Source of the DNA: Elusimicrobiota bacterium
Lineage (GTDB): Bacteria > Elusimicrobiota > Elusimicrobia > Elusimicrobiales > UBA9959
DNA length: 64,000 nt
NCBI GenBank assembly: GCA_019135865.1
Contig: JAGVVD010000019.1
Span: forward strand, 62,001 to 126,000
Direction of reading: 5' to 3'
Part shown: in pieces, positions 1-64,000 of the stretch
Numbering within the stretch: the stretch's first letter is position 1
How the letters are laid out: the number at the start of each line of letters is the position of its first letter
Made by a program: the position numbers and the translations under genes
The notes under the pieces: model-generated
The model's input: the letters and a program-made list of their open reading frames with translations, nothing else
What the model was told of the DNA's origin: nothing
Database searches by the model: none

Positions 1-892
1 CCGGTCCGCGGCGAAGTTCGCCGCAATAGGACAACAGCCTGCGCGTTCCGGCGCCGAGCAGCGAGACCGGGCCCGCCGCGCCGCGGCAGGCCAGGGTGCC
101 CCGTCGGAAAGTCCCCCTGAGGGCCGCCAGCTCGTACTTGTCCCTGAACAGCAGCGGTCTGGCCAGCAGGTCCCTCAGCCCCGCCGCGTAGGCGGGAGAA
201 TGGCGTTCGATGAAAGAATAGATGAGGCCGGCCTTTTTCGCGCTGGCGCGGCAGCGGTAGGAGCAGGGATGCCAGCTGGCGACGTGCAGCGACGGGATGT
301 CTATATCGGGGTTGAGCGCCAGGAGGCGCTCGTGCCCGCGCCTGTCCGACGGGTCCTTGTAGTCCAGCCGCGAAAAGTAGTTCCAGGCATTGTTGAGCCT
401 GAAGTCCAGCGGGCCGCCGGGAGCCGTGGCCGCGGCGGTGAAGCGCACCAGTTCCGGCCGCGGGCCGGCGCCGCCGCCGTTGGCGAACCAGCGCGTGAAA
501 GCTTTCACGCAGCATTCGGGATAGCCCAGGGCCAGGCCCCAGGCCATGTCCACGGTCGATCTTTTCCAGGCGGCTTCCGCCGTCCGGAGGTCCTTCACCC
601 GCTTCCCGATGAGGACCATCACCTTGCGTCCGTCGCCCGCGAAATGCGCCCCGCGCCTCCCGGCTTCCTCCGGGAGAAGGAACTTGAGTTTGAGCGCGGA
701 GCAGAGGCCCCGCAGGGCCGGCAGCGACTTCGGCAGGCAGTCCGTATAGGTCACCGGTTTCGCGCCGGTCAGGACGCCGGCCAGGTCGGAGAAGGTCGGA
801 TCGTTGCGGGTCAGCCGGTCCACTCCGCCCGGCAGGGGTTTTTCGAGCAGGATGAAGCCGTTCTTGTCCAGGTTGGAGGGGAAGACCCGCAT
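1..892 (-). CDS. Unrecognised cysteine-motif protein, C-terminus beyond window
   Basis: An open frame runs from an ATG at 892 leftwards off the window edge with no stop (297 codons visible). The protein is soluble-looking with no signal peptide. Two motifs stand out: GYPECCVKAF at about residues 123-132 and HPCSYRCRAS at about 208-217. The GYPxCC motif resembles that of the uncharacterised DUF483-type proteins; I recall that only loosely and give no function. Paired cysteines could bind a metal or Fe-S cluster. A TAGAAT -10 box at 900-905 sits 7 bases before the ATG and there is no Shine-Dalgarno sequence, so the mRNA may be leaderless. The plus-strand ORF over the same span is a shadow. Confidence 0.7.
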   Translation of the reverse strand, partial: MRVFPSNLDKNGFILLEKPLPGGVDRLTRNDPTFSDLAGVLTGAKPVTYTDCLPKSLPALRGLCSALKLKFLLPEEAGRRGAHFAGDGRKVMVLIGKRVKDLRTAEAAWKRSTVDMAWGLALGYPECCVKAFTRWFANGGGAGPRPELVRFTAAATAPGGPLDFRLNNAWNYFSRLDYKDPSDRRGHERLLALNPDIDIPSLHVASWHPCSYRCRASAKKAGLIYSFIERHSPAYAAGLRDLLARPLLFRDKYELAALRGTFRRGTLACRGAAGPVSLLGAGTRRLLSYCGELRRGP

Positions 893-906
893 CGGTGATA
901 TTCTAC
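890..906 (-). promoter_or_regulatory. -10 box and start context, shared word (copy 1)
   Basis: The 17 plus-strand bases catcggtgatattctac are repeated exactly at 37493-37509. In both places they cover a minus-strand ATG and a TAGAAT box 7 bases upstream of it. No clear -35 hexamer is visible. Confidence 0.5.
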
Positions 907-941
907 TATAAAGGCTTCCGGGAAAAGGGCGGGCCGGCGCC

Positions 942-3518
942 TCAGGCGGCCTTGTGGCGGAACCGGCCGTTCAGCCGGAACCTTTCATAGTCGAAGAAGA
1001 AGCGGCTGTAGACCAGGAAGCGCCAGCCGGCGCGCTTGAACTCCTCGTCCGCCCTGGCGGACAGGTCCGTCACGGCGGTGTCTTCGGGAAGCGCCAGGAT
1101 ATGACAGCGATGGCCGGGGTGCTGGCAGGGTTCGTCCAGGCGCAGGTCGATGACCCCTCCCTGGCGCCGCGCCCAGAGATGTTCCGTATCCAGGCGTGTT
1201 TCCACGGCGTTGAGTCCGTGAAGCTTCAGCGGCGAGGAGTAGGAGATGGAGGCGATGTACCTGCCGTATTCCGCGTGCACCCGGGAAAAATCGGCCCGCA
1301 GGACATTTCCCCTGGCGTCGAGGAACGAAGAGAGCGGCAGATGCTGCATGAACAGCCTGGTCCTGGCGGGCGCGGCCAGCGCCGTCTCGTTGAAGAATAT
1401 CCAGGAGCGCACCGCGGCCGGTCCGGCCCCGGGGTCCAGTATATAGACGGTCGAGCAGGCGGCGGCCAGGTTCCTGCGTCCCGAGAGCAGGTTCTCCAGC
1501 AGGGCCCGTTTGGCCCTTTCGTGGTTGAGCGTCTGGCAGGCGGCCGGCAGGTCGCCGAAAGCCGGGCGATGCTCCACGGAGCCCTCCACGAGCGCCCTGA
1601 GTTCGTCGTTGGTCTTGAAGCTGTGCCCGGGGGATAAGCGCCGCGCGATCTCCAGATGGCGCAGCGACTCCTTCCTGTCCCCGCGCAACGAGTAGATCTT
1701 GCCCAGGCGGTAATAGGTTCCGGCGACGTCCTCCTCCTGCCCCTCGCTCATGGTCTTGCGCAGCTCCACGCAGGCCGCCTTGTATTCGCCGCGCAGCAGC
1801 GCCAGGTCGGCCCGCATGAACGGGATATAGGGCTGGGCCGGGGCGATGGCGGCGGCTTCGTCGAGCGCCGCGTCCGCCTCGTCCAGCCGTCCGGCCTGCA
1901 GCAGCCCTTCGGCCAGCGCCACCAGCAGCATTATATTGCCCGGGTGATGGCGTATCTCCTCGGTAGTGACCCGGAACCACTCTTCGAAGCGCCCCATCCC
2001 GGCGTGATGATAGGCGGAAACGAACCAGGTGAAGAGCGAGGGGCCCGGGATAGCCGCGTCTATGCGTTCCGCGTAGTCCATGGCCTTTTCATAATCGCCC
2101 ATTCCCATCCTGACCCTGGCGCAGATGGCCAGCAGCGCCGGTTCTTCCGAGCCGCCGCGCAGGTAATGTTCCATGTTGCGCAGCCAGTCGCGCGTGCCGT
2201 CGAAATGATCGGCCAGCAGCGCGGCGTGCAGCCGTTCCTCCGGGTCCGGCGAGGTCCTGGCGGCCTGCTTCATCCTGGCGCCCGCCTTGCGCAGGGCCGG
2301 GGAGTCCCCGATATGGGTGCGCAGGACGGCCAGCATGGCGTTCGCTTCGACGGAGAGAGGGTCCCGGTTGACGGCCTTCAGGACCAGTTCCTCCGCCTGG
2401 TCCACTTCGAAATCGGTGAAATAAACGAGGACGGCCTCGCTTACGAGGCTTGAGGCTTCCCGGCGCCCGGATTCGCCGGCCCGCGTGAATTTTTCCCCGG
2501 TCCCGGCCGGGGCGGTCGTGTTCCCGGTGTGCCCGAAGAAGCCGCGCAGTCCCGCGAGCAGCTGGGTCTTGAGGCCCCTGGGCCTGGCCGCCAGGCGGAT
2601 GGCGTCGGCCAGCTCGCGGGAATTGCGGTAGCGGCGGGCCGGGTCCTTCTCCAGGCATTTCATTATGACCAGCGCCAGCGCCGGGGAGATGAGGCGGTTG
2701 AGTTTGCCCGGCGGCCGCGGCCGGGCCTGGGTGACCGCCTTGATGAAAGCCGCGGTATTGTCCTCGTTGAAGGGATGGACGAGGGTCATCAGTTCGTAGA
2801 AGACCGTCCCGAGGCCGTAAATGTCCGAGGCGGGGGAGAGGGCGCCGCCGGAGAAACTTTCGGGCGGCATGTACCGAAGGGTGCCCAGCATGGGCTGGCC
2901 GGTGGTGATATCGGAGGAATCCGAGAACTTGGCCAGGCCGAAGTCCGCCAGCTTGGCCGGGCCCTTGCGCCCGAGCAGGATATTGGAAGGCTTTATGTCC
3001 CGGTGCAGTATGCCGAGCGAATGCGCCTCGTGCAGCGCGTCGGCCACGCCGGCCATCAGCGCGGCCGCGCGGTTCTCGTAGTCCGGGTCGGAGAGCGGGT
3101 GGCCCGCCGGCGCGCGCAGGAAGTAAGGCAGGGCTTCGTCCTCCGGCGACGGCTCCTTGATATAGCCGTAGCGGCGCAGGTCCTCCAGGTCGCCGGCCGA
3201 GTTGATGGCGCGCGCCAGTTCCAGGAAGGACAGGAGCGGCTTGCCGTCCACGTACTCCATGACCATGTACGGCAGGCCGCCGTGCTCGCCGAAAGAATAG
3301 ACCTTGATTATGCCGGGGTGGTCGCAGCGGGCTATGGCGGCGGCCTCGCGCAGGAAGCGCCGCCGGCTGGTCGGCGTCGCCTGGCCTGGCAGCACCATCT
3401 TTATGGCGGCGTCGCGCTGCAGCGCCTTGTCGTGAGCGCGGTAGACCGCGCCCATGCCGCCGCGTCCCAGTTCGCCGGTTATTTCGTAGCCGCCTATCTC
3501 GTCGCCTTTCTTGACCAT
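942..3518 (-). CDS. Ser/Thr protein kinase with TPR repeats
   Basis: Hanks-type (PknB-like) kinase of 858 residues. Visible are the glycine loop [12 protein letters not shown] (16-26), catalytic Lys40, the HRDIKPSN loop with Asp174, DFG at 192-194 and PPE at 218-220. About 45 extra residues (97-141) lie between the hinge and helix E, longer than in typical bacterial kinases. Residues from about 370 to 640 look like helical TPR repeats, followed by a C-terminal region (about 640-858) I do not recognise. No membrane segment is seen, so it is probably cytosolic and uses the TPRs to bind partners. It is transcribed divergently from the amidohydrolase gene across an AT-rich gap. Substrates are unknown. 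Confidence 0.92.
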
Positions 3519-3572
3519 CGCCTTATTTTGATTTTACTATAATAGTAATATACCTTGTGCCCCGGAGAAACG
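3519..3572. promoter_or_regulatory. Divergent AT-rich promoter region
   Basis: This short gap between the kinase (minus) and the amidohydrolase (plus) is strikingly AT-rich for the window. It contains TATAAT at 3538-3543 on the plus strand and TAAAAT (3531-3536) and TATAGT-like boxes on the minus strand. No convincing -35 hexamers are at standard spacing. Confidence 0.5.
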
Positions 3573-4949
3573 ATGAGAACAAAGACCCTGCTCATAAAGA
3601 ACGCCCTGGTACTGGCCACGATGGACGGCGCCCGCCGGGAGATAAAGGGCGGCGACGTCTATATCGAAGGCCCGGAGATAAAGAAAGTGGGGAAGGGCCT
3701 GAAGGCGAAGGCCGATACGGTCATCGACGCCTCGGGCTGCGTGGTCATGCCGGGCATGGTCAATACCCATCATCACCTCTACCAGACGCTGACGCGCAAC
3801 CTGCCGAAAGTGCAGGACGCCGAGCTCTTCGACTGGCTGATATACCTCTACGATATCTGGAAGCATGTCGATCCCGAGGCCATCTACGCCAGCACGCAGG
3901 CCGGCCTGGGCGAGCTGCTGCTGACCGGCTGCACGACGAGTTCCGACCATCTCTACCTCTTCCCGAAACAGAATAGCGGCTTCTTCATCGACACCCAGAT
4001 AGCCGCGGCGCGCGAACTGGGCATGCGCTTTACCGCCACCCGCGGCTCCATGTCGCGCGGCCGCTCCAAGGGCGGCCTGCCGCCGGATTCCGTCGTGCAG
4101 AAGGAGGATTTCATCCTCAAGGACTGCGAGCGCGTCATAAAGAAGTTCCACGACCCTTCGAAGTTCTCGATGACGCGGGTCGCGATGGCCCCGTGCTCGC
4201 CGTTCTCCGTCACGACGGAGCTGCTTAAGATAACCGCCGAAATGGCCAAAAAATGGGGCGTGCGCATGCATACCCACCTCGCCGAGACGAAGGACGAGGA
4301 AGCCTTCTGCAAAAAACTGTTCAAGATGCGACCCTTCGAATACATGGAAAGCGTCGGCTGGGTGGAGGAAGGCAACGCCTGGTTCGCCCATTGCGTCTAT
4401 ATCAACGAGAAAGAGGCTAAAAAGATGGGCCACACCCATACCGGCGTCGCCCATTGTCCCTGCTCCAACCTGCGGCTCGGTTCCGGCATAGCTCCGATAC
4501 CGATGTTCCTGAAGCATAAAGTGCCGGTCGGCCTCGGCGTGGACGGCTCGGCCTCCAATGATTCCTCCGACATGCTGGGCGAAGCCCGGCAGGCCATGCT
4601 GGTCCACCGCGTCGGTACCGGGGTCAAATCCATGCCGGCCCGCACCGCGCTGGAGCTGGCCACCCGCGGCGGCGCCGCCGTGCTGGGCCGCAAGGACATC
4701 GGCTCCATAGAGCCCGGCAAGGCGGCCGACATAGCCGTCTTCGACGTCAGCGGCATCGATTTCGTCGGCTCGCAGAGCGACCCGCTGGCCTCGCTGCTCT
4801 TCTGCGGAGCCTCGCACCGCACCAGGTACACCGTCGTGAACGGCGAGGTAGTGGTGAAGAACGGCAGGCTGACGAAGGTGAACGAGGGGCGGGTGACCGA
4901 GCGCGCCAACAAGGCCGCCGCCCGGCTCTACCGCCGCGCGGGAGTATAA
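3573..4949 (+). CDS. Amidohydrolase, 8-oxoguanine/guanine deaminase type (SsnA/AtzA-like)
   Basis: Zinc-dependent amidohydrolase of the COG0402 deaminase group, predicted to deaminate a purine-like ring. Metal ligands are seen in VNTHHHLYQTL (HxH), HTHLAE, AHCVYI and GVDGSASNDSSDM. Length (458 residues) fits the family. The ATG at 3573 is chosen because ggaga lies just upstream; a TTG at 3555 is in frame but lacks this support. Candidate substrates are guanine, 8-oxoguanine or a triazine-like compound. A MocA-like gene and two molybdenum hydroxylases lie downstream, as in the E. coli ssnA region, which favours purine breakdown. The exact substrate cannot be read from sequence. Confidence 0.87.
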   Translation: MRTKTLLIKNALVLATMDGARREIKGGDVYIEGPEIKKVGKGLKAKADTVIDASGCVVMPGMVNTHHHLYQTLTRNLPKVQDAELFDWLIYLYDIWKHVDPEAIYASTQAGLGELLLTGCTTSSDHLYLFPKQNSGFFIDTQIAAARELGMRFTATRGSMSRGRSKGGLPPDSVVQKEDFILKDCERVIKKFHDPSKFSMTRVAMAPCSPFSVTTELLKITAEMAKKWGVRMHTHLAETKDEEAFCKKLFKMRPFEYMESVGWVEEGNAWFAHCVYINEKEAKKMGHTHTGVAHCPCSNLRLGSGIAPIPMFLKHKVPVGLGVDGSASNDSSDMLGEARQAMLVHRVGTGVKSMPARTALELATRGGAAVLGRKDIGSIEPGKAADIAVFDVSGIDFVGSQSDPLASLLFCGASHRTRYTVVNGEVVVKNGRLTKVNEGRVTERANKAAARLYRRAGV

Positions 4950-4964
4950 AGGACCGGGGGGGAG

Positions 4965-6059
4965 ATGAAAAAGATAGCGATAAATACCGGCGGCGGGGAC
5001 GCGCCGGGGCTCAACGCCGTCATACGGGCGATAGTGGTGTCGGCGCTGAACAAAGGCTACGAGGTTCTCGGCATCCGCGACGGCTATAACGGCCTGCTCA
5101 GGCCGGAGGATTACCCTGAGGGCGGGCTGATCCCCATGACACGGCGCACGGTGCGGGGCATCACGCATCTAGGCGGCACGATACTGGGCACTACCAACAA
5201 GGGCAACCCGACCAGGTACCCGACGATGGGGCCCGACGGCAAGATGTACGAGAAGGACCGCACCGACGAGCTGGTGGCGGCCTTCAAAAAGAACGGCATA
5301 GAGGCCCTGGTCGCGCTGGGCGGCGACGGGTCGCTGGGCATCGCCAATGTCCTGGCGGGGAAAGGCCTGCGCGTCGTCGGCGTGCCCAAGACCATAGACA
5401 ACGACCTCGATAAGACGGTGGCTACCTTCGGCTTCGACACGGCGGTCTCTTTCGCGACGGAATGCCTGGACCGCCTGCACGCTACGGCCGAATCCCATTG
5501 CCGCGTCATGGTGGTCGAGGTCATGGGCCGCTACGCCGGCTGGATAGCGCTGAACGCCGGAGTTTCCGGCAACGCCGACGCGATACTGCTGCCCGAGATC
5601 CCCTACGATATCAACAAGGTCGCCGCGGCGCTCAAGGAGCGGCCCAAACGCGGCAAGAATTACTGCATAGTCGTGGTCGCCGAAGGAGCGAAGCCGGCAG
5701 GCGGCGCCGTCTCCGTGGTCGGCAAGGAGCTGGGCCGCCAGGAGAAACTGGGCGGCGCCGGCGAGCGCGTAGCCAAAGAACTGGAGCCGCTGGTCGGCAA
5801 GGAATGCCGCACCGTGGTGCTGGGCCACCTGCTGCGCGGCGGCAGCCCTACGACTTTCGACCGCCTGATCTCGCTGCGCTTCGGCGCGGCGGCGGTGCGC
5901 GCGCTCGAAGAAGGCAAGAGCGGCGTCATGGTGGCGCTGGACCCGCCGACGGTGCGCTATGTGCCGCTCGCCGAGGCCACCAGCCGCATGAAGACGGTGC
6001 CCCCGGACTGCGACACCATAAAGACCGCGCGCGACCTGGGTATCTGCCTGGGAGACTGA
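4965..6059 (+). CDS. pfkA: 6-phosphofructokinase
   Basis: Phosphorylates fructose 6-phosphate in glycolysis. Visible are the N-terminal nucleotide loop NTGGGDAPGLNAVIRA (7-22), GGDGSLG (119-125), PKTIDNDLD with the catalytic TIDND (141-149) and VEVMGRYAGWIAL. The residue equivalent to E. coli Gly104 is Gly (residue 122), as in ATP-dependent enzymes, while the equivalent of Gly124 is Lys (residue 142), as in pyrophosphate-dependent ones. Actinobacterial ATP-dependent enzymes share this Gly/Lys pair, so ATP use is favoured. It lies 15 bases after the amidohydrolase and its stop overlaps the start of the next gene. Confidence 0.94.
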   Translation: MKKIAINTGGGDAPGLNAVIRAIVVSALNKGYEVLGIRDGYNGLLRPEDYPEGGLIPMTRRTVRGITHLGGTILGTTNKGNPTRYPTMGPDGKMYEKDRTDELVAAFKKNGIEALVALGGDGSLGIANVLAGKGLRVVGVPKTIDNDLDKTVATFGFDTAVSFATECLDRLHATAESHCRVMVVEVMGRYAGWIALNAGVSGNADAILLPEIPYDINKVAAALKERPKRGKNYCIVVVAEGAKPAGGAVSVVGKELGRQEKLGGAGERVAKELEPLVGKECRTVVLGHLLRGGSPTTFDRLISLRFGAAAVRALEEGKSGVMVALDPPTVRYVPLAEATSRMKTVPPDCDTIKTARDLGICLGD

Positions 6060-6661
6060 TGATATCGGCGATAATACTGGCCGCCGGGGAGTCTTCGCGC
6101 ATGGGGCGGCCTAAGGCCCTGCTGGAATGGCGGGGCCTGCCTTTTATCGAGCATGTGTGCTCGGCTCTGCGCGCCGTCGGCGTTGAGGGCCGGATAGTAG
6201 TGCTTGGCCGGGCCGAAAAAGAGATACTGGCCGGGTGGAAGTCGTCGGGCGAGAAGATCGCCGTGAACCCTAGGCCGGAGGACGGCCAGCTCTCGTCGCT
6301 GCGGACGGGGCTGGAGGCCGCGGACCCGTCGGCGGAGGGTTTCCTGGTCTGCCTGGCCGATCAGCCGACCATAGCGCCCGGAACCTATAAGGCGGTCATA
6401 GAGGCCTGGCGGGCGCGGCCGGACCACATAATCATACCGCGGACTTTCAGGGCCTCGGACTCGCGGATGAAGCGCGGCCACCCGATAATCATACCGGCCG
6501 CGTACCGGCGGCTGTGTTTCGAAGGCCCGCTGGACAAGGGCCTGCACTGGGTGACGCATCACCCGTCGGTGAAGATCGCCGACCTGGACCTGGACGACGC
6601 GGAGATAATCAGGGATTTCGACACGCCGGAGGATTACGCCGGCCTCGCGGGCGGACGCTAA
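6059..6661 (+). CDS. MocA-like molybdopterin nucleotidyltransferase
   Basis: A 200-residue NTP transferase of the MobA/MocA family. It has the nucleotide loop LAAGESSRMGRPKALLEW near the N-terminus, LADQP for the metal-binding Asp and GHPIIIP, all typical of MocA, the CTP:molybdopterin cytidylyltransferase. MocA makes the cytosine dinucleotide form of the cofactor used by molybdenum hydroxylases. The ATG overlaps the stop of the phosphofructokinase gene (TGATGA), implying translational coupling. Two xanthine dehydrogenase-type enzymes nearby would be natural clients. An unrelated sugar nucleotidyltransferase role is possible but less likely. Confidence 0.82.
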   Translation: MISAIILAAGESSRMGRPKALLEWRGLPFIEHVCSALRAVGVEGRIVVLGRAEKEILAGWKSSGEKIAVNPRPEDGQLSSLRTGLEAADPSAEGFLVCLADQPTIAPGTYKAVIEAWRARPDHIIIPRTFRASDSRMKRGHPIIIPAAYRRLCFEGPLDKGLHWVTHHPSVKIADLDLDDAEIIRDFDTPEDYAGLAGGR

Positions 6662-6673
6662 GGAGACAAAGCC

Positions 6674-8197
6674 ATGCTTTCCGATAAGAAGAAGGCCGAG
6701 AGAAAGAAGGAACTCAATGAATTCTTCGCCCTGATGGGCGTTCCGGTCATACTGGCGCTCATCGGGTCCATCTTCTATAGGTTCGCCTTTATGGCCATGA
6801 CCGGCTCCAGGGGCCGCGCCGGCGCGATCAAGGTCGGTTTCGGTTCCGGCGATCATTTCATCGGCGCGGATTTCGGTTTCACCGTGGGAGTAATGGCGGC
6901 GCTGGTCTACCTGTGGGGCCGGCCCGCGCATGAGTATGTCCGCACCTCCGCCCCGGAGCTCAAGGATAAGATACGCCGCAGGCTGGGCAGCGTATACCAG
7001 CACGGCTTCGCCATGCTGGTCCTGGTCCAGACGATGGCGCTCGCCGTTTCCGCGCTGGCGCCGGGCCGCCTCTCCGGCGCGCATTTCGCCGCGGCTTTCA
7101 TCTCCTTCCTGGCCCAGTCGGCCATGCTCGTGGTCTATATCGACGCTCAGCTTTCCAAGCAGAAGAACCTGATGGAGAACCTCTATCCCGGCGAGGAAAT
7201 ATTCAAGCTGAGGGCGGGATTCTCCATCCCGATATACCTGAAGATCACGACGCTGATCGCGGGCTTCGCGCTGATCCCGTTCATCCTGATATACGTCGCT
7301 TTCTTCAACCGGGTTCCCTGGGACTCCCTGGCCGCCGATCTCGTCACCCTCCTGTTCGTTTCCGGCGGCATACTTCTGCACGGTATAAACAGCGTTTACA
7401 ACGGCATACAGCGTCCGCTGGACGGACTGGTCGCGCGCATGAAGCGCGTCGCGGAGGGGGACTATTCCCGGACCCGCATTTATTTCTCCGACGAGGTGGC
7501 CTGTCTCAAAGCGGGCTACAATGAAATGGTCGCGGGCCTGAAGGAGCGCGAGGAACTGCAGGATACTTTCGGCAAGTACCTCTCCATAGAGATAGCCCGG
7601 GAGCTTATCAAGAACAAGAAGGTCAACCTGGGCGGGGAGGCGATAGAGGCCGCGGTCATGTTCTGCGACATACGCAATTTCACGCCGCTTAGCGAGAAGC
7701 TTTCGGCCACGGGCGTCGTCGAATTCCTCAACGAGTATTTCCGCCATATCACGCCGCCGATAACGGCGCACAACGGCGTGATAAATAAGTTCATCGGCGA
7801 CGCGGTCATGGCGATCTACACCCCGCTGCTGGGGTCGGAGGACTATGTCGCCGACGCCGTCAGGTCGGCCGCCGGCATGCGGGAGGCGCTGGCCCGGTTC
7901 AACGACTCGGGCAGGGCGCCGGGCAAAGTTGAGTTCGGGGTCGGCGTGCACTGCGGGCGGCTGGTGGCCGGCAATATCGGCACCAGCGAGCGGCTGGAAT
8001 ACACTTTCATCGGCGACACGGTCAACGCGGCCTCCCGCATAGAGGGCAAGACCAAGGACCTCGATACCGATATCCTGGTCAGCGGACAGGTCCTTTCCGC
8101 CCTCGGCCCGGACAAGGCCGGTTTCGGCTTCGAGAGCGTCGGCAAGGTCCCGCTCAAGGGCAAGTCCGAGCCGATGGAACTCTTCCGCCTGGCCTGA
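6674..8197 (+). CDS. Membrane class III adenylate cyclase with HAMP-like linker
   Basis: Makes cAMP from ATP. The 507-residue protein has several membrane segments (about 18-42, 65-82, 110-130, 136-156, 188-212, 222-240), a HAMP-like stretch (about 240-290) and a class III catalytic domain (about 318-507). The metal-binding aspartates are in FCDIRNF (Asp332) and FIGDAVMA (Asp376). Lys372 and the Asp of YTFIGDTVN fit adenine specificity, and the Asn and Arg of NAASR are present. An AAGGAG ribosome site precedes the ATG. A CRP/FNR-type dyad occurs about 1.6 kb downstream. The input signal is unknown. Confidence 0.92.
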   Translation: MLSDKKKAERKKELNEFFALMGVPVILALIGSIFYRFAFMAMTGSRGRAGAIKVGFGSGDHFIGADFGFTVGVMAALVYLWGRPAHEYVRTSAPELKDKIRRRLGSVYQHGFAMLVLVQTMALAVSALAPGRLSGAHFAAAFISFLAQSAMLVVYIDAQLSKQKNLMENLYPGEEIFKLRAGFSIPIYLKITTLIAGFALIPFILIYVAFFNRVPWDSLAADLVTLLFVSGGILLHGINSVYNGIQRPLDGLVARMKRVAEGDYSRTRIYFSDEVACLKAGYNEMVAGLKEREELQDTFGKYLSIEIARELIKNKKVNLGGEAIEAAVMFCDIRNFTPLSEKLSATGVVEFLNEYFRHITPPITAHNGVINKFIGDAVMAIYTPLLGSEDYVADAVRSAAGMREALARFNDSGRAPGKVEFGVGVHCGRLVAGNIGTSERLEYTFIGDTVNAASRIEGKTKDLDTDILVSGQVLSALGPDKAGFGFESVGKVPLKGKSEPMELFRLA

Positions 8198-8209
8198 TCC
8201 GCTTCCTCT

Positions 8210-9448
8210 ATGTTCGAACTCCTCGTCCTGGGCGCGGTCTTCCTGCTCATAGCCGTCAGACAGGTGGGCGGCTTCCGGCTGGAGATCTGGCAGGTCATGT
8301 GCGGCGGTGCGGCCGCGGTGCTGCTGGCCGGGCGGATAGGCCCGGCCGAGGCGCTCTCCGCCGTAGACGCTGACGTCATGCTCTTTCTCTTCGGGATGTT
8401 CGCGGCGGGGCAGGTGCTGGAACTGAGCGGCTGGCTGGCGCACGCCGAGTACGAGGTGTTCAAGCGGGCCGGAACGGAGCAGGGGCTGCTGCTGGTGCTG
8501 GTCTTTTTCATGGGCGCCGCCTCCGCGCTGCTAATGAACGACACGCTGGCCATAGCCGGCACTCCGGTAGTTCTGCTGCTGGCGCGCAAGCACGGCATAG
8601 CCCCCAAGGCCCTGCTGCTGGCGTTGGCCTTCTCGGTGACCGTCGGCAGCGTGATGAGCCCGATCGGCAATCCCCAGAATCTCCTTATAGCGGTGCGCGG
8701 CGGCGTGTCCGCGCCTTTCCTGACCTTCCTGAAATACCTGGCCCTGCCGACCCTGATAAATCTCTGGGCCGTTTTCCTGCTGGTCAGGTATTTCTACCCG
8801 GAGGAGTTCACGCTCTGCCCGCTACGCCACTCGCAGGAGCCGGTGCGCGACAGGGAACTGGCGCGGCTGGCCCGGGCCACGGTCTGGACGCTCTGCGCGG
8901 CGATAGCGGCCAAGATAGTGCTGGTCTCGCTGAACCCGGCCTGGGATTTCCGGCTGACCTGGATAGCGCTGGCCGCGGCCGCGCCGGGGCTGCTCTTCAG
9001 CCCGCGCCGCTTCGAAATACTGAAGAAGACCGACTGGAGCACGCTGGCTTTCTTCGCGGCGATGTTCGTGCTGATGAGGGCGGTGTGGAACACGGGCTTT
9101 TTCCAGGGGCTGATAGAGGCCAGCGGGGCCGACGTGACCGGGCTGGGGCCGATAATGGCCGTCAGCGCCGGGCTCAGCCAGCTCATCTCCAATGTGCCGC
9201 TGGTGGCGCTTTACCTGCCGCTGCTGGAGCACGCGGGGGCGGGGACGGAGTCCCTTATGGCCCTGGCCGCCGCTTCTACCGTCGCCGGGAATCTGCTGAT
9301 ACTGGGCGCGGCCAGCAATGTCATCGTCATACAGGCCGCCGAGAAGCGCGCCGGCGAGACCATAACCTTCCTCGAGTTCGCCCGCATAGGCGTCCCGCTC
9401 ACCGCCGTCAACCTCCTGGTCTACTGGCTCTTCCTCCGGTTCTCCTGA
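8210..9448 (+). CDS. ArsB/SLC13-type ion transporter
   Basis: An integral membrane protein of 412 residues with about 10-12 hydrophobic segments, in the ion-transporter superfamily that includes CitM, ArsB, NhaD and SLC13. Family-like features include LMNDTLAIAGTPVVLLLA (around 110-127) and SPIGNPQNLLIA (around 150-161), where the SPxGNPQN hairpin normally sits in the substrate site; a second half repeats this layout (LISNVPLVALYLP, ILGAASNVIVIQ). The substrate could be an anion (arsenite, dicarboxylate, sulfate) or Na+/H+. It starts 12 bases after the cyclase gene without an obvious ribosome site. Confidence 0.85.
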   Translation: MFELLVLGAVFLLIAVRQVGGFRLEIWQVMCGGAAAVLLAGRIGPAEALSAVDADVMLFLFGMFAAGQVLELSGWLAHAEYEVFKRAGTEQGLLLVLVFFMGAASALLMNDTLAIAGTPVVLLLARKHGIAPKALLLALAFSVTVGSVMSPIGNPQNLLIAVRGGVSAPFLTFLKYLALPTLINLWAVFLLVRYFYPEEFTLCPLRHSQEPVRDRELARLARATVWTLCAAIAAKIVLVSLNPAWDFRLTWIALAAAAPGLLFSPRRFEILKKTDWSTLAFFAAMFVLMRAVWNTGFFQGLIEASGADVTGLGPIMAVSAGLSQLISNVPLVALYLPLLEHAGAGTESLMALAAASTVAGNLLILGAASNVIVIQAAEKRAGETITFLEFARIGVPLTAVNLLVYWLFLRFS

Positions 9449-9464
9449 CGTAAGGAAAACTATT

Positions 9465-9600
9465 CGGGGGCATGGCAGGGGGCCGGCCCGCAAAACACGC
9501 GGTCTCGCGCATAGCGCTCGCCGCTCCTCACTCGGCCTCCGCGCTTGCGATGCTCCGGCCTCCGTGAAGGTTTTGCCGCGCCGGCCCCCTGCCTCCCCCG
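9465..9600. repeat. Long imperfect inverted repeat (hairpin)
   Basis: The arm at 9465-9495 (core gcagggggccggc) pairs with 9571-9600 (core gccggccccctgc). The core of 13 pairs is perfect and pairing extends outward through cggggg/cccccg and inward through caaaa/ttttg with small mismatches. The loop is about 75 bases. Confidence 0.7.
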
Positions 9601-9747
9601 GCTGTCTCCTTATGGGGCGCTGAACGGGGACGGCTCCCGCGCCGTGCCTTCCGAAGCCACATGAGGAGCCGTCGCCCCGAGCGGAGCGCGGGTACCGGCA
9701 CTGCCGGACGACCGAGAATGTCTGAGCCCGGAGCGCTATGCGCGAGA
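9503..9747. repeat. Perfect 17-base inverted repeat, long range
   Basis: tctcgcgcatagcgctc at 9503-9519 is the exact reverse complement of 9731-9747. The left copy lies in the loop of the 9465-9600 hairpin and the right copy lies outside it, so simultaneous pairing would form a pseudoknot. Confidence 0.7.
9626..9678. repeat. Short hairpin with bulge
   Basis: ggggacggctcc at 9626-9637 pairs with ggagccgtcgcccc at 9665-9678 with a two-base bulge. It lies between the long hairpin and the right copy of the 17-base repeat. Confidence 0.5.
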
Positions 9748-9786
9748 GCCTGTGGCGTTTTTTCGTGGTGAGCCGCCCCCGGTGTC

Positions 9787-9802
9787 TGTAATAGTTGTTA
9801 CA
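9787..9802. promoter_or_regulatory. CRP/FNR-type dyad TGTAA-N6-TTACA
   Basis: A perfect 5+5 dyad with a 6-base spacer lies 35 bases before the XdhC start at 9838. The TGTNA-N6-TNACA layout is the usual half-site pattern for CRP/FNR-family regulators. Which regulator binds it, if any, is inference. Confidence 0.45.
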
Positions 9803-9837
9803 AAGGGGGCCGGGGCGCGCGGAATTTATGTAAAATC

Positions 9838-10674
9838 ATGCTTAATATGAAAGAGTCCAAGAATTTGATCAAAATGCTTTCCGAGGCCATAGATTCCGGG
9901 CGCGGCGCGGCTTTCGTCACCGTAATAAGCGTCGCCGGCTCCACCCCGCGCGAGGCCGGCGCCAGGATGCTGGTCTATTCCGACGGCTCCATAGAGGGCA
10001 CGGTCGGCGGCGGCAGCGTCGAGTCGCTGGTCATAAAGAAAGCCGTCGAATGCATCGCCAAAGGCGACGGCGGCAAGTTCTCCTTCGGCCTCAAGCCCGG
10101 CGGCAATACCGGCATGATCTGCATGGGCGACATGGAAGTCTTCATCGACGTCTACAAGAACCCTTTCAAGGTCCTGATACTCGGCGCCGGCCATGTCGGG
10201 ATGAAGATAGCCGAGGCCTGCCGCATGGCCGGCTACCCGTACCTCGTCGCCGACGACCGCAAGGAGTTCGCCAATCCGGAGAGGTTTCCCGAGGCGCTCG
10301 CTATAATCAATGAGCAGCCGCATAAGGCCGTCGCCTCCGCCGGCGTGGACAAGGACACCTACGCCGTCATAGTGACGCGCGGCCATTCGCTGGACAGGGA
10401 ATGCCTCGAGGCCCTGATACCGACCGGGGCGGCCTATATCGGCATGATAGGCAGCGCCGGCAAGGTCATGGAGATCTTCCGCCAGCTCGGGAAGAAAGAT
10501 CTTTTCCCGCTCAAGGACCCGCGCGTCCATTCCCCGATAGGCCTCAACCTCGGCGGCAAGGCCCCGGGCGAGATAGCCGTCTCGGTGCTGGCCGAGATCA
10601 TAAAAGTCCACTACAAGCGCGACGGCTCCCATATGCGCGACGCCGCCAGGAAGAAGACCCCCGCCAAAAAGTGA
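9838..10674 (+). CDS. xdhC: XdhC/CoxI family molybdenum hydroxylase maturation factor
   Basis: XdhC proteins bind the molybdenum cofactor, promote insertion of its terminal sulfur and hand it to xanthine dehydrogenase-type enzymes. The N-terminal domain shows VISVAGSTPREAGARMLV and GTVGGGSVES (about 25-65), and the C-terminal domain a Rossmann motif ILGAGHVGMKIAEACRMAGY (about 114-133). At 278 residues it has the usual two-domain length. ATGs at 9838 and 9847 are both possible; a TAAAAT box ends at 9836, so the second ATG with a near-absent leader is plausible. It is the first gene of the hydroxylase operon. Confidence 0.9.
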   Translation: MLNMKESKNLIKMLSEAIDSGRGAAFVTVISVAGSTPREAGARMLVYSDGSIEGTVGGGSVESLVIKKAVECIAKGDGGKFSFGLKPGGNTGMICMGDMEVFIDVYKNPFKVLILGAGHVGMKIAEACRMAGYPYLVADDRKEFANPERFPEALAIINEQPHKAVASAGVDKDTYAVIVTRGHSLDRECLEALIPTGAAYIGMIGSAGKVMEIFRQLGKKDLFPLKDPRVHSPIGLNLGGKAPGEIAVSVLAEIIKVHYKRDGSHMRDAARKKTPAKK

Positions 10675-10682
10675 GGAAGCCC

Positions 10683-12989
10683 ATGGAAAAACTCTCTTTC
10701 GTAGGAAAGTCCCTGCCGCGCAAGGACGCGGAGATAAAGGCGACCGGCAAGGCGCTCTATTCCGCCGACCTCGACTTCCCCGGCATGCTGCACGCCGCGG
10801 CGGTGCGCAATCCGAAGCCCCGCATAAAGATAAGCGGCGTCTCCGACTCCGCCGCCAGGAAAATAGACGGCTACCGGGCGCTCGTCACTTACAAGGACCT
10901 GCGCGGGCCTAACAAATGGCCGCTGGTGGATACCGATTACCCGTTCCTGCCGGAGGAGGAGTCCCGCTTCGAGGGGGAGACCGTAGCGCTCGTCGTGGCC
11001 GATACCCATCGCGCGGCGCGCGCGGCCGCGCAGGCCGTCGCCATAAAGTACAAGGAACTGCCCTTCGAGACCGACCCGCTCAAATCGCTGGAGAAAGGCG
11101 CCGTCAGGCTTTACGGCGACGATAATGTCTTCAGCCGTTTCGTCATAAAGAAAGGCGACGCCAAAAAGGCGCTGGCCGAGGCCGCCTACACCGTGGAGGG
11201 GGAGTTCACCACCAACTACCAGGTGCACGCCTACCTCGAGACCCAGGGCGCCATAGCCGTGCCGCAGCCCGACGGCGGGCTGGTCGTCTATACCACCACC
11301 CAGTGCCCTTTCTATGTTCTGGACGCGGTCGCGGCCGCCTGCGGCCTGCCCTACAACAAGGTCAAGATAATCCAGACCGTCACCGGCGGCGGCTTCGGCG
11401 GCAAGGAGGACGTGCCGGCGCTGGTGGCCTCGCACGCCGCTCTCTGCGCGCTCAAGAGCGGCCGCCCCGTGCGCCTCATCTACGACCGCACCGAGGACTT
11501 CCGCTCGATGTCCAAGCGCCACCCGTCGTGGTCGCGCGTCACCTACGGCGCCGACAAGAACGGGCGCATCACCTCCTGCGTCGTAAAATACGTCCTCGAC
11601 GCGGGCGCCTATTCCACGCTGTCGCCGATAGTGCTCTGGCGCGGCACGGTGCACGCCGCCGGGCCGTACGAGATAGAGAACGTGACCATAGAGACCTGCG
11701 CGGCGGCCACCAACAAGGTGCCGGCCGGCGCCTTCCGCGGCTTCGGCCAGCCGCAGATCTCCTTCGCGCAGGAGTCGCTCATCGACGAGCTGGCGGCGAA
11801 GGCCGGGAAAGACCCGGTGGATTTCCGCCTTCACAACCTTCTCGACCCCGGCGACATCACGGCCACCGGCCAGGAGCTGACCTCTTCCTGCGGCCTGCGC
11901 GAGCTGGTCGAAGCCGTGAGGGAGAAGTCCGGCTGGGACAAGTGGGCGGAGAACGGTTTCCGCAAGGTGGAGGGCAACAAGGCCCGCGGCCTGGGCGTTT
12001 CCGCCGCCTATTACGGGGTCGGACTGGGCGCCAAGGGCCGTTACCTCGACCGCGCCGGAGCGCTGGTCAATATCTATAAGGACGCCAGCGTTACGGTCAA
12101 CGTGGGCAACACCGAGATGGGGCAGGGCGCGCTGACCGTGCTGGCGCAGATAGCCGCCGAGACGCTCAACGCGCCATATGACCGGGTGCGTGTGGAGGAG
12201 GTCGACTCGACCAAGGTCCCCGACTCCGGCCCGACGGTGGCCAGCCGCACCACGCTGATGAGCGGCAACGCCATAATCGAAGCCGCCAAACCCATAAGGG
12301 ACAACCTGTTCAAGACCGCGCTGGACCTGCTCAAGGCCAAAGGCGCCGACATCTCGGGCATGATGCAGGCGGCCGAAGGCCTTTTCTCCATCGACGGCCA
12401 TAAGGTGCCTTTCGCGGAAGTCGTCAAGGAATGCTGGAGCCGCCGGCTCAAGATGTGCGAGGAGGGCTGGTACGCCGCGCCGCGCACCACCTACGACATG
12501 AAGGACGGGCAGGGGGACGCCTACGTCACCTATTCCTATTCAGCAGACGTGGCCGAGGTGGAGGTGGACCTGGAGACCGGCGTTCTGAAGGTCATAAAGC
12601 TCTGGGGCGCTTTCGATGTGGGTAAAATAATAAACCCGCGCCTGGCGGAGGGCCAGGCCCAGGGCGGCATGCTGCAGGGGATGAGCTGGGCCGTCTATGA
12701 GAACCTGGTCTACAGGAACGGTATCATGGCGAACCCCAACTTCACCGACTACGTCATCGCCACTACCGCCGATAAACCCGAATATGATATAACTTTCATA
12801 GAAAAGGATTACGAGGACGGGCCTTACAAGGCGAAGGGCATGGGGGAAGTGCCGCTCATAGGAGTGGCCGCCGCCGTGGCCAACGCGGTGAAGGCCGCCT
12901 CGGGCGCGCGCGTGGCCTCGGTCCCGCTGCTGCCCGAGAAGATCTGGAAAGGTATGGAAGAGTCGAAGACCGCCGGAGGGAAAAAATGA
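10683..12989 (+). CDS. Molybdenum hydroxylase large (Mo-cofactor) subunit, cluster 1
   Basis: A 768-residue Mo-binding subunit of the xanthine dehydrogenase/aldehyde oxidase family. It carries GGGFGGKED (from Gly237), AFRGFG with the active-site Arg at 352, EMGQGALT and GMGEVP with the catalytic Glu at about 722. It lacks the AYRCSFR loop of CO dehydrogenase, so it is purine- or aldehyde-oxidising in type. The start at 10683 follows XdhC by 8 bases with gagga upstream. Its stop overlaps the next gene, an outer-membrane-type gene placed between it and the small subunits at 14254 and 14739. The substrate is not determinable. Confidence 0.9.
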   Translation: MEKLSFVGKSLPRKDAEIKATGKALYSADLDFPGMLHAAAVRNPKPRIKISGVSDSAARKIDGYRALVTYKDLRGPNKWPLVDTDYPFLPEEESRFEGETVALVVADTHRAARAAAQAVAIKYKELPFETDPLKSLEKGAVRLYGDDNVFSRFVIKKGDAKKALAEAAYTVEGEFTTNYQVHAYLETQGAIAVPQPDGGLVVYTTTQCPFYVLDAVAAACGLPYNKVKIIQTVTGGGFGGKEDVPALVASHAALCALKSGRPVRLIYDRTEDFRSMSKRHPSWSRVTYGADKNGRITSCVVKYVLDAGAYSTLSPIVLWRGTVHAAGPYEIENVTIETCAAATNKVPAGAFRGFGQPQISFAQESLIDELAAKAGKDPVDFRLHNLLDPGDITATGQELTSSCGLRELVEAVREKSGWDKWAENGFRKVEGNKARGLGVSAAYYGVGLGAKGRYLDRAGALVNIYKDASVTVNVGNTEMGQGALTVLAQIAAETLNAPYDRVRVEEVDSTKVPDSGPTVASRTTLMSGNAIIEAAKPIRDNLFKTALDLLKAKGADISGMMQAAEGLFSIDGHKVPFAEVVKECWSRRLKMCEEGWYAAPRTTYDMKDGQGDAYVTYSYSADVAEVEVDLETGVLKVIKLWGAFDVGKIINPRLAEGQAQGGMLQGMSWAVYENLVYRNGIMANPNFTDYVIATTADKPEYDITFIEKDYEDGPYKAKGMGEVPLIGVAAAVANAVKAASGARVASVPLLPEKIWKGMEESKTAGGKK

Positions 12990-14254
12990 AAGCCGTAAGG
13001 ATATTCGCAGCGCTGCTGGGTGTGGCCATGCTGGCCGGGGGGGCCGCGGCCGAGGATAATTACGACAGGCTGGCCAGGGAACTGACCGAGGCCGGCTCTT
13101 CGCTGGAGAACAAGAAGATCGCCATCATCCCCTTCGCTCACGCCGACGGGCGCGCCGTCTCCAAGGACGGCTCCGTCGTCTCGGAGCGCCTGACCATCAA
13201 GATGATCAACACCCGCAAGTTCGAGATCATCGAGCGCAGCGTGCTCGACAAGGTCATGGACGAGCTCAAGCTCCAGTCCACCGGCGCGATAGACGCCACC
13301 AGCGCCAAGGAACTGGGCAAGGTGCTCGGCGTCGAGGCCATCATCACCGGCACGCTGGTCGAGACGGCCACCGGCAAGATAGAGGTCAACGCGCGGCTCA
13401 TCAAGACGGAGACCGCGCAGGCCATAGGCGCCTCGCAGGTCACCGTCGAGAAGGACTGGATAGGCGACGCTCCGACCCCGATGCCCGCGCAGCCGCAGGC
13501 GCAGGAGCCGCAGGCGTACCAGCCGCAGCAGGCGGCCAAGGCGGCGGCCCCCCGCGAGCGCCACCCCAACGCGTACGGCTATTTCGACGTTTTCCTCGGC
13601 GGCGGCGCCAGGACCGTGGATATCACCTACGAGAACAGCGGCAGGGGCGTGTTCATGACCGAGATCGGGTTCACTCCCGTCCTGATATCGAACGGCCCCT
13701 ACCGGGAAATAAAGCTGGAACAGCTTGAAGGCGGCGGAGTGGGTCCGCTGGGTATGCGCGTCGGCGGCTTCGGCAAGGGCGCCATCGGCGGCGCTTTCGA
13801 ATTCTCCGTCAATAAGCATACCGTCGAGCCGCAGACCGTGACCGGCACCAGGAACGGCGCCTCCACCAGGTTCACGCTGCCTTCCGGGGACAACTACCTG
13901 GACATGACCTCGTTCGGCCTGCTGGGCAATCTCTTCGTGCGTCACACCGGCAAGGTCGTGGACCCTTATTTCGGCCTGGGCCTGGGCCTTTCGCTCAACA
14001 GGGTCTATATGCGCTATGTCAGAGGCCTCACGGCTTCTTCCGTCATGAACACTCCGGTGGACGATTTCGGCGTGGGCCTGATGTTCAATATCCCCGTCGG
14101 CGTCCGCATAAAGCTGGACCCCAAGACGCATATCGTGGCCGAACTGCGCTACGAGCTCAATAATGTCAGCTTCGACCGCGATGTAAAGGGCGAGGACGAC
14201 ACGATAAATTCCCAGGGGACCCGGTTCCTGATAGGAGTAGGATTCGGCTTCTGA
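12986..14254 (+). CDS. Exported CsgG/FlgO-like protein with barrel-like C-terminus
   Basis: The protein of 422 residues starts with a signal peptide (MKAVRIFAALLGVAMLAGGAAAE). Residues about 30-155 have the pattern of CsgG/FlgO/LpoB-type domains: IAIIPFA, SERLTIKMINTRKFEIIERSVLDKVM, then AKELGKVLGVEAIITGTLVE. A Pro/Gln/Ala-rich linker (about 165-190) leads to a C-terminal half of alternating amphipathic strands ending in an aromatic residue (GVGFGF), like an outer-membrane barrel. Four-base ATGA overlap with the Mo subunit before it and one-base overlap with the Fe-S subunit after it place it inside the hydroxylase operon. I do not know a function; periplasmic assembly or outer-membrane attachment are possible. 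Confidence 0.8.
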   Translation: MKAVRIFAALLGVAMLAGGAAAEDNYDRLARELTEAGSSLENKKIAIIPFAHADGRAVSKDGSVVSERLTIKMINTRKFEIIERSVLDKVMDELKLQSTGAIDATSAKELGKVLGVEAIITGTLVETATGKIEVNARLIKTETAQAIGASQVTVEKDWIGDAPTPMPAQPQAQEPQAYQPQQAAKAAAPRERHPNAYGYFDVFLGGGARTVDITYENSGRGVFMTEIGFTPVLISNGPYREIKLEQLEGGGVGPLGMRVGGFGKGAIGGAFEFSVNKHTVEPQTVTGTRNGASTRFTLPSGDNYLDMTSFGLLGNLFVRHTGKVVDPYFGLGLGLSLNRVYMRYVRGLTASSVMNTPVDDFGVGLMFNIPVGVRIKLDPKTHIVAELRYELNNVSFDRDVKGEDDTINSQGTRFLIGVGFGF

Positions 14255-14742
14255 TGGGACGATTCCTCCTCGATTGCGCCGTCAACGGCGCGCGGGTCCG
14301 CCGCTGGATAGACCCCTCGCGCACGATGCTCGAGTTCCTGCGCGAGGACCTCGGTCTCAAGGGGACCAAGGAGGGCTGCGGCGAGGGGGAATGCGGCGCC
14401 TGCCTGATACTGCTCGACGGCCGCGCGGTCAATTCCTGCCTGATGATGGCGGTCCAGGCCCACGGCCGGGAGATAGTCACCATAGAGGGGATCAAAGGCC
14501 GCGACGGCGGCCTGCATCCCTTACAGAGAACTTTCATGGAAGAAGGAGCCGTGCAATGCGGCTTCTGCATTCCCGGCATCATCGTCGCGGCCGAGGCGCT
14601 GCTGCGCCGCAGGCCGGCCGCGACCATCGAAGATATAAAGCTGGAGCTGACCGGCAATCTCTGCCGCTGCACGGGCTACGAGAAGATACTCTCCGCCGTC
14701 GAGCTCTCCCGCGGCGACCTTAAGAAGAAGGGGAAGGGATGA
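14254..14742 (+). CDS. Molybdenum hydroxylase 2Fe-2S subunit, cluster 1
   Basis: Small electron-transfer subunit of 162 residues. The plant-type ferredoxin cluster is seen as GCGEGECGACLILLDG (about 46-61) and the helical C-terminal cluster as QCGFCIPG and LCRCTGYEKI. It passes electrons from the Mo site to FAD. TGATG overlap with the preceding gene and 4-base overlap with the FAD subunit show coupling. No signal peptide is present, so the enzyme should be cytoplasmic even though the gene before it is exported. Confidence 0.93.
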   Translation: MGRFLLDCAVNGARVRRWIDPSRTMLEFLREDLGLKGTKEGCGEGECGACLILLDGRAVNSCLMMAVQAHGREIVTIEGIKGRDGGLHPLQRTFMEEGAVQCGFCIPGIIVAAEALLRRRPAATIEDIKLELTGNLCRCTGYEKILSAVELSRGDLKKKGKG

Positions 14743-15581
14743 GGCCGGACCTCCTCGTAAAACCCTCCTCGCTGGCCGGACTCTGGAAGGCCCTTCCTTC
14801 GCTCCCGCGCGACAGGCGTTACCTGGCCGGCGGCACCGACCTGATGATAGCCGCGGGCCACGGTCACGCCGGCGATTGCTGGATCGATATCAGCGGGCTG
14901 AAAGAGCTCAAAGCTTTCCGCGAAACCTCCTCTTCCGTTTTCATCGGGGCCGGCCTGACCATCGCCGAGCTGGCCGAAATGACGGCGGTGAAGAAATGGC
15001 TGCCCGCCCTGGCGCTCTGCGCCCCGCATTACGCCAGCCCCAGCCTGCGAAATATGGCCACCATAGGCGGCAACGCGGCCAACGGCAGCCCCTGCGCCGA
15101 CGGCGTCTGCGCCCTGCTCTCGGAGAAGGCGGAGATAGTCCTGGGGCTCAAAGGCGCTAAGCGGAAGATGCCGCTCCACTCCTTTTTCCTCGCCCCCAAG
15201 CGCACGGCGCTTAAGAAAGACGAGCTGATACTCGGTTTCGAGGTCCCCAAATGGCGGCATGTCTCCGCCTATGAGAAACTGGGGCCGCGCTCCTATTTCG
15301 GCATTTCCAAAGTGACCGTCTGCGTCTCGGCGGAGCTCTCCGCCGGCCTGGTGAAAGAGGCGGTCATCGCCTGCGCCTCCGTGGCGCCGGTGCCGCTGCT
15401 GGCCCGCAAGGCCGCGGAGTTCCTCTATGGCCGCCGGCTCGACGAAGGGACGATCAGCGAGGCGGCCGCCCTTGCCCAGAGCGAGACCTCGCCGATAACC
15501 GATACGCGCTCGGAAGCCGCCTACCGCAAAGCCATGGTACGCGTACTCGCGGTCCGCGCGCTTTCGAAACTGCCCGCCTGA
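14739..15581 (+). CDS. Molybdenum hydroxylase FAD subunit, cluster 1
   Basis: The 280-residue FAD-binding subunit of the CoxM/XdhB family. Features include LAGGTDLMIAAGHG (about 28-41) for the N-terminal flavin loop and ATIGGNAANGSPCAD (about 107-121), followed by the CO dehydrogenase flavoprotein C-terminal fold. It completes the L-S-M set with the genes at 10683 and 14254 and presumably passes electrons to NAD+ or another acceptor. It overlaps the Fe-S gene by 4 bases. Confidence 0.92.
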   Translation: MRPDLLVKPSSLAGLWKALPSLPRDRRYLAGGTDLMIAAGHGHAGDCWIDISGLKELKAFRETSSSVFIGAGLTIAELAEMTAVKKWLPALALCAPHYASPSLRNMATIGGNAANGSPCADGVCALLSEKAEIVLGLKGAKRKMPLHSFFLAPKRTALKKDELILGFEVPKWRHVSAYEKLGPRSYFGISKVTVCVSAELSAGLVKEAVIACASVAPVPLLARKAAEFLYGRRLDEGTISEAAALAQSETSPITDTRSEAAYRKAMVRVLAVRALSKLPA

Positions 15582-15606
15582 ACGCGGCGGTTTTACAGGA
15601 GACATC

Positions 15607-17304
15607 ATGCTGCGAACCGTAGCCCTGCTTGCCGTCCTTTCCCTGCCGGCCTCAGCTCTCACGGCCGACCAGGACCCCCTGCTGGAAGCCCTCCAGGGAG
15701 AACTGGACCGTTCTTTCTCCAGGCTTAAGTCCGCCGAGAAGGTCCCATTATATTTCCTGCATTACGGCGCCACCGACACCGACTATTATTCCGTCGGCGC
15801 CACGCTGGGGGCCCTTTCCTACGACAACTCGGGCCGCGAACGCAAACTGGACGTAGACGCCAGGTTCGGCTCGCCGGAACTTGACAATACCCACGAGCTC
15901 AAAGGGGCGCAGGCCAGGCTTAATTCCAAGGACCAGGCCTCCGTCGACCTGCCGGTCGGCTCCGACGCGGCCGCCATAAGGGCCAGGGTCTGGGAACTGA
16001 CCGACGCCGCATATAAGGCCGCGCTCGACCGCTACGCCAAGGTAAAGACCAATATCGGCGTCACGGCCGAGGAGAAGGACAAGTCCGGCGATTTCTCGCC
16101 GGCCCCGGCGGGGACCTTTTACGCTCCCGTGTCGCTGCCGGAACTCGACAGGGCCGGCTACCGGGAGATGACCAAACGCCTCTCGGAGAAGTTCAAGGCG
16201 CACGGGTTCATCATCCGCTCCGGGGTCTCCCTGAACGCCAGCGCCGCGAACCGCTACCTGGTCAACTCGGAGGGCTCCTCCGTGGTGACCGGCAACGTTT
16301 ACCTCTATCTCTCCTATTACCTGACCGCCAGGACGGAGGACGGGATGGACCTCTCGCGCAGCAAGTCCTACCATGCCGATACCCCCGGCGGGCTGCCGGG
16401 CGAGAACGAGATAGCGGCGGATATCGACAATTCCGTCTCGGAACTGGCCGCGCTGCTCAAGTCGGAGCCCAGCGAGCCTTACAGCGGCCCGGCGATACTC
16501 GAAGGCCCCGCCGCCGGCGTCTTCTTCCACGAGATCTTCGGCCACCGCATCGAGGGACACCGCCAGAAGAGCGAGAGCGAGGGCCAGACCTTCGCCAAGA
16601 TGCTGGGCCAGCGTATCATGCCGGAATTCCTGCGGGTCTACGATGACCCTTCCGTTCACGACGTGAAGGGGCAGTTCCTGCGCGGTCATTATACCCACGA
16701 CGACGAGGCGGTCCGGGCCGCGCGCGCCTCCCTGGTCGAGAACGGCGTTCTCAGGGGCTTCCTGATGGGCCGCACGCCGATAGAAGGCTTCCCCTCCTCG
16801 AACGGCCACGGCAGGCGCTCTTCCGGCAACGGCGTAGTGGCGCGCCAGGGCAACCTGATCGTCGAGTCCTCCTCCGTGGTCCCCTACGCCGAACTCCGCC
16901 GGCTGCTGCTGGAGGAGATAAAGAACTCCGGCAAGCCCTACGGGCTGCTGATCCGCGACATCTCGGGCGGCTTCACCATCACCCAGCGAGTGCTGCCGCA
17001 GAGCTTCACCGTCCATGTCCTGCTGGCCTACAAGGTCTACGCCGACGGCAGGCCCGACGAGGCGGTGCGCGGGCTGAACCTTATCGGCACTCCCATCCAG
17101 GCCTTCTCGCGCATCAAGGCCGCCGCCGACGACGCCGGCGTCTTCAACGGCACCTGCGGCGCGGAGTCCGGCTGGGTGCCGGTCTCCGCCGTCTCGCCGA
17201 GCCTGCTGTTCAGCGAGATGGAGACCGAAAAGGTCTCCAAGTCCAATAACAAGCCCCCGCTCCTGCCGCCGCCCTACGCCGGAAAAAAGGGGGGTAAGTT
17301 ATGA
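15607..17304 (+). CDS. Exported TldD-like metalloprotease with intact metal site
   Basis: TldD/PmbA-family protein of 565 residues. It begins with a Sec-type signal peptide (MLRTVALLAVLSLPASALTA). The metal motif HEIFGHRIEGH gives His308, Glu309 and His313, and Cys517 in NGTCGAESG sits where TldD supplies its cysteine ligand. Classical TldD/TldE is cytoplasmic, so export is notable. A clear AGGAG site precedes the ATG at 15607, 26 bases after the hydroxylase FAD gene. The next gene is a paralogue lacking the metal residues, overlapping by 4 bases, so a TldD/TldE-type heterodimer in the periplasm is inferred. The substrate is unknown. Confidence 0.9.
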   Translation: MLRTVALLAVLSLPASALTADQDPLLEALQGELDRSFSRLKSAEKVPLYFLHYGATDTDYYSVGATLGALSYDNSGRERKLDVDARFGSPELDNTHELKGAQARLNSKDQASVDLPVGSDAAAIRARVWELTDAAYKAALDRYAKVKTNIGVTAEEKDKSGDFSPAPAGTFYAPVSLPELDRAGYREMTKRLSEKFKAHGFIIRSGVSLNASAANRYLVNSEGSSVVTGNVYLYLSYYLTARTEDGMDLSRSKSYHADTPGGLPGENEIAADIDNSVSELAALLKSEPSEPYSGPAILEGPAAGVFFHEIFGHRIEGHRQKSESEGQTFAKMLGQRIMPEFLRVYDDPSVHDVKGQFLRGHYTHDDEAVRAARASLVENGVLRGFLMGRTPIEGFPSSNGHGRRSSGNGVVARQGNLIVESSSVVPYAELRRLLLEEIKNSGKPYGLLIRDISGGFTITQRVLPQSFTVHVLLAYKVYADGRPDEAVRGLNLIGTPIQAFSRIKAAADDAGVFNGTCGAESGWVPVSAVSPSLLFSEMETEKVSKSNNKPPLLPPPYAGKKGGKL

Positions 17305-18998
17305 GGCCGCTCCTGCTCTGCCTGCTCCCGCTGCTCCTCGTCCCGCGGTCCGCCGCCGCCGACGACCGCGTGCTGGACGCCATGAAGGACGAGCTCGGGC
17401 GCACCATGTCCAGGCTCTCGATGCCCGGCATGAAGGGGCCTTATTTCGTCTCCTACCTGGTCTCCGATTCCACCGACTACAGCGCGGCGGCCTCTTTCGG
17501 AGAACTGCTGGAATCCCGGACCTCCGTCTCCCGGAACGCCGCCGTGGAACTGCGGATCGGGGAGCGCTCCTTCGACAGTTCCGGCTACGCGGGTTCGGAT
17601 TTCCGCTCCTTCCGTCCCGTCACCGGCGGGGCCGTCATAGAGGACGACTATGACGCCGTCCGCACCGCCCTCTGGTCGCTGAGCGACAGCGCCTACAAAA
17701 GCGCCCTGGAGAAGTACGCCCAGAAGAAGGCCTACAGCGAGAAGAAGGGCATAAAGGAACTTTACGGCGACCTCTCGGAGGAGAAGAAGGTCTCGCTGCT
17801 CGAAAAGGTCCATCCCGCGCCGGAGTTCCCCAGGGAGACCTGGGAGTCCCGCGTCAGGGAACTTTCCTCGGTTTTCCGGGGCTATCCCGGAGTGCAGTCC
17901 TCGGAGGTGCGCCTCGAGTGCACCCGGCGCGTGAACCGTTTCGTCAACAGCGAGGGCTCGCGCTACCGCGTCAACGCCGACAAGGCCCATTTCTACGTCT
18001 ACGCCGAGGCGCAGACCCCCGAGGGGCTGAAGGTCTCGGACCGGAAGGAACTGCACTGGCCCTCCTGCTCGGACATCCCCTCCCAGGCGGAACTGCTGGC
18101 CGAAGCCGGAGGCTTCGCCAGGCTGATGGACGGGCTCTCCCGCTCGCCGGCCGGAGAGGTGTACCTGGGTCCCGTGCTGTTCGAAGGCGACGCGTCGGCC
18201 GAGTTCATGGGCCAGCTCCTGGTAAGGGGGATATCTTTCCCGCGCCGGGCCTGGGCGGAGAACGACGATTACCTCAAGTATTACATCGACAAGGGCGGTC
18301 TCGTCGAACGCGCCGGTATGCGCGTTCTGCCCGGCTTCATCAGCGTCCACGACGACCCGGGCGAGACGGCGGCGGCCGGCGTCCCGCTGGCCGGCCATTA
18401 CCGCGTCGACAGCGAGGGCGTCGTTCCCTCCCGCCTGGAACTGGTCAGGAACGGCCGCCTGCTGAACGTGTACATGTCAAGGGGCCCGGTGAAGGAGTTC
18501 CGTTCCTCCAACGGCCACGCCCGTTCGGCCATCGTGGAGTTCCCGTCCGGCAGGCCCGGCAATGTCTTCGTCTCTTCCCGTAAGACCGCCCCGGCGGCGG
18601 AACTGAGGAAAAGACTGCTGGAACTGGCCGCCGAACAGGAACTCGACTATGCCGTGATAGTCCGGAAACTGTTCCCGGAGGGCGTTCTCGACCTGGAGAC
18701 CCTGCTGGCCCCTCCCGTCTTCGCCTGGAAAGTGTACCGGGACGGCCGCGAGGAACTTATGAGCGGCGTCGAGTTCACGGGCGTCACCTACCGCGCCCTG
18801 CGCGACATCGTTTTGACCTCGGACGAGCCTTATGTCTACAATTATTACCAGCTCGGCCCTTACGCCATGTCCAGGGGTATGGTGGCGGCTTCGATAATAA
18901 CGCCGTCCGCCGTGCTGGTGCAGGAGATGGAGCTCAAGCGCACCGACCGCAAGCCGGACCGCGCGCCGTACCTGAAGCATCCCTACTTCGAAAAATAA
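17301..18998 (+). CDS. Exported TldE-like paralogue without the metal site
   Basis: A 565-residue paralogue of the preceding protein, the same length. It has its own signal peptide (MRPLLLCLLPLLLVPRSAAAD) and the same early layout (LDAMKDELGRTMSRL, then a tyrosine/serine-rich stretch). Where the partner has HEIFGH this protein reads SAEFMGQLLV, and the C-terminal cysteine is absent. This mirrors the TldD (active) and TldE (metal-free) pair. It likely forms the second subunit of a heterodimer. A strong terminator follows its stop. Confidence 0.85.
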   Translation: MRPLLLCLLPLLLVPRSAAADDRVLDAMKDELGRTMSRLSMPGMKGPYFVSYLVSDSTDYSAAASFGELLESRTSVSRNAAVELRIGERSFDSSGYAGSDFRSFRPVTGGAVIEDDYDAVRTALWSLSDSAYKSALEKYAQKKAYSEKKGIKELYGDLSEEKKVSLLEKVHPAPEFPRETWESRVRELSSVFRGYPGVQSSEVRLECTRRVNRFVNSEGSRYRVNADKAHFYVYAEAQTPEGLKVSDRKELHWPSCSDIPSQAELLAEAGGFARLMDGLSRSPAGEVYLGPVLFEGDASAEFMGQLLVRGISFPRRAWAENDDYLKYYIDKGGLVERAGMRVLPGFISVHDDPGETAAAGVPLAGHYRVDSEGVVPSRLELVRNGRLLNVYMSRGPVKEFRSSNGHARSAIVEFPSGRPGNVFVSSRKTAPAAELRKRLLELAAEQELDYAVIVRKLFPEGVLDLETLLAPPVFAWKVYRDGREELMSGVEFTGVTYRALRDIVLTSDEPYVYNYYQLGPYAMSRGMVAASIITPSAVLVQEMELKRTDRKPDRAPYLKHPYFEK

Positions 18999-19023
18999 GC
19001 CGCCGGCCTGACCGCTGCGAGCG

Positions 19024-19063
19024 CCGCCCCCGCCGGGACAATGTCCGGCGGGGGCGGTCTTTA
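19024..19063 (+). terminator. Rho-independent terminator after TldD/TldE-like pair
   Basis: Arms at 19024-19040 and 19042-19057 form a stem of about 16 GC-rich pairs with one bulged base, followed by tcttta. It separates the first hydroxylase operon from the second. Confidence 0.8.
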
Positions 19064-19127
19064 TAGGCCGTGCTTAATCTGCTATATTTTCAAGTAGTAA
19101 TTTCCGTTCCGTCCCAAAGGACCGCTT

Positions 19128-19973
19128 ATGAAGTTATGTGAATTCATCCGTCCCGAGAGCCTCGCCCAGGCCCGGGCCGTGCTGCGCAAACTGGGGCCCA
19201 AAGGCCTGCCGCTCGCCGGCGGCACCGCCCTGCATTTCATGCCCGGCAAGGTCCCCGTCACCGCGGTGGACCTCACCGGCCTGGGGCTCTCCTATATTCG
19301 CCATAAGGGCGCCTTCTTCGAGATAGGCGCGGCCACGCCGCTGTCCGACATCCAGCGCCATCGCGGCCCCCGCTGGGCCATGCACGAGATCTGCCGGCGC
19401 ATCTCCACGCATCAGATCCGCAATGTTTCCACCATTGGCGGCAATATCTGCCGGGTCTTCCCCTGGGCGGACCTGCCCGTGGTGCTGCTCGCCATGAACG
19501 CTCGCCTGGTGATCTACTCGGGCAAGCTGAAGGAGATGGGCGCGGATGAATATTTTTCCTCGCAGCCCGCGCGTCTGTTCCGCGGCGGGGACCTGCTCGC
19601 CGCCGTAAAGATACCGGTGCTCAAGGCCCATCACGGCTTCGGCTCGGTGAAGGCCGCCCGCAATGCCGCCGCCTTCTCCATGGTCACCATAGCCGCCCTT
19701 CTCGAATTGAAAGACGGCCGCATAGCCGCCGCACGGGTGGCGGCCGGCTCCGCCATACCTTTCCCCAAGCGCCTGCCCTCCGTGGAGGCCGCGCTCATGG
19801 GTAAGGAGCCGTCCGCCGAGGTCTTCCGCGCCGCCGCCTCCCTCGCCGGCAATGACGCCAAGTGGTGCAAGCAGGAAGGCATGAGCGCGGAGTATGTGGC
19901 CAACCTGGCCGAAGTTTCCATTGTGGACGCCCTGGAGCGGGCCGCCGAATTCGCCCGCGGGAGGACCGAGTGA
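19128..19973 (+). CDS. xdhB: Xanthine dehydrogenase-type FAD subunit, cluster 2
   Basis: FAD subunit (281 residues) of a second molybdenum hydroxylase. It shows LAGGTALHFMPG (about 30-41) and STIGGNICRVFPWADLP (about 103-119) for flavin binding. The gene follows a terminator; TATATT near 19083 is a possible -10 box and aaagga precedes the ATG. The stop overlaps the Fe-S gene (TGATG). By comparison with the large subunit at 20482 the set resembles E. coli XdhABC. The gene order is FAD, Fe-S, Mo. Confidence 0.9.
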   Translation: MKLCEFIRPESLAQARAVLRKLGPKGLPLAGGTALHFMPGKVPVTAVDLTGLGLSYIRHKGAFFEIGAATPLSDIQRHRGPRWAMHEICRRISTHQIRNVSTIGGNICRVFPWADLPVVLLAMNARLVIYSGKLKEMGADEYFSSQPARLFRGGDLLAAVKIPVLKAHHGFGSVKAARNAAAFSMVTIAALLELKDGRIAAARVAAGSAIPFPKRLPSVEAALMGKEPSAEVFRAAASLAGNDAKWCKQEGMSAEYVANLAEVSIVDALERAAEFARGRTE

Positions 19974-20485
19974 TGAAAACCGCCGTGAACACCGTCTCTT
20001 TCACCCTGAACGGCGAGAAAAAGACCTTCTCCACCCGCCCCGACGAGAAGCTGCTGGACCTGCTGCGCCGCGAGGGCTATAAGGGCACCAAGTACGGTTG
20101 CGGGCAAGGCACCTGCGGCGCCTGTACCGTCATCATGGACGGGCGTGCCGTTTACGCCTGCCTGCTTTACGCCATGCAGGCCGAAGGGCGCAAGGTGCGC
20201 ACCATCGAGAGCATGGGCACCCATGACAAGCCGGCCCCCATACAGCAGGAGCTGGTGGCCGCCGGCGCCGTGCAGTGCGGCTACTGTATCCCCGGCATTA
20301 TTATGAGCGCCACCGCCCTGATGGAGGCCGAGAAGGACATCACCGACGAGGTCGCCAGGGAATACATGGACGGCAACCTCTGCCGCTGCACCGGCTACGA
20401 GAAGATCTGGGTGGCCCTGCGCAAAACCATAGACCGCGCCGCCGCCGAGCCCGCTAAGAAAGCCCCCAAAGGGGGGAAGAAATGA
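19973..20485 (+). CDS. Xanthine dehydrogenase-type 2Fe-2S subunit, cluster 2
   Basis: A 170-residue Fe-S subunit. The N-terminal ferredoxin cluster is GCGQGTCGACTVIMDG and the second cluster is QCGYCIPG plus LCRCTGYEKIW, spaced as in the family. The start overlaps the previous stop (TGATG); upstream in-frame starts would overlap the FAD gene and are rejected. A short Lys/Ala/Pro/Gly-rich tail ends the protein. Called XdhC in E. coli naming; I leave the symbol blank to avoid confusion with the maturation factor at 9838. Confidence 0.93.
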   Translation: MKTAVNTVSFTLNGEKKTFSTRPDEKLLDLLRREGYKGTKYGCGQGTCGACTVIMDGRAVYACLLYAMQAEGRKVRTIESMGTHDKPAPIQQELVAAGAVQCGYCIPGIIMSATALMEAEKDITDEVAREYMDGNLCRCTGYEKIWVALRKTIDRAAAEPAKKAPKGGKK

Positions 20486-22821
20486 AAAGGCATGAACTCG
20501 CCAGGAACCTGAAACAGGTCAACCATTCCGTCACCAAGATAGACGCCATGCAGCTGGCACTGGGCAAGGACTCCTATGTGGCCGATTTCCTGCCCAAGGA
20601 CGCGCTGGTGATAAAGATGCTGTGGAGCCCGCACGCCCACGCCCGCATCAAGAAGCTGGACGTGAGCAAAGCCGAGAAGATGCCCGGCGTAAAATGCGTG
20701 CTCTGGCACGGCAATGTGCCGCGCAACGTGCACTGCACCGCCGGCCAGGGCTATCCCGAGCCTTCGCCATACGACACCTTCATGTTCGACACAAAGGTGC
20801 GCTTCGTGGGCGACCGCGTGGCCGCCGTGGCCGCCGAGACCGAAGAGCAGGCTTTAGCGGCCCTCGAGGTCATAAAGGTGGAGTACGAGGCGCTCAAGCC
20901 CGTCTTCACCCTGGACGAGGCCATGGCCCCCGGCGCGCCCGTCATCCACGACGAGCCCGAGGCCCATGTGCCGATCCCGATCACCTATGAGCCCAAGAAG
21001 AACCTGGTCGCTCATGTGGCCTGCGAGGCCGGCAGCTTCAAGAAAGGCATGGCCGAGGCGGATTTCACCTTCGACCAGACCTATGAGACGCCTTACGCCC
21101 AGCATTGCCCCATAGAGCCCTATACCTCCATGGCGCAGATGACGCCCGCCGGGCGCATCCTCATCACCACCTCCACGCAGGTGCCTTTCCACTGCCGCCG
21201 CATAGTGGCGCGCACGCTGGGCATACCCGTGCAGAAGATCCGCGTGGTCAAGCCCCGCATAGGCGGCGGTTTCGGCTGCAAGCAGGAGATCCTGCTCGAG
21301 GACGTTACGGCTATGTTCGCCCTGCGCACCGGCCGGCCCTGCATCTGGCGCTTCGACCGCGAGGAGACCTTCCGTACCGGCCGCACCAGGCACCCCTTCC
21401 GCATCCGCCTGCGCACCGGTGTAAAGAAGGACGGCACCATCACCGCCATCGGCCTCGAGTGCATCAATAATACCGGCGCCTACGGCGGCCACGGCCTCAC
21501 CGTGGTGTCCTGCTCCGGCGGCAAGACCCTGCCGCTCTACCACTGCGACAATATCCTCTTCGACGGCAAGTCCTACTATACCAACCTGCCGGTGGGCGGG
21601 GCCTACCGCGGCTTCGGCGCCACGCAGGCCTTCTTCGCCATAGAGTCCCTGATGGACCACATGGCCGAAGCCATCGGCATGGACCCGCTGAAGTTCAGGC
21701 AGATCAACCACATCCGCCCCGGCGAGGGCTCGCCTATCTTCCAGGCGCTGGGGGAGGGCCGCGAGGGCCTGCCCATGACCGTGGGTTCCAACGCGCTCGG
21801 CGAGTGCATAACGCAGGGCGCCGAGGCCGCCGGCTGGGAGAAGCGCCGGGACTGGCGGGGGAAGACCGGCCGCTACCGCCGCGGCATAGGCATGTGCTGC
21901 CTCATGCAGGGCTCGTCCATACCGGACATAGACATGGGCGCCGCCACCATAAAGATCAACGAGGACGGCTCTTTCAACCTCAATGTGGGCGCCACCGACC
22001 TGGGCACCGGTTCGGACACGGTGCTGGCCCAGATAGCGGCCGAAGAACTGGAGACCACGACGGACAAGATGATAGTGTACTCGTCCGACACGGACATGAC
22101 GCCTTTCGACGTGGGCGCCTATGCCTCCTCCACAACCTATCTCTCCGGCGAGGCGGTGCGCAAGGCCGCTGCCGACGCCAAGCGGCAGATACTCGCCACC
22201 GGCGCCGAGATGCTGGGCCTCAAAGCGGAAGAAGTCCATTGCGAGGACGCGCATGTGCTCAACGCCGACGGCTCCAGGAAGGTCTCCTACTCGGACATTG
22301 CCAACTACTCGCTGTACCAGAAGAACCAGTACCAGATCATCGGCACCGCGTCCCACATCACCAAGAAATCACCGCCGCCTTTCGCGGCGCATTTCGCCGA
22401 GGTGGAAGTGGACACGCTGACGGGCTTCGTGAAGGTGCTGAACTACGTCTCGACGATAGACTGCGGCACCGCCGTCAACCCTGCCCTCTGCGAGGGTCAG
22501 ACCGAAGGCGGCACCCTGAACGGCATCAGCTACGCGCTTACCGAGGAATATCTCTTCGACGAGAAGGGCAAGATGCGGAACGCGTCGTTCGCGGACTACC
22601 ACATCTACTCCATGCGGGACCGCCCGCCCATAAAAGCCATCCTGGTGCCCTCCTATGAGGACACGGGCCCCTTCGGCGCCAAGAGCGTTTCCGAGATCTG
22701 CATCAACGGGCCCGCGCCCGCCATCGGCAACGCCATCTACAACGCGACGGGAGCGCGCCTCAACGAGTTCCCGTTCACGCCGGAGAAGGTGCTGAAGGCG
22801 ATAAAGGCCGTAAAGAAGTAG
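20482..22821 (+). CDS. xdhA: Xanthine dehydrogenase-type Mo subunit, cluster 2
   Basis: A 779-residue Mo-cofactor subunit. GGGFGCKQE (from Gly261), AYRGFG (Arg376) and GAKSVSEI (catalytic Glu about 738) are present. Stretches such as QHCPIEPYTSMA, NNTGAYGGHG and DTDMTPFDVGAYAS match the pattern I recall for E. coli XdhA, favouring a purine hydroxylase over a CO dehydrogenase or aldehyde enzyme. It overlaps the Fe-S gene by 4 bases and ends before a terminator shared with the convergent MoaD/ThiF genes. Confidence 0.9.
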   Translation: MKRHELARNLKQVNHSVTKIDAMQLALGKDSYVADFLPKDALVIKMLWSPHAHARIKKLDVSKAEKMPGVKCVLWHGNVPRNVHCTAGQGYPEPSPYDTFMFDTKVRFVGDRVAAVAAETEEQALAALEVIKVEYEALKPVFTLDEAMAPGAPVIHDEPEAHVPIPITYEPKKNLVAHVACEAGSFKKGMAEADFTFDQTYETPYAQHCPIEPYTSMAQMTPAGRILITTSTQVPFHCRRIVARTLGIPVQKIRVVKPRIGGGFGCKQEILLEDVTAMFALRTGRPCIWRFDREETFRTGRTRHPFRIRLRTGVKKDGTITAIGLECINNTGAYGGHGLTVVSCSGGKTLPLYHCDNILFDGKSYYTNLPVGGAYRGFGATQAFFAIESLMDHMAEAIGMDPLKFRQINHIRPGEGSPIFQALGEGREGLPMTVGSNALGECITQGAEAAGWEKRRDWRGKTGRYRRGIGMCCLMQGSSIPDIDMGAATIKINEDGSFNLNVGATDLGTGSDTVLAQIAAEELETTTDKMIVYSSDTDMTPFDVGAYASSTTYLSGEAVRKAAADAKRQILATGAEMLGLKAEEVHCEDAHVLNADGSRKVSYSDIANYSLYQKNQYQIIGTASHITKKSPPPFAAHFAEVEVDTLTGFVKVLNYVSTIDCGTAVNPALCEGQTEGGTLNGISYALTEEYLFDEKGKMRNASFADYHIYSMRDRPPIKAILVPSYEDTGPFGAKSVSEICINGPAPAIGNAIYNATGARLNEFPFTPEKVLKAIKAVKK

Positions 22822-22841
22822 GCCAAAGGCGAGAAAAAAGA

Positions 22842-22879
22842 ACCGCCGCGGTCCTTACGGGCCGCGGCGGTCTTCTTTT
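22842..22879. terminator. Terminator between convergent operons
   Basis: accgccgcgg (22842-22851) pairs with ccgcggcggt (22862-22871), followed by cttcttttg on the plus strand. It lies between xdhA and the convergent moaD-like gene. The T-tract is on the plus side. Confidence 0.8.
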
Positions 22880-22887
22880 GCCGGCGG

Positions 22888-23130
22888 CTAACCGCCGGAG
22901 AAGGGGGACAGCAGGGTGACCAGGTCGCCGTCGTGGATGGGCTCGTCCCACTCCACGTACTTACCGTTGACCATGGCCTTGGAGATATTGGTGGTCAGCG
23001 GGATCTTCTTGTTCAATTCAATTTCGTGCAGCAGCTGGCGGGCCGTGGCGGCCTCCGTCTCGTAGGGATCGGTCTGCACGCCGCGGCGCTCGCCGACCAG
23101 CGCGAAGTAGCGCACCCGGATCTTCTTCAT
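22888..23130 (-). CDS. MoaD/ThiS-like sulfur carrier protein
   Basis: A small 80-residue ubiquitin-fold protein ending in SPFSGG. The C-terminal Gly-Gly is the tail that an E1-like enzyme adenylates and converts to a thiocarboxylate. The start at 23130 (MKKIRVRYFALVGE) follows a ggaggcgg ribosome site and overlaps the stop of the upstream 54-residue ORF (ATGA). With the ThiF-like gene at 23325 it forms a sulfur-transfer pair. Its position beside two molybdenum hydroxylases suggests molybdopterin synthesis, but a thiamine or other sulfur pathway cannot be excluded; no MoaE is in the window. Confidence 0.87.
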   Translation of the reverse strand: MKKIRVRYFALVGERRGVQTDPYETEAATARQLLHEIELNKKIPLTTNISKAMVNGKYVEWDEPIHDGDLVTLLSPFSGG

Positions 23131-23291
23131 TTTCCGCCTCCGTGCAGGTCCGCGCAGGCCTTCTCCGGCGTCAGCGGCAGGGAAGGCGGCTCGCCGCCGC
23201 GGCGCGGGAGGAAGCATAGCTCGCCGCCCGGCAGCCGCCCCGGTCTCCCTTCCGTGCGCGGGGTCTTTTCGTTAAGTATGAAACTGGTCAT
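23127..23291 (-). CDS. Small 54-residue ORF between ThiF-like and MoaD-like genes
   Basis: An ATG-started frame (MTSFILNEKTPRTEGRPG...) ends in an ATGA overlap with the MoaD-like gene, and agagg lies 6 bases before its ATG. It is rich in Gly, Pro, Arg and Leu and includes two cysteines. No family is recognised. The overlap and ribosome site suggest it is translated, but it is short and could be chance. Confidence 0.5.
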   Translation of the reverse strand: MTSFILNEKTPRTEGRPGRLPGGELCFLPRRGGEPPSLPLTPEKACADLHGGGK

Positions 23292-23324
23292 TAGAACCTC
23301 TGCCGGCCGGCCGCCGGCCGACTG

Positions 23325-24098
23325 TTACGCCGGTTTCAGAAATTTAAACTCATGTCGGCCGCAGCACGGGCAGGCCGGATCGCGCGGCACTTCGGCGGCG
23401 GTGACGGAGCCGTTCCGGATGTCCAAGGTGTGCATGCGGCCCCAGTCCGCGGCGCCGCGGGCCAGCGCCTTGAGCGCCTGGGCGGCCTGCAGGGCCGCCA
23501 CCCAGGCGGCGGCGGCGTTGAGCACGCCGAACACGTCGGGCGGGGGGAGGCGGTTCTCCGGCGCGGGCATTTCTAAAAGGCAGCGCAGGCAGGGCCCTTT
23601 CCCCGGGCCGACGGCCATAACCATGCCGTCGGTGCCCAGCACGCCGCCGTAGATCCATGGCTTGCCGGCCTTAACCGCGGCGTCGTTGAGGAGGAACCGC
23701 GTCTCGAAATTGTCGGTGGCGTCCATTACCAGGTCCGCCCGGGCGGCCAGCGCTTCTATGTTGGCGGCGGAAACCTCGCCGGCCAGCGGCTCGACGGCTA
23801 TCTCCGAATTGGCCGCCCGCAGGCGGCTGGCCGCGGCTTCGGCCTTGGGGGCGCGCTCTTTCACGTCCGCCTCGTTGTAGAGCAGCTGCGTGGGCAGGTT
23901 GGCCGGGCGGACGACGTCGCGGTCCGCCAGCAGCAGCCGGCCGACGCCGGCGCGGGCCAGCAGGGCGGCCTGCGCGCAGCCCAGCGAGCCGCAGCCTACT
24001 ACCAGCACGGTGCTGGCGCCTATCCGGCGCTGGCCTTCCGCGCCGATGAAATCCAGCTTCTCGTGCCGCGCGTAGCGATCCTGTATTCCTGGTGGCAT
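23325..24098 (-). CDS. ThiF/MoeB-like E1 adenylyltransferase
   Basis: A 257-residue enzyme of the HesA/MoeB/ThiF family that adenylates the Gly-Gly tail of a MoaD/ThiS-type carrier using ATP. The Rossmann motif is VVGCGSLGCAQAALLARAG with LADRD after it; NLPTQLL corresponds to the conserved N-x-x-R/Q-Q segment, and DATDNFETRFLLND follows. Two pairs, CLRC and CPCC, are the zinc ligands typical of the family. The start at 24098 (MPPGIQDRYARHEKL) is preferred because TATATT (24105-24110) sits 6 bases upstream. It is the first gene of the carrier operon. Confidence 0.9.
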   Translation of the reverse strand: MPPGIQDRYARHEKLDFIGAEGQRRIGASTVLVVGCGSLGCAQAALLARAGVGRLLLADRDVVRPANLPTQLLYNEADVKERAPKAEAAASRLRAANSEIAVEPLAGEVSAANIEALAARADLVMDATDNFETRFLLNDAAVKAGKPWIYGGVLGTDGMVMAVGPGKGPCLRCLLEMPAPENRLPPPDVFGVLNAAAAWVAALQAAQALKALARGAADWGRMHTLDIRNGSVTAAEVPRDPACPCCGRHEFKFLKPA

Positions 24099-24157
24099 TA
24101 CCTTAATATACAATTTTTTCAACTTTCGGCGGCCACTTTGATATGATATGAAGAACA

Positions 24158-25471
24158 ATGACAAAGCGCCCGCTTCTTCTCGCCGCCGCCCTCCTCCTGA
24201 CGCTGTGCTGCCCTCCCCTGTCGGCGCAGGATGGGGGGGGCGCTTTTACGGCCAGGAGCTATGTCGCCGCCGTGCTGGCGGCCTCGCCGGCCATGGCCAG
24301 GGCCGAACTGGCGTTCAGGCGGGCCCGCGACGAGTACGGCGCCGCCGTCCTGGACGCGGCGCTGCCTTCTTTCACCCTGGCCATGTCCGGCAGCCTCTAC
24401 GACGACGCCGACACGCGCCTCAGGCTGGAGCGGGGGGATTTCACTTCCTCGCTGTCGGCCTCCTGGAACCTCTACGATTCCGCTTCCGGGCCGCTGCGCA
24501 GGATCCGCGCGGCCCGCCTGGACAGGGACCAGGCCGAGCTGACCTACCTTCTCGCCAAGCAGGAGGAGGCCTTAAAGGCGCTGCGCCGTTTTTACGCGCT
24601 CTACGCCGCCCGCGGCAGGGTGGAGGCGGCGAAAGTCAACCTCGCTTCCCGCGAGCGCCAGTACAAGGACACCAGCGAACAGTACAATTCCGGGACCAGG
24701 AGCCGCATCGAGGTCATGCAGAGCGAGGGCGACAAACTGCAGAGCGAACTCTCGCTGGCGCAGGCCGAGACGGCCGGGATAAAGGCCCTGATGTCCTTCA
24801 ACGAACTGATAGACGCCGGCCCGGCGGCCCCCGCTTCCGTGGAGGTCAGTACCTCCATGCCGGACGTCGCGCTGCCCCTTCCCGACGGGGACGTGGACAG
24901 GGCCCTGGAGAACAATTTTTCGCTCAAACGCCGGCGCCTGGCCCTGGAAAAGACCGGGATAACGACGCGCAACGCCGTAATGGCCGAACTGCCGCGCCTC
25001 AGGCTGGACGCCTCGTGGAACAGGAGCGGCCTGGGCCTGGTCGGCGAGCCCGCCTATGGCGGCGCCGGCAACCCGGACTACGGCCTGCGCGCTTCCGTGT
25101 CCTTCCCCTTCGGCTTCTTCTGGGCGCAGAACGCGCTCGAGATCCGCCGCACCCGCGACTCGCTCAGCTCGGCCGAAGCCGACCTGCGCGACGCCGAGAG
25201 GGCCCTCAGGACGGAGGTACTCATCGCGCAGAAGGAAATAGAACTCCAGGTGAAGTCGAGGGGGCTGCTCGAATTCCAGATAAAGACCCAGCGCGAATCC
25301 ACGGATAACCTGCTCTCGGAGTATTCGCTCGGCGGGGCGAGCATGCTGCAGCTCGACACCGCCCAGACCAAACTGCTCGATTCCACCAACGGCCTGATCG
25401 CCGCCGTCAACGCGCTGGACATCGCCCTGGCGGAATACAGGGCGCTGCTGGGGGAAAGGATATGGGAATGA
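24158..25471 (+). CDS. TolC-family outer-membrane efflux protein
   Basis: A 437-residue outer-membrane factor with a signal peptide (MTKRPLLLAAALLLTLCCPPLSAQ). The rest is long amphipathic helices with heptad-like repeats and the periodicity of the two TolC repeats, for example EVMQSEGDKLQSELSLAQAE and TQRESTDNLLSEYSLGGASMLQLDTAQTKLLD. It forms the exit duct for the downstream MacAB-like genes, which follow with overlaps. A run of eight G (24233-24240) lies just after the signal sequence. The promoter probably includes TATGAT a few bases upstream of the ATG. Confidence 0.9.
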   Translation: MTKRPLLLAAALLLTLCCPPLSAQDGGGAFTARSYVAAVLAASPAMARAELAFRRARDEYGAAVLDAALPSFTLAMSGSLYDDADTRLRLERGDFTSSLSASWNLYDSASGPLRRIRAARLDRDQAELTYLLAKQEEALKALRRFYALYAARGRVEAAKVNLASRERQYKDTSEQYNSGTRSRIEVMQSEGDKLQSELSLAQAETAGIKALMSFNELIDAGPAAPASVEVSTSMPDVALPLPDGDVDRALENNFSLKRRRLALEKTGITTRNAVMAELPRLRLDASWNRSGLGLVGEPAYGGAGNPDYGLRASVSFPFGFFWAQNALEIRRTRDSLSSAEADLRDAERALRTEVLIAQKEIELQVKSRGLLEFQIKTQRESTDNLLSEYSLGGASMLQLDTAQTKLLDSTNGLIAAVNALDIALAEYRALLGERIWE

Positions 25472-26385
25472 AAAAGATGCTGAAGACCGCCTTGTGGGCT
25501 CTGCTGCTGCTCCTGGCCCTTTCGGCCGCCTTCTACGGCTACGGCCGCTACAGCAGGATGCTGGTGCGCCACGATATGGAGGATTTCCTGCGGAAAGCGG
25601 AGAGAGGGGACCTGAAGCTCGACCTGCAGGAATCGGGGGAACTGGTCTCCCGCGACAGCGTGGACGTCTTCCCTCCCGGCCGCGGCTTCATCGTGGAGAT
25701 CATGAAGAAGGAAGGGGAATACGCCGCCAAAGGCGAGAAGATCATGATGTTCAAGGGCGGCGAGCGCATAGATTCCGACCAGTACGTCCCCGTGCCGGTG
25801 ACCGCGCCCCGCGACGGGCTGCTGACCCGCTGCGTGAGCATGCGCGGCTCCAGCGACGCCGAGATCCGCGAGGGCAACAGGGTGTCCGGCCCCACCCAGT
25901 GCGTGGCGCGGGTGGTGGACATGAAGACCCTCGCCGTCAACCTGCAGATCAGCGAGATAGACATCTACAAGCTCAGGCCGGGCATGCCGGTGGCTATAAC
26001 CTTCACCGCCGTTCCCGGCGAGAAGTTCGCCGGCCGGGTGGACGTGATCTCCCCGATGGCCGAGGTCCGTTCGGGCAGCTGGGGCAGCACGACCAAGGTC
26101 TTCCGCGTGGTCATCAGCATCGACAAGCCCAACCAGAAGATGCGCGTCGGCATGAGCGCGGTCGTCACGGCCAACCTGCAGGCCAAGAAGGACGTTCTCA
26201 AGGCCCCCATAGAGACGCTGTTCCAGGAAGGACTGAACTATTACGTCTACAGGCGGAAACAGGGCTACGAATACGAGAAGGTGCAGGTCTTCCCCGGCCT
26301 GCGTTCCGAGACCGAGGTAGAACTGGCCGGGGAGATAAAGCCCGGGGACGTGCTCTTTACCGCGAGGCCCGAAACCCTTAAATGA
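25462..26385 (+). CDS. MacA-type periplasmic adaptor (HlyD family)
   Basis: Membrane fusion protein of 307 residues with an N-terminal membrane anchor (about 4-25). A barrel-sandwich/lipoyl segment follows, but the usual long coiled-coil hairpin is missing or very short: residues about 75-150 pass from PPGRGFIVEIMKKEGEYAAKGEKI directly into the second half (VPVTAPRDGLLTRCVSMRG). It links the permease to TolC. The start overlaps the TolC stop, with ATG codons at 25462 and 25468. Confidence 0.85.
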   Translation: MGMKKMLKTALWALLLLLALSAAFYGYGRYSRMLVRHDMEDFLRKAERGDLKLDLQESGELVSRDSVDVFPPGRGFIVEIMKKEGEYAAKGEKIMMFKGGERIDSDQYVPVPVTAPRDGLLTRCVSMRGSSDAEIREGNRVSGPTQCVARVVDMKTLAVNLQISEIDIYKLRPGMPVAITFTAVPGEKFAGRVDVISPMAEVRSGSWGSTTKVFRVVISIDKPNQKMRVGMSAVVTANLQAKKDVLKAPIETLFQEGLNYYVYRRKQGYEYEKVQVFPGLRSETEVELAGEIKPGDVLFTARPETLK

Positions 26386-27086
26386 TAATCTGCAGGGACC
26401 TGCACAAGACCTACGAGGGCGGCAAGACCGGCTGGCCCGCGCTGCGCGGACTGACCTTCTCCATAGACCGGGGCGAATTCGTCGCCGTGACCGGCCCCTC
26501 CGGCTGCGGCAAGTCCACGCTGCTCAATATCCTCGGGCTGCTGGACGAGCCGAGCTGCGGCTCCTACGCGCTGGACGGGCTCGACGCGGCCCGCATGTCG
26601 GACAATGAGCGTTCCGCGGCGCGTCTCCACCGCATAGGTTTCGTTTTCCAGGCCTTTCACCTGCTCAACCGCCTTTCGGCCCTCGAGAACGTCTGCCTGC
26701 CCCTGATGTACGCGGGAGAGGGGAAGGAGGACATGCGCCGCCGGGCCCACGACCTGCTGGCCCGGGTCGGGCTCAAGGGCAAGGAGCGCAAGACCCCGCT
26801 GGAACTCTCCGGCGGCGAGCGCCAGCGGGTGGCCATCGCGCGCGCGCTGGCCAACTCTCCCAGGCTGCTGCTGGCCGACGAGCCCACCGGCAACCTCGAT
26901 TCCTCTTCGAGCCGCGAGGTCATGGACATACTCCTGGGCCTGGCCGGGGAGGGCATGACGGTCGTGATGGTCACCCACGACAGGGAACTTGCGGCCAGGG
27001 CCGGCAGGAACATCAGGATGCGCGACGGGGAGATCGAGTCCCCGTCCGGACGCGGCCGCCCCGGTCCGCAAGACGGGGAGAAATGA
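26382..27086 (+). CDS. ABC transporter ATPase (MacB/LolD type)
   Basis: A 234-residue nucleotide-binding subunit. It shows Walker A GPSGCGKST (39-47), the signature LSGGERQRVAIARAL (about 139-153) and Walker B LLLADEPTGNLDS, the sequence typical of the MacB/LolD branch. It powers export with the permease at 27083. It overlaps both neighbours by 4 bases, so the four exporter genes are one coupled unit. Confidence 0.93.
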   Translation: MIICRDLHKTYEGGKTGWPALRGLTFSIDRGEFVAVTGPSGCGKSTLLNILGLLDEPSCGSYALDGLDAARMSDNERSAARLHRIGFVFQAFHLLNRLSALENVCLPLMYAGEGKEDMRRRAHDLLARVGLKGKERKTPLELSGGERQRVAIARALANSPRLLLADEPTGNLDSSSSREVMDILLGLAGEGMTVVMVTHDRELAARAGRNIRMRDGEIESPSGRGRPGPQDGEK

Positions 27087-28381
27087 CCCGCGCCCTCTAC
27101 AACGCCGCCCGTACGGGCCTCTCGGAGATCCTGGCGCATAAGACGCGGTCCACTCTCAGTTTCCTGGCCATAGCGGCCGGTTCGGTGGTGTTCATAGACG
27201 CCTTTTCGGCCATAGTCGCGACCTACGCCCGCCTGGAGAGCCAGAAGCAGGTCTCGGGCATGGCCAGGATGAAGATCTCCCAGAACCACAGCCAGACCTG
27301 GTCCAATCCCGACGATTACGTCGCGCCGCCCGTCATCACCTATGACGACGTCCTGCGCCTGCGCGAGCGGGTCCCGGGACTGTTCATGGTCTCGCCGGAG
27401 GCCGACAGCTGGCGCAACGTCATGGAATACGACGGCCACCGCGTAGTGGCGAGGGTGGCCGGCGTGACCCCGGAATGGCGCAAGCGCGACTTCGTCTACG
27501 ACCTGAAAGGCCGCTTTCTCGACTGGCACGACGTGGACCAGAAACTGCGGGTCTGCGTGCTGATACGCCCCGCGCCGCCGGAACCCGCCAACGCCTTCTT
27601 CAAGAGCATGAGGAAGAAATACGATTTCATGGGCGGTTACGACATGCTGGTGACCCATAACGACCTGCTGGGCCGGACGGTGAAGCTCGACGGCATAAAT
27701 TTCACCGTCATAGGCGTGCTGGACGAACTGCCCCCGTCCCGCAAACCGCCGAGGATCTGGTGGTCGGGCTCGGACTACAAGGTGCTGGCCCCCGTGACGA
27801 CGCTGATGCACTACAATATCCTGCGCTCCCACGATTCGCTCGACGTCGCCATAGACGCCGGTGACGAGAAAGGTTTCGACGAGGCCATGCGCCTGGTCCG
27901 CAACTTCCTCAAGGTCCGCTACGGCGACGAGGATTTCTTCGTCGTGGAGAACCAGATGGACGCGATAAAGGAGAGCATGGCCAGGAACATCAGTTCCTCG
28001 CTCGTGACCATCTCGCTGGGGATGCTGGCCTTCATAGCCGGCGGCATAGGCATCATGAACGTCACGCTGGCGACGGTCTTCGCCAGGACCAAGGAGATAG
28101 GGGTGCGCCGCGCGATAGGCGCCAGCCGCGGCGACATAATGCTGCAGTTCATAGTGGAGGCGGTCATGCTGGGCCTCATCGGCGGCCTGTTGGGTACGGC
28201 CCTCGGCTGGTTCTGGGGCGTGCCGGCCAAGGTCATGCTGGGCATGACCCCCAGCCCGATAAAGGTCTGGATGCCGCTGGTCTCGGTCTTTATCGCCGCC
28301 CTGACGGCCTTCGTTTTCGCGATCTATCCGGCCTGGGTCGCCGCGGGGCTCAAGCCCGCAGAGGCGCTGAGGGCGGAATGA
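27083..28381 (+). CDS. MacB/FtsX-type ABC permease
   Basis: A 432-residue permease with one N-terminal membrane segment (about 22-45), a large extracytoplasmic domain (about 46-300) and three C-terminal membrane segments. VFARTKEIGVRRAIGASRGDIMLQFIVEAVMLGL (split motif, about 330-363) is the signature of the FtsX-like domain. Together with the adaptor and TolC it forms a tripartite exporter of unknown cargo; MacAB systems move macrolides, peptides or lipids. The next gene overlaps it by 4 bases. Confidence 0.92.
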   Translation: MTRALYNAARTGLSEILAHKTRSTLSFLAIAAGSVVFIDAFSAIVATYARLESQKQVSGMARMKISQNHSQTWSNPDDYVAPPVITYDDVLRLRERVPGLFMVSPEADSWRNVMEYDGHRVVARVAGVTPEWRKRDFVYDLKGRFLDWHDVDQKLRVCVLIRPAPPEPANAFFKSMRKKYDFMGGYDMLVTHNDLLGRTVKLDGINFTVIGVLDELPPSRKPPRIWWSGSDYKVLAPVTTLMHYNILRSHDSLDVAIDAGDEKGFDEAMRLVRNFLKVRYGDEDFFVVENQMDAIKESMARNISSSLVTISLGMLAFIAGGIGIMNVTLATVFARTKEIGVRRAIGASRGDIMLQFIVEAVMLGLIGGLLGTALGWFWGVPAKVMLGMTPSPIKVWMPLVSVFIAALTAFVFAIYPAWVAAGLKPAEALRAE

Positions 28382-30084
28382 GCCGGGGGCTGCGCGGGCG
28401 ACTGCCCCTGGCCGCCGCCGCCGCCGGCCTGGTCTTCCATCTCTGGGCGGGCTTTTCCTTCATAAAGTCCTCTTCCCCCACTTACGACGAGCCCGTGCAC
28501 CTGGCCAGCGGTTATTCCTACCTGAAGACCGGCCGCTACGCCCTGAACATCATGGACCATCCCCCGTTCTCGGAGATGCTTTCGGCCCTGCCGCTGCTCT
28601 TCAAAGGTCCGCAGACTTTCTTCACGCACCCCGACTACGAAACGGGCCGCCTCTATCATTATTCGGACTATTTCCTTTACAGGAACAAGTTCCCGGCCGG
28701 GGAGCTGCTGGACTCCGCCCGGACTTTCGGTTTTCTCGTCTGGACGGCCGGCTTTTCGGCCGTCATCTTTATTTTCTGTCTGAAACTGGGGTCCGCGCCG
28801 GCCGGTCTTTACGCCCTGGCCGTTTATTACTTCCTCCCGTTATTCATCTCCAATAACGCCCTTGTGACCACAGACTCCGCCGCGGCGCTGTTCTACTGCG
28901 CCGCCCTGCTGACCGGGTTCCTCTTCGCCCTGCGCGCCTACGGTCCGGAAGCCGCGTTCCCGCGCCGGGAACTGGCCGCGGCGGCGGTCTGCGCGGGACT
29001 GGCGATGGCTTCCAAATTCAGCATGTTCGTCGTGCCGCCGCTGGTGGCCGGGCTCTGGGTGCTGCATATGGTCTTTTTCAGCCCGCGCCGGGAGGGGGGG
29101 CGGGTGTTCTTCCACGCCCTGCTCTTCTGCGTTCTTTCCCTGGCCGTGCTGGCGCTGGTCTATAAGGGGGACCTCCCTCTTTATTTCCAAGGCCTCAACG
29201 CCACCATAGAAAGGCTAGGCCAGGGGCGGCCGTCCTTCTCGTTCGGCGTGCGGTCCATGTCCGGAGTCTGGTGGTATTTTCCCGCGGCTTTCCTGCTCAA
29301 GAACCCCGCGGCGCTGGTACTTTTCCTGGCCGCCGGGCTGATAGCCGCGTTCAGGAGCCGGGGGCCCGCCCTGCTCTGGCTCGTCCTGCCTTTCCTTTTC
29401 TATTTCGGTTCGGCGCTCACCTCCAGGGTCCAGATAGGAGTGCGGCATTTGCTGCCGGCCATGCCGCTGGCGGCCGCGCTGGCGGGGCTCGGACTGGTCT
29501 TCCTGCTCCGCAGGCGCCGCGGCGCGCTGCTGGCTCTGCCGGCCGCGGCCGTTTCCGCTTTCTTCGTCGTTTCCGCTCATCCCCATTACCTGGCGTATTT
29601 CAGCGAGGCCGCCGGCGGCGGCCGGAACGGCTGGAAGTATTTCACGGATTCCAATCTGGACTGGGGGCAGGACCTCAAGTCCCTGGGGGAGAAACTGGCC
29701 GCGGAAGGGGCTCCTCCGGTCGTGTTGTCCTATTTCGGAGTGGCCAGGCCGGAGTATTACGGGATAAAGTACCTGCCTCTGGGCACGGTCACCAACGTAG
29801 GAGGGCTCGACTCGGTATCTCACGCCGGGGACCTCTGCGCTTCGTCCAGACGGCTGCTGGCCGTTTCTGCCACTAACCTGCAGGGGACTTATTACCCCGA
29901 CCAGGACAGGTTCGGCTGGCTTCTGGGCAGGGAACCTTATTTTTCGGCCGGCGGATCTATTTTCCTCTATGACCTGGCGGGCGACGCGGATTCCATCGAA
30001 AGGACGGCCCTGCTGCTCGAAAGGTCCGGGCGCCCGGCGGAGGCCGCCTGCTGGCGCCGGCCGGGGACGGGTCAAAAACAATGA
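28378..30084 (+). CDS. GT39/ArnT-like membrane glycosyltransferase
   Basis: A 568-residue membrane protein with about 9-11 hydrophobic segments. SPTYDEPVHLASGY (about 33-46) holds the acidic D-E pair of the first periplasmic loop typical of dolichyl-phosphate-mannose-type (GT-C) transferases, and NIMDHPPFSEML follows. These enzymes move a sugar from a polyprenyl carrier to a lipid or protein outside the inner membrane. Overlap with the ABC permease suggests the exporter and the glycosylation step act on a common product, but this is inference. Confidence 0.85.
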   Translation: MSRGLRGRLPLAAAAAGLVFHLWAGFSFIKSSSPTYDEPVHLASGYSYLKTGRYALNIMDHPPFSEMLSALPLLFKGPQTFFTHPDYETGRLYHYSDYFLYRNKFPAGELLDSARTFGFLVWTAGFSAVIFIFCLKLGSAPAGLYALAVYYFLPLFISNNALVTTDSAAALFYCAALLTGFLFALRAYGPEAAFPRRELAAAAVCAGLAMASKFSMFVVPPLVAGLWVLHMVFFSPRREGGRVFFHALLFCVLSLAVLALVYKGDLPLYFQGLNATIERLGQGRPSFSFGVRSMSGVWWYFPAAFLLKNPAALVLFLAAGLIAAFRSRGPALLWLVLPFLFYFGSALTSRVQIGVRHLLPAMPLAAALAGLGLVFLLRRRRGALLALPAAAVSAFFVVSAHPHYLAYFSEAAGGGRNGWKYFTDSNLDWGQDLKSLGEKLAAEGAPPVVLSYFGVARPEYYGIKYLPLGTVTNVGGLDSVSHAGDLCASSRRLLAVSATNLQGTYYPDQDRFGWLLGREPYFSAGGSIFLYDLAGDADSIERTALLLERSGRPAEAACWRRPGTGQKQ

Positions 30085-30120
30085 CCTGACCACGTGGGAC
30101 GGACCTCGTCGGACAAAGAG

Positions 30121-30150
30121 AAAGGCCGGGTTTCCCCGGCCTTTCTTTTT
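30121..30150. terminator. Terminator between convergent genes
   Basis: aaaggccggg (30121-30130) pairs with cccggccttt (30135-30144) around a 4-base loop, followed by ctttttt. The arms' A/T ends make it usable on both strands, serving the glycosyltransferase and the convergent rubredoxin operon. Confidence 0.88.
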
Positions 30151-30167
30151 TAACGGGCTCGGCTCCC

Positions 30168-30329
30168 TCAGCTTTCGGGCTGGAACTCGTCCTTGCCCAC
30201 GCCGCAGACCGGGCAGACCCAGCCTTCCGGGACCTTTTCCCACGGCGTGCCCGGCGGCACCCCGTTGTCGGGATCGCCGGCCTCGGGGTCATAGATATAG
30301 CCGCAGACCTTGCATACGTACTTTTTCAT
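30168..30329 (-). CDS. Rubredoxin
   Basis: A 53-residue iron protein starting [19 protein letters not shown]. The two ligand pairs are CKVCG (6-10) and CPVCG (39-43), and [16 protein letters not shown] is the usual rubredoxin core. It carries single electrons to rubrerythrin, desulfoferrodoxin or similar enzymes, which are encoded just upstream. An aaggag site precedes the ATG. It is the last gene of the stress operon. Confidence 0.97.
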
Positions 30330-30353
30330 CCTAGCTCCTTCGCCCCTCCGGGC

Positions 30354-30806
30354 TTATTTCTTCTTGAGCAGGGCGGAAAGGGCGGAGATGTGGCTCATCT
30401 CCTCCCGTATTATGCGCCCTATGCCGTCCGCCCCGGCGGGGTCGTTGACGGCCTCTTTGAGTCCCAGGTAGAACAGCACGGAATCCTTTTCGAAGCCTAT
30501 GGCCAGCTTGAGCGCTTCCGCGGGCGTCGCCGGCATGTCCTCCGGCTTCTCCGGGAAGACGGCCGTATCAGCCAGGGCCATCAGTTCTCCGGCCGCCGGG
30601 CCGGGGGCGAAGTCCGGGTACTTCTCGTCCAGCAGGGACAGGAAATATTTCCCGTGCTCCGTCTCGTACTCCGCCAGCTTCACGAAAAGGGCGGCCGTCT
30701 CCGGGTCCCGCGACCCGGCGGCGGCCTTCCGGTAGAAGTCGGCGCCCCTGTCCTCGATGCGGACGGCCAGTTGCAGCGCCTCTTCCTGCGAATAATACAG
30801 CTTCAT
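30354..30806 (-). CDS. Ferritin-like diiron protein (rubrerythrin-type domain)
   Basis: A 150-residue helical protein with the EXXH-type diiron pattern: RIEDRGADFYRKAA, YETEHGKYF, GFEKDSVLFYLGL and REEMSHISAL. It lacks the C-terminal rubredoxin domain of classical rubrerythrin. The start at 30806 is chosen because the desulfoferrodoxin stop is at 30815 and longer forms would overlap it heavily. The role is probably iron or peroxide handling with the neighbouring genes; the exact reaction is unclear. Confidence 0.85.
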   Translation of the reverse strand: MKLYYSQEEALQLAVRIEDRGADFYRKAAAGSRDPETAALFVKLAEYETEHGKYFLSLLDEKYPDFAPGPAAGELMALADTAVFPEKPEDMPATPAEALKLAIGFEKDSVLFYLGLKEAVNDPAGADGIGRIIREEMSHISALSALLKKK

Positions 30807-30814
30807 CGTCCGCC

Positions 30815-31189
30815 TCAGGCCTTCCAGAGCCCGTGCAGGTTGCAGTACTCCCGCGCCGTGACCTTGTCGGCCTTGACGCAGAACTCGGCCTCGGGGGTCA
30901 TGCCGGGCTTGAGGAAAGCCCTGTAGGACTTTCCGTCGGCGACCAGCTCGATCCACTCTATGTAATGCTTATCTTCCATCGGGTGCGCGACGGAGCCCAC
31001 CTTCACTTTGTAGCCGCCGGCGGTCTTCTCGATCACCGGAACGTGCTTCTCCCTGGCCCCGTCCGTGGTGTTCTCCTTCATAAGGTCCATCGGCTTGCCG
31101 CAGCAGACCAGTTCCCCTTCGCCGGCGTGCACCACCGCCACGATGTTCCCGCACATGCCGCATTTGTAGATACCGTTCATTTCCGTCAT
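30815..31189 (-). CDS. dfx: Desulfoferrodoxin (superoxide reductase)
   Basis: Reduces superoxide to hydrogen peroxide without releasing oxygen. The N-terminal desulforedoxin domain has CGMCG (10-14) and Cys29-Cys30. The C-terminal centre II ligands are in [22 protein letters not shown] and EYCNLHGLW. Length (124 residues) is typical of the two-iron form. An aaggaggg site precedes the ATG at 31189. It lies between thiol peroxidase and a ferritin-like gene. Confidence 0.97.
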
Positions 31190-31216
31190 CTTTCCCTCCT
31201 TGTTCTCCTCTTGCTT

Positions 31217-31768
<552 letters not shown>

Positions 31769-31784
31769 CTTTCCTCCTCCCGTT

Positions 31785-32357
31785 TTACCAGTTCTCGGCC
31801 AGCAGTTCGAAATAGGCCCTGGGATGGGCGCAGGCCGGGCAGTTCTCTGGGGCATCCTTGCCCTCGTGGCGGTAGCCGCAGTTGATGCAGCGCCAGGCGA
31901 CCGGTTTGTCCTTCTTGAACGCGGTCCCTTTCTCCACGTTGCCGAGCAGGCCGCGGTAGCGGGCCTCGTGCTGCTTCTCGGCCACGGAGATATAATCGAA
32001 GGTCTTGGCGACGGCCTCGAAGCCCTCTTCGCGCGCTACGCGGGCGAAGTCGGGGTACATCGTGCCCCATTCGTGGTTCTCGCCGTCGGCGGCCGCCTTG
32101 AGGTTCTGCGCGGTGGTCCCGATGATCCCGGCGGGGAAGGTCGCGGTGATCTCCACTTCGCCGCCCTCGAGGAACTTGAAGAAGCGCTTGGCGTGCTCCT
32201 TCTCCTGCTCGGCGGTCTCCTCGAAGACCTTGGAGATCTGGACGAAGCCCTCTTTCTTCGCCTGGCCGGCGAAATAAGTGTAGCGCGTCCTGGCCTGCGA
32301 TTCTCCGGCGAAAGCGGCCAGCAGGTTCTTCTCCGTCTTGGTGCCTTTTATCCCCAT
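31785..32357 (-). CDS. rbr: Rubrerythrin
   Basis: A 190-residue peroxide-reducing diiron protein. The N-terminal ferritin-like domain has AFAGESQARTRY and EETAEQEKEHAKRF, with the second EXXH in SVAEKQHEARY. The C-terminal rubredoxin domain has CINCGY and CPACAHP. A ggaggcaaag site precedes the ATG and a TAGAAT box (32390-32395) lies about 32 bases upstream. It is the first gene of the rbr-tpx-dfx-ferritin-rubredoxin operon. Confidence 0.96.
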   Translation of the reverse strand: MGIKGTKTEKNLLAAFAGESQARTRYTYFAGQAKKEGFVQISKVFEETAEQEKEHAKRFFKFLEGGEVEITATFPAGIIGTTAQNLKAAADGENHEWGTMYPDFARVAREEGFEAVAKTFDYISVAEKQHEARYRGLLGNVEKGTAFKKDKPVAWRCINCGYRHEGKDAPENCPACAHPRAYFELLAENW

Positions 32358-32395
32358 CTTTGCCTCCAGCGATATGATTTTGACCGTATATTCTA

Positions 32396-33160
32396 CTAAA
32401 TAGCGGCGGCGGACTTTTCCTTCCGTATCCCCGCCCGCGTCAGGGAGAAATCGTATTTCACCGGGTCAGACGGCTCGAGCCGCGAGAAGAAGGCCGTGAT
32501 CTCGGCGGCGGTCCGCATCGAGGTGTCCTTGCGGCGGGTGATGCCCAGCTCGCGCGATACCCTGTGCATATGCGTATCCAGCGGGACGATCAGTCCGGCG
32601 GCGGGCACGCCTTTCCACGGGCCGGGGTCCACGCTGTCGCGGCGGACCATCCAGCGCAGGAAGAGGTTGAGGCGCTTGAAGGAACTCTTACGCGCCGGGC
32701 AGGGGATCAGCGTAGGGCTGCACAGGCCGGGGAAGACGAGGTTCACGAAACGGTATATCGTCTCTTCGTAATTCGCGCCCGGGCCCATGACTGAAACGAA
32801 GGCCCCGTTCAGCGAACCGTGTTTCTCCAGCGCGGTCCTGAGGGCTTTCAGGAACACTATCATCTCCCGGCCGGTGGTGAAACGGTGCTTGAAACCGGAG
32901 TAAAGGCGGTCCAGGTCCTTCGCGGAAGCCGAGAGCAGGAAGCCCCGGGGGGAGCGGCCCATCGGCGCCAGGACCTTTTCGACGCTTTTAAGTATCTGTT
33001 TGACGTTGCCGTAGGCCAGCGAGGCGGCTATTATGCCGGCTATCTCCATGTCGCCGGGCTTTTTATACTGCCATACGAATTCCAGCGGGTCCGGATGGAT
33101 GAATTCCGGCCTGTTGCGGCGGCGGTAAAGGTCCTCGAAATATTTTTTTGCGGGGGGCAT
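32396..33160 (-). CDS. TIGR02757/DUF2400 family protein
   Basis: A 254-residue protein of the TIGR02757 family, related at distance to endonuclease III-type helical folds; its function is not established. Recognisable stretches are PAKKYFEDLYRRRNRPEFIHPDPLEF, IAASLAYGNVKQILKSVE and PLDTHMHRVSRELGITRRK. The ATG at 33160 is chosen over upstream frames because a promoter lies just before it, with TATAAT 6 bases upstream. The gene probably stands alone. Confidence 0.88.
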   Translation of the reverse strand: MPPAKKYFEDLYRRRNRPEFIHPDPLEFVWQYKKPGDMEIAGIIAASLAYGNVKQILKSVEKVLAPMGRSPRGFLLSASAKDLDRLYSGFKHRFTTGREMIVFLKALRTALEKHGSLNGAFVSVMGPGANYEETIYRFVNLVFPGLCSPTLIPCPARKSSFKRLNLFLRWMVRRDSVDPGPWKGVPAAGLIVPLDTHMHRVSRELGITRRKDTSMRTAAEITAFFSRLEPSDPVKYDFSLTRAGIRKEKSAAAI

Positions 33161-33166
33161 AACGAT

Positions 33167-33196
33167 ATTATACCCCGGGATGACCGAGGGTGTCAT
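33167..33196 (-). promoter_or_regulatory. Promoter for the TIGR02757 gene
   Basis: On the minus strand, ATGACA (33191-33196) and TATAAT (33167-33172) are separated by 18 bases. Transcription should start at or within a base or two of the ATG at 33160, giving a leaderless mRNA. The promoter lies in the 3' end of the upstream ferredoxin gene. Confidence 0.65.
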
Positions 33197-34163
33197 GCAG
33201 CGGTACCAGCCGCCGGTATTCTTCCGGCGGAACGCGGCTCTCCCAGTTCCCTGCGGCCATCGCCAGCCATATGACCAGGAAGAAAACCATCGCGGTCAGC
33301 AGGGGCAGGAAAGCCGGCCTCACCCGCAGGCGGCCCTCGCTGTCCCTGAATTGCAGGGCGCCGGGGGACGGGCAGGCGTCGAGGCAGCGCGCGCAGGAGA
33401 CGCAGTTCTCCGACCGGACGGCCTTCTTGCGGTCGACCGCTATCCCCTGCGGGCAGGCAGCGGCGCAGCGCCCGCAGTCCGTGCAGGCCGCCGGGTCCCG
33501 CCGTATCCGCAGGGGCCCGGCCAGCGAGACGGGCACCAGCAGCGCGCCGTACGGGCAGAGATAGCGGCACCAGAAATAAGGCACGGCGAAGCTGAGCGCC
33601 AGGAGGGCCGCTATCACGCCCGCGGCCAGCGGGGTTATGCCGGCGAAGAAGAAGTACATCTTGGCGTCGGCGATGAGATTGTAGTCCCCGTCCAGGAAGT
33701 CCCGCAGCGAACCCAGGTCCATGGCTGCGAATATCGCCCAGGCGAAGAAGCCGAGCAGCAGGTATTTGAGCGACGAGAGGGGGTAGTGGAGCCAGGCCGG
33801 GGGGTAACGGAAAGCGGGCGTTAGCCGCCGGCGCAGGCCGTAAATGACTTCGGAGAGGAAACCGAACGGGCACAGCCAGCCGCAGAATGACTTGGGTGCC
33901 GCTAAGGACATGGCCAGCGCCCCCAGGAGGATGAAAAGTCCGGCGGGATGGGCCGGGTGCACCTCGCCGGTCTGCGCCAGCAGGCGCAGGCTCATCAGCG
34001 AGCTTATGGGCAGGAATCCCTCTACGCCGGGCGGGCGCCGCGGCAGGTCCCCGCCGGCCAGCAGGGCCTGGACGAAGAAATGGAATTCCAGGCCTATGAG
34101 AAGTACAAGGGCCAGGAAGGCTGATTGGGACAGTAAGCGTATTTTGCGCGTTACGGCGGTCAT
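33168..34163 (-). CDS. NapH-like membrane 4Fe-4S protein
   Basis: A 331-residue integral membrane ferredoxin with about 5-6 membrane segments. Two CxxxCP motifs at membrane edges (FCGWLCPFG and WCRYLCPYG) and two 4Fe-4S sets (CTDCGRCAAACP and CVSCARCLDACP) match the NapH/YccM/NosR family that passes electrons from quinol or other donors. It follows the Hcp gene and is likely in the same operon, where it could feed electrons to Hcp; that role is inference. Confidence 0.88.
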   Translation of the reverse strand: MTAVTRKIRLLSQSAFLALVLLIGLEFHFFVQALLAGGDLPRRPPGVEGFLPISSLMSLRLLAQTGEVHPAHPAGLFILLGALAMSLAAPKSFCGWLCPFGFLSEVIYGLRRRLTPAFRYPPAWLHYPLSSLKYLLLGFFAWAIFAAMDLGSLRDFLDGDYNLIADAKMYFFFAGITPLAAGVIAALLALSFAVPYFWCRYLCPYGALLVPVSLAGPLRIRRDPAACTDCGRCAAACPQGIAVDRKKAVRSENCVSCARCLDACPSPGALQFRDSEGRLRVRPAFLPLLTAMVFFLVIWLAMAAGNWESRVPPEEYRRLVPLHDTLGHPGV

Positions 34164-34227
34164 CGTATCGCAATAAGAGGGCCGGACGGAGGGGGCTTCA
34201 TCCTCCGCCCGGCCCGGGAGAAACGCT

Positions 34228-35871
34228 TCAGGCTCTCGCTTTCGCCCCGAGGATGGCCTCCAGGTCCTTCTCCGGGGTGGTTATCGGCATGATGTTGAAC
34301 TTCTCCACCAGTACCTTGAGCACGGCCGGCGTCACGAAGGCCGGCAGCGTCGGGCCGAGGCGGATGTTCTTTATGCCGAGATGCAGCAGCGTCAGCAGTA
34401 TGCAGACCGCTTTCTGCTCGTACCAGCTCAGGACCATCGACAGGGGCAGCTCGTTGACGCCCACGCCGAAGGCCTTGGACAGCGCCACGGCCACCTGTAT
34501 GGCCGAGTAGGCGTCGTTGCACTGGCCCATGTCGAGCAGGCGCGGTATGCCGCCGATGTCGCCGAACTCCATCTTGTTGAAGCGGAACTTGCCGCAGGCC
34601 AGCGTCAGCACGACGGTGTCCCTGGGGGCCTTCTCGGTGAACTCGGTGTAGTAGTTGCGGCCGGGCTTGGCGCCGTCGCAGCCGCCGACGAGGAAGAAGT
34701 GCTTTATCTGCCCCGCCTTGACCGCCTCTATCACCTTGCCGGCCACGCCCATGACGGTATTGTGGCCGAAGCCGACCAGTATGGTCTTCGGGTCGCCGTC
34801 CTCGGCGAAGCCGGGGGCTGCCAGCGCCGCCTCGACCGCCGGGCCGAAGTCGCCGTTCTTCAGGTGCGTCACGCCGGGCCACTCGACGAGGCCGGTGGTG
34901 AAGATGCGCGCCTTGTAGCCGTTGAGCGGCTTCTGTATGCAGTTGGTCGTCATGACGATAGCGCCGGGGAACTTGTCGAACTCCTTCTGCTGGTCCTGCC
35001 AGGCGCCGCCGTAATTGCCGGCCAGGTGCTTGTACTTCTTGAGCCCCGGGTAACCGTGCGCGGGCAGCATCTCGCCGTGGGTATAGACGTTGATGCCCTT
35101 GCCCTCGGTCTGCTTCAGGATGTTCTCGAGGTCCTTGAGGTCGTGCCCGCTGACCAGCAGCGCCTTGCCCTTGAGGGGGTTGATCCGCACCGGGGTGGGG
35201 ACCGGGTGGCCGTAGGCCGAGGTGTTGGCCTTGTCGAGCAGCTCCATGACGCGCAGGTTCACCTCGCCGCACTTCATGTTGTAGCCGACCAGTTCGTCCA
35301 CCGTCGGGTTCTCCCTGGCGAGGAAGTCCAGGGCCTCGTGGAAGAAGGCGTAGACCTTGTCGTCCTCCTGGCCCAGGATCAGCGCGTGGTCGGCGTAGGC
35401 CGCCGTGCCCTTGAGACCGTAGGCCAGCAGTTCCTGCAGGCCGGCCGCGTCGTCGCCGAGGGATTTCCGGCGGGCCATGATGCCGTGAGCGTCGGCCTCG
35501 GCCAGCAGGGCCTTGTAGTCGGTGGGGGCGGTCCAGGCCGCCGGGCCTTTAAGGGAAGGGTTACCGGCGAGCGCGCGGGCCCTCTCCTTTATCGTATTGC
35601 CCCGTATGACGCGCTCCGCGATATTCTTCGCGTCGAAATTGACGTTCGTGACCGTGGTGAACAGGGCCTCCACTATATAAAGGTCTATCTCGCGGTCCCG
35701 CTTGCCGGCCCTGGCGGCCGCGTGCGCGTACTGCGCCACGCCCTTGGCCTGCCAGAACAGCAGGTCCTGCATCTTCGCCGTTTCCGGGTCCTTGCCGCAT
35801 ACCCCCTGGACGGTGCAGCCCTTGCCGCCCGCCGACTGCTCGCACTGGTAACAGAACATATTGTCGCTCAT
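34228..35871 (-). CDS. hcp: Hybrid cluster protein (hydroxylamine reductase)
   Basis: A 547-residue Fe-S protein that reduces hydroxylamine in vitro and nitric oxide in E. coli. The N-terminal cluster cysteines are CYQCEQ (7-10), Cys19 and Cys25, and the C-terminal half carries the hybrid cluster ligands (for example VGGCDGAKPGRNYYTEF and ACGKFRFNK). It lies 33 bases after the Rrf2 regulator, and its expression is therefore probably driven from the promoter upstream of that gene. It is presumably a nitrosative stress enzyme. Confidence 0.96.
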   Translation of the reverse strand: MSDNMFCYQCEQSAGGKGCTVQGVCGKDPETAKMQDLLFWQAKGVAQYAHAAARAGKRDREIDLYIVEALFTTVTNVNFDAKNIAERVIRGNTIKERARALAGNPSLKGPAAWTAPTDYKALLAEADAHGIMARRKSLGDDAAGLQELLAYGLKGTAAYADHALILGQEDDKVYAFFHEALDFLARENPTVDELVGYNMKCGEVNLRVMELLDKANTSAYGHPVPTPVRINPLKGKALLVSGHDLKDLENILKQTEGKGINVYTHGEMLPAHGYPGLKKYKHLAGNYGGAWQDQQKEFDKFPGAIVMTTNCIQKPLNGYKARIFTTGLVEWPGVTHLKNGDFGPAVEAALAAPGFAEDGDPKTILVGFGHNTVMGVAGKVIEAVKAGQIKHFFLVGGCDGAKPGRNYYTEFTEKAPRDTVVLTLACGKFRFNKMEFGDIGGIPRLLDMGQCNDAYSAIQVAVALSKAFGVGVNELPLSMVLSWYEQKAVCILLTLLHLGIKNIRLGPTLPAFVTPAVLKVLVEKFNIMPITTPEKDLEAILGAKARA

Positions 35872-35904
35872 TATCTTTCTCCTTATATTACGCTGACCTT
35901 GAAA

Positions 35905-36309
35905 CTAGGCCCTCTTGGAGAGGTCCGAGATCTTTCCGGCGAGGACTTTGTCGAAGCGCCGGTTGGTTTCCGCCAGGAACCTGCCGAAAACACAGTCCCG
36001 GTGACGGCAGATCTTGTGTCCCATGAGGCAGGCCTGCGGCCTGACGGGCCCGTCTATGGCCGTCATGATATCCTTGAGGGACGCTTTGCGGCCGGAGGGG
36101 GAGAGTTCGAAACCCCCCTTGGGGCCCCGGACGGGGGACACCAGCCCCGCCCGCGTCAGTGCCTGCAGCACTTTCGAGAGATGGTTATAGGAGACTTTCA
36201 GCGCCCCGGCCATCTCGTGGGCGGAGCAGAGCCGCCCGCGCCCCGCCATGTAGTCCGCCGAGTGAAGGGCTATGGCCGCCGCTTCGGAGATGTTGAGTAT
36301 GGTCTGCAT
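35905..36309 (-). CDS. Rrf2-family regulator (NsrR-like)
   Basis: A 134-residue winged-helix repressor with an N-terminal helix-turn-helix (SAHEMAGALKVSYNHLSKVLQAL). Three cysteines in PQACLMGHKICRHRDCVFG (94, 101, 106) match the 2Fe-2S/4Fe-4S ligand spacing of NsrR/IscR proteins, so it should sense NO, O2 or Fe-S status. It is followed by hcp, the classic NsrR target. A promoter and overlapping inverted repeat lie upstream, consistent with autoregulation. An aagg site precedes the ATG. Confidence 0.9.
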   Translation of the reverse strand: MQTILNISEAAAIALHSADYMAGRGRLCSAHEMAGALKVSYNHLSKVLQALTRAGLVSPVRGPKGGFELSPSGRKASLKDIMTAIDGPVRPQACLMGHKICRHRDCVFGRFLAETNRRFDKVLAGKISDLSKRA

Positions 36310-36323
36310 CCTTCCGTCCTTTG

Positions 36324-36342
36324 TAGTAATCTGGTATTACTA
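36324..36342. promoter_or_regulatory. Probable Rrf2 operator
   Basis: TAGTAAT-N5-ATTACTA is a perfect inverted repeat. It overlaps the minus-strand -10 box (36339-36344) of the Rrf2-hcp promoter, the place a repressor would act. Binding by the adjacent Rrf2 protein is inferred. Confidence 0.6.
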
Positions 36343-36367
36343 TACCAATATATCCTTAAAGTGTCAA
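36339..36367 (-). promoter_or_regulatory. Sigma70-type promoter of the Rrf2-hcp operon
   Basis: On the minus strand TTGACA (36362-36367), a 17-base spacer and TATAGT (36339-36344) form a near-consensus promoter. The expected start lies about 20 bases before the Rrf2 ATG at 36309. Confidence 0.8.
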
Positions 36368-36388
36368 GGGCCCCGCGGGCCGGGGGTC

Positions 36389-37495
36389 CTATTTCGCGCG
36401 GGGGAAGAAGAGTCGGAAGGTGGTGCCCTTGCCGGGCGCGCTGTCCACCAGCACTTCTCCCTTGTGCTGCTTGACTATGCCGTAGACTATGGAGAGGCCG
36501 AGGCCGGTGCCTTTGCCTTTCGGTTTGGTGGTGAAGAAGGGGTCGAAGACCTTGTCCAGTATTTCCTGCGGTATGCCGGTGCCGGTGTCCTTGAGCTCCA
36601 CCAGCACGTATTCGCCGGGGGGGATGGGCCAGGGCGAATCCTCGCCCACGGCGACGTTGCTGGTCGCCAGGCGCATCGCGCCGCCGTCCGGCATGGCGTC
36701 CCGGGCGTTTATGGTCAGGTTCATTATGACCTGCCGGAACTGGGTGGCCTCCAGCTCCGCGTCCCAGAGGTCCCGCTGAAGTTCCATGCGGAGATCTATG
36801 TTATTGGCCATCAGGCGCTTGAGTATCAGCTCCGCGTCCTTTATCAGGTCGTTGGCGCAGGACTTCTTCGGCCGTGTCTCCTGGCGGCGGGCGAAGACCA
36901 GCAGCTGCTTGGTCAGCTCGGCCGTCTGGCGCGCGGTCTTGAGCGTTTCGGCCAGCAGTTTGTGCGAGATCGTGCCTTCCTTGGTGTCCTCGAGCACCAG
37001 CTCGACGGAGCCCAGGATGATGGTCAGCATATTGTTGAAATCGTGGGCTATCTGGCCGGCCAGCAGGCCGAGGGATTCCAGTTTCTGGCTCTCGATGAGC
37101 TGCTTCTCGAGCTGCAGTTCGCGGGTTATGTCCCTGCGCACCGAGATGAAGTGGGTGATCTCGCCGCCGGGGTCCTTTACGGGCGTTATGTCCGTGTCCA
37201 GGGCGTAGAGGGTGCCGTCCTTGCGCCGGTTGAGCAGGCGGCCGTGCCATTTGCGGCCGGACTTCACGGTAGCCCAGAGCTCCCGGTAGAAGTCGGGTCC
37301 GTGCGAGCCGGCGTTCTTGAGCACGCTCGGTCTCTTGCCGACCAGTTCTCCCGCGGAGTAGCCGCTGACCTCTTCCATCGCCTGGTTGGCGTAGATTATC
37401 GTCCCGGCGGCGTCGGTGATGAGTATGGCCTCCGAGGTCTGTTCCACGGCTTTGAGCACCAGCTTCTCGATGTCCCCGCAGACCCTGTTCTTCAT
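36389..37495 (-). CDS. PAS-domain sensor histidine kinase
   Basis: A soluble-looking 368-residue kinase. A PAS/PAC domain (about 12-125) precedes a HisKA domain with phospho-acceptor His151 in [10 protein letters not shown], and an HATPase domain with [18 protein letters not shown] and GTGLGLSIV. No membrane segment is seen, so it should sense a cytoplasmic signal. CheY-like receivers are encoded nearby at 37690 and 43609, but partnership is unproven. The ATG at 37495 has a TAGAAT box 7 bases upstream. Confidence 0.93.
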
Positions 37496-37509
37496 CGGTG
37501 ATATTCTAC
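37493..37509 (-). promoter_or_regulatory. -10 box and start context, shared word (copy 2)
   Basis: Identical to the 17 bases at 890-906 (plus-strand catcggtgatattctac). TAGAAT is at 37503-37508, 7 bases before the histidine kinase ATG. Confidence 0.5.
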
Positions 37510-37595
37510 CATATAGCGCCGGAAGCGCCGGCGGCGGCGCTTCCGGACCGTTCTTGTATTGGGCCGCCCAAAATTGATTTAATATCCCGTCAGAC

Positions 37596-37667
37596 GCCGC
37601 GGTAGCTCAGTGGTAGAGCACCGGTCTGAAAAACCGGGTGTCGCTGGTTCGATCCCAGCCCGCGGCA
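37596..37667 (+). tRNA. tRNA-Phe (GAA)
   Basis: A cloverleaf is visible: acceptor gccgcgg with ccgcggc, D-arm gctcagtggtagagc, anticodon arm CCGGT-CTGAAAA-ACCGG with anticodon GAA, and T-arm ctggttcgatcccag. The discriminator base is A and CCA is not encoded. TAATAT at 37580-37585 is a possible -10 box. Confidence 0.95.
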
Positions 37668-37689
37668 AATTTTTCGTGATGGTAACCTT

Positions 37690-38058
37690 ATGCCGATGAC
37701 CAAGAAGATACTGCTGGCCGACGACGACGCGGCGATGCAGGAGAGCCTGGCCTCCCTCCTGGAGGCCGAAGGCTACACGGTCCTCAAGGCCGGCAACGGG
37801 GAGGAGGCGGTGGAACTGGCCAGGAAAGAGCTGCCCTCCCTGATAATGCTGGACATCCATATGCCGCGGATGGACGGCCTGACCGCCTGCCACGCGATAA
37901 AGACGGACAAGGTCATAAAATCCATTCCCGTCGTGATGCTCACCGTCGAGGGCAGCGTGCGCGAGATACAGCAGGCCATCGATTACGGCGCCAAGACCTA
38001 TATCACCAAGCCTTCCAGCCGCGAAGAGATACTCAACGTCGTGCGCAGCATCATCTGA
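37690..38058 (+). CDS. CheY-like single-domain response regulator
   Basis: A 122-residue receiver domain with acidic pocket DDD (11-13), phospho-acceptor Asp55 in IMLDIHMPRMDG, Thr in VVMLTVEG and Lys in YITKPSS. No output domain is attached, so it acts by protein contact or phosphorelay. It lies between tRNA-Phe and a strong terminator. ATG codons at 37690 and 37696 are both possible. Confidence 0.93.
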   Translation: MPMTKKILLADDDAAMQESLASLLEAEGYTVLKAGNGEEAVELARKELPSLIMLDIHMPRMDGLTACHAIKTDKVIKSIPVVMLTVEGSVREIQQAIDYGAKTYITKPSSREEILNVVRSII

Positions 38059-38072
38059 CCGGCGCCGCCCGG

Positions 38073-38112
38073 AAAAGAGAGGCCCCGGACGCCTGTCCGG
38101 GGCCTCTCTTTT
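38073..38112. terminator. Strong bidirectional terminator
   Basis: A perfect 18-base-pair stem: aaaagagaggccccggac (38073-38090) and its complement (38095-38112) around a gcct loop. A/T ends on both strands make it serve the CheY-like gene and the convergent RlmI-like gene. Confidence 0.95.
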
Positions 38113-38127
38113 CTTTACCCCGTCCTC

Positions 38128-39324
38128 TTAGAAAACCTTGAGCAGGGCGAAGTGCAGGTACTCGGTCTCCGGCATCACGGGCAGGACGGGATGGTCCTTG
38201 GCCTGACCCCGCAGTTCCAGCAGCACCACGCGCCGGCGGCTCCTGCCGCAGGCCTCGCGCACTATGCCGACGAAGGTCTCCCTGTTTATGTGATGCGAGC
38301 AGGTCGAGGTGGCCAGCAGGCCGCCGGGCGGCAGCGCGGCCAGGGCCGAGGCGTTCAGTTTCACGTAGAGCTTGCGCGCCTGGGGCAGGTTCTTGCGGTT
38401 GCGCACCAGGTTGGGCGGGTCGAGCAGGACGAAGTCCGGCTTCTCCGGGAGTTCGCCGGCGCCCATCGCCGCTATCAGCCGCTCCGCGTTCTCCTTCCTG
38501 AAGAAGACCTTCTCCGACATGCCGTTGAGGGCCGCGTTCTTTTCGGCCGTCTCCACGGCCGACTGGGAGGAGTCCACTCCCCAGACCATGGCCGCCCCGG
38601 CACGGACGGCGTTGAGGGCGAAAGCCCCGGTATAGGTGTAGAGGTCCAGCACCTTGCGGTCCTGGAAATAGGGGGCCAGGAAAGCCCTGTTCTCGCGCTG
38701 GTCGAAGAACCAGCCCGTCTTCTGGCCGTCCTTCAGGGAGACGGAGAACTTCAGGCCGTTCTCCTCTATCTCCGCCTCGTCGGGCAGTTCGCCGAAGGCG
38801 GCTTCCGCGTAGCGCGGCAGCCCTTCGAGTTCCCTTATGGCGTGCGTGTTCTTGAAGTAGAGGCAGGAGGGGGAGAGAAGTTTTTTCACGGCCGCCGTTA
38901 TCTCCGGCTTGAGGCGTTCCGCGCCGGCCGAGAGTATCTCCGCCACGACGACGTCCCCGTACTTGTCCAGGACCAGCCCGCCGATGCCGTCGGATTCGCC
39001 GAAGAAAACGCGGAAGCTGCCGGAGAGGCCCAGCTCGCGCCTGTGCTCCAGCGCGCGGGCCACGGCCCTTTCCGTGAAATCCGGCTCCAGCGGCGACGGG
39101 CCGGTCTTGAGCAGCCGCACCGCTATGAGGCTGCGCGGGTTGAAGAACCCGGTGCCGGCCGTCTTGCCGTCCGGCAGCAGGACCTTCACCGGGCGGCCGG
39201 GCTCGGCCGAGGCGTCCACTTCCTCCAGCTCGTTGGAGAAGATCCAGGGATGCCCGGAGAGGAGCCTGTCCGCGTGGCCCTTCCTGAGCTTTACCGTTCG
39301 TATGTCCGTTTCAGATCTGTTCAT
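38128..39324 (-). CDS. RlmI-like rRNA (cytosine-C5) methyltransferase
   Basis: A 398-residue SAM-dependent methyltransferase. An N-terminal PUA domain (about 8-75; LRKGHADRLLSGHPWIFSNEL) precedes a central domain and a Rossmann fold with VLDLYTYTGAFALNAVRAGA and the catalytic-site FVLLDPPNLVRN, ending with a cysteine in STCSHH. E. coli RlmI methylates 23S rRNA. The start at 39324 overlaps the stop of the SAM hydroxide adenosyltransferase gene by 14 bases. Confidence 0.9.
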   Translation of the reverse strand: MNRSETDIRTVKLRKGHADRLLSGHPWIFSNELEEVDASAEPGRPVKVLLPDGKTAGTGFFNPRSLIAVRLLKTGPSPLEPDFTERAVARALEHRRELGLSGSFRVFFGESDGIGGLVLDKYGDVVVAEILSAGAERLKPEITAAVKKLLSPSCLYFKNTHAIRELEGLPRYAEAAFGELPDEAEIEENGLKFSVSLKDGQKTGWFFDQRENRAFLAPYFQDRKVLDLYTYTGAFALNAVRAGAAMVWGVDSSQSAVETAEKNAALNGMSEKVFFRKENAERLIAAMGAGELPEKPDFVLLDPPNLVRNRKNLPQARKLYVKLNASALAALPPGGLLATSTCSHHINRETFVGIVREACGRSRRRVVLLELRGQAKDHPVLPVMPETEYLHFALLKVF

Positions 39325-40102
39325 CGATGGATACTATGGCCTCCACCTTGTCGCCTATCTTGACGTTGAAATTCCGCGCGAAGCTTCCGTTGCGCACCGA
39401 GAACTCCAGGTAGCCGAAGGAGCCTATCAGCGCCAGGGGCTCGCCCTCGGCCACCGAGGCGTAGGTCAGTTTCAGCCCTTTGAGGACCCGGCCGGCGACG
39501 GTGAAGATGGCCCTGGCGTTTATCTGCTGCTGCTTTATGTTCGAGACGGCGTTGCCGAAGTTGTCCACGGCGATGATCTCCCCGTTCACCCTGGGGCCCG
39601 CGCGCTCCGGCGCGGGGAGGGGGAACCGGCGGTATTCCCTGAATACCGGCCCCAGTTTCTTCTCCGGCAGACCTTTGGCCACGGCCGCGGCCACGGGGGC
39701 CATTATGTCCCTGCCGTGGAAAGTGGGGCTTATCCTGGGCAGGAACAGCGAGGCGTTGCTGATGAAACGGACCTCCGTTACCGGCTCCTTCTCCTCCACC
39801 CAGCTGATGAGGCCGTTGTCGGGGCAGACGAACTGGTAATTCGCCGTCCTGGCCCAGATGATGCCGCGGCCGGTGCCCACGTGCGGGTCCACGACGACGA
39901 GGAAAAGCGTCCCCTTGGGCATATAGCCCATCGAGGACATCAGGTAGAACGAGGCCGTACGGATGTCCTGGGGCGGTATCTGGTGGGTTATATCGATGAT
40001 GACGGTCCCCGGCGCCGCGGAAAGGATGACGCCCTTCATCGCGCCGACGAAAGGCTCGTTCATGCCGAAGTCGGAGAGCAGCGCGATGTGCCTGGTTTTC
40101 AT
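39311..40102 (-). CDS. SAM hydroxide adenosyltransferase (DUF62 family)
   Basis: A 263-residue protein of the fluorinase/chlorinase-related family that adds water to S-adenosylmethionine, giving adenosine and methionine. It shows LLSDFGMNEPFVGAMKGVI (9-27), IDITHQIPPQDI and VVDPHVGTGRG typical of the family. Being beside a SAM-dependent methyltransferase may be chance. Fluorinase activity is very unlikely in this context. The preceding gene, a PyrE-like enzyme, ends close upstream. Confidence 0.9.
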   Translation of the reverse strand: MKTRHIALLSDFGMNEPFVGAMKGVILSAAPGTVIIDITHQIPPQDIRTASFYLMSSMGYMPKGTLFLVVVDPHVGTGRGIIWARTANYQFVCPDNGLISWVEEKEPVTEVRFISNASLFLPRISPTFHGRDIMAPVAAAVAKGLPEKKLGPVFREYRRFPLPAPERAGPRVNGEIIAVDNFGNAVSNIKQQQINARAIFTVAGRVLKGLKLTYASVAEGEPLALIGSFGYLEFSVRNGSFARNFNVKIGDKVEAIVSIDEQI

Positions 40103-40108
40103 CCGCCC

Positions 40109-40705
40109 TTATTCCTGGCCGTGGGCGTGATGCACGGTGGAGCCGGGCACGGTAAGCGGCAGTTTCTGCCGGCAGAGCGGGCAGTTGTCCGGCGGGAAGA
40201 GCTGCAGCGGGTAGGAGATCAGGGCGCGCACCGGGACATTGAGCGGCAGGTCGCTGGTGGAGCGGTCCACGATGGCGACGACGCCGACGACCTTGGCGCC
40301 GTAGCCGCGGGCCAGCGTCACCGCCTCGCCGGTCAGACGGCCGGTGTTGAGCACGTCGTCGACGACCAGCACGCGCTCCCCTTCCGCTATCCGGAAATCG
40401 CGCTTGAGCATCATGACGCCGTTGACCCGCTCGGTGAAGATGGAGCGGGCCTTCTTGAGGCGCGCTATCTCCTGCCCCACGGCCAGGGAGGCCAGCGAGT
40501 GGGAGAGCACGATGTTTATCTCCTGGGGGAACTTGGAGGCCATCTCTTTCGCTATTTTCTGGGCGAGATGGGGGTACTGCAGGGCCAGCGAGGGCTGTAT
40601 GTAGGTCTGGGTATGGAAACCGGAAGGGAGCTGGAAGTGGCCGTTGAGTATGGCGCCGTGCTCCTGAAGAAGTCCTACCACGTCGAGTTTTCCCAGTTTT
40701 GACAT
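40109..40705 (-). CDS. PyrE-like orotate phosphoribosyltransferase
   Basis: A 198-residue phosphoribosyltransferase. GHFQLPSGFHTQTYIQP (about 22-38) resembles OPRT substrate-binding sequence, and the PRPP motif is VLVVDDVLNTG. A CPLCRQKLPL tail near the C-terminus is additional, with a cysteine pair. It probably makes orotidine monophosphate, but no other pyrimidine gene is here, so a related purine or other phosphoribosyltransferase is possible. It lies 6 bases upstream of the SAM hydrolase gene. Confidence 0.85.
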   Translation of the reverse strand: MSKLGKLDVVGLLQEHGAILNGHFQLPSGFHTQTYIQPSLALQYPHLAQKIAKEMASKFPQEINIVLSHSLASLAVGQEIARLKKARSIFTERVNGVMMLKRDFRIAEGERVLVVDDVLNTGRLTGEAVTLARGYGAKVVGVVAIVDRSTSDLPLNVPVRALISYPLQLFPPDNCPLCRQKLPLTVPGSTVHHAHGQE

Positions 40706-40726
40706 TTCTCTCTCCTGACCGGCCGG

Positions 40727-42919
40727 CTAACGCCCGAGCCCGGCGAATTTAGCGGGGTCCAGCCCCGCTCCGCGCTTTATGGCCGCGTCTATTATCTTTC
40801 CGCTCTCCCGCGGGTTCATCGCCCGTATCTTGGGATCGTTGGCGTTGCCCGTCACGGAGAACGCGAGGGCCGGCTTGCCGCTGGCGTCGGTCATGGTCTC
40901 AGGCATGCCGCCCATCGAATGGTACTTATCCGATATTGTATAAACTTTTAGGTCCATTGTTTCATTGACCAGGTCCATCTGCCCCGCCACGTACGCCGAG
41001 AACTCGATGCCGTCTATGTAGAAGTTGTCTATCAGCAGTTTTCCGGAATCGAAGCCGTACTCCCCGCCGGTGCTCCTGAAAGTTATGTCCTTAAGCTTCG
41101 TGCCGAAGCGCAGGGCTCCCACCCTGTTCATCTTGTAGATGATGAGTATGGGCATGGAGATTATGTAATACACCCTGTCCTTTTCGGCGTTCTTCTGGAC
41201 CTGGTAGAAGGTCCCGGCCCCGGTCTGCAGGGCGAGGCGGCCTTTAAGGTTCCTTATGCCGCCGGTTATGTTCTTCATGTCGGCGGAGAGTTTCAGGTCG
41301 GCCGCGCCGATATAGGGGGTATTCACGCGGTCGGAGCGGTAGAGCGCGGAGAGGGCTCCCATGCCGCTGGGAGCCGCCGCTCTAAGGTGGCGCATCCAGC
41401 CCCCGCGTTCCTCTTCGCGCCCCGGCCCCGGCTTGTCTCCGGCGGCGTGGTCGTCGAAGACGGCGGTAAGCGCCCCGATGAACGCGGAATCCAGTTCGCC
41501 GGAATAGCCCTTTATCTCCAGCCTGCGGGAAGGGGACAGCGGCGCGGCGGCCGAGACCCGCAGGTTCACCGGCTTGCCGTTGAGCTCGCCGGAGAGAGAG
41601 CCGGTGAAGAGCCGCGAGTCGAGGGACGAGTTGAGCTTTATGCCGGAAAACCGGTAGGGGCCGAGCCTGGCCTGGCCTTTGGCTATCCTGAGATAACTGC
41701 CGTCCCAGCCTTCCCGCAGCAGCAGCGAGGCGTCCGTCCCGGAAAAGGCGACGCCCCGGTAGGAGAACCTGCTGCGCGTGGCGGAAACGAAAGCCCTGGA
41801 GAGCCTGTGACGGCCGCCCCTGTTGGTGAAGGCGGTGGTGAACTGGAGGCTGCCGGCGAAGTCGCCGAGCGGAAGACCGGTCACCACCCGGTGAAGCTGG
41901 GAGATCTCGGTCGGCGGGGCCGAGGCCGTCACCGTGTATTCCGGACCGCCGGGGAGGAAGGAGACGTCGCCGCGCAGGCGCAGGCCCAGCGAGGCCATCA
42001 GGGCCTCGAACTTGAAACCGCCGCCCGCGAGGGCCCCCTTCAGCGTCCAGGCGGAAGGCGGCAGGTTTATCCTGTGGGGCAGACCGGCCAGCCAGGGGAA
42101 ATCCCGTGAGCTCAGGGCGGACAGGTCGCCGGACAATTCGGCCTTCGGCGCCTTGAAATCGCGCACCGACCCGGTGAAAGCGAAGGACTGGGGCCCCAGC
42201 GTGAGGTTCAGCGAAAGGCCGGAGAAAGAGGCTTTCTCCAGGTCGAAACCGGCCAGGTCCATCACCCCGTCAGCGTGGAAGCCCCCGTCGGCGGGCCTGC
42301 CGGCCTCGTCTATCCTGAAAGCCGCGGAGAGCGAGAGGGGGAAAGGCTCGGAGGGCGAGAAGTCGCGGAACGAGATGTTGACCTTTTCGGCCGAATTGGT
42401 CTGCTTACCGTCGGGGGCGAATACTTTCAGGACGCCGTCCTTGATCTCCGCGTCCTTTATCGCGAGGGCTCTGCTCGACCGCCCTTTCTGCGCGTGGGCG
42501 TAGAGGATGTCGGCGAAGTTCCAGCCGCCGTCGGGCAGGCGCCTGACGTTTATCTCCGGCGAGACCAGGACCAGGCGCCTGAGCTCGATGGCGTTCCTCA
42601 GAAGGGCCCGCGGCGAATAGGAGGCGTAGATATGGCCGGCCTTTATGAAGAGCCCCTCGCCATGGTTGGGGGAACGGAAAACTTTCAGCCCCTTGATGTG
42701 TATGTCGCCGCCGTAGGAAAAAGTGGCGCTTTCTATGCTGACGGGGCGGATGAAGACCTCCTGCAGCTGGTTCAGGGCCAGCGCCTTGAGGTCGGCCGGG
42801 GTGAAAAGCATCCGGACCGCCACCGTTCCGGCGAGGAAAAGGAAGACCCCGGCCAGCGCCAGCAGCAGCAGCATGCGCAGCAGGAACTTGAGGGAGATCT
42901 TGATGCCGTGTATTATCAT
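40727..42919 (-). CDS. AsmA-like envelope protein (730 residues)
   Basis: An inner-membrane-anchored periplasmic protein. One N-terminal membrane segment (about 10-34) is followed by an AsmA-type region: IESATFSYGGDIHIKGLKVFRS, then long beta-rich repeats and a C-terminal AsmA_2-like stretch (GEYGFDSGKLLIDNFYIDGIEFSAYVAGQMDLVNETMDLKVYT, split). Family members are thought to move phospholipids between membranes. A TAAAAT box lies 9 bases before the ATG. A second AsmA-like protein occurs at 51678. Confidence 0.82.
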   Translation of the reverse strand: MIIHGIKISLKFLLRMLLLLALAGVFLFLAGTVAVRMLFTPADLKALALNQLQEVFIRPVSIESATFSYGGDIHIKGLKVFRSPNHGEGLFIKAGHIYASYSPRALLRNAIELRRLVLVSPEINVRRLPDGGWNFADILYAHAQKGRSSRALAIKDAEIKDGVLKVFAPDGKQTNSAEKVNISFRDFSPSEPFPLSLSAAFRIDEAGRPADGGFHADGVMDLAGFDLEKASFSGLSLNLTLGPQSFAFTGSVRDFKAPKAELSGDLSALSSRDFPWLAGLPHRINLPPSAWTLKGALAGGGFKFEALMASLGLRLRGDVSFLPGGPEYTVTASAPPTEISQLHRVVTGLPLGDFAGSLQFTTAFTNRGGRHRLSRAFVSATRSRFSYRGVAFSGTDASLLLREGWDGSYLRIAKGQARLGPYRFSGIKLNSSLDSRLFTGSLSGELNGKPVNLRVSAAAPLSPSRRLEIKGYSGELDSAFIGALTAVFDDHAAGDKPGPGREEERGGWMRHLRAAAPSGMGALSALYRSDRVNTPYIGAADLKLSADMKNITGGIRNLKGRLALQTGAGTFYQVQKNAEKDRVYYIISMPILIIYKMNRVGALRFGTKLKDITFRSTGGEYGFDSGKLLIDNFYIDGIEFSAYVAGQMDLVNETMDLKVYTISDKYHSMGGMPETMTDASGKPALAFSVTGNANDPKIRAMNPRESGKIIDAAIKRGAGLDPAKFAGLGR

Positions 42920-43605
42920 CCGGCGTATATTTTAGCAGTATTGGCGGCGGCCTCCAAAAACCGCAGCAGGTCCCCGGCTATGAGCGCGGCGCGGGCGAAG
43001 GCCGCCGAAAAATATCCCCTGAGCGAGAAGGCGGCGGGATAGAGGGCCTTGACGCAGAAAGCCAGGCAGACGGCGTTCGCCAGCAGGACCATGGAAAAGG
43101 AGAACAGGACGCCGCCCGCTTTGCGGAAATCGCTTTGCACGGGCCCGGCCATGACCGCGGCGGTATTGACCAGGTGGAAGGAGATGAGGAAACCGGTCAG
43201 CGCCGTGACCCAGGCCCGCCAGGGGCTCAGGTCGACGAAGTAAAGGGCCAGGCCGTAGGCCAGGGCCGCCGCCAGGGCGTAGAGGGGCACGAAATACGGC
43301 GCCAGGTCCACGAAGGCGTTGCTGGCGGCCAGCGTGACGTGGCCGGCGCGCCGGCCCACCGATATCCCGCCCACCTTTATGCCGCAGAGCGCGGCGGCGG
43401 CGGCGTGGGTGAGTTCGTGCGCCAGGATGTAAGCTTTTCCCGAACCTCGCGAAGCCAGGCCGAAGGGCAGGTAGGCGGCCGCCCCGAGGAGGAACGGCCA
43501 GGTGGTCTCGGCCGAACGCAATAACGCGCCCAGCGGACCCAGCAGGGCCCAGAGCGCGCCCGCGGCCAGCGGCAGCAGCGCCAGGGCCGCCAGGGTCTTC
43601 AGCAT
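42916..43605 (-). CDS. Membrane M50-like zinc metalloprotease
   Basis: A 229-residue protein with about 5-6 membrane segments. The zinc motif HELTHAAAA (about 64-72) lies inside a hydrophobic stretch and GISVGRRAGHV follows. A C-terminal GPVQSDFRKAGG could provide the third ligand Asp, as in site-2-type proteases. It overlaps the AsmA-like gene by 4 bases. The substrate is unknown; a related non-proteolytic family is possible. Confidence 0.75.
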   Translation of the reverse strand: MLKTLAALALLPLAAGALWALLGPLGALLRSAETTWPFLLGAAAYLPFGLASRGSGKAYILAHELTHAAAAALCGIKVGGISVGRRAGHVTLAASNAFVDLAPYFVPLYALAAALAYGLALYFVDLSPWRAWVTALTGFLISFHLVNTAAVMAGPVQSDFRKAGGVLFSFSMVLLANAVCLAFCVKALYPAAFSLRGYFSAAFARAALIAGDLLRFLEAAANTAKIYAG

Positions 43606-43608
43606 CGC

Positions 43609-44031
43609 TCAGGGCTGCGGCTTGCGGGTCGGCTGGGTCTTGAGGATCCTGTGCAGCAGCGCGGCCAGGACCGGCGGCCTGACGGGCTTCTCCACGAAGT
43701 CCCTCACATTGGGTTCCTGCTTTATCATGTCCGAGGTGGAGCGGTCGGTGTAGCGGCCGGTGATGATGACTATCGGTATTTTCGATGTCTCGTCGGTCTG
43801 CAGTTCCCGCAGTATCTCGAAGCCGCCGAAGCGGGGCAGCATCAGGTCCAGGAGCATCAGGTCCGGCAGGAGGGAGCGCGCCTTTTCGAGCGCTTCCTCC
43901 CCGTCCGCGGCCTTCTCCACCCTGAAGCCTTCCTTGCGTACTATGAATTCCAGCAGGTCCCTTATGCTGTCGTCATCGTCCACGATGAGGACCGTCTTTT
44001 CCCCCGGAACGCCGAAACCGTTGCTTTCCAT
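43609..44031 (-). CDS. CheY-like response regulator
   Basis: A 140-residue receiver with acidic pocket VDDDDS (18-22), phospho-acceptor Asp62 in LMLLDLMLPRFGG and Lys in FVEKPVRPP. It has no output domain; a short basic tail (TRKPQP) ends it. It lies three bases upstream of the M50-like gene and could be controlled by the nearby PAS histidine kinase, which is inference. Confidence 0.92.
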   Translation of the reverse strand: MESNGFGVPGEKTVLIVDDDDSIRDLLEFIVRKEGFRVEKAADGEEALEKARSLLPDLMLLDLMLPRFGGFEILRELQTDETSKIPIVIITGRYTDRSTSDMIKQEPNVRDFVEKPVRPPVLAALLHRILKTQPTRKPQP

Positions 44032-44099
44032 GTCTTTTGACTCCGCGGGGCCGGCCTTGGGCGCCCGGACCCCGTTATTCCCGCTATGACCGCCCGACG

Positions 44100-44330
44100 T
44101 CAGAGGTTCGTGGTGACCAGCGTTTCCGTCGTCTGCACGCCGTGTATGCCCCGTATCTCGCGCACGATGAGCCCGCTGAGCTTGTCGACGGTGTCGGACT
44201 CCGCCACCAGGATGGCGTCCCAGCCGCCGAAGGTGAGGTAGACGTCCTTGACGCCGCGTATGTTCTTTATCTGCCCTATGGCCTTCTGTTCCAGGCCGGC
44301 TATGAGCTTGCAGAGCACGAAGGCTATCAT
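44100..44330 (-). CDS. Stand-alone Lrp/AsnC effector domain
   Basis: A 76-residue RAM (AsnC_trans_reg) domain without the usual DNA-binding half. MIAFVLCKLIAGLEQKAIGQIKNIRGVKDVYLTFGGWDAILVAE (split) and GIHGVQTTETLV are typical. Such proteins form dimers that bind amino acids and may modulate full-length Lrp partners. It begins 11 bases after the lipoate ligase stop, at the 3' end of the glycine cleavage operon, so a glycine-linked role is possible. Confidence 0.88.
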   Translation of the reverse strand: MIAFVLCKLIAGLEQKAIGQIKNIRGVKDVYLTFGGWDAILVAESDTVDKLSGLIVREIRGIHGVQTTETLVTTNL

Positions 44331-44340
44331 GTGGGTTCTC

Positions 44341-45039
44341 CTATATCCTCTTTATCCATTCCGCCGAGCGGTACTTCTCCGCCGCCAGCGCGGCGGCCCG
44401 TTCGGCGGCGGCCTCCGCCAGGGGCGCCTTCTCCCATTCCGCCCCCAGCCCGGCGGAGAGCCCCTCGGCTATCGCCGCCTCGTGCCGGGCCGCTTCCGAC
44501 CTGGCGTCCTCCGTCTGGAGGGAGGCCTGGTAAAGCATGCGGGCGCCGAACTTCCTGAGCGCGCCGCCCAGCACTTTTTTGCCATTGTACAAAATATCCA
44601 GCGAGACCGGCTTGGAGAAGCAGTCCATCACCGGCGTATTGACCGCGTAGCTCGGCGTCCTGGCGTTCGAGAGTTCGAAGCCGAAGCCCAGCCTGGCGTA
44701 GGCGGAATTGATCGCCCTGTGCAGCCGGTCGTAGGTCTCCATCGGTCGGAAGTCTCCGTCCTCGGAGGGGAAGATCAGCGAGAAGGTCAGGTCCGAGAGG
44801 TGGTAGACTATGCCCCCGCCCGTCGGACGGCGCGTCATGTCCGTCCCGGCCAGGCCGCGCGCGGCGGCCGCGGCCTCCACCTCCCGCGCCCGCTGCGCGT
44901 AGCCGAAGGTTATGCCCGGCGCCCGCCAGCGGAAGAACCGCAGTATGAACGGCGCCGGCCTGGACTCGCACAGGGCCTCGTCCATGGCCATCTGGCCGTA
45001 GACGTCGGCTTCGGGCGAGTCTATCAGCAGGCCCTTCAT
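44341..45039 (-). CDS. lplA: Lipoate-protein ligase A-like
   Basis: A 232-residue biotin/lipoate ligase-fold enzyme. RRPTGGGIVYHLSDLTFSLIF carries the RRxxGGG-x-H loop and KKVLGGALRKFG the catalytic Lys. It attaches lipoate, or transfers octanoate, to GcvH. The ATG at 45039 overlaps the stop of gcvPB (ATGA), linking it to the glycine cleavage genes. A lipoyl synthase is not in the window. LipB/LipM type transfer cannot be excluded. Confidence 0.87.
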   Translation of the reverse strand: MKGLLIDSPEADVYGQMAMDEALCESRPAPFILRFFRWRAPGITFGYAQRAREVEAAAAARGLAGTDMTRRPTGGGIVYHLSDLTFSLIFPSEDGDFRPMETYDRLHRAINSAYARLGFGFELSNARTPSYAVNTPVMDCFSKPVSLDILYNGKKVLGGALRKFGARMLYQASLQTEDARSEAARHEAAIAEGLSAGLGAEWEKAPLAEAAAERAAALAAEKYRSAEWIKRI

Positions 45040-46487
45040 CACCACCTGAGGTTCGGCTGCCGCGCGGCCTGCACTTCGTCGAGGCGCTTGACCGGCATGG
45101 TATGCGGCGAGTCCTTGAGCGCCTGCGGGTCGGAGACTCCCAGCGCGTGTATCTCCTTCATCGCCGCGGCGAAGGCGTCGAGCGTCTCCTTCGACTCGGT
45201 CTCCGTCGGCTCTATCATTATCGCCTCGTGGACGATGAGGGGGAAGTAGACGGTCGGCGCGTGGAAGCCCCGGTCGAGCAGCCCCTTGGCTATGTCGAGG
45301 GTCTTGAGCCCCTTGGCCGCCAGGTCCGGGCCGGGGGTGAGCACGCATTCGTGCATGCAGTACTCTTTGGAATAGGACGGGTAGAGGTCCTTGAGCAGCG
45401 AGCGCACGTAGTTGGCGTTGATGATGGCGCACCTGGCTATCTCGCCGAATTCCTTCGCCGAGTGCGCCAGCATGTAGGCGTAGGCCCTCACCAGCACGCC
45501 CGTGTTGCCGAAGAAGGACTTGACCTTGCCGATGCTGCGCCCGTCGCCGAAGTCGGAGACGAAGCGCCCGCCCTCCTTCCTCACCGTCGGGACGGGCAGG
45601 AACGGGGCCAGCGCCTTGCTGCAGACTATGGCGCCCGCGCCGGGCCCGCCGCCGCCGTGCGGGGTGGAGAAGGTCTTGTGGAAGTTGAGGTGCATCATGT
45701 CGATGCCCAGCTCGCCGGGCTTGACCATGCCGATGAGGGCGTTAAGGTTGGCCCCGTCCATGTAGACGAGCGCGCCGGCCTCGTGGGCCGCCCTGCAGAT
45801 CTCCTCGATCTGCGTCTCGAAGATGCCCAGCGTGTTGGGCACGGTCATCATCAGCACGGCAGTCTTCGGGCCGAGGTGCTTTTTGAGGTTCTCCAGGTCC
45901 AGCCGCCCGTCGGGGCGGGAGGCCAGGTTGACCGTGCTGAAGCCCATCATCGAGGCCGTGGCGGGGTTGGTGCCGTGGGCCGAGTCGGGCACGATTATCT
46001 CGCTGCGCTCCTCTTTCCTCGACTCGAAATAGGCCTTGGCCGTCAGCAGGCCGGTGAACTCGCTGTGCGCGCCGGCGGCCGGCTGCAGCGTTATGGCGTC
46101 CAGGCCCAGCAGCTCGTTGAGGCGCGAGCCCAGGTCGTGCAGCAGCTCCAGCGTGCCCTGGGAGCAGTCGTCGTGCGCCAGCGGGTGGAGGTTCGCGAAG
46201 CCTTCCAGGGCGGCCGCTTCCTCGTTGAACCGCGGGTTGTACTTCATCGTGCACGAGCCCAGCGGGTAGAAATGCGTGTCGACGGAGAAGTTGAGCCGCG
46301 AGAGGCGCGTGAAGTGCCTTATCACGTCGAATTCCGACAGCTCGGGCAGTTTAGGCCTGTCCTTCCTGCGGAGTTCGGGTTTGAGGCAGGCTTTCCCGCG
46401 CAGGGGATTCTTGATCTTCAGGCCGCGGCGGCCGGGTTCGGATCTCTCGATGCTGAGCCGGTTGTCGATGGAGGATACGCAGATCAT
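45039..46487 (-). CDS. gcvPB: Glycine dehydrogenase P-protein, subunit 2
   Basis: A 482-residue PLP enzyme that, with gcvPA, decarboxylates glycine and passes the aminomethyl group to lipoyl-GcvH. The PLP lysine is in MHLNFHKTFSTPHGGGGPGAG. HFTRLSRLNFSVDTHFYPLGSCTMKYNP is characteristic of this subunit (shown in part). The N-terminus has about 30 residues before this. It overlaps gcvPA (ATGA) and lplA. Confidence 0.96.
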   Translation of the reverse strand: MICVSSIDNRLSIERSEPGRRGLKIKNPLRGKACLKPELRRKDRPKLPELSEFDVIRHFTRLSRLNFSVDTHFYPLGSCTMKYNPRFNEEAAALEGFANLHPLAHDDCSQGTLELLHDLGSRLNELLGLDAITLQPAAGAHSEFTGLLTAKAYFESRKEERSEIIVPDSAHGTNPATASMMGFSTVNLASRPDGRLDLENLKKHLGPKTAVLMMTVPNTLGIFETQIEEICRAAHEAGALVYMDGANLNALIGMVKPGELGIDMMHLNFHKTFSTPHGGGGPGAGAIVCSKALAPFLPVPTVRKEGGRFVSDFGDGRSIGKVKSFFGNTGVLVRAYAYMLAHSAKEFGEIARCAIINANYVRSLLKDLYPSYSKEYCMHECVLTPGPDLAAKGLKTLDIAKGLLDRGFHAPTVYFPLIVHEAIMIEPTETESKETLDAFAAAMKEIHALGVSDPQALKDSPHTMPVKRLDEVQAARQPNLRW

Positions 46488-47812
46488 ATGGCCTCCTTCA
46501 CGGCTTTTTCCAGCCTGGCTATGTCCGCCTCGGTCCTGGCCTCGGTGGCGCAGACCAGGAGGGTCTCGCCGAGCTCGGGGTAGAGGGGGGCCAGCGGCAG
46601 GCCGATGTCCACGCCCTGCCCGAGGGCTTTCTCGCGCATGGCCGCGGCGCTGCCGGGCACCGAGAGGACGAACTCGTTGAAGAACGGTCCCTTGAACTTG
46701 AGCGAGCAGCCTTTTATGGCGGAGAGCCGCTCGGCGGCGTGAGCCGCGGCGCCCATATTAGCCTCGGCCAGCTCGCGCATGCCTTCGGGGCCGAGCAGGG
46801 CCGTATAGACCGTGGCGGCCAGGGCGCAGAGCGCCTCGTTGGAGCAGATATTGGAGGCGGCCTTGTCGCGGCGTATATGCTGCTCGCGGGCCTGCAGCGT
46901 CAGCACGAAGCCGCGCTTTCCGTCCTTGTCCTTGGTCATGCCGCAGATGCGGCCGGGCATCTGCCGCACGTGTTCCTTTTTGCAGGAGAACAGCCCCAGG
47001 TAGGGGCCGCCGTAGGCCAGCGGCAGGCCCAGGCTCTGGCCTTCGCCGACGGCGAAGTCGGCGCCGTACTCGCCGGGGGTCTTAAGCACGCCCAGGCTGA
47101 CGGGGTCGGCCGCGGCCACCAGCAGGGCGCCGGCCTTCCTGGCCGCGTCGGCGACGCCGTCGAGGTCCTCTATGAGACCGAGGAAGTTGGGCGTCTGCAC
47201 GGCCAGGCAGGCCGCGCCTTCGAGCAGGGCCGGCAGGGCCGCCTTGTCCATGACGCCGTCCTTCATGGGGACTTTAACGTAGGCGTACTCGGGGGAATGC
47301 GCGAAATAGGTCCTGAGCGTGTCCATGTACTGCGGGTGCACGCCGGCGGCGTAGACTATCTTTTTCCTGCCGGTCACGCGCACCGTCGCGCGGACGGCCT
47401 CGGCGAAAGAGCTGGCCCCGTCGTACATCGAGGCGTTGGCGCAGTCCATGCCGTAGAGGGCGCAGACCGTGCTCTGGAACTCGTAGATGGTCTGCAGCGT
47501 GCCCTGGCTGGCCTCGGGCTGGTAAGGGGTATAGGCGGTGAGGAACTCGGTGCGGGAGGTGATGGCCTTTACCGCCGCCGGGGAATAGCGTTCATAAGCG
47601 CCGGCGCCGAGGAAACTGAGCGGCCGGCAGTTCTTCTTCGAAAGTTCGGAGAGCCTGGCCGCGGCCTGGGACTCGTCGAGGCTTTCCTGCGGGAGGTCGA
47701 ATTTGGGCCAGAGGAATCTGGAGGGGACCTGTTTTACCAGCTCTTCGAAGGAGGAGGCGCCTATGGCCTTGAGCATCTCCTCCTTGTCTTTTTCCGTGTG
47801 AGGGACGTACAT
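46484..47812 (-). CDS. gcvPA: Glycine dehydrogenase P-protein, subunit 1
   Basis: A 442-residue partner of gcvPB. MYVPHTEKDKEEMLKAIG at the start, FLGAGAYERYSPAAV and YTPYQPEASQGTLQ are conserved in the subunit. The two-subunit P-protein is common in Firmicutes and other lineages, in contrast to the single 950-residue form. It follows gcvH by 92 bases, a gap containing a weak hairpin but no gene. Confidence 0.96.
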   Translation of the reverse strand: MYVPHTEKDKEEMLKAIGASSFEELVKQVPSRFLWPKFDLPQESLDESQAAARLSELSKKNCRPLSFLGAGAYERYSPAAVKAITSRTEFLTAYTPYQPEASQGTLQTIYEFQSTVCALYGMDCANASMYDGASSFAEAVRATVRVTGRKKIVYAAGVHPQYMDTLRTYFAHSPEYAYVKVPMKDGVMDKAALPALLEGAACLAVQTPNFLGLIEDLDGVADAARKAGALLVAAADPVSLGVLKTPGEYGADFAVGEGQSLGLPLAYGGPYLGLFSCKKEHVRQMPGRICGMTKDKDGKRGFVLTLQAREQHIRRDKAASNICSNEALCALAATVYTALLGPEGMRELAEANMGAAAHAAERLSAIKGCSLKFKGPFFNEFVLSVPGSAAAMREKALGQGVDIGLPLAPLYPELGETLLVCATEARTEADIARLEKAVKEAI

Positions 47813-47904
47813 TTGAGGGCTCCTGCGGGGAGTACGGGTCTGAAGACGGCGGCGGAGCCCCGTTCACGGGACCCCGGCCGCCGGGATTGCGCGCTTGAAA
47901 GGTC

Positions 47905-48294
47905 TCAGTGCGCGTTCTGCTTGAGGAAATCGCCGTAGGCGGCGAAGTCCATCAGCGCGCCGGCTTCGGCCGGGTTGTCGGCCTTCACCTTGAACAGCCA
48001 GCCGCCTTCGAGGGGGGACTGGTTGATCAGGGCCGGGTCGCCGGAGACGGCTTCGTTGACCGCGACGACCTCGCCGTTGAGCGGCGAGTAGATGTCGAAG
48101 GCGGACTTGACGCTCTCGACCACGGCGCAGGGCTTGTCCTTCTCCAGTTTGCGGCCGGGCTTGGGGAGTTCGACGAAAACTATGTCGCCCATCTCTTTCT
48201 GGGCGTGCTCGGAGAGGCCGACCGTGCCCTCGTTACCGGCGAGGTGCAGCCACTCGTGGGTCTTGGTGTACTTGACTTCTTCCGCTTTAGGCAT
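47905..48294 (-). CDS. gcvH: Glycine cleavage H protein
   Basis: A 129-residue lipoyl carrier. The lipoyl-attachment lysine is in VVESVKSAFDIYSP. The ATG at 48294 (MPKAEEVKYTKTHEW) is preferred because ggagaag lies just upstream and the sequence begins at the family position. It shuttles the aminomethyl group between P-, T- and L-proteins, all encoded within 4 kb. Confidence 0.96.
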   Translation of the reverse strand: MPKAEEVKYTKTHEWLHLAGNEGTVGLSEHAQKEMGDIVFVELPKPGRKLEKDKPCAVVESVKSAFDIYSPLNGEVVAVNEAVSGDPALINQSPLEGGWLFKVKADNPAEAGALMDFAAYGDFLKQNAH

Positions 48295-48337
48295 GTTCTT
48301 CTCCTTGGACTGTCCTTTAAAAGTCACCTGTCCCGGC

Positions 48338-49465
48338 TCAGGCGCCGGTGTAAAGGGTCTTGGCGAAGGCCGTTCCCCTGTGGAACGGGACCTTCGACAC
48401 TTCAGCCGGCACGCGCCTGCCGTGTATCTCCACTTCCAGCGCCGCGCCGGGCTTGAGGTCGGCCGGCGTCAGGTAGCCGACGCCTATTCCCTTCTTCAGG
48501 GTGGGGGAATAGGTGGCGCTGGCCAGAGTCCCTATCTCCCTGCCGTCCATGAACACCTTGCAGCCGGGGCGCGGCACGCCGCCGGAGAGGGTCAGGCCGG
48601 TCAGGCGGCGCTTGACGCCGTCGGTCTTCTGGGCGGCCAGGATATTGCGGCCGATGAAATCGCCCTTGTCCAGGGATACCACCCAGCCGTAGTTGGACTC
48701 GTAGGTGGTGTGCTCGTCGTCGACGTCCTGGCCGTAGAGCAGGTAGCCCGACTCCAGGCGCAGCGTGTCGCGCGCGCCGAGGCCGCAGGGCACTATGCCG
48801 TAAGGCTTGCCCAGCTCCATCATCTTCTCCCAGACCTGGACGATGATCTTGTGGGGGGCGGTGACCTCGAAGCCGTCCTCGCCGGTATAGCCGGTGCGGC
48901 TGACGAAGCAGTGCTCGCCGAAGATCTCCTTCTCGACTATGCCGAAGCGGGGCAGCTTGAGCGCCTCGGGGGCGAACTGCTCGAACATCTTCGGCACGTT
49001 CGGGCCCTGCACCGCCACCATGGAGTAATCGTCGCTCCGGTTCTCCACTTTGACGTGCATTTTCGTGCCCTGGGTCTTGAACCACTCGTAATCCTTCGTC
49101 GAAGTGGTCGCGTTGACTATGACCAGGTAGCGGTCCGCCGCCAGGCAGAAGGCGATGATGTCGTCCACCAGGCCGGCCTTCTCGTTGGTCACGTGGGAGT
49201 AGACTCCCTTGCCGGGGGTGGCCTTGCGCAGGTCGTTGGCGTTGGTCTGCTGCAGCAGCTTGAAAGCGTCGGCGCCGGTCACGAAGACCTGGCCCATGTG
49301 GCTGACGTCGAAGATGCCGGCGGAGTTCCGCACGGCCTCGTGTTCCTTGAGGATGCCGGAGAACTGTATCGGGAGTTCCCAGCCGTGGAAGTCCACCATC
49401 TTGCCGCCGTACTTCCTCATGGTCTCGTTGAGAGCGGTGCGGCGTAAGGTCTGCGTGGCGGACAT
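48338..49465 (-). CDS. gcvT: Glycine cleavage T protein (aminomethyltransferase)
   Basis: A 375-residue folate-dependent enzyme that releases ammonia and makes methylene-tetrahydrofolate. Recognised by MVDFHGWELPIQF, FDVSHMGQV and RTGYTGEDGFEV. An aggaggt site precedes the ATG. It is the first gene of the gcvT-H-PA-PB-lplA operon. The 76-base gap upstream shows TATAAA about 35 bases before the ATG but no glycine-riboswitch-like structure. Confidence 0.96.
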   Translation of the reverse strand: MSATQTLRRTALNETMRKYGGKMVDFHGWELPIQFSGILKEHEAVRNSAGIFDVSHMGQVFVTGADAFKLLQQTNANDLRKATPGKGVYSHVTNEKAGLVDDIIAFCLAADRYLVIVNATTSTKDYEWFKTQGTKMHVKVENRSDDYSMVAVQGPNVPKMFEQFAPEALKLPRFGIVEKEIFGEHCFVSRTGYTGEDGFEVTAPHKIIVQVWEKMMELGKPYGIVPCGLGARDTLRLESGYLLYGQDVDDEHTTYESNYGWVVSLDKGDFIGRNILAAQKTDGVKRRLTGLTLSGGVPRPGCKVFMDGREIGTLASATYSPTLKKGIGVGYLTPADLKPGAALEVEIHGRRVPAEVSKVPFHRGTAFAKTLYTGA

Positions 49466-49541
49466 ATTACCTCCTGCGGATTTTTATAGGGGGAACTTCT
49501 TTATTTTATAACAAATATGGAAACAGGGGGACAAGATGGGA

Positions 49542-50306
49542 TCAGGCGGCCAGCTCTATCCCCAGCGGGCAGTGGTCGGAGCCCTGCACGGAGGGGAGGA
49601 TGAAAGCGCCCTTTACCAGGGGCGCCTTTTCCCTGTTGACGAAGAAATAATCCAGGCGCCAGCCGACGTTCCGTTCGCGGGCGCGGGTCTTGTAGTCCCA
49701 CCAGGTGTACCGTCCCGGCGCCTTGTCGAACTCGCGGAAAGTGTCCACCCAGCCCTTCTCCACCAGTTTGTCCAGCCAGGCCCGTTCCTCGGGCAGGAAG
49801 CCGGTATTCTTCTCGTTCTCTTTCGGGCGGGCGAGGTCTATTTCCTTATGGGCGGTGTTGACGTCGCCGCAGAAGACGACCGCCTTGCCGGTCTTCCTGA
49901 GCTTCTCGATATGCTTCAGGAAAGCCTCGTAGAACTCGAGCTTGTACTTTATCCGCTCCGGCCCCTGGCCGCCGTTGGGGAAATAGATATTGAGCAGGTG
50001 GAAATCCGGGTATTCCAGCCAGATGGTCCTCCCTTCATTATCGAAACGGGGCTCGCCGAACCCGGTCTTTATCGCGAGCGGGGCCTGGCGGAAGAATACG
50101 CCCACGCCGCTGTAGCCCTTGCGCTCGGCGCAGCGCCAGGCCGGCGTATAGCCCGGGAAGTCGGTATCGGCGGGGGTGAGCTGCTCCTCGCAGACCTTGG
50201 TCTCCTGCAGGCAGAGAATGTCGGGCTTCTCGGCCAGCAGGAAATCCGCGAACCCCTTTTTCAGGACGGCGCGGTAACCGTTGACGTTCCAGGAGACGAT
50301 CTTCAT
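49542..50306 (-). CDS. xthA: Exodeoxyribonuclease III
   Basis: A 254-residue AP endonuclease/3'-5' exonuclease. MKIVSWNVNGYRAVLKKGF, LCLQETKV (catalytic Glu), FCGDVNTAHKEIDLARP and GSDHCPLGIEL mark the family. It repairs abasic DNA. It overlaps the lpd stop by 4 bases (ATGA). Confidence 0.95.
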   Translation of the reverse strand: MKIVSWNVNGYRAVLKKGFADFLLAEKPDILCLQETKVCEEQLTPADTDFPGYTPAWRCAERKGYSGVGVFFRQAPLAIKTGFGEPRFDNEGRTIWLEYPDFHLLNIYFPNGGQGPERIKYKLEFYEAFLKHIEKLRKTGKAVVFCGDVNTAHKEIDLARPKENEKNTGFLPEERAWLDKLVEKGWVDTFREFDKAPGRYTWWDYKTRARERNVGWRLDYFFVNREKAPLVKGAFILPSVQGSDHCPLGIELAA

Positions 50307-51667
50307 TTATGCAGCGCCTCGTGTATGGCCTCGGCCATCGTCGGGTGCGCGTAGATGAGCTCCTTGAGGTCCTTGCGCCTGAGCTTGAGCTTCACCGCCA
50401 GCGCGAGCACATGGATGAGCTCGGTGGCCGGGCCGCCCACTATCTGCGCGCCCAGCACGGTGTCGTCGGCCGCGTCGAAGACCAGCTGCGCGAAGCCTTC
50501 GGTCTCGTCGGAGGCCACCGCGCGGCCGATCCCGAGATGGAAAGCGCGGGCGGTCTTTACCGTGAAACCCCTGGCCTCGGCCTGCGCCTTGTTGAGGCCG
50601 ACCGAGCCGACCTCGGGCCAGGCGTAGACGCATTTGGGCACTATCGAATCGTCGAACTCGCGCGAGCCGCCCATGATGTTCTCCGCGGCTATCTCGCCCT
50701 GCCGGCCGGCCGAATGCGCCAGCAGCGACAGGCCGTTTACGTCGCCGACGGCGTAGATATTGGCGGCCGCGGTGCGCATCCCTCCGTCCACTTTCACGCC
50801 GCGGCGGTTCCACTCGAGGCCGACCTTGCCCAGGCCCATGCCTTCCAGGTCCGAGGCGCGGCCGGCCCCGACGAGGATCTCCTCGGCCTCCAGCCGGGTG
50901 CCGTCCTCCAGCACGGCGGTCTTGAGCCCGCCGCTTATCTCCACTTTGGAGGTCTTCTTGCCGAAATAAAACTTCACGCCGCGCTTCTCGAACGAGGAGC
51001 GCACGGCGCGCGTGACCTGCGGGTCCTCGCCGGCCAGTATGTCGGGCAGCAGTTCCAGCACCTCCACCTTCACGCCGATGGCGTTGAAGAAGCAGGCGAA
51101 CTCCAGTCCGATGACGCCGCCGCCGACTATGAGTATGGACTTGGGCAGCCGCGGCAGGTCGAAGACGCGGTCGGAGTCGGTAAGCTGGTCCTTGAAAGCG
51201 TCGAAGGGCGGGGGGAAGGACGGGCGGGTGCCGGCGGCCAGTATCGCCGCGTCGAAAGTCTTCTTCACTTCGCCCTGCGGGCCCTTCACGGTGACCTCGT
51301 TCGGGCCGCTGAAGACGGCGCGGCCGCGCAGCACCTCGATCTTCTTCGCCTGGAAGAGCTTCTCCAGCGAGCCGCGTATCTTAGAGACGACATCGGCGCG
51401 GCGGGCCTTTACCTTGTCCCAGTCGAGCATGCCGGGGTCGAAATTGGCGCCGGAGCCGTCTTTCAGCAGCTTGCGCAGGCCGTCGAAGGCGTGCACGCGG
51501 TGGCCGGTGTCGAGGAAGGCCTTGGAGGGGATGCAGCCGCGGTTGAGGCAGGTGCCGCCGAAATCCCAGGCTTCGGCGATGGAGACCTCGGCGCCGAGGT
51601 CCTTCAGCCGCAGCGCGGCGGGGTAGCCGCCGGGGCCCGAACCTATTACGATGACTTTCTTTGACAT
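50303..51667 (-). CDS. lpd: Dihydrolipoyl dehydrogenase (L-protein)
   Basis: A 454-residue FAD enzyme that re-oxidises dihydrolipoyl-GcvH with NAD+. The FAD motif IGSGPGGYPAALRLKDLGA (7-25) precedes the redox disulfide GGTCLNRGCIPSKAFLDTGH, and VGGGVIGLEFACFFNAIG is the NAD site. The C-terminal HAHP-type ending reads IYAHPTMAEA with the catalytic His. With gcvT/H/PA/PB it supplies all four glycine cleavage activities. It follows an AsmA-like gene by 10 bases. Confidence 0.96.
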   Translation of the reverse strand: MSKKVIVIGSGPGGYPAALRLKDLGAEVSIAEAWDFGGTCLNRGCIPSKAFLDTGHRVHAFDGLRKLLKDGSGANFDPGMLDWDKVKARRADVVSKIRGSLEKLFQAKKIEVLRGRAVFSGPNEVTVKGPQGEVKKTFDAAILAAGTRPSFPPPFDAFKDQLTDSDRVFDLPRLPKSILIVGGGVIGLEFACFFNAIGVKVEVLELLPDILAGEDPQVTRAVRSSFEKRGVKFYFGKKTSKVEISGGLKTAVLEDGTRLEAEEILVGAGRASDLEGMGLGKVGLEWNRRGVKVDGGMRTAAANIYAVGDVNGLSLLAHSAGRQGEIAAENIMGGSREFDDSIVPKCVYAWPEVGSVGLNKAQAEARGFTVKTARAFHLGIGRAVASDETEGFAQLVFDAADDTVLGAQIVGGPATELIHVLALAVKLKLRRKDLKELIYAHPTMAEAIHEALHK

Positions 51668-51677
51668 GTCTTCCTCC

Positions 51678-52880
51678 TCAGATCTTCAGCTTGGCCGCGA
51701 AAAAATCCTTCATCTCCCGCCTGGCCGAGAGCAGGGCTTCCCGGAGCGACTGCGACAGTTCCGGTTCCACTTTCGGCCGGGCGTCGTCGCCGGAAACACG
51801 GGCCCGGAATTTTTTCCCGGCCGCCGCGGCTTCTATGCCCAGTTCCGTCTCTCCGCCCGCCCCCGCGGCGAAGGAGGCCCGCAGGCTGGCAAAATCGGCT
51901 TTGAGTTCCAGCCCGTCTATGTTCAGCCGCCCGTCCTGCAGCGAGGCCCTGGCGGAGAGGCGCTCCGCCTTTATGTCCTCGATCTTCGGCGGGGCCGAGC
52001 CGAGGGCGGAGAAAAGGGCCTTCAGTCCTTTTTCCGCCGAATCTTTGAAAGCGCTGCGGTAGCCGGGGGCGAAGAAGTCCTCCGCCTTGAGTTCCAGCGA
52101 ATAATTGCGCTCCGAGCCGCGGCCTATTTTGAAAAGCTTCCAGTCCGCCTCCAGCGAGCCCAGCCGCATGTCGCCCAACTCCAGCCCCTCCATTTCCATC
52201 TCTCCCGCGGAGGAATCCAGCCCCAGCGGTGTGAAATTGAGGTCGGCCTTGGCGGAATAGGCGCCGGAGAAAAGCCTGCCGCCCGCGGCCGTGCCGGCGC
52301 GGCCCGAAGCCCTGATATTGAAGTTCCCGCCGAAGGAAGAGTAATGCTTCACTGCGGCGTCGGTCTCCGTCATGTCGAGGGAGAGGCCGGAGGTCAGCAG
52401 GTCCGCCTGTATCCGCGAGCGGCGGACCAGCAGTTCCCTGGCGTTCCAGGTCAGGTGCAGGCCCTTGGCCGCGTCGGGCAGCAGCGCCAGGAGGTCCTTG
52501 AAGTTCCAGTCGCCGTCTTTCTCCGTGACCTTGAAGAAGGCCCCGTCCAGTTCGGCGGAGTCGAAAACTACGCTTCCTTTCAGGAGCGGCAGAAACGGCA
52601 TGGCCAGGCGGACCTTTTCGGCCGAGAAGAAGACGCCCCGCGCGAAAGAGGGCTTTTCCGATACGGAGACCCCGCGCAGCGTCAGGCCTTTGAGGGGGGA
52701 GAAGGAGACGGACTTTATGCGAAGTTCGCGGCCGGCCTTTTTCGCGGCCGTCTCGGCCAGGGCCGAGGCGACGGCGCCGCCCAGGCCGCCGTAGCGGCGC
52801 AGCAGAAAGTATCCGCCGGCCGCGGCCGCGATCAGCAGCCCGGCGAGCGAAGCCGCGAGGATCTTTTTCTTCCTCTCCAT
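51678..52880 (-). CDS. AsmA-like envelope protein (400 residues)
   Basis: A membrane-anchored protein with one N-terminal membrane segment (about 7-28). Its first third has the AsmA-like pattern: KSVSFSPLKGLTLRGVSVSE and AELDGAFFKVTEKDGDWNF, then beta-rich repeats. It is shorter than the 40727 paralogue and ends in a basic helix. The ATG at 52880 has a TAGAAT box (52888-52893) 7 bases upstream and no ribosome site, a second clear leaderless-type start. Confidence 0.75.
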   Translation of the reverse strand: MERKKKILAASLAGLLIAAAAGGYFLLRRYGGLGGAVASALAETAAKKAGRELRIKSVSFSPLKGLTLRGVSVSEKPSFARGVFFSAEKVRLAMPFLPLLKGSVVFDSAELDGAFFKVTEKDGDWNFKDLLALLPDAAKGLHLTWNARELLVRRSRIQADLLTSGLSLDMTETDAAVKHYSSFGGNFNIRASGRAGTAAGGRLFSGAYSAKADLNFTPLGLDSSAGEMEMEGLELGDMRLGSLEADWKLFKIGRGSERNYSLELKAEDFFAPGYRSAFKDSAEKGLKALFSALGSAPPKIEDIKAERLSARASLQDGRLNIDGLELKADFASLRASFAAGAGGETELGIEAAAAGKKFRARVSGDDARPKVEPELSQSLREALLSARREMKDFFAAKLKI

Positions 52881-52969
52881 TTCTCTGATTCTACAAAAAC
52901 AAAACCTTTACCCCAATTCTGGGCCGCGTGAAAACCGGAATGCCGGTCTCCAGGAAGTTCGCATGGCGC

Positions 52970-52999
52970 TTGACAGGTCCGGAACGCTAATCATAGAAT
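52970..52999 (+). promoter_or_regulatory. Sigma70-type promoter of the exported-protein operon
   Basis: TTGACA (52970-52975), an 18-base spacer and TAGAAT (52994-52999) form a near-consensus promoter. It lies inside the 5' part of a longer in-frame ORF, which shows that the start of the next gene is the GTG at 53026 and not the ATG at 52963. Confidence 0.85.
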
Positions 53000-53025
53000 C
53001 ACCCCGGTGGTTCAGGGGGCAATAC

Positions 53026-53622
53026 GTGAAAAAGATAGCCGGTATTGCTGTTATTTTCTTTTCCGCATTTATCGGGGTATCAGGCGGTTCCCATGCCGCC
53101 GACAAAAGAACCGATAAGCTCTACGAGCTTTACGGGTCCACCTCCACCCCCGTTAATTACAAGCGGATCCTGAAGAGGTCCATTGACAGAAGGGAGCGCA
53201 TTGAAAAACTGCGCGCCAAAGCCCGGCGTAAGGCGAAAGGAGCCGCTTTAGCCGCGCCGGCCGCTGTTAAGACCGCCGGCGTTCTCTCCGCCGCCCCGCC
53301 CACCGCGGCCGCCGCTTTCAAACTGGGAGAGGTTTACTGCTATCCCAATCCCGCGAAGAGGGCTAACCCCACTTTCCACATAGAGACCGGCCTGGCCGAC
53401 AGGGTCGGGCTGAAGATCTACGACGTTTCCGGGGCCCTGGTGCACGAAACCACTTTGACCGGCCCGCCTCAGCAGATAGACGACGGCCAGGGGCCGCAGC
53501 CCGCTTACGAGTATCTCTGGGACGTAAAGGACATAGGCAGCGGGGTCTATATCTTCAGCATAACCTCCAGCCAGGGCGATAAAACCCTGAAGAGAACCGG
53601 GCGCTGCGCGGTGATCAAATGA
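53026..53622 (+). CDS. Exported protein with FlgD/T9SS-like C-terminal domain
   Basis: A 198-residue protein begun at a GTG with an agggggc ribosome site. The signal peptide is VKKIAGIAVIFFSAFIGVSG. A basic helical stretch (about 35-70) and Ala/Pro linker lead to a C-terminal beta domain from about 100: YCYPNPAKRANPTFHIETG, LKIYDVSGALV and YEYLWDVKDIGSGVYIFSI. This is the FlgD-like or type-9-secretion C-terminal fold seen on surface proteins of Bacteroidetes and others. A PorV-like gene follows with a 4-base overlap. Confidence 0.8.
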   Translation: MKKIAGIAVIFFSAFIGVSGGSHAADKRTDKLYELYGSTSTPVNYKRILKRSIDRRERIEKLRAKARRKAKGAALAAPAAVKTAGVLSAAPPTAAAAFKLGEVYCYPNPAKRANPTFHIETGLADRVGLKIYDVSGALVHETTLTGPPQQIDDGQGPQPAYEYLWDVKDIGSGVYIFSITSSQGDKTLKRTGRCAVIK

Positions 53623-54533
53623 GCGGGCGGGTTCTTTTTGCGGCGGCCATCCTGCTCGCCGTCCCGCCCTCCGCCGCTTTGGCCGGCGGAAACACGGCCG
53701 CTTTTCTTAAACTCGGTTCCGGCGCGCGCGCGACCGGGCTTGGCGGGGCCTATACGGCTGTCGCCGGGGACATAAACGCCGTTTCCTTTAACCCCGCCGG
53801 CCTGGCCTGTCTTAAAAGAAGCGAAGCCGGTTTTACCCGCGCCGAACTGGTGGAGAGCGTCAGCTATAATTCCCTCGGCTATGCGAGGCCGGCGGCCGGC
53901 GGGAACATCGCCGTTGCGGTGAATTATCTCGGCCAGTCCTCCATCGAGGGCCGCGGCGCGAACCGGGAGGTGACCGGTTCTTTCCAGGCTTCCGATACCG
54001 CGGTCAACCTGGCCTACGCGAGGTCCCTCACCGCGCGCGCCGGTCTCGGGCTCAACTTCAAATACATAACCAGCCGCATAGCCGACGAGTCGGCCGCCGG
54101 CTGGGCCGTGGACGCCGGCTGGCAGTACAGAACGCCGGTAAAGGGCCTCGGTCTCGGGTTCGCCGTGCAGAACCTGGGTCCTGAGATGAAATTCCTGGAG
54201 GAAGGCTCCTCCCTGCCGCTGACGGCCCGCGCCGGCGCGGGATACGCGCTTCCCTGCAATATCCTGCTTTCGCTGGACGTGAGCCGGGAGGTGAACGAAA
54301 GGAAGAACGTTGTAAGTTTCGGCGGCGAATACGCCGTGTTCAGCAGTGTTTTTTTGCGCGCCGGCTACCTGAACGATACCGCCGCGGCGGGCGGCTCCGG
54401 CCTGACCGGCGCGGGCGCCCTCAAGGCCGGTTTCGGCTTCAAACTGCGCGATTTCAGCCTGGATTACGCCGCGGCGCCTTTCGGCGACGCCGGTAAAGCG
54501 CAGCGCATAAGCCTGGGGGTGCGATTCCAATGA
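53619..54533 (+). CDS. PorV/PorQ-family outer-membrane protein
   Basis: A 304-residue barrel protein with a signal peptide ending AALAGG. Residues from about 27 have the PorV/PorQ pattern: LKLGSGARATGLGGAYTAVAGDINAVSFNPAGLA, then alternating strands ending in a C-terminal Phe/Gln (LGVRFQ). In type 9 secretion PorV shuttles cargo with C-terminal domains. The upstream gene has such a domain, so a linked function is suggested. No other T9SS gene is present here. Confidence 0.86.
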   Translation: MSGRVLFAAAILLAVPPSAALAGGNTAAFLKLGSGARATGLGGAYTAVAGDINAVSFNPAGLACLKRSEAGFTRAELVESVSYNSLGYARPAAGGNIAVAVNYLGQSSIEGRGANREVTGSFQASDTAVNLAYARSLTARAGLGLNFKYITSRIADESAAGWAVDAGWQYRTPVKGLGLGFAVQNLGPEMKFLEEGSSLPLTARAGAGYALPCNILLSLDVSREVNERKNVVSFGGEYAVFSSVFLRAGYLNDTAAAGGSGLTGAGALKAGFGFKLRDFSLDYAAAPFGDAGKAQRISLGVRFQ

Positions 54534-56554
54534 ATAAAAAGACCGTTTTGCCGGCCCTTCTGCTTGCCGCCGCGCTGCCTTTGTGCGCGCAGCAGCAACC
54601 TCCCGTATTGGACACGGAGTTCGGCGTTAAACCGTTCAGTATGGACGTTCCGGGGCAGGAGGCCGATGTCCTGGTGTCGGTGGCACGGTCGGCCGACGGG
54701 GCTTTTTATGTGGCCGGAGAGAATACGCTCACCAGGCTGGACTCCGCGGGCAACAGGCTTTGGAGCCGGTACTATCTTCCCTATGACGATCCATACGCTT
54801 TCGCGCAGGGGAGTATCTCTACGGATGGCGGGAACAACGTTTATGTCGGGCTGGTAGCGCTGTCCGAGGGTTACGCGCATATCCTGAAATACGGCCCGGA
54901 CGGTACATTGCTGAAGGACCATACCTGGCCGGCGCAGAACGCGGCTGTCTACGGGACGGCGCTTAATGAGAGCGCCGGCAGATTGTACGCGGTCTTCCTG
55001 GACGATTCGCTGCGTATCGCGATGCTGGACGCGGACCTGAACCTTCTAAACAGCGTGTCTTACGACGCCTCCGCCATTGTCCCCGCGCCGGGAGTGGGGA
55101 TGGATAAAGAGGGGAACATCTATGCCGGGGGCTGGGTATATCCCGGGCAGAATGAATATTTCGCGGTCAAGTATAGTCCGGAACTGGCGCCGCTATTCGA
55201 GTTCTTCGAACCCGCCGGCCCCGCCGGGAGCGAATTCGGGATACTGGACGCATATGGGACAGGCGTTCATGCGGGCGGATTCTACCTTAGCGCCTGGGAA
55301 TATGAAGCCGGCGGGGATGGCTCTAATCATACGGGGATCGTGAATATTTCAAGTTCCGGGACTAAAAACTGGGAGAGTATTTTCGCCGCGCCGCTCGTGG
55401 AGTACTTCCCGTCCGGTACGGATAATGCCGGCGATTTCTATGGCGCCGGCTATGCGGAAGACTGGACGCCGCAGTTGACGAAGATCGGCTACGATACCGG
55501 CGACCCGGTATGGAGCATGCCGGAGCCCCATTCCGGCTGGATAGGCGGCGTAATAGCCGGCGTCGGGAACGCGCTATACACGGCGGGGGAACTGATGGAA
55601 AGTTCCGGGACCGAGTATTACTATATCGCCCGCTATACGCTGGGAGGGGATGCGCTCGCTCCCGCCGCTGTCACGGACCTGGCGGCGGCGGCCGTCTCCA
55701 GCGCCAGCGTGACGCTCGCCTGGACGGCTCCGGGCGACGACGGGACGTCCGGCACGGCCGCTGCCTATGACCTGCGTTATACCACCGCGGGCCCGATACT
55801 TGAGGACGCCGCTTTCGGTTCCGCCGCGGCGGTGCCGGGCGTTCCCGCGCCGCAGGCGGCAGGCACCCCGGAGACCTTCGCTGTCAAAGGTCTTCTTCCC
55901 GCGACGACTTATTACTTCGCCATAAAGGCCGCCGACGAAGCGGGGAACGTCTCTGAACTTTCAAATTCGCTTACTGCTGTAACCTCAGCCGAGCCCTCCA
56001 CATGCGTGGAAGTTACCGGCGTGCCGAATTGGAAACAGTTCAACGACGGGACAAACACCTGGTGGGATGACATATATGACCATACTGCCTCAAGAATGAC
56101 GGCTCTGGGGTGTCTTTTGACTGCAGCCGCCCAGGTCGTGAAAAAGCATGGTTACGATACGACCCCGGGTGAACTGAACGCAAAGCTTATCGACACGCCT
56201 GGGGGATTTGAGGGTAAATCCGTGCATCTGCCCGCAATGGTCGACGCGATAACAACGAGTGGCGTTAGCGTACTGTATAGGAAAACAACTGGGACAGATG
56301 CGCAGATAAACTCGTTGTTAGAGATGGAACTAAAGGCTGGGAATCCTGTTATCCTGGAGCTGTATAGCATAGCCAGAGCGGGGCGAACACATTTTGTCGT
56401 GGCCACAAGAAAATGTGGGGATACGGTCTATATAAACGATCCTGGGAATAATAATGAGAGAGTGTCAACCCTGAAGAATTATTTCGATTTGATATTCAAT
56501 GGGAACCCCAAAAAAATTGTCAGTGTTAGAATGATTACCAAAGGAACTATATGA
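54530..56554 (+). CDS. Exported propeller-Fn3-C39-like cysteine peptidase
   Basis: A 674-residue protein with a signal peptide (about 1-22). Residues about 50-370 hold PQQ/beta-propeller-like repeats, and about 375-480 a fibronectin type III domain (LAPAAVTDLAAAAV...ASVTLAWTAPGDDG). The C-terminal domain (about 490-674) resembles a C39-like papain-fold peptidase: MTALGCLLTAAAQVVKKHG with Cys528, THFVVATRKC with His621 and YINDPG with Asp637. The peptidase half is distinctly lower in GC than the rest. Coupled by overlaps to both neighbours. The peptidase call rests on motif pattern. Confidence 0.78.
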   Translation: MNKKTVLPALLLAAALPLCAQQQPPVLDTEFGVKPFSMDVPGQEADVLVSVARSADGAFYVAGENTLTRLDSAGNRLWSRYYLPYDDPYAFAQGSISTDGGNNVYVGLVALSEGYAHILKYGPDGTLLKDHTWPAQNAAVYGTALNESAGRLYAVFLDDSLRIAMLDADLNLLNSVSYDASAIVPAPGVGMDKEGNIYAGGWVYPGQNEYFAVKYSPELAPLFEFFEPAGPAGSEFGILDAYGTGVHAGGFYLSAWEYEAGGDGSNHTGIVNISSSGTKNWESIFAAPLVEYFPSGTDNAGDFYGAGYAEDWTPQLTKIGYDTGDPVWSMPEPHSGWIGGVIAGVGNALYTAGELMESSGTEYYYIARYTLGGDALAPAAVTDLAAAAVSSASVTLAWTAPGDDGTSGTAAAYDLRYTTAGPILEDAAFGSAAAVPGVPAPQAAGTPETFAVKGLLPATTYYFAIKAADEAGNVSELSNSLTAVTSAEPSTCVEVTGVPNWKQFNDGTNTWWDDIYDHTASRMTALGCLLTAAAQVVKKHGYDTTPGELNAKLIDTPGGFEGKSVHLPAMVDAITTSGVSVLYRKTTGTDAQINSLLEMELKAGNPVILELYSIARAGRTHFVVATRKCGDTVYINDPGNNNERVSTLKNYFDLIFNGNPKKIVSVRMITKGTI

Positions 56555-57110
56555 GAAATTCCTTATTCTGTATGCCTGTTTTGGCGGTAGTTTTTTTGTG
56601 CCCCGCTGTTTTGACTGCACAGGATAGGAGCAGTATCACGATTCGTATCTATAATTCATCAAGCACAACGCAAGATACACCGGCTGAGTTCATGGTAACT
56701 GACCCGCAAGGGCGCAGAACGGGTTATGATGCTACGGCACCTTTCAACGAAACACTGCTAATCAATGAGGTGCATGAAATTCCAGGCTCCAATTATATGA
56801 TTGAGGGAATAGCGGATAACACAGGGGAAGGAATTGATGAGGCGTCTTACCGAGAGTTGTATATTCATACCCCTTTACCCGGTAATTACACTATTCAAAT
56901 TGTCGGGAAACGAATAGGTGCATATCGTCTGTTTGCCGATTTCCATAAGTCAGATCTCACAATGCAACCCTATGAGATTTTTGGTTTTTCGGTCACAGGG
57001 CAGTCATCCGTATTATCTGCGGAGTATGACCCCGCCCCAGATGCCTTGCCGATTGTTATAATCAAGACCACAACCTTCGATTCCCTACGCAATGATGTCG
57101 TTGTGGCCCG
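56000..57110. other. Low-GC segment spanning two genes
   Basis: Hand counts of sampled 60-base lines here give about 45-50% GC against roughly 65-73% in flanking lines. The segment covers the C-terminal peptidase domain of 54530-56554 and the first half of 56551-57567; composition returns to normal within the second gene. Confidence 0.65.
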
Positions 57111-57567
57111 GCAGCTTAACCAGCTCGGCGACGAGAAGTTCGCCAGAAGCCTTATCGTAAATATAGACCTAGCCGAAAAGCTTGCCCGCGTCTGCGATAA
57201 GCGCAAAGGGAAAAAAGATAAGCCCTGCCAGCCGGCCATCGCCGTATTGAAATTGTTCATTAAACGCCTGGAGCTCGCCAACCGCAAATGCGACGATTCC
57301 GCCGACTGCGATGAAGAGCGCGAATGGACGGTCTTCCGCAAAGAGCGCGGTAAAGACGACGATTTCAAGGACTTCTGGCGCGAGTGGGACCGCGACGACT
57401 GGCACAAGCACAAGAAAAAGTGCCGGCGTTTCGTGACCGACGAGGCGCTTAAAATAATCAAAGAAGACGCCGGCTGGCTGATAAAGTCGCTCGGCGAAAA
57501 GAGCGGGGAAGAGCATGGCAAGCCCGGCCCCGGCGGGCACGGCCGCGGTAAGGGCGGAAAAGATTGA
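56551..57567 (+). CDS. Unrecognised exported protein with charged C-terminus
   Basis: A 338-residue protein with a signal peptide (MRNSLFCMPVLAVVFLCPAVLTAQ). Residues about 25-180 look beta-rich and are encoded by low-GC DNA. Residues about 185-340 are strongly charged helices with cysteines (VCDKRKGKKDKPCQPAIAVLKLFIKR) resembling the FIMAH-type helical domain at the end of many surface proteins, then a long Asp/Glu/Lys/His tract and a Gly/Lys/His tail. Function is unknown; membership in the peptidase operon is shown by the 4-base overlap. Confidence 0.75.
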   Translation: MRNSLFCMPVLAVVFLCPAVLTAQDRSSITIRIYNSSSTTQDTPAEFMVTDPQGRRTGYDATAPFNETLLINEVHEIPGSNYMIEGIADNTGEGIDEASYRELYIHTPLPGNYTIQIVGKRIGAYRLFADFHKSDLTMQPYEIFGFSVTGQSSVLSAEYDPAPDALPIVIIKTTTFDSLRNDVVVARQLNQLGDEKFARSLIVNIDLAEKLARVCDKRKGKKDKPCQPAIAVLKLFIKRLELANRKCDDSADCDEEREWTVFRKERGKDDDFKDFWREWDRDDWHKHKKKCRRFVTDEALKIIKEDAGWLIKSLGEKSGEEHGKPGPGGHGRGKGGKD

Positions 57568-57570
57568 AGA

Positions 57571-57879
57571 TCAACGTTTAAGCCGCGAGAGGGTCAGAAA
57601 CAGGTTCTGCCGCTGGAGCGCGTCGGTGAAGGCCAGGCGGCAGATGAAATAGCCTTCGGCGTCGCGGCGGCGGGAGCGGACGCGGGTCATGATCTCGGTG
57701 AAGACCTCGTCGCCCAGGTCGAAGTCCAGCGCGGCGCCGGAGCCTTCCTTCAGTTCGAAGCGGGTGATCAGCTCGCAGCCGGAAGGGTCCATGCGGGAGA
57801 GCCTGCCCCAGGCGGGGGGAGCCCCGTGCGGCGGCCTTATCCCGGCCGGCATATACTCCCTGGAATTAAAATCTGGCAT
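57571..57879 (-). CDS. PilZ-like small protein
   Basis: A 102-residue protein. Its pattern NSREYMPAGIRPP with SGCELITRFELKEGSGAALDFDLG and GYFICRLAFTDALQRQNLFLTLSRLKR resembles a PilZ domain that binds cyclic-di-GMP, but the first RxxxR motif is weak (R-E-Y-M-P). It overlaps the stop of the propeller gene. The stop is convergent with the charged exported protein, 3 bases apart. Confidence 0.6.
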   Translation of the reverse strand: MPDFNSREYMPAGIRPPHGAPPAWGRLSRMDPSGCELITRFELKEGSGAALDFDLGDEVFTEIMTRVRSRRRDAEGYFICRLAFTDALQRQNLFLTLSRLKR

Positions 57880-58999
57880 TTTTCTTTATCAGCAGGCCCT
57901 TGCCGCCCCTCTCGCCCGTCAGCCACACGCTCCCGCCGTCGGTGCCCAGCGCCGTGGCCCTGAAAGTCCCGTCGGAGAGTTCCGCCACGGGCATGGAGGC
58001 CGCGGGCTTTTCCGGGTTGTCCAGCGGGAACTTCACTATCTCGCCGGACTTCGAGTCCGCGGCCCAGAGGAAATCCCGGTCGCAGGTGAAGGCCGCCAGT
58101 TCGCCGCGGTAGCCGTACTCGCCCAGCACCCGCAGCGAGTCGTTGTTCATGCGCTTCTGCAGCACGCCCTTCCTGCCGTCGGCCGTCCAGACATAGAGCC
58201 CGTCGAAGCAGAGCCCGGTCAGCGAGGACATCTCGTGCGCGATGGAGGCGGTCCTGGTCAGCCGCTTGTCGCGGGAGAGCCGTTCTATCCGCCCGTCGGC
58301 CGTGGCCAGCCAGAGATTGTCGGCGGAATGTCCCAGCCCCACGGGCGTGAGGTCCGGGAAACTGGTCACGCCGGTTATCTTGTGGTCCGCGGCGGAGTGG
58401 CGGTAGACGGACTGCGTGTACCAGTCGGCCACCAGTATCTCCCCGTCGGCGAAGGCTATCCCCGCCGGGTGGGAATAGGGCAGTTCCACGGTGTCCGGGG
58501 GGCGCGCGGCCCCGGCCTTGCGGTGCTGCGAGAGGCCGTAGCCCAGCGCGAAGAGGAAAAGTCCCGCGGCCAGCGCTCCCGCGGCCATGACCGCCTTGCG
58601 CAGGGTGTCCGGGGGCGGGGGGGCGACGGCCAGCGCCGTGCCGCTGAGCTTGAGCGCTTTCTTGAGCAGCGGGCGCAGTTCCTCCGGGGTCCACGGGGCC
58701 TGCGCGCAGTCGAAGGCGCCCAGTTTCATCAGCGCCACCGCGCGCGCCGCGTCGCGCCGTTTCAGCATCACCACGACCGGCATGAAGGGGGCTATTCTCA
58801 ATATCTCCCTTATCTTTATCTCGGAGGGCGGGTCCTCGCCGTCGGCCAGGAAGACCGCGCGCGGGCGGACGCGTTCGAAGATGGTCAGCGCGTCGTTGAG
58901 GTCCAGCGAGAAGATGGTCTCGGCGCCGAGGTCGGCGAAAGCGCCCTGGAGTATGTTCTTGTCCTTTTCGGACGAGGAGATCACCTGTACGGTCGGCAT
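57866..58999 (-). CDS. Degenerate receiver - TM - beta-propeller protein
   Basis: A 377-residue protein. Residues 1-120 have the fold pattern of a response-regulator receiver (MPTVQVISSSEKDKNILQGAF, AVFLADGED, MPVVVMLKRRDAARAVALMKLGAFDC), but the acidic pocket is Ser-Ser (8-9) and the conserved Lys-Pro is Ala-Pro, so ordinary phosphotransfer is unlikely though an Asp (53) remains. One membrane segment follows (about 133-152), then NHL/Vgb-like propeller repeats (about 165-377) probably outside the membrane. Start at 58999 follows the stop of the gene upstream by one base. Confidence 0.82.
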   Translation of the reverse strand: MPTVQVISSSEKDKNILQGAFADLGAETIFSLDLNDALTIFERVRPRAVFLADGEDPPSEIKIREILRIAPFMPVVVMLKRRDAARAVALMKLGAFDCAQAPWTPEELRPLLKKALKLSGTALAVAPPPPDTLRKAVMAAGALAAGLFLFALGYGLSQHRKAGAARPPDTVELPYSHPAGIAFADGEILVADWYTQSVYRHSAADHKITGVTSFPDLTPVGLGHSADNLWLATADGRIERLSRDKRLTRTASIAHEMSSLTGLCFDGLYVWTADGRKGVLQKRMNNDSLRVLGEYGYRGELAAFTCDRDFLWAADSKSGEIVKFPLDNPEKPAASMPVAELSDGTFRATALGTDGGSVWLTGERGGKGLLIKKNARF

Positions 59000-59000
59000 A

Positions 59001-60326
59001 TCATCTTCCCGGCGGGGGGATCTCGAGAACGGACCCTTCCCGCGGCAGCCCCCGGAAAATGTTCTTTTCGTTGTTCTGGTAGATGCGTTCCCAGAGATTG
59101 GGGTTCCCGTAGTATTTAGACGAGATAGAGCGCAGCGTCTCGCCCGGCTGCACGGTGTGGCGCTTGGGCCACTTCTCCGGCGGCTTCGCCCTGGGGGCCG
59201 GCGGCGGGGGAGCGGGGTTCTCCAGCCTGAACTGCGCGTCCAGCACGGAGATCTCGGTGTCCTTGAGCCTGTCCTCCAGGTCGCGCAGCCGGGACTGGCT
59301 CTGCGCCAGTTCCGACTCCATGACGCCTTTGTTGGCGCGGAGCGTCGCGATCGAATTCTCCAGGTTAAGGCGCTGCTGGCGCAGCGCATCGAGCTGTTCG
59401 CGCAGTTCGCGGGCCCGCTGCGCGGCCTCCCCGACGAAGCGCTCGCTGAAGGTCGGGGCGCCGAAACGATAGACCGCGTTCACTTCGTAGACGCCGCCCT
59501 GCTCGTGGAAACTGCGCCAGGGCAGCGAGGCGGTCAGGTCTATCACCCAGGGCAGCAGGTTCACGCCCAGGCCTACCGCCAGATAATCCACGCCGCCGAG
59601 GTCCATGCCTTTGCCCGCGCGCAGGCGCAGCGTGTCGTTGAACACGGGGCGCTCCAGGCCGGGAAAGAACTCGGTGTGGCCGCTGCGGATACGCATGTCC
59701 ATGGCGAAAAGGGTCCCTCTCCAGCGCAGCGAGTTCGCCAGGGTTATCGTGGTCAGGGACTTGCTCAGGCCGAGGTTGAAGTCGGAAAGCGCCAGGCCGG
59801 TGCTCAGGCCTTTGTCGGAGAGAAGCAGCGCGCCTATGTCGCCGCCGAGGCCGAAGCTGTTCTTGCCGCCCTCACCGCCGCGGCGGCTGCCAGAGGGGTA
59901 GCGCAGGCTGGTGATGCGCAGATTGTATCCCCACCGGACGGGCTTCTGGAAATGCTTCAGGGTGAAACGCTGGCCCTGTCCGAAGAGGAAAGTGTCCTTG
60001 TCTCCCACCCCGCCCTGTCTTATGCCGTGATAGCCGAAGCCCGCGGCTTTCTCCGCTATATCGGGATTGGGGCGGACATAGACCAGGTTCGCCTCGCCGA
60101 CCGTCCGCTCGGGCGAGAGGCGCCTGGCGAAGCCGCCGCCGGCTTCCAGGTAGCTCATGCCGGAAAGGCCCGCCGGATTGTAGAAGACGGCGTAGGCGTC
60201 GTCCGCCACCGAGCCGAAGGCCGTGCCCATGCCGTTGGCACGCGCGCCCGGATTGAGGTCGTAGAACTCCGCCGCGCGGGAGGAGGCGGGCAGCAGCAGA
60301 GCGATGAACAGCGCGATATTTGTCAT
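59001..60326 (-). CDS. PorV-like barrel fused to coiled coil and LysM
   Basis: A 441-residue protein with a signal peptide (MTNIALFIALLLPASSRAAE). Residues about 20-295 match the PorV/PorQ barrel pattern (LNPGARANGMGTAFGSVADDAYAVFYNPAGLSG). A coiled coil follows (about 300-365, REQLDALRQQRLNLENSIATLR), then a Pro-rich linker and a C-terminal LysM domain (HTVQPGETLRSISSKYYGNPNLWERIYQNN) that binds peptidoglycan. This would tether an outer-membrane barrel to the cell wall. A TATAAT/TATATA box lies close to the start. Confidence 0.85.
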   Translation of the reverse strand: MTNIALFIALLLPASSRAAEFYDLNPGARANGMGTAFGSVADDAYAVFYNPAGLSGMSYLEAGGGFARRLSPERTVGEANLVYVRPNPDIAEKAAGFGYHGIRQGGVGDKDTFLFGQGQRFTLKHFQKPVRWGYNLRITSLRYPSGSRRGGEGGKNSFGLGGDIGALLLSDKGLSTGLALSDFNLGLSKSLTTITLANSLRWRGTLFAMDMRIRSGHTEFFPGLERPVFNDTLRLRAGKGMDLGGVDYLAVGLGVNLLPWVIDLTASLPWRSFHEQGGVYEVNAVYRFGAPTFSERFVGEAAQRARELREQLDALRQQRLNLENSIATLRANKGVMESELAQSQSRLRDLEDRLKDTEISVLDAQFRLENPAPPPPAPRAKPPEKWPKRHTVQPGETLRSISSKYYGNPNLWERIYQNNEKNIFRGLPREGSVLEIPPPGR

Positions 60327-60389
60327 ACGGGCGATATATATTATAATAACCGGGACCTGTTAACTTTCTGTGTCCTAATCTTTAACAAA
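60327..60389. promoter_or_regulatory. Divergent AT-rich promoter region
   Basis: The gap between the PorV-LysM gene (minus) and the amidase (plus) contains gatatatattataataac, with overlapping TATAAT-like boxes on both strands. Transcription of the minus gene may begin only a few bases before its ATG. Confidence 0.5.
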
Positions 60390-62237
60390 ATGAAGTATTC
60401 CACGATGACGCGTTCCCTGCTGCTCCTGCCGGTCCTTGCCGCCGCCCTGCAGGCCGGCGAGATAAAGGTCTCGTACCCCCGGGAGAACCAGCCCCTGCCG
60501 CTGGTCGCCAGGACCTTCGTTTTCGGCGTGATCAGCCCGGCTACGGCCCCCTTTTACATCAACGGGGAGCGCGTGCAGCCGCATACCAACGGCGGCTTCA
60601 TCGCCTACCTCCCCGTAAAGCCGGGCGAGTTCGCCTTCAACTGCGAACTGCGCGAGGGAGCCACCGGCTACGCCACGACCTTCCTGGCGCGCAAGGTGAG
60701 GATAGGCCCGGCCGCGCCGGCCGGCGCGGAGAAGTCCCGCCCTGCTCTCGAGATCGTCTCCCCTTCGTCGGACCTCGAACTCTCGCCCGGCGACTACCTC
60801 AATGTCCACGCCGCCGGCGAGCCGGGCAGGGAGGTCTCTTTCTCCCTCGGCTCCGTCGTCGAGAACGAGAGGATGGCCGAGATCCCTCCGAACTCCGGCC
60901 GCTATTACGGCAGTTACCGGATAAAGGACGCGGACGGCGGCAGGGGGCTCGGGCTGACGGCCAGGTTCGGCGGCATGCTCCGCCACAGCGGCAGGTCCAG
61001 CCGCGACATCAAGGTGGACATCCTCGACAGGTTCACCCTGATCGAGACCTCCACGGATTCCGTCAATCTGCGCAGCGCCGAGGACGGCGGTTATATCATG
61101 TTCCTGCCGCTGGGCGTCAGGCTGGCCTCCGACGGCCGTGCGGGCGGCATGCGCCGCGTCCGGCTGACCCCGACCGAAACGGCCTGGATCGAGGAGAGCA
61201 AGGTCTCCGAGACCGGCCGCGGCGGCGCCCCGCGCACCGAGACCGGCACCATAAGGCTCAAGGCACAGGGTACCGGCTCCTCCGCTTCCATCGCCCTCTA
61301 CGACAAGGTCCCCTATTCCGTCGAGCATGACGGCGACACGCTGCGGCTGCGCCTCTATTACACGCACCTGCACACGAACTGGGTGGTATACGATTCGGCC
61401 GACGCGCTGGTGAAACGGGTGGATATGAGGCAGGGCGCCGGCTACGCCGAGATAAATTTCAGGCTCGCCAGGGAACTCTGGGGTTACAATATCTCCTACG
61501 GCCCCAGGAATCTGCAGGTGGACCTCAAGGGGCCGCCCGCCGTCCCCCTCAAATGGCCGAAACCGCTCGAAGGCCTGAAGGTGGTGCTCGATCCCGGCCA
61601 TTCGAGTTTCTACAAGTGCCGCGACGGCTCCCGCGCGCCCATGAAGGACGTGCCCTACCACGCGCTGCCCGAGACCTGCTGGCTGGACGGGGCCGTCGGC
61701 CCCATGGCCACCTTCGAGGTGGACGTCAACCTGGCGCTGGCCCGGAAACTGCGCGCGGAACTGGAAGGGCTCGGCGCCTCGGTGTTCATGACGCGCGAGG
61801 GCGAGGAGAACGTGGAGCTGACCGACCGTCCCCGGCTGGCCGTAGAGAAAGGCGGCGACCTGTTCATAAGCCTGCACAATAACGCGATACCCGACGGCGA
61901 GGACCCGTTCGGCTCGCCGCGCGGCTTCTCGGTCTACCACTATCACCCGCACAGTTTCGCGCTGGCCCGCGCCGTGCACCGCGCTTTCCTGCGCGAAATA
62001 CAGCTGCCCGACGAAGGTCTCCGTTTCGGCGACTACCACGTGGCGCGCATGCCGCAGATGCCGTCGATACTGATAGAGCACGCGCACATGATCCTTCCGG
62101 ACCAGGAAGAGCTGCTCAACGCTCCGGCCTTCCAGGAGAAACTGGCCCGGGCCACGGCGGCGGGACTGCTGGACCTGTTCGGCGCGCCGCCCAGGCCGGC
62201 GGCGAAGTCTTCCGGAAAGAGGAGGGCCCGCCGATGA
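60390..62237 (+). CDS. Exported N-acetylmuramoyl-L-alanine amidase (Amidase_3)
   Basis: A 615-residue peptidoglycan hydrolase. The signal peptide is near MTRSLLLLPVLAAALQAG (start 60390 or 60405; no ribosome site). Residues about 25-370 contain beta-rich, SH3-like repeats. The C-terminal Amidase_3 domain has zinc ligands in LDPGHSS, FEVDVNLALARKL (Glu) and ISLHNNA, and the catalytic Glu in SILIEHAHM. It cleaves the stem peptide from muramic acid during growth or division. A much longer ORF through this start is a shadow of the minus-strand genes. Confidence 0.92.
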   Translation: MKYSTMTRSLLLLPVLAAALQAGEIKVSYPRENQPLPLVARTFVFGVISPATAPFYINGERVQPHTNGGFIAYLPVKPGEFAFNCELREGATGYATTFLARKVRIGPAAPAGAEKSRPALEIVSPSSDLELSPGDYLNVHAAGEPGREVSFSLGSVVENERMAEIPPNSGRYYGSYRIKDADGGRGLGLTARFGGMLRHSGRSSRDIKVDILDRFTLIETSTDSVNLRSAEDGGYIMFLPLGVRLASDGRAGGMRRVRLTPTETAWIEESKVSETGRGGAPRTETGTIRLKAQGTGSSASIALYDKVPYSVEHDGDTLRLRLYYTHLHTNWVVYDSADALVKRVDMRQGAGYAEINFRLARELWGYNISYGPRNLQVDLKGPPAVPLKWPKPLEGLKVVLDPGHSSFYKCRDGSRAPMKDVPYHALPETCWLDGAVGPMATFEVDVNLALARKLRAELEGLGASVFMTREGEENVELTDRPRLAVEKGGDLFISLHNNAIPDGEDPFGSPRGFSVYHYHPHSFALARAVHRAFLREIQLPDEGLRFGDYHVARMPQMPSILIEHAHMILPDQEELLNAPAFQEKLARATAAGLLDLFGAPPRPAAKSSGKRRARR

Positions 62238-63085
62238 GCGGAAGGGTATTACAGCTCGGCGCCATGCTCAGGGACAGCGAGGCCGTTTTCCCGACCGAGG
62301 ACGAGGCCTGGGAGAATTTCATAAGGAAGTCGGCGTCCTACATGGGCTGCCATTCGGTGAGCTGGTTCGAGGCCGAGCCGGAGAAGAAGCGCCTGACCTT
62401 CAAAAAGGCCATAGGTCCCGTCGGCGCCGACCTGGTAGGCCTGAGTTTCGGCTACCAGGGCATAGTCGGCGTCTGCGCGGAGAGCGGGGAGACCCTGCTG
62501 GTCAACGACGTTCTCAGCGATCCCCGCTTCACGCCGAAAGTGGACAAGGGCAGCGGTTTCGTGACCAAGGCCGCGCTGGCCCTGCCCTGCTTCTTCGGCG
62601 GCAAACTGGGCGGGGTGCTCGAGTACATAAACCCGCTGCAGGGCGCCTTCTCTCCGGAGGACGTCGCCTTCGCCGAGTGCGCGCTGAGGCATTTCTGCCA
62701 GCGCCTCTATATCGGCCGGCTGGAGTCCGCCGTCGCGCGGCTCAACGCCCGCGGCGAGAGCACGATAAACAACCTTTCCGGCGGCTTCATCGGCGTCGAC
62801 CAGGACGGCGTGATGATCTTCTTCAATCCCAAGGCCAGGGAGATCCTGGCCGTCGGAGAGGAGTTCCTCGGCAGGCAGATAACGGAGTTCTTCAGCGTCT
62901 GCCCGGACCTCGTCAACGTCCTGGGCGACGTGCTCAAGACCGGCAGGACCGTGCGGCGCCAGGAGTTCAAGTGCCAGATCGGCGGCGGCCAGCGCGTTAT
63001 CGGTTACAGTTCCATCAACATGAAAGGCCCCGACGGCGGCATAGTCGGCGCCGGGGTGATCTTCCAGGACATAACCGACCTTTGA
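62234..63085 (+). CDS. GAF-PAS sensory protein without output domain
   Basis: A 283-residue cytosolic protein. An N-terminal GAF domain (about 15-155) shows DLVGLSFGYQGIVGVCAESGETLLVNDVLSDPRF (split), and a PAS domain follows (about 170-283) with FIGVDQDGVMIFFNPKAREIL and VGAGVIFQDITDL. No kinase or cyclase domain is attached. The ATG overlaps the amidase stop (ATGA). It may act through protein contacts, perhaps in division or wall control. A terminator follows. Confidence 0.85.
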   Translation: MSGRVLQLGAMLRDSEAVFPTEDEAWENFIRKSASYMGCHSVSWFEAEPEKKRLTFKKAIGPVGADLVGLSFGYQGIVGVCAESGETLLVNDVLSDPRFTPKVDKGSGFVTKAALALPCFFGGKLGGVLEYINPLQGAFSPEDVAFAECALRHFCQRLYIGRLESAVARLNARGESTINNLSGGFIGVDQDGVMIFFNPKAREILAVGEEFLGRQITEFFSVCPDLVNVLGDVLKTGRTVRRQEFKCQIGGGQRVIGYSSINMKGPDGGIVGAGVIFQDITDL

Positions 63086-63105
63086 CGCGGGGCCGGTTCC
63101 ATGAA

Positions 63106-63140
63106 GGGGGCCGACACTACGCTGTCGGCCCCCTCCTTTA
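63106..63140 (+). terminator. Terminator after the GAF-PAS gene
   Basis: gggggccgac (63106-63115) pairs with gtcggccccc (63124-63133) around an 8-base loop, followed by tccttta. The T-tract merges into the TACAAT box of the next gene. Confidence 0.8.
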
Positions 63141-63150
63141 CAATAGAACG

Positions 63151-64000
63151 ATGACGGAAAAGATAGAGATCAACCCCGAATTCCGCAGGGCCCTGGCCCT
63201 GCTGGAAGGCCCGTCGCCCTGCGTCTTCATAACAGGGAGGGCCGGCACCGGCAAATCCACGCTGCTGCGGCTCTTCAAGGAGAATTCCCGCCGCGCGCAG
63301 GCCGTGCTGGCCCCGACCGGCGTGGCCGCTCTCAACGTGGGCGGGCAGACCGTGCACTCCTTCTTCGGCTTCAAGCCGGGCGTCACGCCGGAAAAGGCCG
63401 CGCGCCTGGCCCGGTCCGCCGCCAAAAAAAGCAGGGGCGCCGTCTACAGGGCGCTGGAGACCGTTATCATCGACGAGGTCTCGATGGTCCGGCCCGACCT
63501 GCTCGACTGCGCGGACATTTTCCTGCGCGCCGCGCGCGAGGACCAGCACAGGCCTTTCGGCGGGGTGAAGGTGGTGCTCATAGGCGACCTGCACCAGCTG
63601 CCGCCGGTGCTCAAGAACTCCGAACGCGAGGCCTTCGGCCAGGCCTACGCGGGCGCCTATTTCTTCGATTCCAGGGTCTTCCGCGAACTCCGGCCCGACG
63701 TGGTCGAGCTGGTCAAGGTCTACCGCCAGAGCGACGATTCGTTCGTGGAACTGCTCAACGCCGTGCGCGACGCCCGCGCCACGCCGGCCCAGCTGGAGGC
63801 GCTCAACGCCCGCCACAGGCCCGGCTTCCAGCCTCCGCCGGAAGAGCTCTGGGTGCAGCTGACCACCACCAATCAGCGGGCGGCGGACCTCAACGCCGAA
63901 CGGCTCTCCGGCCTGCGGGGCGCCGCGGGTTTCTACGAAGGTTTCGTCGACGGGGAGTTCGAGGACGCGGCGCTGCCGACCGAGGCGAGCCTGGAGCTCA
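63151..64000 (+). CDS. Pif1/RecD-like helicase, 5' part
   Basis: An open frame from the ATG at 63151 runs off the window (283 codons visible). Walker A is TGRAGTGKSTLL (about 29-40), Walker B is VIIDEVSMVRPDLLD and motif III/Q-like is LIGDLHQLPPVL, with KVYRQSDDSF following: the pattern of the Pif1/RecD superfamily 1B helicases. It would unwind DNA ahead of replication or at blocks. TACAAT (63139-63144) sits 6 bases before the ATG without a ribosome site. The C-terminus is not visible. Confidence 0.9.
   Translation, partial: MTEKIEINPEFRRALALLEGPSPCVFITGRAGTGKSTLLRLFKENSRRAQAVLAPTGVAALNVGGQTVHSFFGFKPGVTPEKAARLARSAAKKSRGAVYRALETVIIDEVSMVRPDLLDCADIFLRAAREDQHRPFGGVKVVLIGDLHQLPPVLKNSEREAFGQAYAGAYFFDSRVFRELRPDVVELVKVYRQSDDSFVELLNAVRDARATPAQLEALNARHRPGFQPPPEELWVQLTTTNQRAADLNAERLSGLRGAAGFYEGFVDGEFEDAALPTEASLEL

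Follow-up and report, generated by a model that had tools for sequence, protein, structure and literature searches.

A decayed copy of a large palindromic repeat, probably mobile, in the gap between a permease and an XdhC-like gene of an Elusimicrobiota bacterium

The 389 bases between a permease gene and an XdhC-like gene (9449–9837 of the window, the whole 64,000-nucleotide stretch of DNA analysed here) are rich in hairpins. Do they encode an RNA, or are they a repeat? An earlier note on this DNA had offered both answers: a structured regulatory RNA ahead of a molybdenum hydroxylase operon, with a pairing compatible with a pseudoknot, or a non-autonomous dispersed repeat. The pairings that it described are all present at the positions given, and they exceed chance in Markov simulations and fold z-scores. 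The long hairpin (reported as 9465–9495 with 9571–9600) was recovered as 9474–9495 with 9572–9593 (86 per cent, plus outer pairs), the 17-base inverted pair (9503–9519 with 9731–9747) is perfect, and the third hairpin is found at 9626–9676. An exact inverted pair of at least 17 bases arose in one of 300 simulations, and the fold z-scores were −5.8 for 9450–9612 (as RNA) and −3.0 for 9450–9801 (as DNA). The hairpins are real. The element is longer than had been described, reaching from about 9450 to 9801, and is bounded on both sides by inverted-repeat ends (Table 1). The gap had also been said to have no T-run, but there is one of six bases (9758–9763). No terminator-like site (a stem followed directly by a T-run) was found in the window copy, for which we rejected a canonical intrinsic terminator.

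Table 1. Features of the permease–XdhC-like gap and its flanking genes, in window coordinates.
Feature	Position	Strand	Basis or remark
Permease gene	8210–9448		Upstream of gap
Whole repeat copy	9450–9801	.	Covariance model match; alignment to other copies and G001 orthologue
Left inverted-repeat end (GTAAGGAAAACTATTCGGGGGCATG)	9450–9474	+	Consensus of other copies TAAGGAATAACTATTCCGGGGGCATG
Hairpin A, family core unit, three-way-junction hairpin	9450–9612	+	R1 covariance match, 176.7 bits; covariation
A stem, left arm, copy-variable	9474–9495	+	Pairs with 9572–9593
Left 17-mer, apical hairpin of A with GCGC-ATA-GCGC	9503–9519	+	
A stem, right arm	9572–9593	+	Pairs with 9474–9495
Hairpin B, left part only	9613–9745	+	Comparison with orthologue L139
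Side hairpin of module B (third hairpin of the earlier note)	9626–9676	+	
Right 17-mer, apical hairpin of B	9731–9747	+	Last two bases past deletion junction 9745/9746
T6 run within remnant of inverted A-type arm (GCGTTTTTTCGTGGTGAG)	9758–9763	+	Not a canonical terminator
Right inverted-repeat end (GCCGCCCCCGGTGTCTGTAATAGTTGTTAC)	9772–9801	−	Reverse complement resembles left end; compared with ends of other copies
XdhC-like gene	9838–10674		Downstream of gap

The interval 9450–9801 is made up of hairpin A, a truncated hairpin B and what is left of a third hairpin, of A type and inverted. It begins with GTAAGGAAAACTATTCGGGGGCATG immediately 3′ of the permease TGA (genes were called with a codon model trained on the 64-kb window, so that single gene–element distances are approximate), and its right end is an imperfect inverted version of this left end. 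In the sister species G001, the orthologue (locus L062/L139; named record L080, isolate Ess09-09) retains the right arm of B, about 82 nt that are deleted from the window copy, and has lost the interior of A.

This comparison also bears on the supposed pseudoknot. The 17-base pairing joins the apical loops (GCGC-ATA-GCGC) of the two hairpins A and B. Among the twelve copies that have both modules these loops share more than eight complementary bases only in the window copy (17) and at L002 (12). The G001 orthologue has lost the left hairpin, and its right hairpin is paired locally. The pairing is a motif common to two hairpins that was lengthened across a deletion junction, and a pseudoknot RNA was rejected. 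The perfect pairing and the location upstream of the XdhC-like gene are what would speak for a pseudoknotted regulatory RNA of the molybdenum-hydroxylase operon, but with the pairing absent from ten of the twelve copies and from the orthologue, and with dispersed copies lying behind unrelated genes and having stems in which G.T is not in excess of A.C, we consider that reading extremely improbable. A search of Rfam returned no match above the gathering score (the best scored 18.6 bits, where the gathering score is 58.7).

The second suggestion of the note, a non-autonomous dispersed repeat, held up, with many copies per genome, empty sites and inverted ends. In the bacterium's own genome, blast gave 45 matches for the window copy and 52 when a more complete copy served as query. 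A covariance model of the core hairpin found 53 matches there and 86 in a relative (G024); within a single family of Elusimicrobia, a genome holds about 50–90 copies. Among 248 genomes of the phylum searched with the covariance model, the repeat is present in 28, all from this family (f1) and representing six genera; none of the remaining genomes had it. One further pattern match within the window, at 55113, was taken as chance, being in apparent coding sequence and without a hairpin. At 9450–9801 the window holds a decayed copy of a dispersed Elusimicrobia repeat that appears to be mobile. The copies together are probably best described as a family of palindromic repeats, mobile but non-autonomous, that is restricted to a single family of Elusimicrobiota.

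Copies are assembled from hairpin modules; the core unit, a branched hairpin, measures about 120–220 nt. Module A (9450–9612 in the window) is a nearly fully paired branched hairpin that is also found alone. In many copies of genus g1 it is followed by module B, and at their far end copies carry another A-type hairpin, inverted and either whole or reduced to a remnant. The repeat occurs as singletons and as inverted doublets: in two genomes, all 20 of the 20 pairs of neighbours within 400 nt were (+,−) inverted doublets with a spacing of 16–49 nt, and in the three doublets that were folded the two halves are able to pair with each other. One such inverted doublet of the same repeat family lies upstream of the XdhC-like gene of GWF2_62_30 (L086:2966-3273), in the same gap as the window copy. 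At two loci (L114 and L128; C31:9778-9997 and C9:27909-28159), a truncated A-type hairpin runs straight into a complete one that has a TIR of its own, and one copy appears to have cut into another.

We compared copies of the own genome with orthologous sites in two sister species. Seven of the occupied sites (L134, L010, L018, L013, L017, L016 and L109) are empty in G001 and/or G002, often with the stop codon leading directly to a terminator; the L017 site is empty in G002 and holds a remnant in G001. At L126 the three species show three different states at one site, and at L003 similar outer ends enclose an unrelated interior. Where both species are occupied, the module type can differ (e.g. 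L002, L006, L029, L015, L027 and L011). Remnants are visible at L209 and L139, so part of the absences may be deletions. Taken together, the empty sites and the exchange of modules suggest that the repeat moves and turns over, mobility being read here from presence and absence.

None of the seven empty-site comparisons revealed an evident target-site duplication, which is a weak result given the degenerate boundaries. The note had considered scattered copies with target duplications as the sign of a mobile repeat; the dispersed copies were found, the duplications were not seen. This bears on whether the repeat is an ordinary DDE-type MITE, in which a cut-and-paste transposase would recognise the ends TAAGGAATAACTATTCCGGGGG and the internal hairpins would be passengers. 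The inverted-repeat ends common to many g1 copies and the insertion polymorphism are as expected of a MITE, but the g1 ends are not retained in other genera, where outer stems are copy-specific. With no target duplications seen and the folded core as the conserved part, we judge this quite improbable.

The position of the copies relative to genes is strongly patterned. Of 25 copies in the own genome, 21 have a left-hand gene pointing into them, and none lies between divergent genes. In other genera, at least one gene runs into 59 of 60 copies, one of the 60 lies between divergent genes, and the median distance to the stop codon is about 5 nt. Orientation relative to the genes is even in those genera (23 versus 20). 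At L002, L006, L018 and L109 a stop codon precedes the copy and a separate intrinsic terminator follows it; at L134 the copy comes after such a terminator.

Covariation in the stems, which the note had proposed to look for in relatives, is very strong, but in this case it belongs to a mobile palindrome of DNA. Across fifteen A hairpins of the own genome, 98.5 per cent of 660 pair cells are standard pairs, compared with 41–54 per cent when the structure is slid. Both sides have changed in 23 of 44 pairs, with one-sided intermediates rare, although these changed-pair counts are not independent events, many copies being related by descent. In other genera the core is conserved and the inner 10-bp stem is nearly unique to each copy (36 distinct stems in 39 copies), with 377 of 390 pairs Watson–Crick, four G.T and four A.C. 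Further stem counts gave 17 G.T versus 16 A.C and 28 versus 41, the balance in each case being drawn from few mismatches. In an RNA under selection, G-U is expected to be far better tolerated than A-C. The equal standing of G.T and A.C therefore argues for a palindrome maintained at the DNA level, and the stem balance without RNA strand bias points to a DNA hairpin, not an RNA.

These results weigh on the main RNA alternative, a 3′-UTR element whose hairpins, once transcribed, would stabilise the 3′ ends of mRNAs or halt transcription arriving from either side, with host selection keeping structure and position. Such an element would fit the location of copies immediately 3′ of stop codons, the very stable folds, the conserved core with complementary stems, and the filling of the same gap in a sister species and another genus. 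It fits poorly with stems lacking a G.T excess, even orientation to genes in other genera, separate intrinsic terminators after or before copies, clean empty sites in sister species and a window copy without a terminator-like site. We regard it as unlikely.

Stems also carry positional signals. In other genera, 38 of 39 copies preserve a C-G pair at position 12 of the stem, between positions 11 and 13 that are often mismatched. Correction of one arm from the other alone would erase these mismatches, which suggests that shape is recognised to some degree. That stems are copied from the target at insertion is unlikely, since they share a positional consensus (GG-CC-x-GGGG, with C at 12).

For a mobile palindromic repeat, we propose that copying would proceed via a folded single-stranded (or cruciform) DNA form, and that a host or mobile enzyme would recognise shape (stem length, conserved mismatches and core) and not stem sequence. 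Active copies would therefore keep their stems complementary. Resident copies would decay through hairpin deletion and recombination with other copies, and insertions would survive only behind genes, where harm is least. A mobile DNA element known mainly by its large branched-hairpin shape (stem length, and conserved mismatches at one helical turn from a conserved core), each copy with its own stem sequence, spread by an enzyme specific to one Elusimicrobiota family and targeted to gene ends, is a tentative and somewhat doubtful possibility.

We searched for such an enzyme, and no transposase or recombinase could be linked to the repeat. Of 59 genomes of the family, 49 carry RAYT-like Y1_Tnp genes, some of these genomes being element-negative, and the element was near only one of the 28 Y1_Tnp loci examined. 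Five element-positive genomes (G051, G048, G252, G239 and G042; 90–93 per cent complete) gave no Y1_Tnp match. With the own Y1_Tnp genes located elsewhere and 27 of the 28 loci without the element, mobilisation by RAYT was rejected. A scan of the own genome for the TIR pattern found no transposase between ends in the subset of loci read from this fragmented assembly. At L218:2254-2487 (G000:C44), a RAYT-like Y1_Tnp gene adjoins an unrelated palindrome, GGGGACACAATACCTATTTCGGTCGAAATAGGTATTGTGTCCCC (GGGGACACAATACC...), which is a second, separate REP-like family in the own genome.

Among known systems, REPINs and BIMEs (PMC3116915, PMC2817692) are similar in being dispersed extragenic palindromes, mostly downstream of genes, that form inverted doublets with short spacers, with singletons that resemble remnants and a plausible ssDNA hairpin form. 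REP and REPIN units are 20–40 bp, whereas the Elusimicrobia unit is branched and about 120–220 nt; it has no GTAG tag, its stems vary within the family, and it has no RAYT link. The tag of REPs and REPINs, GTAG or CGTC, stands at the unit end; in Elusimicrobia a CGTC-like motif is confined to other genera, where it lies within the hairpin. CGTC-tagged REPs (PMC3733652) have stems of 8–9 bp and loops of 4–5 nt, lie mostly downstream of genes, form head-to-head dimers and, like the present repeat, have no known dedicated transposase. In other Elusimicrobia genera, CCA-like and CGTC motifs flank the inner stem, a likeness that may be coincidence: they lie inside a longer hairpin, CCA 5′ and CGTC 3′ of the stem, and g1 has no CGTC.

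Correia, ERIC, RU, BOX and RUP elements (PMC2229807, PMC10969869, PMC2759123) are likewise non-autonomous and intergenic, about 100–300 bp, with inverted-repeat ends and folding potential; stem replacement that preserves complementarity, and module exchange at orthologous sites, may set the present repeat apart. The variable stem and conserved extrahelical positions may also be likened to an integron attC site. We found no literature on such repeats in Elusimicrobia in open-access text. The repeat works like a REPIN or a MITE yet lacks membership features of each; it is an unusually large, new kind of REP/REPIN/MITE-like repeat, several times bigger than small REPs.

As a REP-like family that greatly exceeds the classic ones in size and in intricacy of folding, the repeat is of wider use in two respects. 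Its free stem variation, near-perfect pairing and lack of strand bias separate DNA-level from RNA-level covariation, in a case where a covariance screen alone would have labelled the repeat a new regulatory RNA. Its core hairpin, inverted doublets, stop-codon-adjacent sites and orthologous turnover make it a test system for structure-guided mobility without an obvious transposase.

Several individual loci deserve mention. Five contigs (C22, C11, C54, C3 and C12, with ends at L023, L024, L028, L030 and L163) end at the same sequence of about 105 nt (AAAAAGCTTGTATAACCAGG...), which abuts module B at an identical point, CTTTTT|CCCCGAG. It resembles the terminus of a multi-copy IS that inserts site-specifically into the repeat; the body of this IS was not found in the own assembly or in G001/G002. 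In L220–L279, from other genera, the inner stem commonly has (G)CCA on its left and CGTC on its right, which recalls the CGTC-tagged REPs with the order reversed. Finally, the copy at L014 (C43:130138-130740) carries extra nested hairpins within the loop of B, and the arms of its B stem are swapped, with GACCAAGAA opposite TTCGTGCCC, so that arms of different subtypes have recombined.
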